Source: Trichlorobacter thiogenes
Lineage (GTDB): Bacteria; Desulfobacterota; Desulfuromonadia; Geobacterales; Pseudopelobacteraceae
Assembly: GCF_900167465.1 (NCBI RefSeq)
Contig: NZ_FUWR01000022.1
Span: 1-44,021, forward strand
DNA: 44,021 nucleotides
Direction: 5' to 3'
Shown here piece by piece: positions 1 through 44,021 of this stretch. Every line of letters starts with the position of its first letter. Positions within the stretch are counted from its first letter, which is position 1. Made by a program: the position numbers and the translations under genes. Under the pieces are notes generated by a model. The model was not told where the DNA came from. It ran no database searches and saw only the letters and a list, made by a program, of their open reading frames with translations.

Positions 1-1
1 G

Positions 2-262
2 CCTGACCACATCCATCTGGTGTTGAGTATTCCACCGAAGTACAGTGTTTCGATGGTGATAGGGTATTTGAAAGGCAAGTCGGCAATTCATATTCACCGT
101 AAGGCCGAAGGGGTCAAGAAAGGTTTTATCGGTCGGCACTTTTGGTCACGTGGTTACTGTGCCAGCACTATCGGCCTGGATGAAGAAATGATCCGGGCGT
201 ATGTAAGAGATCAAGAACATCTGGACAAACAAGAGGAGTTGGACTTCACCCAAAACCCTTAG
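2..262 (+). CDS. tnpA: IS200/IS605-family Y1 transposase TnpA, C-terminal part
   Basis: Partial gene: the frame is open from base 2 and the true start lies left of the window. The first visible residues, PDHIHLVLSIPPKYS, contain the His-hydrophobic-His (HUH) metal-binding motif. Further on are KGKSAIHIHR and GRHFWSRGYCASTIGLDEE, both characteristic of IS200-type TnpA, and the probable catalytic tyrosine lies in MIRAYVRDQE. The C-terminus appears complete and ends at a TAG just before the right-end hairpins. Family members are about 130-155 residues and act as dimers that cut and rejoin single-stranded DNA. Whether the copy is still active cannot be judged without the left end. Confidence 0.85.
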   Translation, partial: PDHIHLVLSIPPKYSVSMVIGYLKGKSAIHIHRKAEGVKKGFIGRHFWSRGYCASTIGLDEEMIRAYVRDQEHLDKQEELDFTQNP

Positions 263-1728
263 CCCCTTTTAGGGGCTTTCCTCAAGCCACCGGCTCTGCC
301 GGTGGTCATGACTTTCAGACAAAGCATGGCAAATGCACTGTCTGCATCATCAATCCCTGACTGCAAATCTGCTGATATTATAATTTCACCACCATCCGGC
401 ATCGCCTCTGCCGCGTTGTGCAATAAATTTAACAGCACCTGCTGCAACTGACCACGATCAGCCCAGGCGGTAAGGTCCTCAGACAGATCCAGTACAAGCC
501 TAACCTTGTCAAAACGGTTATCAGCCACCAGCAAGGCCTGTAAATCCCTTACCAGATGATAGAGATTGAAGCGTTCAAAACGTGGAGGGGTTGGACGGGC
601 ATAGGCCAGAAAATCAGTGATCAGGCCATTCAGTCGGTCTGATTCCCGCAAGACAATAGCGAGCAGCCTGGATTCATGGTCACGTAAGCTACCATGTTCT
701 GACAACAGTTGAACCGAACCACTGATGGCAGCTAGAGGGTTACGGATTTCATGGGCCATACGGGCTGACAGCTCGCCCAGTGCTGCCAGACGATCAGACC
801 GTTTCAGGGCCAGCTCCATCTGTTTAAAACCGGTCAGATCCTTGAGTGTTACAATCAAACCTGCTGTATCACCCTTAAGATTTTTGAACGGTACAGTGGC
901 ATAGCCGATAGTCACAGGGGTACCCGTTGTTGGACGATAGTAAAACTCTCCCTGCATCTGTTGTTCAAGAGCGACTCCATCTGCCATCAATGCAGGAAAC
1001 ACGGCACTGATCGGGCGCCCATAGGCATGAATCTGGCTCATACCGGTAATTCTCTCTACATAGGGGTTAAACACCCTGATCAGACCATCCCGGGTAATGG
1101 TCAACAAGCCACTTTCGAGATTTTCGACAATCGTACTATGAAGTTGCTTTAGTTCTTCATAGTTTACCTCTGTCAATCTGGCCCGTTCAGCCAGGTGACT
1201 GCCCATGATCGCAGCCAAAACAAACCCCACCAGATGCAAGAAAATGGTGTAAAAAACAACCACATTTCCCCTCTGTTGGGCAGCATCAGAACTGAGGCCG
1301 ATCTCCTTCAACAGACCAAAATATTGCAGGTCAACCATTGCCCCGTACAGAATAAGGCAAAGTGCAGCAGTATATAATGCCTGCTGCCGATTCAACAGCA
1401 TACCGGCACTCATTATGGCCAGCAAATAGAGAAATGAGTATGGGCTGGCAATGCCGTCTGTCAACATCAAGAGCAAGGTGACAAACAGGATATCCCAGAT
1501 AATTTGCAGGCGGGTAAGGGGAAGCAGCCAGCCCTGGCGGCGTAAAGCCACCAGGGAGACAACAGAAACGCAACAAGCGAGGACCAGAAGTTCAATGACA
1601 CCCCGAAACTGGATATCACTGATGGCTTCAGCATCGCTTAATTTCAGGATGATAGTTGATGCCAGAAAGAGGGAAACTACCACAATTCTGACAAAGATAA
1701 AGAGCCTTAGACGGCGCTCAGTTTTCAT
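259..1728 (-). pseudogene. pilS: PilS sensor histidine kinase, truncated by the IS element
   Basis: The membrane sensor kinase partner of the PilR sigma-54 activator, which controls pilin expression in related bacteria. An N-terminal block of about six hydrophobic segments (residues 10-185) is followed by a PAS domain (about 190-300). The dimerisation/phosphoacceptor H-box is ALGELSARMAHEIRNP. The N-box of the ATPase domain (LLNLLHNAAEAMPDGG) is present, but the frame then runs into insertion-sequence DNA after about residue 473. The last 16 residues are encoded by the IS end, and the frame stops at a TAA overlapping the transposase stop. The G1, F and G2 ATP-binding boxes are therefore missing and autophosphorylation should fail. 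The start is 3 bases past the pilC stop, so the gene is the tail of the pilB-T-C operon. The severed 3' part, pilR and pilA would lie left of the window. Confidence 0.85.
261..305 (+). repeat. Two tandem hairpins at the IS right end
   Basis: Hairpin 1 pairs AGCCCC (261-266) with GGGGCT (272-277) and overlaps the transposase stop codon. Hairpin 2 pairs CCACCGG (287-293) with CCGGTGG (299-305) around a CTCTG loop. In IS200/IS605 elements the subterminal hairpin is what TnpA recognises, so hairpin 2, closest to the pilS junction, is the likely recognition structure. Hairpin 1 followed by TTTC could also act as a weak terminator for the transposase gene. Confidence 0.7.
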
Positions 1729-1731
1729 TAC

Positions 1732-2946
1732 TTACCCGCCAACAGCACCTGCCAGTTTAAAGATCGGCAGATACATGGCAACAACCAGTCCACCAACCAC
1801 TGTCCCTAGAAAAACCATCAACAACGGCTCCATCATGGCAGTCATGGCAGAGACCGCATCATCAACCTCATCATCATAGAAATCAGCAATCTTGTTTAAC
1901 ATGGCATCCATTGCACCGGTAGCCTCACCAACTGCAATCATCTGCACCACCATGGGTGGGAAAATACCACAGGATTGAAGCGGTTCAGCCATGGTCTTAC
2001 CTTCAGAAATGGCCTGGCGAACCCCATATATTGCTTCTTCTACAATCTTGTTGCCGGCGGTTTTAGCAACGATCTCCAGACCATCCATAATCGGCACACC
2101 GGAACTGACCATGGTGCCCAGAGTACGGGTAAACTTGGCCACTGACACCTTACGGATCAGCGGGCCTGCGATAGGGGCTTTTAAGAACAAGGCATCCATC
2201 TTTTTCTGCCCGCCAGGGGTGGCATAATACTTCTTAATTGCCGCGACCATTACAAAAAAACCAATAATGATTAAAATTATATACTTTAACAAAAAGTTGG
2301 AAAGCCCAATAACAAACTTAGTCGGACCAGGCAGTTCACCACCAAAATCAGCAAACATCTTAGCAAAGGTAGGGATAACAAACACCAGAATAACGCCAAC
2401 GACAATTACCGCAATTGACATAATGGTGGTTGGATAGACCATTGCCCCCTTAATCTGCTTCTTCAACTTCATCGCCTTTTCAATATAGGCTGCCAGACGA
2501 TTAAGGATGGTATCCAGAATACCGCCGATCTCACCGGCAGCCACCAGGTTGACATACAACTGGTCAAAGGCCTTGGGATGTCTAGCCAGTGCATCGGCAA
2601 AGGTAGAACCACTTTCAACACTTTCCTTAACCCTTAACAAAATCTCTTTGAAGGCTGGCTTTTCCTGTTGTGATGAGAGAATATCCAGACACTGCACCAA
2701 CGGTAGACCAGAATCAATCATGGTGGCAAACTGGCGGGTAAAGATAACCAGATCCTTGGTGTCAATCTTGCCGCCGCCAAAACTGGGCATCTTGATCTGA
2801 ATACCTTTTGACTGCGCCTTTACGACAATATTCTGTAACCCGGCTTTTTTAAGCTGAGCTTCAACTGATGCAGCATCCAGGGCATCAGTAACACCTTTTT
2901 GGGCTGCACCGGTGCGGGTTTTACCTTCCCATGTAAACATTGGCAT
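1732..2946 (-). CDS. pilC: Type IV pilus inner-membrane platform protein PilC
   Basis: A 404-residue inner-membrane protein on which the PilB and PilT ATPases act to insert or remove pilin subunits. Two T2SSF (GspF) domains are visible, roughly residues 70-195 and 275-395. Each is followed by hydrophobic segments: around 170-195 and 220-240, and a C-terminal one near 370-395. The motif FTRQFATMIDSGLPLVQCL opens the first domain, and FTRTLGTMVSSGVPIMDGL repeats it in the second. Length is typical of PilC. A strong ribosome-binding site (AAGGAGG) precedes the ATG. It lies 30 bp downstream of pilT and just before pilS. Confidence 0.97.
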   Translation of the reverse strand: MPMFTWEGKTRTGAAQKGVTDALDAASVEAQLKKAGLQNIVVKAQSKGIQIKMPSFGGGKIDTKDLVIFTRQFATMIDSGLPLVQCLDILSSQQEKPAFKEILLRVKESVESGSTFADALARHPKAFDQLYVNLVAAGEIGGILDTILNRLAAYIEKAMKLKKQIKGAMVYPTTIMSIAVIVVGVILVFVIPTFAKMFADFGGELPGPTKFVIGLSNFLLKYIILIIIGFFVMVAAIKKYYATPGGQKKMDALFLKAPIAGPLIRKVSVAKFTRTLGTMVSSGVPIMDGLEIVAKTAGNKIVEEAIYGVRQAISEGKTMAEPLQSCGIFPPMVVQMIAVGEATGAMDAMLNKIADFYDDEVDDAVSAMTAMMEPLLMVFLGTVVGGLVVAMYLPIFKLAGAVGG

Positions 2947-2976
2947 GCTGTTCCTCCTTCAAAAGTGTATCAAGGG

Positions 2977-4068
2977 TTATCTACGGGGTTGTTGACGCAT
3001 TCCCATCGCAGGATTATTGATCATCTGACGTAGTTCATCAGGATCTGAAGAACGCCCCATAGCATCATCAAGGGTAATTAACCTTCGGGTGTATAAAGAG
3101 TAGAGCGACTGATTCATGGTCAGCATTCCAAACTTTTCCTGCCCGACCTGCATCTGTGAATAAATCTGGTGTACCTTGTCTTCCCTGATCAGGTTTCTAA
3201 TAGCCGGATTCGGCACCATTATCTCCAACCCCATAGTCCTACCACCACCGATCTTTGGGATCAATGTCTGGGAAACAACCCCCTCCATCACAAAAGAGAG
3301 CTGGGCGCGAATCTGGGGTTGCTGGTATGGTGGGAAAACATCCACAATCCGGTTAATGGTCTGGGCGCAGGAGTTTGTATGCAAGGTGGCCAGACAAAGG
3401 TGTCCCGTTTCTGACAGAGTCAGAGCTGCTTCAATGGTCTCAAGATCCCGTAATTCCCCCACCAAGACCACGTCTGGATCCTGGCGCAGGACATATTTAA
3501 GTGCGCATTTAAATCCTTTTGTATCAGACCCCACCTCACGTTGATTTACCAGACAACCTTTGTGGGGATGAAGGTATTCAATGGGGTCTTCAATGGTAAC
3601 GATATGTTCTTTACGATTGATGTTAATAAAGTCAATAATCGAAGCAAGGGTGGTTGATTTCCCACTACCGGTAGGCCCGGTTACCAGAATCAGGCCGCGG
3701 GGTTTTTCTGCCAGATCCTTTACCACTGGTGGCAACCCCAGTTCTTCAAATGTCATTATCTTATAGGGTATAACCCGAAAAACCCCTGCTACAGCCCCAC
3801 GCTGGACAAAAACATTGCCCCGAAAACGGGACAACCCCTTGACCCCAAACGAAAGATCAAGCTCGCTTTCCTCCTCAAACTTATGCTTCTGAGAGTCTGT
3901 CAATACCGAATAGCAGAGCTGCTTGGTTTCCACCGCATTCAAGGGAGGCAAGTCAAGCGGACACAATTTACCATCCACCCGAATCTGGGGCGGCGTATTG
4001 GTGGTGATATGCAGGTCAGACCCCCCGGCTTCAACCAGGGTTTTCAGCAGTTCATGTAAATTTGCCAT
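2977..4068 (-). CDS. pilT: Type IV pilus retraction ATPase PilT
   Basis: A cytoplasmic hexameric ATPase that powers pilus retraction. The 363 residues show Walker A GPTGSGKSTT (about 129-138), an Asp box around VTIEDPIEY, Walker B VVLVGELRDLETIEAAL and the His box LATLHTNSCAQTINR. The AIRNLIRE sequence specific to PilT, needed for retraction, is near residue 288. There is no MshEN-type N-terminal domain, as expected for PilT rather than PilB. The start has AAGGAG eight bases upstream. It follows pilB by 12 bp, so the two motors are made from one transcript. Position between pilB and pilC matches the pilT-4 copy of Geobacter species; several paralogs usually exist, so which one dominates retraction is not decided here. 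Confidence 0.96.
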   Translation of the reverse strand: MANLHELLKTLVEAGGSDLHITTNTPPQIRVDGKLCPLDLPPLNAVETKQLCYSVLTDSQKHKFEEESELDLSFGVKGLSRFRGNVFVQRGAVAGVFRVIPYKIMTFEELGLPPVVKDLAEKPRGLILVTGPTGSGKSTTLASIIDFININRKEHIVTIEDPIEYLHPHKGCLVNQREVGSDTKGFKCALKYVLRQDPDVVLVGELRDLETIEAALTLSETGHLCLATLHTNSCAQTINRIVDVFPPYQQPQIRAQLSFVMEGVVSQTLIPKIGGGRTMGLEIMVPNPAIRNLIREDKVHQIYSQMQVGQEKFGMLTMNQSLYSLYTRRLITLDDAMGRSSDPDELRQMINNPAMGMRQQPRR

Positions 4069-4080
4069 TAAAGTAACTCC

Positions 4081-5787
4081 TTAATCGTCAGAAACCGTTA
4101 CCCTTAAAACCTCTTCAAGGGATGTAACCCCTTCTTTTACCTTGGTAAGACCAGACTGGCGCATGGTCTTGATCCCAAGCCGCATTGATTCACGCTTGAT
4201 CTCAGCGGTATTGGCACCATTGAGAATCAATTCCCGGATCGGCTCAAGCATCGGCATAACCTGATAGAAACCAACCCGTCCCTTGTAACCGGTATTATTA
4301 CAGTTGGGGCAACCTCTACCACGGTAACAGGTATATTCGGACGCTTCATCAGAGGGAACACCTGCGTCAATCAAGGCCTGAACCGGAATTTCTTCTTTTT
4401 CCTTACACTCACTACAGACACGGCGGGCCAGACGCTGGGCGGTAATCAGGTTAACCGCAGAGGCAACCAGAAACGGCTCAATACCCATATTCAACAGACG
4501 GTTGATAGTTGCCGGGGCGTCATTGGTATGCAGGGTTGAAAGCACCAGGTGACCGGTCAGAGCTGCCTTGACGGCAATTTCGGCGGTTTCAAAATCCCGG
4601 ATCTCACCGATCATGATGATGTCAGGGTCCTGGCGCAGAAACGAACGCAAGGCTGCAGCAAAGTTAAGACCAATATCCTCATGCATCTGCACCTGATTAA
4701 TCCCGGCAAAGTTAAACTCCACCGGATCTTCAGCTGTGGAAATATTCTCTGTTACCTTGTTGAGTTCCGCCAGGGCAGAATAGAGTGAAACCGTCTTGCC
4801 TGAACCGGTGGGGCCGGTTACCAGAACCATGCCGAATGGCTTGTGAATTTCGCGTTTAAAGTGAGCCAGAGCCTCTGGTTCATACCCCAGCTTGGTCAGG
4901 TCTGTTTGCAGGTTGCTCTTATCCAAAAGACGCAGGACTATCTTTTCTCCAAACAGAGTTGGAAGACACGACACACGATAATCCATATCCCTGCCGCCAC
5001 CGAGCTTGATCTTGATCCGGCCATCCTGAGGTAGACGCCGCTCGGCAATATCCAGCTCTGCCATAATCTTGATCCGGGAGGTGATGGCATTTTTCAACTT
5101 CATCGGAGGCTTCATTACTTCATACAGAACGCCGTCAATCCTGTAACGCACCCTGAAGGTTTTTTCGTAAGGTTCAATATGAATATCACTGGCTTTTTTC
5201 TTAATGGCATCCATCAAGATCAGGTTAACCAGCTTAACAACCGGAGCATCCTCAGTGGCTCGCTCAAGGGAGGAGACATCCACCTCCTCCTCAGTGTCCA
5301 CCAGCTCCAGATCCTCCATATCCAGGTTATCCATTACATCCGCGAGAGAAGCAGACTGATCGTAATACTTGTCAATGGCTCCCTTGATATCAGACTCGCC
5401 AGTTACCACCATCTCGACATTGTAACTGGTCATAAACTTGATATCTTCAATGGCAAACAGATTGGATGGATCGCTTACCGCAACAATCAGGGTTGAGCCA
5501 GCCCGGTTGACCGGTATCAGGTTATATTTTTGGACGACTTCAGGAGGGATGATTTTAATAACAGCCGGGTCGATATCATAATCAGCCAAACAGATTGTGG
5601 GAACGCCATATTGGCGAGATAGAAATGACACTAGATCCGGCTCTTTGACCAGACCTTGCTTGACCAGGATAGATCCAAGCTTACTCTGCCCGCCGGACAT
5701 TTTCTGTTCCTGCAGTGCTGCTGTCAGCTGTTCACTGGTAATGATATTGTTTTTAACCAGAATATCGCCAAGGCGGCTCGTCTGCAT
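4081..5787 (-). CDS. pilB: Type IV pilus extension ATPase PilB
   Basis: A cytoplasmic ATPase that drives pilin polymerisation, 568 residues. The N-terminal MshEN-type domain (about 4-65) reads RLGDILVKNNIITSEQ, then KLGSILVKQGLV, matching the paired motif that binds cyclic di-GMP in MshE-like ATPases. The core holds Walker A GPTGSGKTVSLYSAL, an Asp box around AEDPVEF, Walker B IIMIGEIRDFETAEIAV and the His box LSTLHTNDAPATINRLL. A tetracysteine zinc site follows: CSEC near residue 465 and CPNC near 498. The start is supported by GGAGTG. It is first in the pilB-T-C-S operon, with a promoter candidate overlapping the aroE stop. Confidence 0.97.
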   Translation of the reverse strand: MQTSRLGDILVKNNIITSEQLTAALQEQKMSGGQSKLGSILVKQGLVKEPDLVSFLSRQYGVPTICLADYDIDPAVIKIIPPEVVQKYNLIPVNRAGSTLIVAVSDPSNLFAIEDIKFMTSYNVEMVVTGESDIKGAIDKYYDQSASLADVMDNLDMEDLELVDTEEEVDVSSLERATEDAPVVKLVNLILMDAIKKKASDIHIEPYEKTFRVRYRIDGVLYEVMKPPMKLKNAITSRIKIMAELDIAERRLPQDGRIKIKLGGGRDMDYRVSCLPTLFGEKIVLRLLDKSNLQTDLTKLGYEPEALAHFKREIHKPFGMVLVTGPTGSGKTVSLYSALAELNKVTENISTAEDPVEFNFAGINQVQMHEDIGLNFAAALRSFLRQDPDIIMIGEIRDFETAEIAVKAALTGHLVLSTLHTNDAPATINRLLNMGIEPFLVASAVNLITAQRLARRVCSECKEKEEIPVQALIDAGVPSDEASEYTCYRGRGCPNCNNTGYKGRVGFYQVMPMLEPIRELILNGANTAEIKRESMRLGIKTMRQSGLTKVKEGVTSLEEVLRVTVSDD

Positions 5788-5834
5788 GACACTCCAATCA
5801 ACAAGATATAATAAAAAATGTATTTAACGTACGA

Positions 5835-5864
5835 ATAGTAGCGGTCGACGTCAAATACTGTCAA
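5835..5864 (-). promoter_or_regulatory. Candidate sigma-70 promoter for pilB-pilT-pilC-pilS
   Basis: On the minus strand TTGACA (5859-5864, perfect -35) overlaps the TGA stop codon of aroE. An 18-bp spacer separates it from TACTAT (5835-5840, 4 of 6). It lies about 45 bp before the pilB start. It was found by eye from consensus only. Confidence 0.55.
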
Positions 5865-6739
5865 GCCTTTGCTGCATTGAAAAAAGCGCTTAAAGCCTTC
5901 TGCATGATATCATTTGCAGGGGCAATACCATGCCAGAGCGAAAAGGCCAACTCTCCCTGAGCAACCAGCATACCCAGGCCGTTAGCAGCCTGCAACCCAC
6001 GATTTCTTGCATCCAATAGTAGTGGCGTTAGGGGAGGATTATAAACCATATCATATACCTTAGCATGGTCCGGCAGAAGTGCAAGTGTCAGACCATCAAT
6101 TTTTTCACCTGCCATCCCCAGCGAAGTAGCATTGATAAGCAGATCAGCATCTGACACCAATTGCCCGGACTGACCATCCAGTGCAGTTCCGTGCAACATA
6201 ATCTGCGGAAAAGAAGAACGGAACGAACCAATAAGACCCTCTGCAACAGCCACCGTACGATTAAGTACCACAACCGACTTTACACCGGCGCGACAAAGGG
6301 CCACCAATGCGCCCCGAGCGGCTCCCCCTGCCCCCACCAGAACAACCTTACTCCCGCCAACATCACAGTTAAGGTCCTTTACTAACGAACGAACCAAGCC
6401 ATCACCATCCGTGTTATGACCAATCAGCTGCCCTCCCTGATTGACAACCGTATTTACCGCCCCGGCCTGCACAGCTGAAGGAGCCAGCTTATCAAGCAAA
6501 GGCATGATCACCGTTTTGTGAGGAATGGTAACGTTAAAACCACAGACGCCTAAAGCACGCAGCCCAGACAAGGCAGCTGAAAGCTGATCAGGTTCAACAC
6601 AGAAGGGAACATAGATCGCATCAACTGCAGCCTCGTGCAGTGCGGCGTTCTGCATCACCGGTGAAAGAGAATGGGTCACCGGACAACCGAGAATCCCATA
6701 GATCCTGGTCTTCCCGGTTATGACTGATTTATCGTTCAT
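5861..6739 (-). CDS. aroE: Shikimate dehydrogenase (NADP+)
   Basis: Reduces 3-dehydroshikimate to shikimate with NADPH in the chorismate pathway. The shikimate-binding motif is CPVTHSLSPVMQN, the catalytic lysine lies in NVTIPHK, the Asp is in GHNTDGDG, and the NADP-binding loop is VGAGGAARGA followed by VLNRT. The start was moved in by ten codons to the ATG at 6739, because AGGAGGAGCTG sits directly before it. This gives 292 residues, a normal length. It overlaps the end of the upstream DUF2723 gene by 11 bp, so translation is probably coupled and aroE is the last gene of the ribF operon. The pilB promoter begins at its stop codon. Confidence 0.95.
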   Translation of the reverse strand: MNDKSVITGKTRIYGILGCPVTHSLSPVMQNAALHEAAVDAIYVPFCVEPDQLSAALSGLRALGVCGFNVTIPHKTVIMPLLDKLAPSAVQAGAVNTVVNQGGQLIGHNTDGDGLVRSLVKDLNCDVGGSKVVLVGAGGAARGALVALCRAGVKSVVVLNRTVAVAEGLIGSFRSSFPQIMLHGTALDGQSGQLVSDADLLINATSLGMAGEKIDGLTLALLPDHAKVYDMVYNPPLTPLLLDARNRGLQAANGLGMLVAQGELAFSLWHGIAPANDIMQKALSAFFNAAKA

Positions 6740-8603
6740 CAGCTCCTCCTGCTGCAGCGGGGATGGCATAGCGTCTCCGCATCTGTTTCAAATTTTCTTG
6801 CCATTCAGGCATAATGTTTCCTGTCAGCAACAGTAATCGCCCCGCCTCCTTGACATGACCACGTCGCGCTAGATCCTCTGCAGACTGCAAAAGACAATAG
6901 GCATGAATAATCAAGGCTTTTTGAGAATCAGCATCTGGCTGCCACCCCTTTGGGGTAAGCCGGTGCAAGACGTACATCTTCCAGACCGCCCCCTCGTCCT
7001 GTTGTCCGGCAACAGCTTCTGATAGCCAGTACACCATCCCCTGTTGAGGCGGTTGATGTTTACTCCAGTCAAGAGAATAGCGCGTGGAAAAATCCATGAG
7101 AACCGGACGCTGATGGTGCAACTTTTCAACCAGATGGGCAAAGATAAGCTCAGCAGATAAAATGCCTGATTCGCCCTTAAATGCCTGTGCAAGGCGGGGT
7201 AGTTCATGTTGATACCAGGGAAACACCAGATGAGGTATGTGGGCCAGATCCAGATCCTCCCTGAACCGTTCTACCCCCTGCAGGTACCAGAGCGGAAAAG
7301 CACCGCTGTCGCCCCAAGTAAATAACAAAGCATCCTCTGGTAGAGGACACAGGGTGTTTTTAGCATAGTCCTGTGCCAAATAATTTAGACGCTGATTCTG
7401 GACTGGTAGATTACTTACCAGTTGCACCACCGGAATAAGAAAAAAGAATAATGTCAGCACAACACGATGCACCAGACCATACTGTTCCGGCTTCTGCGCC
7501 GCTACTGCCCCCTTGGTTGCCACAGCAAACAGACCAATGGCAACAAGCACTGCAGACAGGAGGTAGAGAGGTGTATAGAACTCCTCGGTCAAAAAAATAG
7601 ATTCTACTTGAGGATTGAAATATCCGGCAATAATCAGCCAAAATGAAGCCAGGCAGACCAATAGATACACAAAAAATGCCCGTTGAATTTGCCAGCATGC
7701 CCACAAACCAACCAAGACAAACAGCAGACCAACCCAGCCGACTTCATGGGGGAGATTAAAGGCGGCAAGCTGCTTCAGAAACAAGCTCAAATCCCGGCTG
7801 TGAGGATCTTCAGGATATCCCCGCCGCAACAGATGCCAGAGGAAGCGGGAAAATCCATCAGGCCCCCCCCAGTTTTGGCGGGTTTCAGCAGCAGCCCGTA
7901 ACGGCAGATAGAGTTGTACAGCCCCACCTAGTAGTAACATACCGGCAGCCACAATCCATTCACGTGCCCGGCGAATGGATTGTGGCGCTGTTACCAGCAC
8001 AAACAGCAGGAAACCAGGCAGCAACAACACAATAGTCTGATGGGCACCAGTAGCCAGACCTGCCAGAAAAGCCGTCCCATACCACCAAGCTGGTTGTTCA
8101 TCCCCCTCTTTAAAGGCTTCGCGCCAACGCATGAGTAGCAACAGCATGATTGCGCTTATAAAGGCTAGTAAAGGATAGGGTTTATCATGATTACTCTGCA
8201 ACCAGAGCCGGGGCGAAACCGCAAAGATAAAGGCACCGGACAATGCCGCAAGTTTTTTTGCAAACTCAGAAAAACTAATATCATCACAAAAAATGGTTTC
8301 ACGTAACAGCACTATGACAAGATGGTAGGTGGCAAGGCAGGCCAAGGCAGCTGAAGTAGCTGTTGCAAGGTTGACTCTAAAGGCTATGTTACCAAATGGC
8401 AGCCAGGTAAACGGTTTGGCAAAAAGCAGAAACAAAGGATAACCTGGAGAATGGGCAGATCCTAAAAAATGCACTGCAGTAACAAACTCACCGCTGTCAT
8501 AAAAAGTAATGGTTGGTGCCAGACAGCCAAGATACAGTCCAAAGGGCAGCAAAAAGGCCAGTACTGACCAGACATCAGAATAGGGTGTGATATTCCGCTT
8601 CAT
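6729..8603 (-). CDS. DUF2723 multi-pass membrane protein (glycosyltransferase-like)
   Basis: A 624-residue integral membrane protein with about ten or more hydrophobic segments in the first 400 residues and a soluble C-terminal part. The N-terminal segment containing YDSGEFVTA and AHSPGYPLF is the signature of DUF2723, a family related to TMEM260-type O-mannosyltransferases with a GT-C-like fold. The acidic DSGEF loop is the likely catalytic region by analogy. The substrate is unknown. Its start overlaps the stop of the upstream membrane gene by one base (TAATG), and its end overlaps aroE. Co-expression with a flippase-like protein suggests cell-surface glycan or lipid modification, but this is inference. 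Confidence 0.8.
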   Translation of the reverse strand: MKRNITPYSDVWSVLAFLLPFGLYLGCLAPTITFYDSGEFVTAVHFLGSAHSPGYPLFLLFAKPFTWLPFGNIAFRVNLATATSAALACLATYHLVIVLLRETIFCDDISFSEFAKKLAALSGAFIFAVSPRLWLQSNHDKPYPLLAFISAIMLLLLMRWREAFKEGDEQPAWWYGTAFLAGLATGAHQTIVLLLPGFLLFVLVTAPQSIRRAREWIVAAGMLLLGGAVQLYLPLRAAAETRQNWGGPDGFSRFLWHLLRRGYPEDPHSRDLSLFLKQLAAFNLPHEVGWVGLLFVLVGLWACWQIQRAFFVYLLVCLASFWLIIAGYFNPQVESIFLTEEFYTPLYLLSAVLVAIGLFAVATKGAVAAQKPEQYGLVHRVVLTLFFFLIPVVQLVSNLPVQNQRLNYLAQDYAKNTLCPLPEDALLFTWGDSGAFPLWYLQGVERFREDLDLAHIPHLVFPWYQHELPRLAQAFKGESGILSAELIFAHLVEKLHHQRPVLMDFSTRYSLDWSKHQPPQQGMVYWLSEAVAGQQDEGAVWKMYVLHRLTPKGWQPDADSQKALIIHAYCLLQSAEDLARRGHVKEAGRLLLLTGNIMPEWQENLKQMRRRYAIPAAAGGADER

Positions 8604-9619
8604 TACTGCTTGCCTGACATTGTAGCCTGTTCACGCATTTTTCCCAAAGACATCCCCAAGGACCATGCCTGATATAAGCCACCAAGGATAACCGGAAAGA
8701 AACCGACCCCATGCACTACCAAGGCAATACTTATTGCCTGAGTATCGGGAAGACCAAAGGCTGCAAGCCCGGTATAGCAGGCGAGATGGTAGGTGCCGAT
8801 ATAGCCGGGGGCTGCAGGAACCATAACGGCGAACACCAGCAAAACCATAATAAAGAATGATGCGGTCAACGGTAGATGAATGCCAAAACCAAGTAAAACA
8901 AGGTAAATCGGCAGAGTTGCACTCATCCAGATCAGAAAAGAACTTAGCAAAATGCCAAGCAGGTTACGCCCCCCATAGGAAAAACGCAGCCCCCCCAGGA
9001 ACGATCCTGCAAGTGGGATAGCCTTCTCAGCAATCGAAGCAGGAAATGGCTTGAGTAGACGGGCAAGCAGAGACAGAGCGGCAACAGGACGCAGTTTTAA
9101 AAGCACCAGAAACAGCACCACCCCTGCATAAAATAGCAGCATAGTTGTACCACCTGCACGTAGCAGGGAGGCTGACTGTTCCATTCCTGGCGGTAGTTGC
9201 AGGGTCAGCAGCACCACTGCAAGCATGACCATCACACTAAAGCCGTCGAAAAGCCGATCAATTACCAGAGAGGCAAATACCGCCGGTGCCTGCAGTTTTT
9301 CCCGTTCAGCAAGGACCCAGGCCCGGATAAACTCCCCCAAACGTGCGGGAAAGAGGTTATTTGCCATATACCCTATAAGCACTGCAGCATACAGAGACGA
9401 AAGAGGCAAAGGACGTTCATGCAGCAGTAGATAACGCCAACGCACAGCACGTAACCAGTAACTGACAAACGTAAAAAAAACTGCGGCGGCTAGATAACGC
9501 AGATCAAGTTGCTGTAACGCAACAACTAAAGAGTGAAAATCGATTTTGCGCAGCAGCAACAGCAGCAACAGTATGCTAATACCAATCCCCACCCAAAACA
9601 ACAATCTGGAGTGCTTCAT
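8603..9619 (-). CDS. Lysylphosphatidylglycerol synthase TM-region (UPF0104/YbhN-like) membrane protein
   Basis: A 338-residue protein made almost entirely of hydrophobic segments, probably seven or eight. The pattern YWLRAVRWRYLL near residue 60, then GYMANNLFPARLGEFIRAW near 90-108, is characteristic of the LPG-synthase transmembrane (flippase) family. There is no C-terminal aminoacyltransferase domain, so it is not an MprF enzyme; stand-alone members are often annotated as possible lipid or polyprenyl-linked sugar flippases. The start overlaps the ribF stop as ATGA. Function is uncertain beyond the family. Confidence 0.75.
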   Translation of the reverse strand: MKHSRLLFWVGIGISILLLLLLLRKIDFHSLVVALQQLDLRYLAAAVFFTFVSYWLRAVRWRYLLLHERPLPLSSLYAAVLIGYMANNLFPARLGEFIRAWVLAEREKLQAPAVFASLVIDRLFDGFSVMVMLAVVLLTLQLPPGMEQSASLLRAGGTTMLLFYAGVVLFLVLLKLRPVAALSLLARLLKPFPASIAEKAIPLAGSFLGGLRFSYGGRNLLGILLSSFLIWMSATLPIYLVLLGFGIHLPLTASFFIMVLLVFAVMVPAAPGYIGTYHLACYTGLAAFGLPDTQAISIALVVHGVGFFPVILGGLYQAWSLGMSLGKMREQATMSGKQ

Positions 9620-10566
9620 TGCTGAAACTCCACAGGAAGGCCTGAAGCAAGAATCCGACGGGCTGTTGCTACGTCCGTTGTAATTTGTGACATCAGCGCA
9701 GTTTTGTCAGAAAATCTGGTAACATCTCGCAGCTTATCAACAAAATGAATCACCACGTCATGACCGTACAAATCCGCACTGAAGTCAAACAGGAACACCT
9801 CAATAGTATGCTGCCCTCCACCAAACGTAGGATTTACCCCGACACTGCAGGCCCCCATAATAAGCTGATCCAGAACCGAAACCCAGACTGCATACACACC
9901 ATCGCCAGGAATCAATTCATTATGGGTACTAATATTTGCCGTTGGAAACCCAAGTGATCGCCCGATTTCACGTCCATGTATAACCTGACCAGAAACGCAG
10001 TGACACCGTCCCAGTATCTGTAACGCCTCAGCAACCGCACCGTTTGTTACTAACCGCCGGACTGCACTGCTGCTAAACAAAACACCAGCATCCCCCACCG
10101 GATCCAGTGATTGCACTTCAAAACCAAGCTCCTGCCCCATCTGCACCAGAAACGGCTCATTGCCCTCACGACCTCTGCCAAAGGCATAGTCATGACCAAT
10201 CACCAGATAACAGAGACCAAGACAGGCATGCAGAATTTGTCGTACAAAGAGGTCTGCTGACAAGGCAGAAAATTCTTTTGTAAAAGGAATCACCAGCAGC
10301 AGATCAATATCACTCTCGCCAATCAGTTCACGTTTCTGGTCATCAGTGGTAATCAAACAGAAGCGACGGTCATCAGGGCGGAGGACCCGTAAGGGATGGG
10401 GACTAAAGGTCACAACTACTGAAGTTGCAGATAACTCATTGGCACGGGCGGTGACCTGTCGAAAAATCTCACGGTGCCCACGATGTACACCGTCAAAATT
10501 GCCGATGGTAACTACCGATCGATCAGCAAGGGGATGAGAAAAATCATTTGTTGTAATAGTACGCAT
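9616..10566 (-). CDS. ribF: Bifunctional riboflavin kinase / FAD synthetase
   Basis: Phosphorylates riboflavin to FMN and adenylylates FMN to FAD. The N-terminal nucleotidyltransferase half has GNFDGVHRGH, TFSPHP, IGHDYAFGRGREGN and SSSAVRRL. The C-terminal kinase half has GRSLGFPTANI, GVYAVWV, GVNPTFG and the acidic IEVFLFDF. The start is set at the ATG at 10566 (316 residues, normal for RibF), because the upstream 22 codons show no family resemblance. The ribosome-binding site is weak. It is the first gene of a four-gene overlapping operon ending in aroE and is divergent from nadB, a flavoenzyme gene, across 118 bp. Confidence 0.95.
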   Translation of the reverse strand: MRTITTNDFSHPLADRSVVTIGNFDGVHRGHREIFRQVTARANELSATSVVVTFSPHPLRVLRPDDRRFCLITTDDQKRELIGESDIDLLLVIPFTKEFSALSADLFVRQILHACLGLCYLVIGHDYAFGRGREGNEPFLVQMGQELGFEVQSLDPVGDAGVLFSSSAVRRLVTNGAVAEALQILGRCHCVSGQVIHGREIGRSLGFPTANISTHNELIPGDGVYAVWVSVLDQLIMGACSVGVNPTFGGGQHTIEVFLFDFSADLYGHDVVIHFVDKLRDVTRFSDKTALMSQITTDVATARRILASGLPVEFQQ

Positions 10567-10613
10567 AGTTCCAGTATATGGCACAAAAACAGCCCTGAAA
10601 CAACCCTGATGCC

Positions 10614-10643
10614 TTGACAAATCCATCCCCAAGGTTCAATAAT
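10614..10643 (+). promoter_or_regulatory. Candidate sigma-70 promoter for nadB
   Basis: TTGACA (10614-10619, perfect) with an 18-bp spacer to AATAAT (10638-10643, 5 of 6). The expected transcript begins near 10650, about 35 bases before the nadB ATG. It lies in the divergent gap with ribF. Confidence 0.6.
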
Positions 10644-10684
10644 TGCAAATTCATCTGTATACACTATCATCACGGGAGCATCCC

Positions 10685-12289
10685 ATGATCATTGAAAGTG
10701 ATTTTCTTGTTATCGGCAGTGGTATTGCCGGTCTTTCCTTTGCGCTTCAGGCTGCTGCACACGGCACTGTTTCAGTTGTTACCAAACGAGAAATAGCTGA
10801 ATCAGCCACCCGTTATGCTCAGGGAGGGATTGCCTCGGTCTTTTCCAGCGAAGACTCTTTTGACGCCCACGTCGAAGATACATTAGTTGCCGGTGCAGGC
10901 ATCTGCCATGAAGATGTCGTACGAATGGTGGTTGAAGAAGGCCCCCAAACCATAAGGAACCTGATTGAATGGGGAGTTAAATTCACCACCACCACCAAAG
11001 GCGATGAATACGACCTGACCCGAGAAGGTGGTCATAGTGCCCGCCGTATTTTGCATGCTGAAGACATAACCGGACGTGAAATCGAACGGGCTCTGGTGGA
11101 AGCAGTCAGACAAAACCCTAACATTCAGGTCTTTGAAGATCATATAGCCATTGATCTGCTCACCTGCGCGAAACTGGCCAGACAGCCGGTCAGTGACAAC
11201 TGCTGCCTGGGTGCCTACGTACTCGATATTAACAACAAGTGCGTCAAGACCTTTTCAGCCGGTGCAACCCTGCTTGCCAGCGGTGGCGCCGGCAAGGTAT
11301 ACCTCTACACCTGCAACCCCGATGTCGCATCAGGCGACGGAGTTGCCATGGCCTATCGAGCCGGTGCTACCGTTACCAACATGGAATTTATGCAGTTCCA
11401 CCCCACCACCCTCTTCCACCCTAATGCAAAATCCTTTTTAATATCTGAAGCAGTTCGGGGGGAAGGTGCAATCTTAAGACGCCGTGACGGTACCGCCTTT
11501 ATGGAAAAATACCATCACCTGAAAGATCTTGCCCCCCGTGATATTGTTGCTCGCGCCATTGACAATGAAATGAAGACCTATGGCGACGACTGCGTTTATC
11601 TGGATATCACCCACGAACCAGCTGATGTAGTCAGAAACAGGTTCCCCAATATTTATCAGACCTGCATGGAATATGGACTGGATATGACCAAAGACTGGCT
11701 ACCGGTTGTTCCTGCAGCCCACTACCTCTGTGGCGGCGTACAGGTAAACACCCACGGTCAAACAGACCTGCGTGGACTGTACGCCATTGGTGAAGTTGCC
11801 TTTACCGGTTTGCACGGTGGCAATCGGCTTGCCAGCAACTCATTGCTGGAAGCAGCGGTATACGCAAGCAATGCTGCAAAACATGCCATTGATGCCTTAA
11901 CCACAAAACCTGCTACAAAACCTGCCACTCTCCCCGAATGGGATTCAGGCACGGCCACCAACAGTGACGAAATGGTTGTAGTCTCTCAAAACTGGGATGA
12001 GATCAGACGCTTTATGTGGAACTATGTTGGCATTGTACGCTCCACCAAGCGCCTTGAACGAGCCATGCGTCGAATTAAACTTATTCAGGCAGAAATTGAA
12101 GAGTACTATTGGAACTTCATTATTACCTCTGACCTAATTGAACTTCGTAACCTGGCCAACGTAGCAGAACTGATCATTGGTTGTGCCCAACAACGCAAGG
12201 AATCCCGCGGGCTGCACTACACCATCGATTACCCGGAACGAGATGATGTTAACGGCAGAAAAGATACGAAACTAAAAAAACAATTTTAG
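10685..12289 (+). CDS. nadB: L-aspartate oxidase
   Basis: A flavoprotein that oxidises L-aspartate to iminoaspartate, the first step of NAD synthesis; anaerobes use fumarate as electron acceptor. The FAD dinucleotide fold is at the N-terminus (VIGSGIAGLSFAL). Family motifs are YAQGGIASVF, GGHSARRILHAEDITGREI, MEFMQFHPT and the flavin-contacting GGVQVNTHGQTDLRGLYAIGE (positions about 11,730-11,795). The ATG at 10685 was chosen for the GGGAG upstream and because it places the flavin motif at the usual distance from the start (534 residues). It heads a three-gene unit with chorismate mutase and a small ACT-like protein. Confidence 0.97.
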   Translation: MIIESDFLVIGSGIAGLSFALQAAAHGTVSVVTKREIAESATRYAQGGIASVFSSEDSFDAHVEDTLVAGAGICHEDVVRMVVEEGPQTIRNLIEWGVKFTTTTKGDEYDLTREGGHSARRILHAEDITGREIERALVEAVRQNPNIQVFEDHIAIDLLTCAKLARQPVSDNCCLGAYVLDINNKCVKTFSAGATLLASGGAGKVYLYTCNPDVASGDGVAMAYRAGATVTNMEFMQFHPTTLFHPNAKSFLISEAVRGEGAILRRRDGTAFMEKYHHLKDLAPRDIVARAIDNEMKTYGDDCVYLDITHEPADVVRNRFPNIYQTCMEYGLDMTKDWLPVVPAAHYLCGGVQVNTHGQTDLRGLYAIGEVAFTGLHGGNRLASNSLLEAAVYASNAAKHAIDALTTKPATKPATLPEWDSGTATNSDEMVVVSQNWDEIRRFMWNYVGIVRSTKRLERAMRRIKLIQAEIEEYYWNFIITSDLIELRNLANVAELIIGCAQQRKESRGLHYTIDYPERDDVNGRKDTKLKKQF

Positions 12290-12299
12290 TGAGGCATCA

Positions 12300-12587
12300 G
12301 TGGATATCAATGAAATAAGACTGCGCATAGACCTGCTAGATGATGTCTTACTCAGAATTTTTAACGAACGTGCCCGCTTAGCCCTGGAAATCGGGCACCA
12401 TAAAAAGCTGCTTGATCTCCCGGTTTACGACCCCTCACGTGAAAAACGGATTTTTGCACGGATGAAGGATGACAATCCAGGCCCTTTAGATGACGGGGCA
12501 ATTATACGTCTGTTTGAACGGGTAATTGATGAATCTAGAAGACTTGAAAGGATCATGACGCAACAGGAGGAGCAGGAAGAATGCTAA
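12300..12587 (+). CDS. Monofunctional chorismate mutase, AroQ type
   Basis: Converts chorismate to prephenate for phenylalanine and tyrosine synthesis. The 95-residue all-helical AroQ fold is recognisable: the N-terminal helix IRLRIDLLDDVLLRIFNERA carries the first arginines, then IGHHKK supplies the lysine, YDPSREKRIF the Arg-Glu pair, and IDESRRLE ends the last helix, where E. coli has the active-site Gln region. The start is a GTG 10 bases after the nadB stop, preceded by GAGG. No prephenate dehydratase or dehydrogenase domain is fused. Its end overlaps the start of the following small gene by 7 bp, so the two are translationally coupled. Confidence 0.9.
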   Translation: MDINEIRLRIDLLDDVLLRIFNERARLALEIGHHKKLLDLPVYDPSREKRIFARMKDDNPGPLDDGAIIRLFERVIDESRRLERIMTQQEEQEEC

Positions 12588-12790
12588 TTATTACAAAGAA
12601 AAAAGCCTCAGAAGAAGCTTTAGACCAGATCAAGGAGTATCTGGTAAATAATGGTTTTGACTTCCACCAATCAACCGGTGCGGATCGCACTATTATTGGT
12701 GTAATTGGTGATACACACACACTTGAAGAGAAAGTTATTCTAAATATGTCTGGGGTACATCAAGTTATGCGCATAAAACCAGATGAATAA
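12581..12790 (+). CDS. Stand-alone DAHP-synthase-type ferredoxin-like (ACT-like) regulatory domain
   Basis: A 69-residue protein resembling the N-terminal ferredoxin-like domain of AroF/TM0343-type DAHP synthases, which mediates feedback inhibition by Tyr or Phe. The pattern is a leading beta strand LIITKK, a helix, then TGADRTIIGVIGD and GVHQVMRIKP, the strand that normally leads into the catalytic barrel. It stops two residues later; the downstream DNA is AT-rich and ends in a terminator, with no catalytic domain in any frame. It overlaps the chorismate mutase gene and has AGGAAG before its ATG, so it is probably translated. It may be a free regulatory subunit or the remnant of a deleted aroF. 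The family call rests on remembered patterns. Confidence 0.65.
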   Translation: MLIITKKKASEEALDQIKEYLVNNGFDFHQSTGADRTIIGVIGDTHTLEEKVILNMSGVHQVMRIKPDE

Positions 12791-12812
12791 TTAAACAAAC
12801 AAAAATATATTT

Positions 12813-12854
12813 AAACAACTACGCCACCCATAGATATGAGTGGCGTAGTTGTTT
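12813..12854. terminator. Bidirectional terminator between the nadB unit and pilQ
   Basis: A perfect 15-bp inverted repeat: 12813-12827 pairs with 12840-12854 around a 12-base loop. It lies between two convergent genes. In the pilQ direction the stem is followed by an AT-rich tail with TTTTT, fitting an intrinsic terminator. In the nadB direction the tail is weaker (TTGTTTG). Confidence 0.75.
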
Positions 12855-12867
12855 GTCAGCTCGTCTA

Positions 12868-15528
12868 TTAAATCGAACTATTTAAAATACGTGGTGTAAT
12901 AAAGATTAACAGCTCACTTTTACTTTTTGAATAACTTGTAGATTTAAATATATTACCTAAAATAGGCACATCCATAAGCCAAGGAATTCCTTCCTCTCCC
13001 TCTGTTTCGCTATCAACAAAAATACCACCTATCACAGTTGTTTCACCATCTTTCAATAACATTTCTGTGGTTGCTTGCTTCTTGTTAATAGGTGGAGTTG
13101 TTGAAGTAGAGGTTGTGTCAGGAGCATCGTTTTTTGCATCTACCTTCAAAACTATTGTTCCATTATTATTAATATGTGGTGTAACCTCAAGAGATAAAGC
13201 AGCTTCAACAAATTTAGTTTCAACTTTATCCGAAGTTGCTGAAACATAGGGAATTTGTTTGCCTTGAGTAATTTTGGCTGATTTATTATTAAGAGTTGCA
13301 ACCTTAGGTGAAGATATAATACGTATCAGTCCGGCTTTTGCAGCAGCATTCAAACGCATTGATAATTTAACGTTTGCACCTATTGTTCCAAAAGTTATAT
13401 CTGCGGCTCCTGTTGTACTACCTATCGCAGATGTTCCAGGTGTATTAGTAATACCTCCAAAGACAGAATCAACACTTTGTACAAGCCTTTTAGAGTTCAA
13501 CTCTTTATCAACGCTCCAACTCACACCTAACGATCGCGAAAAATCAGATGAAGCTTCAATAATTCTAGCTTCAATCATAACTTGTTTTTCAGGCACATCA
13601 AGGTCTTTCAGAATTTTACCCATATCAGTCAGTGAATTTTTTACATCCTTAACAATCACCTTATTAGTACGAGCATCAGATGTAATCACTCCGCGCTCAG
13701 TTTTTAGTGCGGCAAACTGTGTAACTATTCCGGCTAAGTCAGCATAGTTTACTTCAAATATTTTAGTATCAAGTGGCTCAGACTTAAGTGTCGCCTTACG
13801 AACTTCCAACTCTTCATCAATCACTGACTTAAACTTGCCCTTGGCACGGATCAAAATAATATTACCTTCTTCACGTTTATCTAGACCTTTAGTATCCATT
13901 ATAACATTAAGAGCCTGATCCCAGGGTACATTTACCAGTTTTACGCTAATGGCACCAGTCACTTCATCACCAAGGACAAAATTCTTATTACTTACTTCCG
14001 AAAGAAGTTGAAATATTTTACGCACTTCCGCATCTGCAAACTCAAGCGTAACTTTACGACCTGTATACTTGGTTTTGCCTACAACAGGCACTGAATCTCC
14101 AACCTTTACCAACTGATCATCAACAGAGGGTGTTACACCCCCTGAAACAGACGCCTTCTGAGTTGCTGTTGATTTAACCTGCTCTACAGTTTTTTGCATT
14201 GTTACAGGGTGCTTAATATCAAGATAGATAACATCTGTTTCACGACGAAGTTCAAACGAAGCGTCAACTTTCAAACTAATACGCACAAGTACATCAGTGC
14301 TGCTTTTTGTTTTAACCTGCACTGGTGTAACTCGCAGTATCGGTGATGTAAACTCATGTACATCAAGAGATCGTTGTAAATTATGGGGCAACTGGACATT
14401 TTTTACCTTAAAAGAGATAACACCTGAAGACTTAACTGGTGACTCTACAATAGGAGAGCCGTTAAGTTTTATTGCTACCCGACTTACGTCGCCAACCACC
14501 TGAAAATCAATGGCAGCAACCTGTGTAGCAGCTTGTGCAGTGTTGCCTGAATTTTCGACATCTGTTTTAGTAGATACCGCCGGATGAGTAGACAACTTAT
14601 CCGTTTGTGGGCCTGGTAATGCCACGCTAGAAGTCTTATCATCTAAAACTCCAAACCTGACAGCAAGACCTGCATCTGTTTTGTTAAAGGTAGCCTCTGG
14701 CAAGATTCCGTTAATTGAATCAAAAACTACTCTTACTTTATCTGGATAACTACCAACACGCGCCGTTGACACCCCTGACACATTCAACTGTACCAGTTTG
14801 CCGGTCATCGATACTTTAGCGTTTAGTAGATCAACTACGACTCTTTCAGGCTTATTCAGTCTGAAAACTTTGTATTCTCCAATCGGATACTGCGAAAGAA
14901 TTTCGATAGAATCACCACGAGCTTGTACACCTGATATCACAGCAACATTACTAGTACTGGATGTAGTTTGAGTTGACTCTTTAGGAGGATCAGCTTTATG
15001 TTGTTCAACTGGAGGAACCGTATCAATTTGCACTGTTTTGGATGAGCCGTCTTTAACAGGTGCATCTACAACTGCAGGCTTAAATCCAGGAAAACCTATT
15101 CTAAGCTCGCCGACTTTACCACTCGTTGGAGTAATAACCGGTTCAATGTCCTGAGATAAAAATATTTCCATACGTGTAAGCACACCGGCATCAGTATCAA
15201 AACGCCTCAGTGTTACAGTTTTTATAGCTCCCTTATTAAAATCAAGGCTTGAGAGAGAATCTACTGGAATTGCTTGGGAAAAGTCAACCACCAAACGATG
15301 CGGCGAGGATGTCTTATAACTCGTGTACGTAGCAGGTACAGAAGAAACAATAACGAGTTCTGTAGAAGCCCCATCCCCCTGAGTCTGTACTGACTGGATT
15401 ACCACAGGTGTAGAACTAGTTTGTGCTGATTCAGCAGATACCTTCTCTACTCCAGTCACAAAGCCAGTAAGTAAAGCTGCACTCAAGAAAATTGCAAAAA
15501 CAGGTTTAACTTTAACAATACATTTCAT
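12868..15528 (-). CDS. pilQ: Type IV pilus secretin PilQ
   Basis: The outer-membrane ring through which the pilus exits. The 886-residue protein has a signal peptide (hydrophobic 10-30), then three AMIN-like peptidoglycan-binding domains (about 42-150, 195-295 and 330-450). A secretin/TonB short N-terminal domain follows (VTLEFADAEVRKIFQLLSEV, about 495-565), then an N1 domain (to about 650) and the C-terminal secretin barrel ending in VPILGNIFKS and LLIFITPRIL. The ATG at 15528 is chosen over a GTG three codons earlier, since AAGGAG lies eight bases before it. Three AMIN domains make it longer than many PilQ proteins. It is the last gene of the pilM-Q operon. Confidence 0.96.
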   Translation of the reverse strand: MKCIVKVKPVFAIFLSAALLTGFVTGVEKVSAESAQTSSTPVVIQSVQTQGDGASTELVIVSSVPATYTSYKTSSPHRLVVDFSQAIPVDSLSSLDFNKGAIKTVTLRRFDTDAGVLTRMEIFLSQDIEPVITPTSGKVGELRIGFPGFKPAVVDAPVKDGSSKTVQIDTVPPVEQHKADPPKESTQTTSSTSNVAVISGVQARGDSIEILSQYPIGEYKVFRLNKPERVVVDLLNAKVSMTGKLVQLNVSGVSTARVGSYPDKVRVVFDSINGILPEATFNKTDAGLAVRFGVLDDKTSSVALPGPQTDKLSTHPAVSTKTDVENSGNTAQAATQVAAIDFQVVGDVSRVAIKLNGSPIVESPVKSSGVISFKVKNVQLPHNLQRSLDVHEFTSPILRVTPVQVKTKSSTDVLVRISLKVDASFELRRETDVIYLDIKHPVTMQKTVEQVKSTATQKASVSGGVTPSVDDQLVKVGDSVPVVGKTKYTGRKVTLEFADAEVRKIFQLLSEVSNKNFVLGDEVTGAISVKLVNVPWDQALNVIMDTKGLDKREEGNIILIRAKGKFKSVIDEELEVRKATLKSEPLDTKIFEVNYADLAGIVTQFAALKTERGVITSDARTNKVIVKDVKNSLTDMGKILKDLDVPEKQVMIEARIIEASSDFSRSLGVSWSVDKELNSKRLVQSVDSVFGGITNTPGTSAIGSTTGAADITFGTIGANVKLSMRLNAAAKAGLIRIISSPKVATLNNKSAKITQGKQIPYVSATSDKVETKFVEAALSLEVTPHINNNGTIVLKVDAKNDAPDTTSTSTTPPINKKQATTEMLLKDGETTVIGGIFVDSETEGEEGIPWLMDVPILGNIFKSTSYSKSKSELLIFITPRILNSSI

Positions 15529-15540
15529 CGGGAACACTCC

Positions 15541-16101
15541 TTACGGTTTCCGCAGCAAGGGAATTCGGATTGACTCTTTGCGTATTTTGTTGTTGTCATC
15601 ATTAAACTGTTCAACAACGTCAACACCTGAAGTATCAATTCGGGTAATTTTACCTTCATTTTTGCCAATCGTCATACCTACCTTTAACACATAACCCTTA
15701 CCTGAAGGATCAACAACCATAGCCTTGTTACCCTTGGGATCAGAGATGGTTCCAATCAAACGAAACTGTGAAACATCAAAAGAATGAATTGGCAGAAGTG
15801 GCTTAATGTCGCGCTTAGACTTACCTTGTTCAGCGGATGTCGCCACCCTCAAGGCAACAAAAGGTTTGAACGGATCCTTCTTGGCACTAAAATCAAGTTG
15901 GTTCCTCTGAATAGGTGCCATTTTTACTGTGCTTATAGACTTCTGCACAACAATTTTAGGCAGACTCACTGCGGTTGGCGGTGGCGCTGCTGGCGGCGGT
16001 GGTGTTTTTTTACAACCTAATTGCAAAAGCATCAAGGCTGCCAGTAAAACAGACACCGAGCCAGCAACGTGACGACTATTTTTGGGGTTTTTTCTTGTCA
16101 T
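15541..16101 (-). CDS. pilP: Type IV pilus assembly lipoprotein PilP
   Basis: A periplasmic lipoprotein linking the PilN/PilO inner-membrane complex to the PilQ secretin. A lipoprotein signal ends in LLQLGC, followed by a proline-rich linker (KKTPPPPAAPPP). The C-terminal HR domain includes KKDPFKPF and FRLIGTISDPKGNKAMVVD, typical of PilP. The start at 16101 is taken because it gives a normal-length signal peptide (MTRKNPK onwards, 186 residues) and has GGAAGAG upstream; a frame extension of 14 codons looks unlikely. It overlaps the end of pilO by 26 bp, and pilQ follows at once. Confidence 0.88.
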   Translation of the reverse strand: MTRKNPKNSRHVAGSVSVLLAALMLLQLGCKKTPPPPAAPPPTAVSLPKIVVQKSISTVKMAPIQRNQLDFSAKKDPFKPFVALRVATSAEQGKSKRDIKPLLPIHSFDVSQFRLIGTISDPKGNKAMVVDPSGKGYVLKVGMTIGKNEGKITRIDTSGVDVVEQFNDDNNKIRKESIRIPLLRKP

Positions 16102-16681
16102 TCTTGATCTCTTCCTTGCCAAGGAATCTAAAGGTTGTGGCAAGACAATTTACCTTGGCCATCATACGGTTATTAACACTTTTAACCTCAACAAAATCAA
16201 CATTGGTAATATTAACAATCCTTGGAAGATTAGCAACGGCAGCAAAAAAGTTAGCAACGCTATAATATGAGCCTGATACAGTAATATCAACCGGCACATC
16301 TGCATAAAAATCTTTGACTACTTCTGGTTTTGGCTTAAACAAAAGAAAGTCAAGACCGGCACTTTTGCCAATTGCAGTAATACTAGTCAGCAATGAAGGT
16401 ATTTCTTTTGAGTTAGGCAATTCCGTCAAAGCCTTTTCTAACTCAAAATTTAGATCGTTATACTCTTTTTGTATTTTAGGAAGATTGTTAGCTATTTTTG
16501 TTTTTTCTTCTACTTCAGCCTGAAGGGTTTGATGCTTTGCTTTTAAATCAATCAGCACCTTACGCTTAGGAAGATAAAGAAAGTACATCAAAGCTACAGC
16601 TTCAATCACTAGCACTGCGACAAGAATTCCTATTTTTTGTTTATTAGGTAGTTTCAGTATCTTTTCTACACTGGGATCCAT
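16076..16681 (-). CDS. pilO: Type IV pilus assembly protein PilO
   Basis: A bitopic inner-membrane protein that pairs with PilN in the alignment complex. 201 residues: a short cytoplasmic N-terminus, one membrane segment (about 16-36, ILVAVLVIEAVALMYFLYL), a coiled coil to about 100, then a ferredoxin-like periplasmic domain with VPVDITVSGSYYSVANFFA, the PilO signature. The ATG at 16681 is preferred over a GTG three codons upstream, because AAGGG lies at normal distance from it. It sits between pilN and pilP with a short gap on the pilN side. Confidence 0.92.
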   Translation of the reverse strand: MDPSVEKILKLPNKQKIGILVAVLVIEAVALMYFLYLPKRKVLIDLKAKHQTLQAEVEEKTKIANNLPKIQKEYNDLNFELEKALTELPNSKEIPSLLTSITAIGKSAGLDFLLFKPKPEVVKDFYADVPVDITVSGSYYSVANFFAAVANLPRIVNITNVDFVEVKSVNNRMMAKVNCLATTFRFLGKEEIKNDKKKPQK

Positions 16682-16712
16682 AGCTCGCACCCTTACTTAG
16701 TCGTTGATAAAC

Positions 16713-17282
16713 TTATTTAGCAGATGGCGCTACATTATTCTTAGGTGCTTCAATTTTAAAAGTTATATCAAAATGCTTCAGCTTGATACCACTAACATCT
16801 TTTTGTTCTGACACAACCAATTCAACTTTTTCATACTCTGGAGATGACTCTAAAGCTCTTATGAACTGTGCTATTAATTCTTCATTATATGCCATGCCAC
16901 TTATTTTAATATCACCACCAGCTTCTTTATAGGACTCTATCCAAAGTTGATCTGGCGTGACATCGCTGAGAGTTGCCAGGCGTGTTGCAGGGCCCGTCTT
17001 GTTTTTTCTTAACTCGGAAAGAACATCAAGCTTCTTTTTGACCTCATCTTTAAGCTTTTTTATTTCGTCAAGCTTTCCAATTTTAGCTTTAAGTTCACTT
17101 ATTTTTGCATTGGCCGCATTGATATCATTCTGTGTCCCTGATATCTGGCCTAACTTAACAAGCCACAGGGCAACAACGACAGCTAAAACAATAAGAATAG
17201 CAGAACCTGCGAGAAATAACTGTTGAAGCGCAGTTTCCTTCTTTTTAGCGGCACGAACCGGGAGTAAGTTTATTCTGATCAT
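16713..17282 (-). CDS. pilN: Type IV pilus assembly protein PilN
   Basis: A bitopic inner-membrane protein whose N-terminal tail binds PilM. It begins MIRINLLPVRAAKKK, the almost invariant PilN start that inserts into the PilM groove. One membrane segment (about 25-46), a periplasmic coiled coil (about 50-95) and a small ferredoxin-like domain follow, for 189 residues in all. The start overlaps the pilM stop as ATGA, so translation is coupled and stoichiometry with PilM is likely kept. Confidence 0.94.
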   Translation of the reverse strand: MIRINLLPVRAAKKKETALQQLFLAGSAILIVLAVVVALWLVKLGQISGTQNDINAANAKISELKAKIGKLDEIKKLKDEVKKKLDVLSELRKNKTGPATRLATLSDVTPDQLWIESYKEAGGDIKISGMAYNEELIAQFIRALESSPEYEKVELVVSEQKDVSGIKLKHFDITFKIEAPKNNVAPSAK

Positions 17283-18337
17283 TTATCCCCAACCCTCCGT
17301 ATAGCAAGCCCCACGCCAACGGCCATAAGGGGTGCGATCTCCTGAAGGTACTCAGGATCAAAATCCTTCTCGTTGAACTTAATCCGATCAAATGGATTAA
17401 GCAATTCAACATCCACTCCAAGCTTTGCAGCGACGGCCTCTTTCAAACCTGACATTTTTGAGCAACCACCAGACATACTGATACGAACAATTCTTTCTTC
17501 TCCAGATGCTGTTGAATTATAAAAATCAACAGAACGCCGGATCTCTTGAGACAATGTTTCATTCACTCGACTTATTACATCCACCAATGGACCACTCTGT
17601 TGTTGAATGGCCAACATTTTCATGGTTTCTGCTTCATGGGCACTAACACCGAGTTGTTTTTGAATTTCCTCTGTGTATTGATTACCACCCATTTGAACAT
17701 CGCGTGTAAAAAGAGACGTCTCCCCCTTTATCACATTGATATTCATCACACCGGCGCCCACATTGACCAATGCCCGCACTTCATCGTTTATTTCTGCATT
17801 CAACTCAAAGGAGTTCTGAACAGCAAATGCATCAACATCCATCACACTTAAATTCAGGCCGGCATCATTAAACACAGAGACATAGTCATTAATAATATCT
17901 TTTTTACTGGCAACCAACAAAACCAGCACCTTTGAAGGGTCAAGCGGGTCTGGTCCCAAAATCTGAAAGTCAATATGCACATCCTTGATGTCAAATGGGA
18001 TGTATTGCTCTGCTTCCCAGCTGATCTGGTCCTCAAGTTCCTCTGAGGTCATCGATGGCAAAGAAATCTTTCGAATAATAACGGCATTTCCCGAGATAGA
18101 ACAAGCGACATCTCGGGTTTTAATCCCAAGGCTACCTACAAGATTTTTCACAGCCTCAACGACTGCTGCAGTATCCATAAGGCTATTATCAACAATGGCC
18201 TCCGGAGGAAGCGGCATAACTGCAGCGTTTAACAACTGATAGCCATCCTTAGTCGGCCACAACTGCACCAGCTTAACAGAACTGGAGCCGATATCGATGC
18301 CTATAAGGTCCTTTTTCTTATTAAATAATCCAAACAT
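17279..18337 (-). CDS. pilM: Type IV pilus assembly protein PilM (actin-like)
   Basis: A cytoplasmic actin-like ATP-binding protein that docks PilN and, through it, the rest of the alignment complex. Motifs are the phosphate-1 loop IGIDIGSSSVKLVQL, a phosphate-2 region with NVGAGVMNINVIKG, and the adenosine motif ISMSGGCSKMSGL. 352 residues is normal. The ATG at 18337 is preferred over an upstream GTG because MFGLFNKKK is the common PilM start. A small XRE regulator ends 12 bp upstream. Confidence 0.94.
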   Translation of the reverse strand: MFGLFNKKKDLIGIDIGSSSVKLVQLWPTKDGYQLLNAAVMPLPPEAIVDNSLMDTAAVVEAVKNLVGSLGIKTRDVACSISGNAVIIRKISLPSMTSEELEDQISWEAEQYIPFDIKDVHIDFQILGPDPLDPSKVLVLLVASKKDIINDYVSVFNDAGLNLSVMDVDAFAVQNSFELNAEINDEVRALVNVGAGVMNINVIKGETSLFTRDVQMGGNQYTEEIQKQLGVSAHEAETMKMLAIQQQSGPLVDVISRVNETLSQEIRRSVDFYNSTASGEERIVRISMSGGCSKMSGLKEAVAAKLGVDVELLNPFDRIKFNEKDFDPEYLQEIAPLMAVGVGLAIRRVGDK

Positions 18338-18349
18338 GACCCGCACCTG

Positions 18350-18556
18350 TCATCCCTGTTCTTGAAAAACCTTATCACGGTCTTCCAGCGTATAACCGAG
18401 AGCCAAAATAATCTTGCGCATTGTTTCTACGCGACAACTTTCTCCACGCTCAATCCTGTCAACTGTAACAGTTGAAATACCAGCCTTGCGTGCAAGTTCT
18501 GACTTGCTCATGAGCATTTTTTCTCTTAGCTTTTTAACTTTATTTGGTGTTTTCAT
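18350..18556 (-). CDS. Small XRE/Cro-type transcriptional regulator
   Basis: A 68-residue DNA-binding protein consisting of little more than a helix-turn-helix: LREKMLMSKSELARKAGIS, then TVTVDRIERGE as the recognition region. It has no extra dimerisation or ligand domain. It ends 12 bp before pilM and is probably cotranscribed with the pilM-N-O-P-Q genes, so it may autoregulate that operon. The targets are not shown by sequence. Like pilM-Q, it is AT-rich. Confidence 0.85.
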   Translation of the reverse strand: MKTPNKVKKLREKMLMSKSELARKAGISTVTVDRIERGESCRVETMRKIILALGYTLEDRDKVFQEQG

Positions 18557-18584
18557 AAGTTTCCCACGCTTTAACTGACTATCT

Positions 18585-18614
18585 TCTATTTAGCGCGTTT
18601 TTATTCTTTGTCAA
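18585..18614 (-). promoter_or_regulatory. Candidate promoter for the XRE-pilMNOPQ operon
   Basis: On the minus strand a perfect TTGACA (18609-18614) is followed after 16-18 bp by AT-rich sequence (TAAATAGAA) that matches the -10 consensus only weakly. It lies about 30-55 bp before the XRE start and downstream of a terminator-like hairpin, so a separate promoter here makes sense. Confidence 0.4.
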
Positions 18615-18640
18615 CAAGTTTTATAAAATTATATATAAAT

Positions 18641-18667
18641 AAAAAAAATGATACCATATAAGGTATC
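18641..18667 (-). terminator. Intrinsic terminator after the GspE-like gene
   Basis: On the minus strand GATACC and GGTATC (18650-18655 and 18662-18667 on the plus strand) form a 6-bp stem with a 6-base loop, followed by ATTTTTTTT. It lies 47 bp after the stop of the GspE-like gene. The stem is short, so efficiency may be modest. The symmetric GATACC/GGTATC element could alternatively be an operator for the adjacent XRE protein. Confidence 0.5.
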
Positions 18668-18713
18668 TTTCAATTTGCTAGCCACAATATAATGCACATT
18701 TCAATCCATAAAA

Positions 18714-20648
18714 TTATTTTATGCAAACTCTCCTAACCTCATGAATATCGGTCAACCCCTGAAAAACTTTTAATATTCCATCCTGTTTCAGGCTGGTCAT
18801 ACCATCCTGGACAGCCTGAGTACGAATATCGTCCGTATCGGCCCGGCGCTTGACCAGATATTTAAGATGATCAGTTGCATCCAGTACTTCATGTATACCC
18901 AGACGGCCGTGATAACCAGACTGACCACACTGCTCACAGCCATGTGCATGGGCTAACGTTATACTGGACGGATCAATACCAGTTTCTACAAATGCGTCTC
19001 GGCCATACTCTTCTATCAATTCATCCAACTCAGCCTGATCTGGTGTATAGGTTTCCTTGCAAGCTGAGCAAAGACGGCGGGCCAAACGTTGCGCCAATAC
19101 ACACAGAAGTGAATCAGAAAAACTGTAGGGATCCAGCCCCATCTCCAGCAGCCTTGTAACAGTTTCGGGGGCCGAGTTGGTATGCAGGGTTGAAAAAACC
19201 AGGTGACCGGTTAGAGACGCTTCCACGGCGATCCCTGCAGTTTCTTCATCCCGCATCTCTCCCACCATGATCACATCTGGGTCTAGGCGAAGAAAAGAAC
19301 GCAAAGCAGCAGCAAACGTAAAACCTATCTTAGGGTTAATCTGTACTTGGCGTAAGCCGATCTGGCTAATTTCAACCGGATCTTCAGCTGTCCAGATCTT
19401 GCGATTCGACGAGTTTATCGTAGCAAGCCCTGAGTGTAACGTGGTTGTTTTACCAGATCCGGTGGGACCGACAACCAACACGAGCCCATAAGGGCTCTGA
19501 AGACAGCGTTCAAAGACCTGGCGATTCCTGTCCGTAAGCCCCAAACGTTCAAATGAAACAGGATCCCCACTGGTAAGAACACGTATAACCACATCCTCAA
19601 GCTGCCCAACGGTTGGCATGGTAGCAACACGCAACTCTATATCCAATGGACCAAACTTTTTAAAATCGACCTTACCATCCTGCGGTCTCCGGCGATCTGC
19701 AATATCCAGATCTGCCATAATTTTGATCCGCGAAGGGATGGCAAACTTATACTTGTACGGTATTTTCTGATAAACAATGCACTGCCCGTCAATCCTGATC
19801 CGCACGGTTACATCCCGCTTGCCTGGATAAGGTTCAATATGAATATCAGAGGCCTTCTTCATATAGGCATCGTAAATAATTTTATTAACCAGCTTGACAA
19901 TAACGGAGTCTTTTTCCGTTACCTTACGAACTTCCTCTTCAACCTCTGGCTCATCAACGGCCGAGGTTTTATTCAAAAGTTCCGAAATGCTGTCAGGTAC
20001 CAGATCAAGATTCACCTCATCCATCGCACTAGTGCTGGATGACAGGTCAACCCGATAAAGTGATTTAAGCGCACGCAATACGCTGGCCTCAGAGGCTATT
20101 ACTGAAATAATTTTGAGGCGGATACTATCCTCAAGCTGCCTGATGTCATGGTGCCGTAAAGGTTGCGCCATGGCCAGCGTCAAGGTATTACCGATCATTG
20201 AGATCGGCACTAGCAAGTGTTTCTGGGCGTAGACGGAACTTATGTAACGAGCCAGGCCTGGATCCAGTGAGAGGGAGTTGATTTCAACATAAGGAAGGTC
20301 ATACTGGGCAGCAACTGAACGAGCCAGCTGTTCTTCATCAACAAAACGTAACTTTAGTAGTGCCCGTTCAAGCGGAATATCATTCTGACGACTTAATTCT
20401 CGGGCCTGAGAAAGCTTCTGTTGATCAAGGAGCCCCTCTTTCAACATAATATCTGCCAGCTTGCGCCGCTTGTTTTTCTGGTCCAGTACCAGCGAAAGAT
20501 CGCTTTCCCGAATATACCCCAAACGGCACAGGAGCTGACCAACCGTCTGATCAGGAAACATCTTCTGCATATCAAGGGCTTCATCCAACTGTTCCTGGCT
20601 GATTAACCCTTGCTCTATCAGCAATTCTCCAAGACGTTTGGTAATCAT
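18714..20648 (-). CDS. GspE/PilB-family secretion ATPase with tandem MshEN-type N-terminus
   Basis: A second extension-type ATPase, 644 residues and clearly distinct from the PilB at 4081-5787. The N-terminus holds an MshEN-like pair (RLGELLIEQGLISQEQL, then TVGQLLCRLGYIRESDL). A further diverged copy follows (KLADIMLKEGLLDQQKL, then ALLKLRFVDEEQL), to about residue 150. The core has Walker A VGPTGSGKTTTLHSGL, Asp box TAEDPVE, Walker B VIMVGEMRDEETAGIAV and His box FSTLHTNSAPETVTRLL; CSAC and CEQC form the zinc site. The ATG at 20648 is chosen for AGGGGCGAG and the MshEN start. It follows the unknown exported protein by 7 bp. It may power a different pilin or secretion system, or replace PilB under other conditions. 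Confidence 0.9.
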   Translation of the reverse strand: MITKRLGELLIEQGLISQEQLDEALDMQKMFPDQTVGQLLCRLGYIRESDLSLVLDQKNKRRKLADIMLKEGLLDQQKLSQARELSRQNDIPLERALLKLRFVDEEQLARSVAAQYDLPYVEINSLSLDPGLARYISSVYAQKHLLVPISMIGNTLTLAMAQPLRHHDIRQLEDSIRLKIISVIASEASVLRALKSLYRVDLSSSTSAMDEVNLDLVPDSISELLNKTSAVDEPEVEEEVRKVTEKDSVIVKLVNKIIYDAYMKKASDIHIEPYPGKRDVTVRIRIDGQCIVYQKIPYKYKFAIPSRIKIMADLDIADRRRPQDGKVDFKKFGPLDIELRVATMPTVGQLEDVVIRVLTSGDPVSFERLGLTDRNRQVFERCLQSPYGLVLVVGPTGSGKTTTLHSGLATINSSNRKIWTAEDPVEISQIGLRQVQINPKIGFTFAAALRSFLRLDPDVIMVGEMRDEETAGIAVEASLTGHLVFSTLHTNSAPETVTRLLEMGLDPYSFSDSLLCVLAQRLARRLCSACKETYTPDQAELDELIEEYGRDAFVETGIDPSSITLAHAHGCEQCGQSGYHGRLGIHEVLDATDHLKYLVKRRADTDDIRTQAVQDGMTSLKQDGILKVFQGLTDIHEVRRVCIK

Positions 20649-20655
20649 CTCGCCC

Positions 20656-21996
20656 CTAACGCTCCTGCACCTGATAGCCGTGATCGTAGAGCAGATCTCG
20701 CATGGCATTCTCAATTGGGCGATCCGTCAGCATCACAGCCCCGCCGCCAGCTGTTGCGTTTTCAAGCATGAAACCAGACATTTCAAACGAGTATCTTCCT
20801 GCTGGATCCGCTAAAAGCAGGTGTGAGGCATAGCTTGAGGGAAGATCCATGCGTGACAAAAGTTTGCCAGCAGCCGTCTTAAAGGAATCTTGCGGCTCCA
20901 GAATGACCACACGATATCCCTTGGTTTCCAATAGACGGAACAGGGTATAGGCAATCGGATCACCGGTAAATCTGGTCACCACATAACGTTTTCCGCCATG
21001 TTCAAAATAGCGATCAGCAGCAACAGAAAGTCCAACGCCGGTTTCTGCAGCCTTGAACAATTCAACCCGGCGGTTTCGCTCTACAGGCACAGCCAGTGTC
21101 TCCAATACAAGATCCACTGCCTGCCCTTGGCCCTGCGGAGCCGCCCGTACAACACGGTGACGCAACGGAACAGCGGCATGCACTTGATCAGCAAAGGGCT
21201 CGGACACCTTTAACCCCTGCGTTTTCAGATATTCAGCCAAGCGAATCGGAATCCCCTGCTGAGAGGCATTGACCAGCATAACCTCATTATTCATAACACT
21301 ATCGGCACTACGCTCAACCTTAAAATCACTTCTTACCTTCAACTGAGGATCTGTGCCAAAGGTCATGAGCGGTTGTTCTTCAACAGAGTAAAAACCAGCA
21401 GCCCCAAGTAGCGCCCCTAAAAAACGACGGGCATCTGACGGAGAAGCAGTGACTACTCGAATTTTAGAATCCTTTTCCTGAAGCAATGTCCTCACCAGAG
21501 GGGGCAGGGAGGCATCTTTATCCAGCAAAATCATACCACCATCAGCTGCCTTCAGCAGGGGATAGCGTGCCGGATCAATTGCCAGTTCAAAGGTGTCCGA
21601 CTTAAAGGATAATGCTGGCAATGCTGTCTCACCTGAGGGCACCAGGGTATTCCAAAAGGAGCGGATTTTTTGTACATTTTGAACAGCACTCGCATCGGCG
21701 CTGTAGGAGGCCAGTTGGAGTGTGGACGCTGGCTGCTCAAGAGGACTTTTATGCAATGCCATTCCCGTCTGATGCTTCTTGGCTGAACGGTGTGACCTAC
21801 CAGTGCGCTTATGTTTACTGTTACTGCGACTCGCAGAAACCCCAGATTCCATTTTCACCTGAGCTGGATCAAGCTCAAAACGGGCGTCTATGGCACTACT
21901 GGTGGACGGAAGAAACAGAGCTGCAACAGCCAGAAAAAGTAGAGGAGAGACAATAGAGCGACGTAGTACACTAATCATATCAATGAAAAACCTCAT
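20656..21996 (-). CDS. Exported protein of unknown function in the GspE-like operon
   Basis: I do not recognise the family. The 446-residue protein has a signal peptide (hydrophobic 14-34, cleavage likely after STSSA), a basic Ser/Lys/His-rich stretch (about 55-75), then a soluble mixed alpha/beta region to the end. Two parts look distantly alike: GGMILLDKDASLPPLVRTLL near 165 and GGGAVMLTDRPIENAMRDLL near the C-terminus, suggesting an internal duplication with alternating strand and helix. There are no catalytic motifs and no lipobox. It overlaps the preceding gene by ATGA and precedes the ATPase by 7 bp, so all three are very likely made together. A periplasmic partner of a pilus-like machine is the simplest reading, but unproven. 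Confidence 0.8.
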   Translation of the reverse strand: MRFFIDMISVLRRSIVSPLLFLAVAALFLPSTSSAIDARFELDPAQVKMESGVSASRSNSKHKRTGRSHRSAKKHQTGMALHKSPLEQPASTLQLASYSADASAVQNVQKIRSFWNTLVPSGETALPALSFKSDTFELAIDPARYPLLKAADGGMILLDKDASLPPLVRTLLQEKDSKIRVVTASPSDARRFLGALLGAAGFYSVEEQPLMTFGTDPQLKVRSDFKVERSADSVMNNEVMLVNASQQGIPIRLAEYLKTQGLKVSEPFADQVHAAVPLRHRVVRAAPQGQGQAVDLVLETLAVPVERNRRVELFKAAETGVGLSVAADRYFEHGGKRYVVTRFTGDPIAYTLFRLLETKGYRVVILEPQDSFKTAAGKLLSRMDLPSSYASHLLLADPAGRYSFEMSGFMLENATAGGGAVMLTDRPIENAMRDLLYDHGYQVQER

Positions 21997-23426
21997 GGCG
22001 TAGGCGCAAACACAACGGCCTTAATCGGACCGTTTGAAGCTGAACGATAGATCAATAGATCCGCCTGACCAGGAAGCGTTGCCCGCTCCAGCCAGACTCC
22101 CCTCTTGTGTTCCTGACGACCTGACTGATACTGATCTTTGCCGGTCAGATCACGCAACACCTGTTTAAGCTCTGATACTGGAATACGACTGTCTTTAACA
22201 GCAATTATCTGAACTGCACGCAACCGGCCATCGGCATGAAACAGGCGATAGTCACGGCTCACTGATTGATAGCGGGACCAGCCCGGCTTCTTACTGGAAA
22301 AGAGGGGATCTGGTTTTGCCTGAGAGATAAAGGATGGCAGCGCATCAGCTTTTTGTGTAACGGCCTGAGGGATCGGCGCAGGTGTTCTAACAGCACTTAT
22401 CTGAGGTTGCACCCCTGTTGGCTGCGGCAACCTTGTTGGCAGGTTTTGTTTAACAACATCACCTGTCCGGCCATCAAAGGTTCCGCGTTGCTTCATCCAG
22501 AACAGCAATGTCCCCACCAACAAAAGTACCAGGACGCTCACAGCACCTCTGACCAAACGCTTCCGACTACGGTATTTTTCTTCAAATACAGACAGTAATT
22601 CTTCCACCGGTACCGTAGCATCTTCTGAAGTTTTTATCTGCTCAGGAACTGGTGGCACAACCGTTGGGGCTTGTTGTTGCACAACTGGACGTACAGGCCG
22701 CTCAAGCACAGGTTGTTGCAGAAAGGCAGGGGGCTGTTTGCCAGCCATTAACGGATCTCGTGGCACAGGTGCTTCCAATGCATCAGAAGCAGCAGAAACA
22801 ACGGGGACATCAGAAACAGTTTTGGCCGCATGTGGTTCTGCCACTGGCCCACCCGGCAGATCATGCTCAACCACCATACCTTCTACCGGCTTAACCGTCT
22901 GATCGTCAACCTGAGCTGGCTTGGAATTCTGTGGGGGGGCAACCACGAAACCTTCCTCAATTAATTCATCAACCAATTGATCAGCAAGGAGTGAAGTTGC
23001 TGCTAATTCAATCTGGGGAGACTCTGCCTCGGGTGGTGCGCTGTAGACCATATCCCATTGATCGCCCAACAGCGCCTGCAGGGCCTTGCGCAAGGCTTCA
23101 CAAACAACTTCAAAGGGAGCATTAAGATCAACCAGATAACTGAAGAGACCCGGCACTGGCTTGGCCTTGGCATTACCTTCATGCATCAGCACAAAACCGG
23201 GGGCACCGTTACCCAACAACAGTTGAATGTGCCTGGCAACACTTTCACCGGTTATCCCGGTAATCTGTTCCTGAATACAGACTGCAACCGGGCGTTTCTC
23301 AAAGACATCTTTCAGACCATGGTCAAAATCTTCAACCACATCAATGCGAATCTTGAGCATTTGCTGAAAATGCACCCGCAACAGTTCTGCTCGCGGACTG
23401 TTTGATATGAAGAGCAAGTTGATCAT
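21993..23426 (-). CDS. Bitopic membrane protein with degenerate receiver-like N-terminal domain
   Basis: No named family is recognised. Residues 1-125 have the alternating beta/alpha pattern of a response-regulator receiver, but the acidic pair after strand 1, the phosphorylatable Asp after strand 3 and the conserved Lys are absent (INLLFISNSPRAELL; VAVCIQEQITG; YLVDLNAPFE), so it would be a pseudo-receiver. A long Pro/Val/Ala-rich linker (about 140-285) leads to one membrane segment near 290-310 (AVSVLVLLLVGTLLFWM). A periplasmic linker and a small C-terminal domain follow (about 370-477). It could couple a cytoplasmic signal to the periplasm. The ATG at 23426 has AGGTGA next to it. First gene of the trio with the exported protein and the GspE-like ATPase. 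Confidence 0.75.
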   Translation of the reverse strand: MINLLFISNSPRAELLRVHFQQMLKIRIDVVEDFDHGLKDVFEKRPVAVCIQEQITGITGESVARHIQLLLGNGAPGFVLMHEGNAKAKPVPGLFSYLVDLNAPFEVVCEALRKALQALLGDQWDMVYSAPPEAESPQIELAATSLLADQLVDELIEEGFVVAPPQNSKPAQVDDQTVKPVEGMVVEHDLPGGPVAEPHAAKTVSDVPVVSAASDALEAPVPRDPLMAGKQPPAFLQQPVLERPVRPVVQQQAPTVVPPVPEQIKTSEDATVPVEELLSVFEEKYRSRKRLVRGAVSVLVLLLVGTLLFWMKQRGTFDGRTGDVVKQNLPTRLPQPTGVQPQISAVRTPAPIPQAVTQKADALPSFISQAKPDPLFSSKKPGWSRYQSVSRDYRLFHADGRLRAVQIIAVKDSRIPVSELKQVLRDLTGKDQYQSGRQEHKRGVWLERATLPGQADLLIYRSASNGPIKAVVFAPTP

Positions 23427-23452
23427 ATTCACCTGTATTTCAGAATTATATC

Positions 23453-23481
23453 TTTATTGCACGGTAAATTGCGCTTGTCAA
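23453..23481 (-). promoter_or_regulatory. Candidate sigma-70 promoter for the pseudo-receiver/GspE-like operon
   Basis: On the minus strand a perfect TTGACA (23476-23481), a 17-bp spacer and AATAAA (23453-23458, 4 of 6) lie about 30 bp before the ATG. A perfect TATAAT also occurs eight bases further on but is too far from this -35. Confidence 0.5.
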
Positions 23482-23555
23482 CATCACGAAATCACATAAT
23501 TTAAGCTACAGACCCGTAACAAGTTGTTAAAAAATGAACTGAGCGCACAAAGATT

Positions 23556-23583
23556 TTGACAGTATGCTGATTATCAGTATTAT
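23556..23583 (+). promoter_or_regulatory. Strong sigma-70 promoter for the marR-efflux operon
   Basis: TTGACA (23556-23561), a 16-bp spacer and TATTAT (23578-23583, 5 of 6), 27 bp before the marR start. It is among the best promoter matches in the window. Confidence 0.7.
23567..23577 (+). promoter_or_regulatory. Candidate MarR operator in the promoter spacer
   Basis: CTGAT-T-ATCAG is a perfect odd-centred palindrome filling the space between the -35 and -10 boxes. MarR proteins commonly bind such palindromes over their own promoter to repress it, so this site probably mediates autorepression relieved by a ligand. Confidence 0.5.
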
Positions 23584-23609
23584 GAGATAACTTTCAGCAG
23601 GAGCTTACC

Positions 23610-24053
23610 ATGTATGATATTGAAAAAAGCATCGGTTTTTTGCTGGCTAAAGCTCACCAGCGGGGCTGGGCACTCTTTTCCGAAGAGATCAGCCGCTTTG
23701 ATCTGACACCACCACAGTTCAGTGTTCTGGCCTTTCTCTGGCAACAGGATGGTCTAACCCAGACAGAGCTGTCTGAAAAGACCCAGATTGACCGCACCAC
23801 CATTGGCGGTCTGCTTGATCGAATGGCACGTTCTAACCTGCTGGAACGCCGCCCCCATCCCCAAGACAGGCGTGCCCATCTGGTATATTTGACTGAACAT
23901 GCCTGGAGCCTGGAGCCTGAGCTGACCTGCCTTGCCCATGAGGTACTGGACCGCTTTACAGCAGGGCTTTCCGAATCAGACAAACAGCAGCTGAGACAGA
24001 TGCTTGAAACACTTCGTGGAGAAAGGAAAACGTATGCCACGACTGCAGCCTAA
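23610..24053 (+). CDS. MarR-family transcriptional regulator
   Basis: A 147-residue winged-helix dimer, likely the local repressor of the efflux genes. The recognition helix region is LTQTELSEKTQIDRTTIGGLLDRMAR, followed by the wing with the conserved ERRPHPQDRRAHLVYLT, where the Asp-Arg pair is the MarR hallmark. The N- and C-terminal helices would form the dimer interface. AGGAG precedes the ATG. The coding end overlaps the TolC-like gene by 20 bp, so one transcript covers regulator and pump. Inducer unknown; MarR proteins of EmrAB-type pumps usually sense hydrophobic phenolics or similar compounds. Confidence 0.93.
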   Translation: MYDIEKSIGFLLAKAHQRGWALFSEEISRFDLTPPQFSVLAFLWQQDGLTQTELSEKTQIDRTTIGGLLDRMARSNLLERRPHPQDRRAHLVYLTEHAWSLEPELTCLAHEVLDRFTAGLSESDKQQLRQMLETLRGERKTYATTAA

Positions 24054-25314
24054 CATAGCATTATGCATACTTGGTCTGATGCTGGTCACACAGACAGGTT
24101 ACTGCGCTACTTTAAGCCTGGATGACTGCCTGAAATTGGCTAAAGAACGTAACCCCCTGTTGCAAACGGTCCGCTGGGATCAGTCTGTTGCGAACCAGCA
24201 GGTACGCCAGTCAGATAGCAGTCTCTATCCCAGAGTAGACCTGCAGGGCGGCTACACAGCCCAGCTTGAACCGCAGGCCATGAAGATTAATGGCATGACT
24301 ATGGAGACTCAGCAAGGCTCCTACGGCTTTGCCAATCTGGCTGCAACCCAGACCATCTATGACTTTGGTCGTCGTGATGCCCGCCGCAAGCAGGCACAAT
24401 CAGCAAACAAGGCAGTGGAAAGCGGTATCCGGTCAAAAGAGCAGGAGGTAAGCCTGCAGGTGATAGAAGCCTACTTTGCCGTACTTGAGGCAGAAAAACA
24501 GGTCATCACGACCCAACAGGAACTGCAGACAGTGACGGAACACCGGCGCGTAGCCCGGACGTTATACGATAATGGAGTAGTCACCCGTAATGACCTGCTG
24601 CAGGCTGATCTACGCAGCGCCTCAACACGTCAGAAGCTATTATCAATTCAGAATATGGTAACTAACCTGCGCCTGCAGCTTAACTTTCTGATCGGTGGCG
24701 AACCAGGACAACAGCCAGAGCTGCTGGAACCTTCCGAAGCACCAGCCGCAACCATACCGACGACTGATACAGCCAAAGCACTTGCCCTACGACCAGATCT
24801 GCATGCATTACGCAAGCAGCTTGAGGTCAACGACCAGGAACTGCGCGAGAGTAAGACACTTTTTTATCCAGAGATCTTTGCTCGGGCATCCATGGATTAC
24901 CTTCAGAACGATAAAATGCGCGAACAGGCGATCTACGCCGGCACCATTGGCCTGAAAATAAATCTGTTTGACGGATTCAGTTCCACTGCAAGCCGGGAAA
25001 AATCAGTCAGCACACGTTCACGCACCCAACAGCAACTTCAGATGGCAGAGCAGCAGGCCCGGCTTGAGATAGCCATGGCTCAAAACGACACCAAGGTAGC
25101 CCGTGAGCGGATTGCTGTCACCGTTGAAGCGATCAAACAGGGGGAGGAAAATCTGCGGATCAACCAGAACCGTTATCAGGAGCGGGTTGGCACTGCTACG
25201 GATGTACTTGATGCCCAGACTCTGCTCTCTCAAAGCAGGACAGAGCATTACCGCGCCTACTACGACTACCAGATTTCCTCTGCCCGCCTGCGCAAGGCGG
25301 TTGGCGAACTTTAA
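24034..25314 (+). CDS. TolC-family outer-membrane efflux protein
   Basis: The outer-membrane channel component of a tripartite pump. A signal peptide (about 1-25, ending in YCA) precedes two repeats of the OEP domain (about 30-215 and 235-425), each rich in coiled-coil helix. The first begins LSLDDCLKLAKERNPLL, a typical OEP opening. The C-terminal end (GTATDVLDAQTLLSQSRTEHYRAYYDY) is also family-typical. The ATG at 24034 rather than one ten codons upstream is chosen, because GGAGAAAGG precedes it and the signal peptide starts there. 426 residues is normal. It lies between marR and the fusion protein gene. Confidence 0.93.
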   Translation: MPRLQPNIALCILGLMLVTQTGYCATLSLDDCLKLAKERNPLLQTVRWDQSVANQQVRQSDSSLYPRVDLQGGYTAQLEPQAMKINGMTMETQQGSYGFANLAATQTIYDFGRRDARRKQAQSANKAVESGIRSKEQEVSLQVIEAYFAVLEAEKQVITTQQELQTVTEHRRVARTLYDNGVVTRNDLLQADLRSASTRQKLLSIQNMVTNLRLQLNFLIGGEPGQQPELLEPSEAPAATIPTTDTAKALALRPDLHALRKQLEVNDQELRESKTLFYPEIFARASMDYLQNDKMREQAIYAGTIGLKINLFDGFSSTASREKSVSTRSRTQQQLQMAEQQARLEIAMAQNDTKVARERIAVTVEAIKQGEENLRINQNRYQERVGTATDVLDAQTLLSQSRTEHYRAYYDYQISSARLRKAVGEL

Positions 25315-25325
25315 CAGGAGCGAGC

Positions 25326-26447
25326 ATGCCTGAAGAATCAATAACCACCCCTACCCCACCCTCAGATTCTACACCTGCTATCCAACCAGAGGCGGTAAAA
25401 ACTGGGCTGACACCTCAACGCAAGGCGGCCATCCTGATGTTGACACTGGCTGCAATCGGCATCTGGCTGGGGCTGCGCTGGCTGATTGATGCAAGAACCA
25501 ACATCACCACTGATAACGCCTTTATTGAATCAAACATCCACCCGATCTCGGCACGGATCTCGGGGACCGTGACAACGATCCATGCGAAGGACAATCAGCT
25601 GGTAAAGAAAGGAGAGCTGCTGGTTGAACTTGATCCAGCCGACTACCGCGTAGCTGCGGAAAAGGCTGAGGCGGCCGTTGGCATTGCCCTTAACGAAACC
25701 TCTGGTGACGCCTCGCAGGTAGCTGCTGCCCGTGCTGCTGTGCAATCAGCCAAAGCCCGCCAGGAACAGAACAAACTAGACCTTAAACGGGGCGAGGCGT
25801 TGTATAGCCGTGAGGTAATTCCCAAAGAGCAGTTAGACCGTCTGCGGACCAACCAGCGTGTTGCTGACGCCCAGTTGCAGGAGGCAGTAGAACAACAGAA
25901 ACGCGCGGAGGCGCTAGCCGGCATCACCAACGGCCCCGGTGGCAAGGCACGGGTACGCCAGAAGCAGGCAGAACTGTCTGAATCACGGCTTAAACTGACC
26001 TATACCCGTATTGTGGCGCCGGTGGATGGCTACATCACCCGCAAAGGGGTGGAAACAGGTGCCACCATCCAGCCGGGCCAGGCCCTGATGGCAGTAGTGC
26101 CGCTGGCTAGTTCATGGGTTACGGCCAATTTCAAAGAGAGTCAGCTGACCTATATCAAGCCGGGCCAGAAGGTCAGCTTCAAGGTTGACGCCTATCCAGG
26201 CAAGACCTTCAGTGGCACGGTTGAAAGCATCATGGCCGGCACTGGCGCTGCGTTTTCTCTGCTGCCACCTGAAAATGCCAGTGGCAACTATGTCAAGGTG
26301 GTCCAGCGGATTCCTGTCAAGATCATGATCAATCAGTCCAGTGACCCTGACCACCAATTGCGAGTTGGCATGAGCGTCATCCCCACCGTACAGACCGGTC
26401 GGACAGCCGGACAGGTTTTAAAAGAGCTAATCCCGTTCAGCAAATGA
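25326..26447 (+). CDS. EmrA/HlyD-type membrane fusion protein
   Basis: A periplasmic adaptor linking the inner-membrane transporter to the outer-membrane channel. 373 residues: a cytoplasmic N-terminus, one membrane anchor (about 33-52), then a lipoyl half with NAFIESNIHPISARISGTV. A helical hairpin (about 100-210), the second lipoyl half (LTYTRIVAPVDGYITRKGVE) and a beta-barrel with VTANFKESQLTYIKPGQKV follow, all typical of EmrA. AGGAGCG lies before the ATG, 11 bp after the TolC-like stop. The stop overlaps the transporter start as ATGA. Confidence 0.94.
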   Translation: MPEESITTPTPPSDSTPAIQPEAVKTGLTPQRKAAILMLTLAAIGIWLGLRWLIDARTNITTDNAFIESNIHPISARISGTVTTIHAKDNQLVKKGELLVELDPADYRVAAEKAEAAVGIALNETSGDASQVAAARAAVQSAKARQEQNKLDLKRGEALYSREVIPKEQLDRLRTNQRVADAQLQEAVEQQKRAEALAGITNGPGGKARVRQKQAELSESRLKLTYTRIVAPVDGYITRKGVETGATIQPGQALMAVVPLASSWVTANFKESQLTYIKPGQKVSFKVDAYPGKTFSGTVESIMAGTGAAFSLLPPENASGNYVKVVQRIPVKIMINQSSDPDHQLRVGMSVIPTVQTGRTAGQVLKELIPFSK

Positions 26448-28003
26448 CCGAGGCACGGACCATCAATAAGTGGCTGATCGTAATCACCGTGATGCTGCCA
26501 ACCATCATGGAGATCATCGACACCTCGGTGGCCAACGTGGCACTGCCTTATATGCAGGGCAGCCTGAATGCTGGCACCGAAGAGATCACCTGGGTGCTGA
26601 CCTCCTATCTGGTCAGTAACGCCGTAGTGCTGCCGATGACCGGCTGGCTGGCCCGCATGTTCGGACGCAAACGTTTTCTACTAACCTGCATCACCCTGTT
26701 TACTCTCTCATCAGTGCTATGCGGCGCAGCCCCCAATCTGGGCACCCTGATCCTCTTCCGGGTGCTGCAAGGTGCTGCCGGAGGAGCCCTGATACCGATC
26801 AGCCAGGCGATCCTGCTGGAGACCTTCCCCCCTAAGCAACATGGTATCGCCATGGCGATTTTCGGGGTGGGTGCCATGACCGGCCCAATTGTGGGACCTG
26901 CCCTGGGTGGCTGGATCACCGACCAGATGAACTGGCGCTGGATCTTCTACATTAACATCCCGATCGGCCTGATCGCTGCTGCCATGTGTACCCTGTTTAT
27001 CTTTGATTCCCCCTACCTGCGGGAAGGGATGGCAAAGGTGCGCAAGGTCGATTACTGGGGGCTATTCCTGCTGACAGTCAGCATGGGTGCGCTGCAGGTG
27101 GTGCTGGACAAGGGCCAGCAAGAAGATTGGTTTAACTCAAACTTTATCATCAGTTTTAGCGTCATCACGGTGGTTTCATTGGTTGCCCTGATCTGGGTGG
27201 AACTGACCCATGAACAGCCGATTGTCAACCTGCGCCTGTTTAAGAGTATATCGTTTTCAGCAGGAAACCTGGTCATGTTTGTGGTGGGATTCGGCCTCTA
27301 CAGTTCTATCATGCTGATACCGATGTTTCTGCAGACCCTGATGGGCTACTCTGCCACCGATGCCGGCATGGTCATGGCACCGGGCGGCATTGCCACCCTG
27401 CTCACCATGCCGTTTGTTGGTGCCATGCTCCAGAAACGTGATGGCCGCAAGATCGTCCTGGTTGGGCTGATTATCAGCGCCTGTTCAATGTACCTGATGC
27501 AGGGGCTTAATCTGCAGGCCTCCTACTGGGCCTTTGTCTGGCCACGCATTGTACTGGGGATTGGTCTGGCTATGATCTTTGTACCGCTGACCACCGTCAC
27601 CCTCTCCGGTATTGCCCGTCAGGAGATGGGCAATGCCACCGGCGTCTTCAACCTGTTGCGTAACATTGGTGGCAGCGTGGGGATCGCCATTGCGGCCACC
27701 CTGCTTTCTCGCCTGTCACAGTTTTACCAAACCAGCCTGTCTGCCCACGTCACCCCCTATAACCCAGTCTTCCAGATGCGGCTATCAGAACTGAAACAGG
27801 CCTTGATTGCCAAAGGGATGCAGGCAACCCAGGCTGATCAAACCGCCATTGGTATGATCTACGGTATGGTACGAAAACAGGCGGCGACCTTGGCTTACAA
27901 CAGGATCTTCTTTATCATCGGTCTGGCCTTTCTGGCTATTATCCCGCTTTTACTGCTGCTAAAACGCCCAAGCCACCAGACCGGTCCGGTTGAAATTCAT
28001 TAG
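26444..28003 (+). CDS. EmrB/QacA-type MFS drug efflux transporter (DHA2 family)
   Basis: An inner-membrane proton-driven drug exporter, 519 residues with about 14 membrane segments. The first helix carries IMEIIDTSVANVALP, the DHA2 motif D1. Motif A is GWLARMFGRKRFLL, motif C is GVGAMTGPIVGPALGGWI, and NWRWIFYINIPIGL is also classic. The start overlaps the adaptor gene by four bases. With the adaptor and TolC-like protein it should form a complete EmrAB-TolC-like pump. The substrate cannot be read from sequence. A bidirectional terminator follows. Confidence 0.95.
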   Translation: MTEARTINKWLIVITVMLPTIMEIIDTSVANVALPYMQGSLNAGTEEITWVLTSYLVSNAVVLPMTGWLARMFGRKRFLLTCITLFTLSSVLCGAAPNLGTLILFRVLQGAAGGALIPISQAILLETFPPKQHGIAMAIFGVGAMTGPIVGPALGGWITDQMNWRWIFYINIPIGLIAAAMCTLFIFDSPYLREGMAKVRKVDYWGLFLLTVSMGALQVVLDKGQQEDWFNSNFIISFSVITVVSLVALIWVELTHEQPIVNLRLFKSISFSAGNLVMFVVGFGLYSSIMLIPMFLQTLMGYSATDAGMVMAPGGIATLLTMPFVGAMLQKRDGRKIVLVGLIISACSMYLMQGLNLQASYWAFVWPRIVLGIGLAMIFVPLTTVTLSGIARQEMGNATGVFNLLRNIGGSVGIAIAATLLSRLSQFYQTSLSAHVTPYNPVFQMRLSELKQALIAKGMQATQADQTAIGMIYGMVRKQAATLAYNRIFFIIGLAFLAIIPLLLLLKRPSHQTGPVEIH

Positions 28004-28010
28004 CCATACA

Positions 28011-28046
28011 ACAAAAGGCCCGATGCAGATGCACCGGGCCTTTTGT
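28011..28046. terminator. Bidirectional terminator between efflux operon and korC
   Basis: ACAAAAGGCCCG (28011-28022) pairs perfectly with 28035-28046 around a 12-base loop. Transcripts from either side end in TTTTGT runs. It separates the convergent transporter and korC genes. Confidence 0.85.
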
Positions 28047-28066
28047 GTACTGCGGATTGTTAACAA

Positions 28067-28612
28067 CTACTTTGCAGCAGCAGTTGCCTTCTCAAAACCA
28101 GCAGCATAGGCCTTCTCGTTCAGCTCCAGGAATGCCTCAGGCACCCGGGAGAGAACAGCCTTCAGGCCGTTTTCACGGGAGACAACGCCGGTCAGGGCGA
28201 TCATCGCACCCAGAGCAACGATGTTGGCAACAATCTCACGACCAACTTCGTTCTTTGCAGTGTTGATGATGTTGAAGCCAACCTTCTTGAAGCCACCTTC
28301 TGGCAACTTGGTTACCAGGTCGGTGTCATACAGCAGAATGCCGGAATCCTTCAGGTCAGCACTGTACTTGTCACAGGCTTCCTGGGTCAGAGCCAACAGG
28401 GCATCTACCTTGGTTGCCTTGGGGTAGTCAACCGGTACATCATCAATGATGACCTCTGACTTTGAAGCACCACCACGAGCCTCAGGGCCGTAGCTCTGGG
28501 ACTGTACAGCCTGCTTGCCTTCATGGATGGAGGCTGCCTCAGCAAGGATGATCCCCGCAGTGATCAGACCTTGTCCGCCGGCACCGGAAAAACGTAATTC
28601 ATACCTGGCCAT
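28067..28612 (-). CDS. korC: 2-oxoglutarate:ferredoxin oxidoreductase, gamma subunit
   Basis: The gamma-type domain of the CoA-acylating oxidoreductase that interconverts 2-oxoglutarate and succinyl-CoA using ferredoxin. 181 residues with ELRFSGAGGQGLITAGIILAE at the N-terminus and the QSQSYGPEARGGASKSEVI motif near residue 40-58, both diagnostic of gamma subunits. AAGGAG precedes the ATG. It is the last gene of the icd-mdh-kor cluster and is separated from korB by 160 bp that carry a long inverted repeat, unlike the tight spacing of the other kor genes. Confidence 0.94.
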   Translation of the reverse strand: MARYELRFSGAGGQGLITAGIILAEAASIHEGKQAVQSQSYGPEARGGASKSEVIIDDVPVDYPKATKVDALLALTQEACDKYSADLKDSGILLYDTDLVTKLPEGGFKKVGFNIINTAKNEVGREIVANIVALGAMIALTGVVSRENGLKAVLSRVPEAFLELNEKAYAAGFEKATAAAK

Positions 28613-28650
28613 CTATCTTCTCCTTTTTCAGAGTAATAATATCTCTTGAG

Positions 28651-28772
28651 GAAATGAGTAGTTTTTCGTTCTGGCCAGGCTGTCCGAGGAAGTGCGACGG
28701 AGGCGTACCTTACAGTACGTCGAGTACGCACGACCGAAGGACAACGAAGCCAGAACGGAAAAGAACCATTTC
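28651..28772. repeat. Long imperfect inverted repeat between korB and korC
   Basis: The left arm (28651 onward, GAAATG...CGTTCTGGCC...) and right arm (ending 28772) are near-complementary over about 50 bases each: for example GTTCTGGC (28668-28675) pairs with GCCAGAAC (28749-28756). The centre holds GCGTAC (28703-28708) pairing with GTACGC (28724-28729). The element begins immediately after the korB stop and would fold into one long hairpin in the kor mRNA. It looks like a mobile or dispersed repeat family rather than a simple terminator: there is no terminal T-run. Confidence 0.75.
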
Positions 28773-29591
28773 CTATTTGTTGCCGCCAGCGCGCTCGATA
28801 ACCTTAGCGTACTCTTCGCAGTACTCAGGACGCTCAACCTTGTGCAGTACACCAGTCAGCACCTTGCCCTGCAGTTGCTCGGCAGTCATCTTCTCGGCAG
28901 CCTTCACCGGCACAGCAACTTCTTTCAGACGGTTCATCATCTCAATAACCGACTTGTACTTGTTGCGACGGCCATAGGTGGTGGGGCAGTCATCCAGGAT
29001 CTCAACCACGGAGAAGCCTTTGTGCTGAATAGCTTCAGCAATCAGCTTGTCGATCTGGTTGGCATGGAAGGCAGTACCACGGGCAACAAAGCTGGCGCCA
29101 GCGCCGATAGCCAACTTGGCGATATCGAAACCTGGGTCAGGGTTGCCGTAAGGGGTAGTAGATGCCTTGTGGCCAGTCGGCGTACAAGGTGAGAACTGAC
29201 CACCGGTCATGCCGTAGATGTAGTTGTTCAGGATGATGTAGGTCATGTTGATGTTACGACGGCAGGCGTGGATAAAGTGGTTACCACCAATGGCAGTACC
29301 GTCGCCGTCGCCACCAACCAGAATCACGTTCATCTCAGGCTTTGCCATTTTTACACCGGTTGCAAAAGCAGCTGCACGGCCGTGAGCGGTGTGCAGGGTA
29401 CAGCAATCAATGTAACCAGGCAGACGAGAAGCACAACCGATACCGGAAACGATAGCGGTCTCTTCCTTGACCAGGTTAAGGCTGTCCATGGCACGGATCA
29501 GGCCCTTCATAACAATACCGTGGCCGCAGCCTGGGCACCAGATGTGGGGCAACTTGCCCGGACGGATATATTTTTCGTAATCAAAAGCCAT
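28773..29591 (-). CDS. korB: 2-oxoglutarate:ferredoxin oxidoreductase, beta (TPP) subunit
   Basis: Binds thiamine diphosphate and, with its cysteines, probably a [4Fe-4S] cluster. 272 residues: WCPGCGHGI near residue 18-26, GIGCASRL, the TPP/Mg motif GGDGDGTAIGGNH followed about 25 residues later by LNNYIYGMTGGQFSP, then CPTTYGRRN. These match the beta subunit. AAGGAGG lies before the ATG, and it begins 2 bases after the korA stop. Partners are KorA, KorD and KorC from the same operon. Confidence 0.95.
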   Translation of the reverse strand: MAFDYEKYIRPGKLPHIWCPGCGHGIVMKGLIRAMDSLNLVKEETAIVSGIGCASRLPGYIDCCTLHTAHGRAAAFATGVKMAKPEMNVILVGGDGDGTAIGGNHFIHACRRNINMTYIILNNYIYGMTGGQFSPCTPTGHKASTTPYGNPDPGFDIAKLAIGAGASFVARGTAFHANQIDKLIAEAIQHKGFSVVEILDDCPTTYGRRNKYKSVIEMMNRLKEVAVPVKAAEKMTAEQLQGKVLTGVLHKVERPEYCEEYAKVIERAGGNK

Positions 29592-29593
29592 GG

Positions 29594-30727
29594 TTACTTA
29601 ACCTCCTTGATCTTCTCAATGATCTGCTCGGGGTTGATCGGCTCGCCGTCAACACGATTGATCCCGAGGATCTGAGCCTTGCCTTGTGCGCAACGCTCAA
29701 CTTCAAGGCTGCACATACCCAGGTTCATCTCAGGTACGATGAAACCTTTTACCTTCTCGGCCAGGGCCTTGATCTGCTTGTCTGGGAAAGGCCAGAAGGT
29801 CTTGATCCGGAACATACCAACCTTGATCCCTTGCTCACGGGCCTCGTTTACTGCATAACGAGCAGAGCGGGAAGTTGAACCGTAGGCAACAACACAGATT
29901 TCAGCGTCTTCCAGTTTGAACTCTTCAAACTCAACGATTTCATCAATATTAGCAGTAACCTTACGGATCTGACGCTCTTCCTCAGCCTGGACGTACTCGG
30001 CCTTAGTGGTGGGGAAGCCGTCAGGCAGCTTGTTCAGGCCGGTTACGTGGAACTTGTAGCCGGAACCGAAGGCAGCCAGAGGAGGCACATCACCAAATTT
30101 GGTGTCATAAGGCTTGTACTCGGAAGGTGGCACCGAAGGAGCGGTACGATCAATTACTTCCAGTTCGCCCGGCTCACGGAATTCAATCCGCTCGCGCATG
30201 TGAGCAACGATCTCATCAGGCAGTACGTGTACCGGCATACGATACTTCTCTGCCAGGTTGAAAGCACGTACGATCATGTCGTAGGTTTCCTGCACAGAAG
30301 CAGGCATCAGGGCGATAGTGGCGTGGTCACCGTGGGTACCCCACTTGGCACACATAACGTCTGATTGTGAAGGGCCAGTAGGCATACCGGTTGATGGACC
30401 ACCACGCATAACGTTGTACACAACGCAAGGGATCTCAGCGATACAGCCATAACCGATCAGCTCCTGCTTAAGGGACAAACCAGGGCCTGAGGTAGAGGTC
30501 AGGGCTTTTTGACCGGCCAGAGCCCCGCCCAACAGGGCAGCCATAGCACCGATCTCATCTTCCATCTGAATGAACTTGCCACCTACTTTAGGCAGTTCAA
30601 TGGACAACACCTCCGACACTTCGGTGGAGGGAGTAATGGGGTAACCAGCGAAGAACTTGCAACCGGCATACAGTGCGCCGTGGGCAGCTGCCTCGTTACC
30701 TTGTAAAAAACCGACTTTTTTTGACAC
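29594..30727 (-). CDS. korA: 2-oxoglutarate:ferredoxin oxidoreductase, alpha subunit
   Basis: The substrate and CoA-binding subunit, 377 residues. The N-terminal GNEAAAHGALYAGCKFFAGYPITPSTEV is the pyrimidine-domain signature (positions about 30,640-30,710), followed by QMEDEIGAMAALLGGALAG and TSTSGPGLSLKQE. A transketolase-C-like domain is near residue 255-375. It begins with a GTG that has GGAGG eight bases upstream. It lies between the ferredoxin subunit and korB. Length and motifs indicate the 2-oxoglutarate rather than the pyruvate enzyme, though substrate choice is by context (icd and mdh next door). Confidence 0.94.
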   Translation of the reverse strand: MSKKVGFLQGNEAAAHGALYAGCKFFAGYPITPSTEVSEVLSIELPKVGGKFIQMEDEIGAMAALLGGALAGQKALTSTSGPGLSLKQELIGYGCIAEIPCVVYNVMRGGPSTGMPTGPSQSDVMCAKWGTHGDHATIALMPASVQETYDMIVRAFNLAEKYRMPVHVLPDEIVAHMRERIEFREPGELEVIDRTAPSVPPSEYKPYDTKFGDVPPLAAFGSGYKFHVTGLNKLPDGFPTTKAEYVQAEEERQIRKVTANIDEIVEFEEFKLEDAEICVVAYGSTSRSARYAVNEAREQGIKVGMFRIKTFWPFPDKQIKALAEKVKGFIVPEMNLGMCSLEVERCAQGKAQILGINRVDGEPINPEQIIEKIKEVK

Positions 30728-30747
30728 TTTGAAATCCTCCCGTCTTA

Positions 30748-30951
30748 TTATTCGGCGTGAACTTTGATGGCAAAGTCAGGGCAACGCAGTTCGCACTGCA
30801 TGCACTTGATGCACTTCTCCAGATCCTTGACAGAGGCAACAAAACCTTTCATTTCAAGAACCTTGGTGGGACAGAACTCCACACAAATGTGGCAGCCCTT
30901 ACAATACTTCTCAATAATCTCGATACGTGGCAGCTTCTTTTCTTCAGACAT
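30748..30951 (-). CDS. korD: 2-oxoglutarate:ferredoxin oxidoreductase, delta (ferredoxin-like) subunit
   Basis: A 67-residue protein with two [4Fe-4S] cluster motifs: CKGCHICVEFCP and CIKCMQCELRCP. It conducts electrons from the TPP centre to free ferredoxin. The ATG at 30951 is chosen over a start 33 codons upstream, because GGAGTTGAG lies before it and the extra residues lie within an mRNA hairpin region without family resemblance. First of korD-A-B-C. Confidence 0.93.
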   Translation of the reverse strand: MSEEKKLPRIEIIEKYCKGCHICVEFCPTKVLEMKGFVASVKDLEKCIKCMQCELRCPDFAIKVHAE

Positions 30952-31006
30952 CGGCTCAACTCCTTCTATCCGTATTCGGAGGTGTGAAATAAAGGCTCTT
31001 GATGCG

Positions 31007-31044
31007 GCAAGAGAAGGGCGGTGTACAAACCACCCTTCTCTTGC
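31007..31044 (-). promoter_or_regulatory. Strong hairpin in the mdh-korD spacer
   Basis: GCAAGAGAAGGG (31007-31018) pairs perfectly with 31033-31044; after one mismatch, GGT/ACC extends the stem. Downstream in the transcript there is no T-run, so it is not a classic terminator. It may be a processing or stability element that sets mdh versus kor levels. Confidence 0.5.
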
Positions 31045-31072
31045 AGGCACTACAGAGCCTGTAAAAGGCGAA

Positions 31073-32074
<1,002 letters not shown>

Positions 32075-32109
32075 TTACACCAACAGCAGTTTATGTCTGA
32101 AACTTACGA

Positions 32110-32134
32110 GGGGAGCCGGAAAGACCGACTCCCC
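32110..32134 (-). promoter_or_regulatory. Hairpin between icd and mdh
   Basis: GGGGAGCCGG (32110-32119) pairs with CCGACTCCCC (32125-32134) with a single wobble, in the 110-bp gap after the icd stop. No T-run follows in the icd direction, so it is more likely a partial terminator or 3' stabilising structure than a full stop. Confidence 0.45.
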
Positions 32135-32148
32135 GAACCAACAGAAGC

Positions 32149-34416
<2,268 letters not shown>

Positions 34417-34421
34417 TTAAT

Positions 34422-34451
34422 ATACTGATTGCAACATGTTACAATCAGTAT
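34422..34451. promoter_or_regulatory. 30-bp near-perfect dyad upstream of icd, probable operator
   Basis: ATACTGATTG at 34422-34431 is mirrored by CAATCAGTAT at 34442-34451; the inner bases also pair, giving 14 of 15 complementary positions with no loop. The dyad lies 45-75 bp before the icd ATG, between the far promoter candidate and the start. No T-run follows, so an operator is more likely than a terminator. The regulator is unknown; HgtR controls TCA-cycle genes in Geobacter, but I cannot confirm that this matches its site. Confidence 0.6.
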
Positions 34452-34478
34452 AGACTACAGCACCTAAAAATCGTGTAT

Positions 34479-34507
34479 ACAGTATGCAAAAGGACTTGGA
34501 GTGTCAA
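34479..34507 (-). promoter_or_regulatory. Candidate promoter for icd
   Basis: On the minus strand a perfect TTGACA (34502-34507), a 17-bp spacer, then TACTGT (34479-34484, only 3 of 6). An alternative closer promoter uses TTGCAA inside the dyad and TATATA 18 bp further on. The two cannot be separated by eye. Confidence 0.4.
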
Positions 34508-34604
34508 GGGGAAATCGTGACACATCTGTTCTATTTAACCAAACTTGTCGGTAGAGTGGAAAAGGTTTAATGCGACTAAAATCAGACCCTTTTATGATCG
34601 CCAG

Positions 34605-35300
34605 CTAAGGGTTCCGACGATGGGCCTGCCTGCGCGCCTCCAGTGCCTCTTCTCTACTGAAATTGCGGGGGATCTTCAAGGTCTGACCAGGCCAGAGTTG
34701 ATAGGGATCACGAATCTGATCTCTGTTTGCCCGGTAAATCAAAGGCCAAAGCGCCATATCATTGTAGAGCTCTGGTCTGGCAGCGATCTGGGGCAGGGTT
34801 TCACCTCGACGCACCGTATATGAGGTGGGTTGTGCCACGCGGGCCGCAGACTCTGCCGCTTCATCATTCTTCTGGCTCTTTTGCAAAGCCTTCTGAGCTT
34901 CATCCAGTTCTTGTTGACGTTTTTTCTCCGCCTCAAGCCGGCTCCGCTCCTCTTCCTCCCGGATAGCACGTTCCTCAATAGCCTTTTGCCGAGCCTCTTC
35001 TTTCAGCCGTTCTTTATAAAGGGTAACCTCTTGCTTCAGCAGCAGCCCTTTTTGATACGCCAACTTATACTGCTGGTCAGCTTCGTCCTCTTCTTTCTGT
35101 TCAAGCAGCAATGTCTCGCCCTGCTGAAACGTACTACTGACATGGGCGTAATCATCAGGGTGAGATGCTGCTGCATTCTCTCCCTGCAGTTGCAGCAGCG
35201 TTAATTGCGCCTTCATACGCCAGACCGGGTCATGACTACCACAACCAGCCATAGTCACAAGCACCAGAACCAGCAGTATGAGGCGCACCAGAACAGACAT
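34605..35300 (-). CDS. LysM-domain lipoprotein with coiled coil
   Basis: A cell-envelope protein, 231 residues. A lipoprotein signal ends in VTMAGC (about residue 20). A long Glu/Lys/Arg-rich coiled coil (about 60-150) and a C-terminal LysM peptidoglycan-binding domain (SYTVRRGETLPQIAARPELY through LWPGQTLKIP, about 160-215) follow. The family resembles DUF4398-type lipoproteins with added LysM. It starts 9 bp after the aspS stop, so it is the end of the lepA-lepB-aspS unit, although its ribosome-binding site is weak. The precise role is unknown; anchoring of the outer membrane to the wall is plausible. Confidence 0.85.
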   Translation of the reverse strand: MSVLVRLILLVLVLVTMAGCGSHDPVWRMKAQLTLLQLQGENAAASHPDDYAHVSSTFQQGETLLLEQKEEDEADQQYKLAYQKGLLLKQEVTLYKERLKEEARQKAIEERAIREEEERSRLEAEKKRQQELDEAQKALQKSQKNDEAAESAARVAQPTSYTVRRGETLPQIAARPELYNDMALWPLIYRANRDQIRDPYQLWPGQTLKIPRNFSREEALEARRQAHRRNP

Positions 35301-35309
35301 CAGTACGAG

Positions 35310-37106
35310 CTAAACCGCAGGAGACGCAGCAGGCGTAGCAAGGCGAATTCCCAGCTCACGCAGCTGCTTGGTATCTACTGTTGAAGGCGCTTCAGACATC
35401 ATACAGGTCCCTTTTTGGGTCTTGGGGAAGGCGATAACGTCACGAATTGAGTCAGAACCGGTCAACAGCATGATCAGACGATCCAGACCAAAGGCGATAC
35501 CACCATGGGGCGGCGTACCATATTCCAGAGCATCCAACAGGAAACCAAACTTGGCACGCTTGTCCTCTTCAGAATGGCCCAGCATCTTGAACATCAGCGA
35601 CTGCACCTGTTCCTGGTGAATACGGATTGAGCCGCCGCCGATCTCGTTACCGTTCAACACCAGGTCATAGGCCTTGGCGCGGCAACGGCCCGGATCAGAC
35701 TCAACATAGTCAACATCCTCGTCCATCGGTGCAGTGAAGGGGTGATGCACGGCACACCAGCGCTTGTCATCCTCATCCCACTCAAACAGCGGGAAGTCGG
35801 TGATCCAGACAAAACGGAATTCATTAGGATTGGTCAGCTTAAGCTGAGAAGCCAGCTGGTTGCGCAGCTTGCCCAGTGAGTCATTCACCACCTTGGGTTT
35901 ATCAGCCACAAACAACAGCAGGTCACCCTCTTCTGCCCCAAAAGCACCATTCATGGCTGCAATCTCGGCCTCTGTAAAAAACTTGGTGATCGGTGATTGC
36001 CAGCCCTCGGCAGTCATCTTGACATAGGCCAGACCTTTAGCGCCATAAATGGAGACAAAGCTGGTCAGCTCTTCGATATCTTTACGTGAGAAGGTTGCAC
36101 AGCCCTTGGCATTGATCCCTTTGATAATACCGCCGCCAGCAGCCACTTCGTTAAACACCTTGAAGCCGGAACCTTTGACAATATCCGTTAACTCCACCAG
36201 TTCCAGACCAAAGCGCAGATCAGGGTTATCCACACCAAAACGACGGATCGCCTCCTGATAGGTCATCCGCTCAACCGGCAGCTGCACCTCAACCCCTTTG
36301 GCCTCTTTAAAGACCCGTGCAATCAGCCCTTCCATTACCGTGATGATATCCTCACGGTCGATGAATGACATCTCGCAGTCAATCTGGGTAAACTCAGGCT
36401 GACGGTCAGCACGCAGATCCTCATCACGGAAGCAGCGTACAATCTGGAAATAGCGATCAAATCCTGAGATCATCAGGATCTGCTTGAAGATCTGAGGGGA
36501 TTGCGGCAGGGCGTAAAACTGCCCCTGATTGATCCGTGATGGCACCAAAAAGTCACGGGCACCTTCCGGAGTTGACTTGGTAAGGAAGGGTGTCTCCAGC
36601 TCCAGAAAACCGTTCTCGGTCAGATACTGGCGGGTAGCCTGGGCAACCTGGTGACGCAGAATCAGGTTCTGAGCCAGTTGAGGGCGACGCATATCCAGAT
36701 AGCGGTACTTCAGGCGGATATTTTCGTTCACTTCGCTATGCTCATCCAGCATGAACGGCAGCGGCTTGGAGCGGTTCAGCAGCTTGCACTCAGCCACCTG
36801 AATCTCTACCTCACCGGTCTTCATATTAGGATTTACCGTACCTTCAGGGCGAGGAATAACCGTGCCTTTAATGGCCAGCACGAACTCACTGCGCACCCCT
36901 TCAGCCACCTGATGGGCAGCTGAGTTAACCTCCGGGTCAAACACAACCTGTGCAATCCCTTCCCGGTCACGCAGGTCAATAAAGATCAGACCGCCATGGT
37001 CACGACGGCGCAGAGCCCAGCCCATCAGCACCACTTCACGGCCAATATCCTTGGCAGTCAAAGAGCCGCAGTAATCAGAACGCTTCCAGTTTCCCAATGT
37101 ATCCAT
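35310..37106 (-). CDS. aspS: Aspartyl-tRNA synthetase, bacterial type
   Basis: Charges tRNA-Asp. 598 residues: anticodon-binding OB fold (about 1-105) with [20 protein letters not shown], class II motif 2 ([20 protein letters not shown]), a GAD insertion (about 290-415) and motif 3 ([13 protein letters not shown]). The ATG at 37106 is used since GGAGG lies nine bases before it; the extra upstream codons have no family resemblance. The HG pair in RRRDHGG, where E. coli has LG, is the version reported in non-discriminating AspRS that also charge tRNA-Asn. It lies 20 bp after lepB. Confidence 0.96.
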
Positions 37107-37126
37107 ATACTTAATCCTCCAGTTTA

Positions 37127-37777
37127 TTAGTCGATCAACCGCCCGATATTTCGCCAGCGGATATTGAACTTGTACCACGGCCCATCAATGGACCAGTATT
37201 TAATGAACGCCAAACCTTTCAGCTGATCACGACGGACAAACTTCCAGAAACGGCTGTCGTATGAGCGATCCCGGTTATCCCCCATCACAAAATAGGAGTT
37301 TTCCGGCACCACAATCGGTCCAAAGGTATCCCTGGGATTCTGCTCTTTGGGGATTATCTCCAGTTCTTTATGTACCTCATGGGGATTTTCATACAGCTTA
37401 CCGTTGACATAGACCTTTTTATCCTTGCCTTCAACCACGTCACCAGGCACGCCGATCACCCGCTTGATAAAATCCTTGCGGGGATCTTCAGGGTACTCAA
37501 ACACCACCACGTCACCACGCTTGGGGTCGCGCAGCTTAATGACCTGCTTGTCAGTAAAGGGAATTTGGGTGCCATAAATAAACTTGCTGACCAGCAGATG
37601 ATCACCAATCAGCAGGGTGTCTTCCATGGAACCGGAAGGGATTTTAAAGGCCTGTACCACATAGGTCCGAATCACCAGCGCCAGAAGCACGGCAATAATA
37701 ATGGATTCAGTATACTCACGCCAGAGACTCTTCTTTTGAATCTCTTCAGGTTGCTGCTGTTCGTTCAGATCTGCCAT
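37127..37777 (-). CDS. lepB: Signal peptidase I
   Basis: Cleaves Sec and Tat signal peptides on the outer face of the inner membrane. 216 residues: one N-terminal membrane anchor (about 24-43, [18 protein letters not shown]), the catalytic serine in [10 protein letters not shown], and the general-base lysine in [11 protein letters not shown]; box E is [24 protein letters not shown] precedes the ATG. It lies 12 bp after lepA, a pairing seen in many bacteria. Confidence 0.96.
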
Positions 37778-37789
37778 GAATGTCCCTTC

Positions 37790-39592
37790 CTATTTGTCGT
37801 CAACCTTGAGGATGGCCAGGAACGCCTCCTGGGGCAGCTCAACGTTGCCAACATTCTTCATCCGCTTCTTGCCTTCCTTCTGTTTTTCCAACAACTTGCG
37901 CTTACGGGTAATATCACCACCATAGCACTTGGCAAGTACATCCTTGCGCATCGCCTTAACGGTTTCACGGGCGATAATCTTGCTACCGATGGCAGCCTGA
38001 ATCGCCACCTCAAACATCTGGCGGGAAATCAGCTCCTTCATCTTGGAAACCAGATCCCGTCCTCGGAAATAGGCCTTGTCGCGATGCAGGATCAGCGACA
38101 GGGCATCAACCACCTCGCCATTGATCAAGACATTCATTCTGACCAGATCACTACGACGATATTCCAGATGTTCATAATCAAGGGAGGCATACCCCTTGGT
38201 GATTGATTTGAGGCGATCATAAAAATCAAGCACGATCTCGTTCAGCGGCAATTCATAGATGATCATAACCCGCGTTGGGGTAAGGTACTTAATCTCGCGC
38301 TGGACGCCACGCTTGTCCTCACAAAGCGCCAGCACACCACCCACAAAATCATTGGGGACATGGATATGGGCAAGGATAAACGGCTCTTCCAGATATTCCG
38401 TACTCTGCAGCTCCGGCATCTGATTGGCGCTCTGGATAGAGTACACTTCGCCACTCATCCTATGCACACGATAGACAACCGTTGGAGCCGTGGTAATCAG
38501 ATCCAGCCCAAACTCACGTTCCAGACGTTCCTGAATAATCTCCATATGCAGCAGCCCCAGAAAGCCGCAGCGGAAGCCAAAGCCAAGGGCGACCGATGTC
38601 TCCGGCTCAAAGGAAAACGAGGAGTCATTCAGTTTCAGTTTGGCAAGGGCATCACGCAACTGCTCATACTGGGCAGTGTCAATCGGATAGAGGCCGGAAA
38701 ACACCATCGGCTTTACTTCTTTGAATCCCCCCAGCATCTCAGTGCATTGCCGGTGTAACAGCGTAACCGTATCACCGACCTTGGCATCTGCCACATCCTT
38801 GATACCGGCTATCACAAACCCTACTTCGCCAGCTGTTAGTTCAGGCACTTCAACCATAACCGGCGCAAACACACCAACCTTAAGCGCCTCATAGGCCTTG
38901 TTGGTTGACATGAGCTGAATTTTATCACCCTTTTTCAGGGTGCCTTCAAACAGGCGCACCAGGATGATAACGCCCTGATACTGGTCATACCAGGAATCAA
39001 ACAGCAGCGCCTTCAATGGAGCAGCGGCGTCACCCTGCGGAGCCGGGATCTTCCTGACGATCTGTTCCAGAATTTCGCGGGTACCGATCCCCTCTTTTGC
39101 AGAAGCCATCACTGCATCATGGGCATCAATCCCGATAATCTCTTCAATCTCATGCTTGACCCGCTCTGGCTCAGCTGCCGGCAGGTCAATCTTGTTCAAC
39201 ACGGGAAACACTTCCAGGTCGTTATCCAGCGCAAGATAGACGTTCGCCAGGGTCTGAGCCTCAACCCCCTGCGACGCATCAACCACTAGCAAACCGCCTT
39301 CACAGGCAGCAAGGGAACGTGACACCTCATAGGTAAAGTCAACATGCCCAGGGGTATCAATCAGATTGAGGATATAGGTATTCCCATCATCTGCCGTGTA
39401 ATTAAGACGCACCGTCTGAGCCTTGATGGTAATCCCTCGCTCACGCTCAAGATCCATCTTGTCCAGGAACTGGCTTTGCATCTCCCGGGCAGTCAGGGCG
39501 CCGGTATACTCCAGCAGACGATCCGCCAAGGTAGACTTACCGTGGTCGATATGGGCAATAATTGAAAAGTTGCGAATCTTACTGATATCCAT
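37790..39592 (-). CDS. lepA: Elongation factor 4 (LepA)
   Basis: A ribosome-associated GTPase that helps translation at stalled or high-salt conditions. 600 residues: G1 [11 protein letters not shown]3 DTPGHVDF, G4 NKIDLP, EF-G-like domains II, III and V, and the LepA-specific C-terminal domain containing [19 protein letters not shown]-type sequence (here [19 protein letters not shown]). Length is standard. The ATG has only a weak GTGAGAG before it. It begins the lepA-lepB-aspS-LysM unit and has its own promoter candidate after the tRNA terminator. Confidence 0.97.
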
Positions 39593-39632
39593 GAACTCTC
39601 ACTGACTTTTGATGATACGAATGGAATTTGGA

Positions 39633-39661
39633 AGAATAATGAACAACTGGTGTAATGTAAA
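39633..39661 (-). promoter_or_regulatory. Candidate promoter for lepA-lepB-aspS
   Basis: On the minus strand TTTACA (39656-39661, 5 of 6), a 17-bp spacer and TATTCT (39633-39638, 4 of 6), about 40 bp before lepA and directly after the tRNA terminator. Confidence 0.45.
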
Positions 39662-39667
39662 GTAGAA

Positions 39668-39697
39668 AAGGCCCCTTCCACAAAGAGAAGGAGCCTT
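39668..39697 (-). terminator. Intrinsic terminator after tRNA-Leu
   Basis: An 11-bp stem (39668-39678 with 39687-39697, one G-T wobble) and an 8-base loop, followed on the minus strand by TTTTCTACTTT. It ends the secG/tRNA transcript before lepA. Confidence 0.8.
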
Positions 39698-39708
39698 AGA
39701 ATGTTAGT

Positions 39709-39795
39709 TGGTGCCGAAGACGAGACTCGAACTCGTACAGGCTATCGCCCGCCACCCCCTCAAGATGGTGTGTCTACCAATTCCACCACTTCGGC
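39709..39795 (-). tRNA. tRNA-Leu (anticodon GAG)
   Basis: An 87-base class II tRNA including an encoded CCA end (39709-39711). The acceptor stem is GCCGAAG/CTTCGGC, the D arm contains AATTGGTAGACAC, and the anticodon arm is CCATC-TTGAGGG-GGTGG with GAG at 39759-39761. A long variable arm follows (GCGGGCGATAGCCTGT), then the T arm with GTTCGAGTC. These are standard tRNA-Leu features; it reads CUC and CUU codons. It lies 50 bp after secG, so it is perhaps cotranscribed with it. Confidence 0.97.
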
Positions 39796-39845
39796 ACAAG
39801 AGTTGAAATATTTATCAGATCCCTGAAAACAAATCAACCCTAAAT

Positions 39846-40184
39846 CTACTTAGCTGGCACGACCGGAGTTGCCGGAGCAGTAGGAGTCGGTGCCGCCGGT
39901 GCAACAGGGGCAGGCTTCTGGGCTTGCTTGCCAGACATAATTGACGATGCAGGCATATGGCCGGAAAAATATGCCAGAGTCAGTGACGTAAGCATAAAGA
40001 TAATGGCTGCCGCAGTGGTTAACTTGGTCATAAAGTTTCCTCCACCACCTGCGCCAAACACAGACTGACTGCCACCGCCTCCAAATGAAGCGCCCATTTC
40101 AGCGCCTTTGCCAGATTGGAGTAGCACCATCCCAATGATAAACAGACTGATCAGCACATGCAAAATTGTAATGAGGGTTGTCAT
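39846..40184 (-). CDS. secG: Preprotein translocase subunit SecG
   Basis: A small inner-membrane partner of SecYE that aids SecA-driven export. 112 residues: two membrane segments (about 3-22 and 55-75), with the conserved LLQSGKGAEMGASFGGG loop between them, then an unusual Ala/Pro/Thr-rich C-terminal tail (KPAPVAPAAPTPTAPATP) of about 30 residues. The core matches SecG closely. It lies downstream of tpiA by 73 bp; tpiA-secG pairing is common in bacteria. Confidence 0.94.
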   Translation of the reverse strand: MTTLITILHVLISLFIIGMVLLQSGKGAEMGASFGGGGSQSVFGAGGGGNFMTKLTTAAAIIFMLTSLTLAYFSGHMPASSIMSGKQAQKPAPVAPAAPTPTAPATPVVPAK

Positions 40185-40257
40185 AGTAGTTCGTGTATCC
40201 TCTCAAAAATGAAGCTGATTAAATACCACAGCGCCAGTGCTGATGTAAAGTATGAAA

Positions 40258-41013
40258 TCAACCCTTGAAACGAACAATACCTGCAAATGATTCAGCTTTA
40301 AGACTTGCGCCCCCAACCAATGCGCCATCAATATCGGCTTGCGACATCAACCCTTTGACATTCTCCGGCTTTACACTTCCACCATACAGAATACGCAGCG
40401 CATCGGCTTCTGATGAGCTATAGAGTTCTGCGACCAGTGAACGTATAAAGGCATGCACCTCCTGGGCCTGTGCATCACTGGCCGTTTTGCCGGTACCAAT
40501 CGCCCAGACCGGCTCATAGGCAATAACAACGTGGGCCAGATCAGAAGCAGGGATACCAGCAAGACCGCCACTAACCTGAGTCTTGATGACGCTAAACGTG
40601 GCATTGGATTCCCGTTCAGCAAGGGTTTCACCAACACACAGCAGCACAACTAAACCGGCTTTCAAAGCTGCTTTGGTCTTACGATTGACGGTCTCTTCGG
40701 TTTCACCAAAATACTGGCGACGTTCAGAGTGGCCTATAATAACATGGCTGCAGCCAGCATCTTTAAGCAGCTTGGGCGATACCTCGCCGGTGAAGGCCCC
40801 CTCTTCTTCCCAGTAGCAATCCTGTGCTGCTACCTTGATAACCGTTTTTTCAGCAGCCTTTGCGACAGCGCTAATGGCTGTAAAGACAGGAGCAACAACA
40901 ACCTCAACATCATCCACAGCACTAATCAGGGGAGCCAACTCATCAACTAAAGCTGTTGCCTCAGCCAGCGTCTTGAACAGCTTCCAGTTTCCAGCAATAA
41001 GTGGTGTACGCAT
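40258..41013 (-). CDS. tpiA: Triosephosphate isomerase
   Basis: Interconverts dihydroxyacetone phosphate and glyceraldehyde 3-phosphate. 251 residues: substrate-binding AGNWKLFK, the electrophilic His in [12 protein letters not shown], the catalytic Glu and flexible loop in [14 protein letters not shown], and the phosphate site [10 protein letters not shown] Shine-Dalgarno-like GGGGG lies before the ATG. It starts 8 bp after the pgk stop. Confidence 0.97.
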
Positions 41014-41021
41014 GGAGCCCC

Positions 41022-42215
41022 CTATTTCTTCACATCAAGGGCTTTCACCCCTGGCAGAATCTTACCTTCAAGCAGCTCCAAAAACGCGCCGCCACCGGTA
41101 GAAATGTAGCTGACCTTGGCAGCAACCCCCGCCTTGTTGACCGCTGCGTCTGTATCACCGCCACCGATAACCGTTGTGGCATAGCAGTTGCCCACTGCCT
41201 CAGCAACAGCAAAGGTACCACGACAGAAGGCGTCCATCTCAAACACCCCCATCGGCCCATTCCAGATCACGGTCTTTGCATCACGCAAGGTCTCAGCAAA
41301 CAGTGTGGCTGATGCAGGACCGATATCAAGCGCCATCCAGCCTTCCGGTATCTCCTGCACAGGTGTCACAAAATTGGTCGCCGTGGCCTCAAAGGCATTG
41401 GCCACCACGCAGTCAACCGGCAGATAAAAGGTAACACCCTTTTTCCTGGCTTTATCCATGATCTTTTTGGCAGTCGGAATCAGCTCATCCTCAACCAGAG
41501 ATTTACCAACGCCGTAGCCCATCGCCTTAAGGAAGGTAAAGGCCATGCCGCCGCCGATCACAATTTTATCAACCTTATTGACCAGCTTTTCCAACACCTC
41601 CAGCTTGCCGGAGACCTTTGCGCCACCAAGAATAGCAACCAACGGACGAACCGGATTGCTCATCGCCTTGTCAAAGAAGGTCATCTCATTTTTCATCAAA
41701 AAGCCGGCTACAACCGTCGGCACCAGCTTGGTAATCGCCTCAACCGAGGCATGGGCACGGTGTGAAACAGCAAAGGCATCGTTGACATAGATTTCGCACC
41801 CGTTTACCAACTGCCGAGCAAACTCAGGATCATTTTTTTCTTCTCCAGGATAGAAGCGAACGTTTTCCAACATCACCACATCACCCGGCTTCATGGCATT
41901 AATCAGTGTATCCACATCAGGGCCAAAACAATCAGGGGCCTGCACAACCTTTTTACCAAGCAGCTGAGAAAGCCGCTTGGCAGCAGGAGCCATGGTATAT
42001 TTAGGCTTTTTCTCCCCCTTAGGGCGCCCCAGATGGGAAGCCAGCACCACTTTTGCCCCCTGTTCAACCGCATATTTGATAGTTGGAACAGCACCGGCAA
42101 TACGGGTATCTTCGGTAATGTTGCCCTTCTCATCCTGAGGCACGTTAAAATCAACCCGAATAAACACCTTCTTACCCTTCAGATCCTTCAGTTGATCAAT
42201 ATAACGAATCGGCAT
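41022..42215 (-). CDS. pgk: Phosphoglycerate kinase
   Basis: Transfers phosphate between 1,3-bisphosphoglycerate and ADP. 397 residues: RVDFNVPQD at the N-terminus, [29 protein letters not shown], the nucleotide-binding WNGPMGVFE and GGGDTDAAV, and [14 protein letters not shown] near the C-terminus. The ATG at 42215 is used because GGGAGGATG precedes it and MPIRYIDQL is a usual Pgk start; the extra 22 upstream codons overlap the terminator. Forms a unit with tpiA and secG. Confidence 0.97.
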
Positions 42216-42248
42216 AAAAGCATCCTCCCTGGCACATTGTAATCTGAT

Positions 42249-42278
42249 AAAAAAAGAGGGGGATTGCAGATCCCCCTC
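42249..42278 (-). terminator. Intrinsic terminator between gap and pgk
   Basis: GAGGGGGAT and ATCCCCCTC (42256-42264 with 42270-42278) form a 9-bp GC-rich stem with a 5-base loop. On the minus strand it is followed by seven T residues (42249-42255). It lies directly after gap, so most transcripts should stop before pgk. Confidence 0.85.
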
Positions 42279-42299
42279 CATGCATCGAATATCGCCAAC

Positions 42300-43343
<1,044 letters not shown>

Positions 43344-43381
43344 TTACTGAATCCACACAACATCAACAGACAAGCCTAGTA

Positions 43382-43409
43382 ATAATAATCCATAATCCCG
43401 AATCGTCAA
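43382..43409 (-). promoter_or_regulatory. Candidate promoter for gap
   Basis: On the minus strand TTGACG (43404-43409, 5 of 6), a 16-bp spacer and TATTAT (43382-43387, 5 of 6). It leaves a leader of about 70 bases before gap, in which I see no clear riboswitch or attenuator. Confidence 0.6.
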
Positions 43410-43453
43410 CCGTAAAACATGCAGAAGCAACAGCATTTTTTTCACCTAGGTAC

Positions 43454-43481
43454 TTGACCAGCTCCAGGTCCGTGCTACTCT
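43454..43481 (+). promoter_or_regulatory. Candidate promoter for the Lys/Ala-rich protein gene
   Basis: TTGACC (43454-43459, 5 of 6), a 16-bp spacer and TACTCT (43476-43481, 3 of 6). It diverges from the gap promoter. Confidence 0.4.
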
Positions 43482-43541
43482 GTAACTAATCAACTTTGAC
43501 TCTTCGTATGAACAACCATCACGAAAGGAGACATTACCACC

Positions 43542-43952
43542 ATGGCAACAACTAAATCAGCGAAAAAGGCAGCCCCCAAAGCTCCGGCTAAGAAGGCACC
43601 ACAAAAGGTCGCCACAAAGGCCACCAGAAAACCGGCAGCGACTGTAAAATCAGCCGATCTTTCAAGTGAGCAACTTGTTGTAGAAAACCTGTCAGCCCTT
43701 TCCAGTCTGGTGGGGACGCTTGGCGAAACCCTTGATGTCCTGGTACAAAAGACTGAAAACATGGCCTATCACCTCATTGCCACAGAAGAAGTTCTGGCCG
43801 AGGTCGTTACCGCAACCGGCATTGACCTGGCACGGGTAAATGCACGTATCCGGGCCAAGATTGCCAACGGCACAGACAGCCAGGGAGATCCTTCCAGATC
43901 AATTGACATCGCTGCTGGCATTGCCTCACCACTGCCGAAATTTAAGAAATAA
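43542..43952 (+). CDS. Small protein with histone-H1-like Lys/Ala/Pro N-terminal tail
   Basis: No named family is recognised. The 136-residue protein starts with about 37 residues made mostly of Lys, Ala and Pro (KSAKKAAPKAPAKKAPQK and so on), like the tails of histone-H1-like or AlgP/HU-tail proteins. A helical segment (about 40-110) follows with a leucine/valine heptad-like pattern (LSALSSLVGTLGETLDVLV), then a short polar end. Nucleic-acid binding through the basic tail is plausible but is inference. AAGGAG lies before the ATG. It has its own promoter and terminator. Confidence 0.8.
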   Translation: MATTKSAKKAAPKAPAKKAPQKVATKATRKPAATVKSADLSSEQLVVENLSALSSLVGTLGETLDVLVQKTENMAYHLIATEEVLAEVVTATGIDLARVNARIRAKIANGTDSQGDPSRSIDIAAGIASPLPKFKK

Positions 43953-43985
43953 CCGTTCCGAATCACCAGATAATATGCTAGATCT

Positions 43986-44012
43986 AAGGGCAGGAATTTA
44001 AAACCTGCCCTT
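43986..44012 (+). terminator. Intrinsic terminator after the Lys/Ala-rich protein gene
   Basis: AAGGGCAGG (43986-43994) pairs with CCTGCCCTT (44004-44012) around a 9-base AT loop, followed by TACTTATTT. It is 33 bp after the stop codon. Confidence 0.8.
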
Positions 44013-44021
44013 TACTTATTT

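Follow-up and report, generated by a model that had tools for sequence, protein, structure and literature searches.

What does the regulatory domain of a DAHP synthase do when it is encoded on its own, without the catalytic barrel, and its gene overlaps that of a chorismate mutase (CM)? The question is raised by an open reading frame with an ATG start at positions 12581-12790 on the plus strand of the window, by which we mean the whole analyzed stretch of 44,021 nucleotides from Trichlorobacter thiogenes (contig NZ_FUWR01000022.1). The 69-residue product, MLIITKKKASEEALDQIKEYLVNNGFDFHQSTGADRTIIGVIGDTHTLEEKVILNMSGVHQVMRIKPDE, matches the DAHP synthase ferredoxin-like (FXD) family PF18152 (DAHP_snth_FXD) with 72.9 bits against a Pfam cut-off of 27 (E 1.8e-20). 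Because the match spans profile positions 1-66 of 67, the frame stops where the barrel would be expected to start. The Pfam search of the frame returned no barrel family, PF00793 being absent, and apart from PF18152 just a sub-cut-off match to DUF5633. With no catalytic barrel attached, the short FXD is not itself a type I-beta DAHP synthase.

The predicted structure of the short FXD (pLDDT 86.8) gave eight matches in the PDB at E <=0.001, all of them to the T. maritima DAHP synthase or the chimera 4GRS, and the top three had Z values of 10.7-11.6. When a sequence profile was compared with the PDB, the T. maritima entries and 4GRS again stood out, and three other entries had E >=0.2. The model also matches ACT-like domains outside DAHP synthase with Z about 8, including the small subunits of acetohydroxyacid synthase, but we regard these matches as weak because the FXD fold is common. 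The short FXD therefore resembles the N-domain of the T. maritima enzyme (1RZM, 3PG9, 1VR6; chimera 4GRS) in PF18152 family, fold and length, but in T. maritima the FXD is fused to the barrel that it regulates, whereas here it is a separate protein encoded beside a CM.

The short FXD gene is the last in a row with the order nadB-CM-FXD. The first gene, nadB, encodes L-aspartate oxidase (10643-12289, plus strand; NF006567, 799 bits, cut-off 629). The TTG listed as its start probably lies too far upstream, and the true start may be an ATG 14 codons in, near position 10685, which opens the flavoprotein motif. After a gap of 10 bases follows the gene of a monofunctional AroQ-type CM of 95 amino acids with a GTG start (12300-12587, plus strand), identified by alignment and by a Pfam match to CM_2 (PF01817) at 75.6 bits, with a cut-off of 27. 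The ATG of the FXD gene lies inside the CM gene, the two frames overlapping by 7 bases, and 10 bases ahead of it the CM gene carries AGGAGG (12565-12570, plus strand), which probably serves the FXD gene as ribosome-binding site. The first-pass annotation had described a 69-residue, barrel-less DAHP synthase domain overlapping a CM gene, and both the family match and the 7-base overlap bear this out. Nothing seen in the row encodes a DAHP synthase. Between the FXD gene and a converging gene, which from its sequence we take to be pilQ, lies a near-perfect hairpin of 19 pairs (12813-12854, minus strand); it may act in a terminator-like manner on the minus strand, on the pilQ side, and may mark the end of the nadB row as well. 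A promoter scan found 4 candidates against 3.5 expected from shuffled sequences.

We propose that the short FXD is a trans-acting, probably tyrosine-sensing regulatory subunit of the CM encoded beside it, and we consider this reading slightly better than an even bet (a probability of about 0.55). From the domain identity and the gene overlap described above, and from the obligate pairing, the conservation and the pathway make-up established below, we infer a complex, a ligand and a direction of effect. The CM and FXD genes would be translationally coupled and their products would form a complex. An aromatic amino acid, in all likelihood tyrosine, would be bound at the interface of an FXD dimer, as it is in the T. 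maritima DAHP synthase, and the ligand-bound FXD would change the activity of the CM. In this manner the tyrosine branch would gain a CM with its own feedback, apart from the phenylalanine-controlled CM of PheA. Two FXD-type domains meeting to form tyrosine sites have been described in the available part of an earlier paper (PMC5493349).

The core of this proposal is a rediscovery, since Aklujkar et al. 2009, in the available text of their paper, already proposed an FXD protein that regulates CM in tyrosine synthesis (PMC2700814). The authors described the CM and FXD pair in two Geobacter genomes (GSU1828/GSU1829 and Gmet_1955/Gmet_1956), and from their description we infer that it is orthologous to the T. 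thiogenes pair; the accessible text covers these two genomes and contains no experiment. In the literature that was searched, largely without subscription papers, no test of the 2009 idea was found, and the locus tags appeared in PMC2700814 only. Literature searches on the Pfam name and on stand-alone ACT domains with CM found nothing.

How regularly do the two genes occur together? Within the genus, family and order of T. thiogenes the short form is present in 53 of 57 genomes, T. thiogenes included (E <=1.2e-17), and the full-length DAHP synthase domains among the matches listed in that search have 24-34% identity to the short FXD. At all 53 loci the short form has 69-71 amino acids and a CM gene directly upstream, the CM of one locus (L025) being cut at the contig end. 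In the class Desulfuromonadia as a whole 252 of 277 genomes, and 179 of the 187 good ones, have the short form at E <=1e-15, whereas the best full-length DAHP synthase of the phylum search came only to 1.2e-13. The short form is missing from 25 class genomes; twenty of these, several of them incomplete assemblies, were checked with a CM query. The paired CM was absent in 18, of which 13 held only long PheA-like frames of 359-417 amino acids and 5 gave no match; in the other two the CM lies 60 bases or less from a contig end and the FXD side is missing.

In a sample of the phylum the short form was found in 26 of 395 genomes (E <=3.6e-25), and the identical 26 genomes hold the paired CM (E <=9.5e-41), while seven weaker CM matches are frames of 363-388 amino acids. 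The two genes are adjacent and on one strand in 26/26. A single family from outside the class, here called f34, accounts for nine of these genomes, and the co-occurrence counts are not independent events but reflect about two lineages. An all-species scan, of which the best 80 of 182 related loci were used, was seeded by HQSTG-type patterns, and for that reason its motif count is not independent evidence. Taken together, the short forms from the phylum sample and from the all-species scan have a CM directly upstream in 102/102 cases (the CM of L102 is cut); this set overlaps with the 53 loci above, some loci repeat a genome, and L025 and L102 are one contig. Homologues of 69-71 amino acids next to aroQ in other genomes, which the first-pass annotation had named as a check, were found at these loci, a constancy of length among relatives far in excess of chance.

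It appears that nadB is not part of the conserved unit. No nadB match was found upstream at 27 of the 102 short-form loci, where L102 and one other locus are cut short, a third has 1,085 bases, and some genomes were reached twice. We therefore regard the CM-FXD pair as the conserved unit, and a coupling to nadB as the essential link was rejected. The CM and FXD genes overlap at 23 of the 53 loci (one CM being cut) and at 24 of 79 loci in another set, and at two loci the surrounding genes, read by eye, are unrelated to the aromatic pathway. One contig titled as an Actinomycetota MAG bears a CM-FXD pair close to those of bins labelled 'Deltaproteobacteria' and is probably misassigned. Viral contigs yielded 45 candidate stretches but no relative, and plasmids gave 8 weak matches at <60% identity, 3 of them under annotated aroF genes and 5 with no listed gene.

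The substitution pattern, also suggested as a check, points to purifying selection. Of the 55 pairs formed by 11 sequences of the same genus, 19 had a finite dS, and for these dN/dS was 0.041-0.334, well below 1; the remaining pairs were dS-saturated. These values bear on the question whether the short FXD is a non-functional remnant of a lost aroF that survived by chance, as the first-pass annotation had allowed. What speaks for such a remnant is its resemblance to a cut-off domain and nothing more. The short form itself is conserved through nearly all of the class at a fixed length and with low dN/dS, and no barrel was found at any short-form locus examined, so we give this explanation practically no weight. 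The functional coupling to CM put forward in the same annotation has fared better, being supported by the obligate co-occurrence, the adjacency, the fixed length and the purifying selection.

A motif of five residues, HQSTG (residues 29-33; codons at 12665-12679, plus strand), is invariant in 53/53 sequences in the alignment of short forms and at 18/18 further loci found with a profile. Likewise K18, D27, Q30, T32 and T45 are each kept in at least 98% of 115 distinct short forms. H29, S31, G33 and R36 are common to the short form and the T. maritima domain, which reads HISKG where the short form reads HQSTG. We take HISKG to be part of the tyrosine site of the T. maritima enzyme, in which H29 and S31 are said to contact tyrosine according to work by Cross and co-workers in 2011 and 2013. 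The motif is also what weighs against the short FXD being a structural or activating partner of CM without any amino-acid ligand. Such a partner would account for the obligate pairing, which requires a complex but not a ligand, but it leaves an invariant HQSTG at the position of the presumed tyrosine site, and we consider it improbable.

The full-length I-beta DAHP synthases have a different record at these positions. In the order of T. thiogenes S31 is kept in 0 of 18 of their FXDs (two from the T. thiogenes genome and 16 of 17 hand-picked relatives, one being dropped as its start is cut off), nine having A, E or R at position 29 with I at position 31 and nine having H with I. Elsewhere in the class S31 is kept in 0/8. 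Outside the class H and S are kept in 4/4, in f34 genomes with the pair in 9/10 and in f34 genomes without it in 6/6, and the full-length FXDs of other families keep S31 in 16/16 and H29 in 15/16; the f34 and other-family sequences were hand-picked from the stronger hits of a profile that contains HQSTG, and their counts therefore lean towards H and S. Within the class the full signature thus sits on the free-standing FXD, and in f34 both proteins have it. Both I-beta DAHP synthase types of the T. thiogenes lineage lack Ser31, and one type also lacks His29. For this reason the effector or the sensitivity of these enzymes may differ from those of T. maritima, as judged from these residues. The idea that DAHP synthase simply handed its sensor over to CM can be upheld only in part and not everywhere, because the full-length f34 enzymes that coexist with the pair mostly keep H29 and S31.

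In a tree based on 69 columns and subject to a long-branch warning, a branch with support of 98/95 separates the short forms from both DAHP synthase paralogues. The 2009 tree, cited as data not shown in the available text, ties the short FXD to one DAHP synthase paralogue (PMC2700814), a grouping that our tree did not reproduce.

Which enzymes could the short FXD act upon in T. thiogenes? A PF00793 search of the genome returned four proteins, namely one I-alpha DAHP synthase, two I-beta DAHP synthases and one KdsA-like protein, the last of which we presume to be KdsA. Both I-beta enzymes carry their own FXD in cis. With CM_2 two proteins only were found, the paired CM and PheA. The domains of PheA are CM-PDT-ACT, and TyrA, encoded directly behind it, consists of PDH_N-PDH_C without ACT and without CM, so no tyrosine-sensing domain is recognised on TyrA.

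It is conceivable that the short FXD regulates, in trans, a DAHP synthase from another locus by docking on the barrel in the way a fused FXD does, and that the FXD gene merely happens to lie beside CM. The known partner of an FXD is a DAHP synthase barrel, the genome offers the three enzymes just mentioned, and an extra sensor could restore control over the I-beta enzymes of the class, whose FXDs examined lack Ser31. Still we consider this unlikely, as both I-beta enzymes are already provided with an FXD, the short form is found beside CM at every locus examined with no DAHP synthase gene seen in the row, and the short form is missing from many genomes of the phylum in which a full-length frame with an FXD is present. 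The co-occurrence in the same 26 genomes, the adjacency, the invariant HQSTG, the low dN/dS and the make-up of PheA and TyrA are the reasons why we favor a trans-acting subunit of the paired CM.

In the CM itself R7, R24, K35, R47, E48 and E83 are invariant across 14 aligned rows of paired CMs, and these six residues, matched by eye, may correspond to catalytic residues of the E. coli CM. The general AroQ signature is retained, and judged by eye no weakened active site was noticed. The paired CMs also share a loop NPGPL at residues 59-63 (window 12474-12488), invariant in 14/14 rows and reading NTGPL in one of 12 rows of another alignment; the loop could be part of the contact with the FXD. 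When the CM and the FXD were co-folded as one read-through chain, they did not dock and the joint was disordered (mean pLDDT 69.0, pTM 0.43); as a single chain with 12 similar rows and without a control, this model carries little weight in either direction.

In a third arrangement CM and FXD would bind jointly to a DAHP synthase, and either the CM would be boosted or the DAHP synthase inhibited. There is precedent for its parts, as according to the available texts the regulatory modules known to occur in fusion with I-beta DAHP synthases are two, CM and FXD (PMC6362186), and a non-covalent control between CM and DAHP synthase exists in M. tuberculosis (PMC5526877). These systems resemble the T. 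thiogenes pair in that a CM is coupled to a regulatory part of the DAHP synthase type, but they include the barrel, whereas the T. thiogenes CM pairs, at the gene level, with an FXD alone. Since no gene linkage to a DAHP synthase was seen and the CM shows by eye no sign of a weakened active site, we find the three-way arrangement unlikely.

For a separate subunit acting on the paired CM itself, a parallel in organization is provided by IlvN and IlvH, the small separate ACT-like regulatory subunits of acetohydroxyacid synthase. The short FXD is like them in being a separate gene beside the enzyme gene and, with the Z value of about 8 given above, in its fold, but family and enzyme are different and the fold likeness is at a common level.

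Our analysis extends the 2009 proposal by showing that the pairing is obligate and how widely it occurs, by identifying the invariant motif and by sharpening the proposed mechanism. Tentatively, and judging from sequence comparison, we may go further and picture AroQ and the barrel-less FXD as a tyrosine-latched CM, which would be where feedback acts on the tyrosine branch in Geobacter and the rest of the class, control having perhaps shifted from the first step of the pathway to the branch point as the I-beta enzymes lost Ser31. If the proposed role of the short FXD is true, the pair would be a case in nature of a sensor domain that parted from its own enzyme and was put to use on another one in the pathway, a natural counterpart of chimera 4GRS, which we take to be an engineered transfer of the FXD domain. 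It would also explain a separate feedback on tyrosine synthesis in Geobacter and its relatives, and would annotate a protein that almost every member of a bacterial class has.
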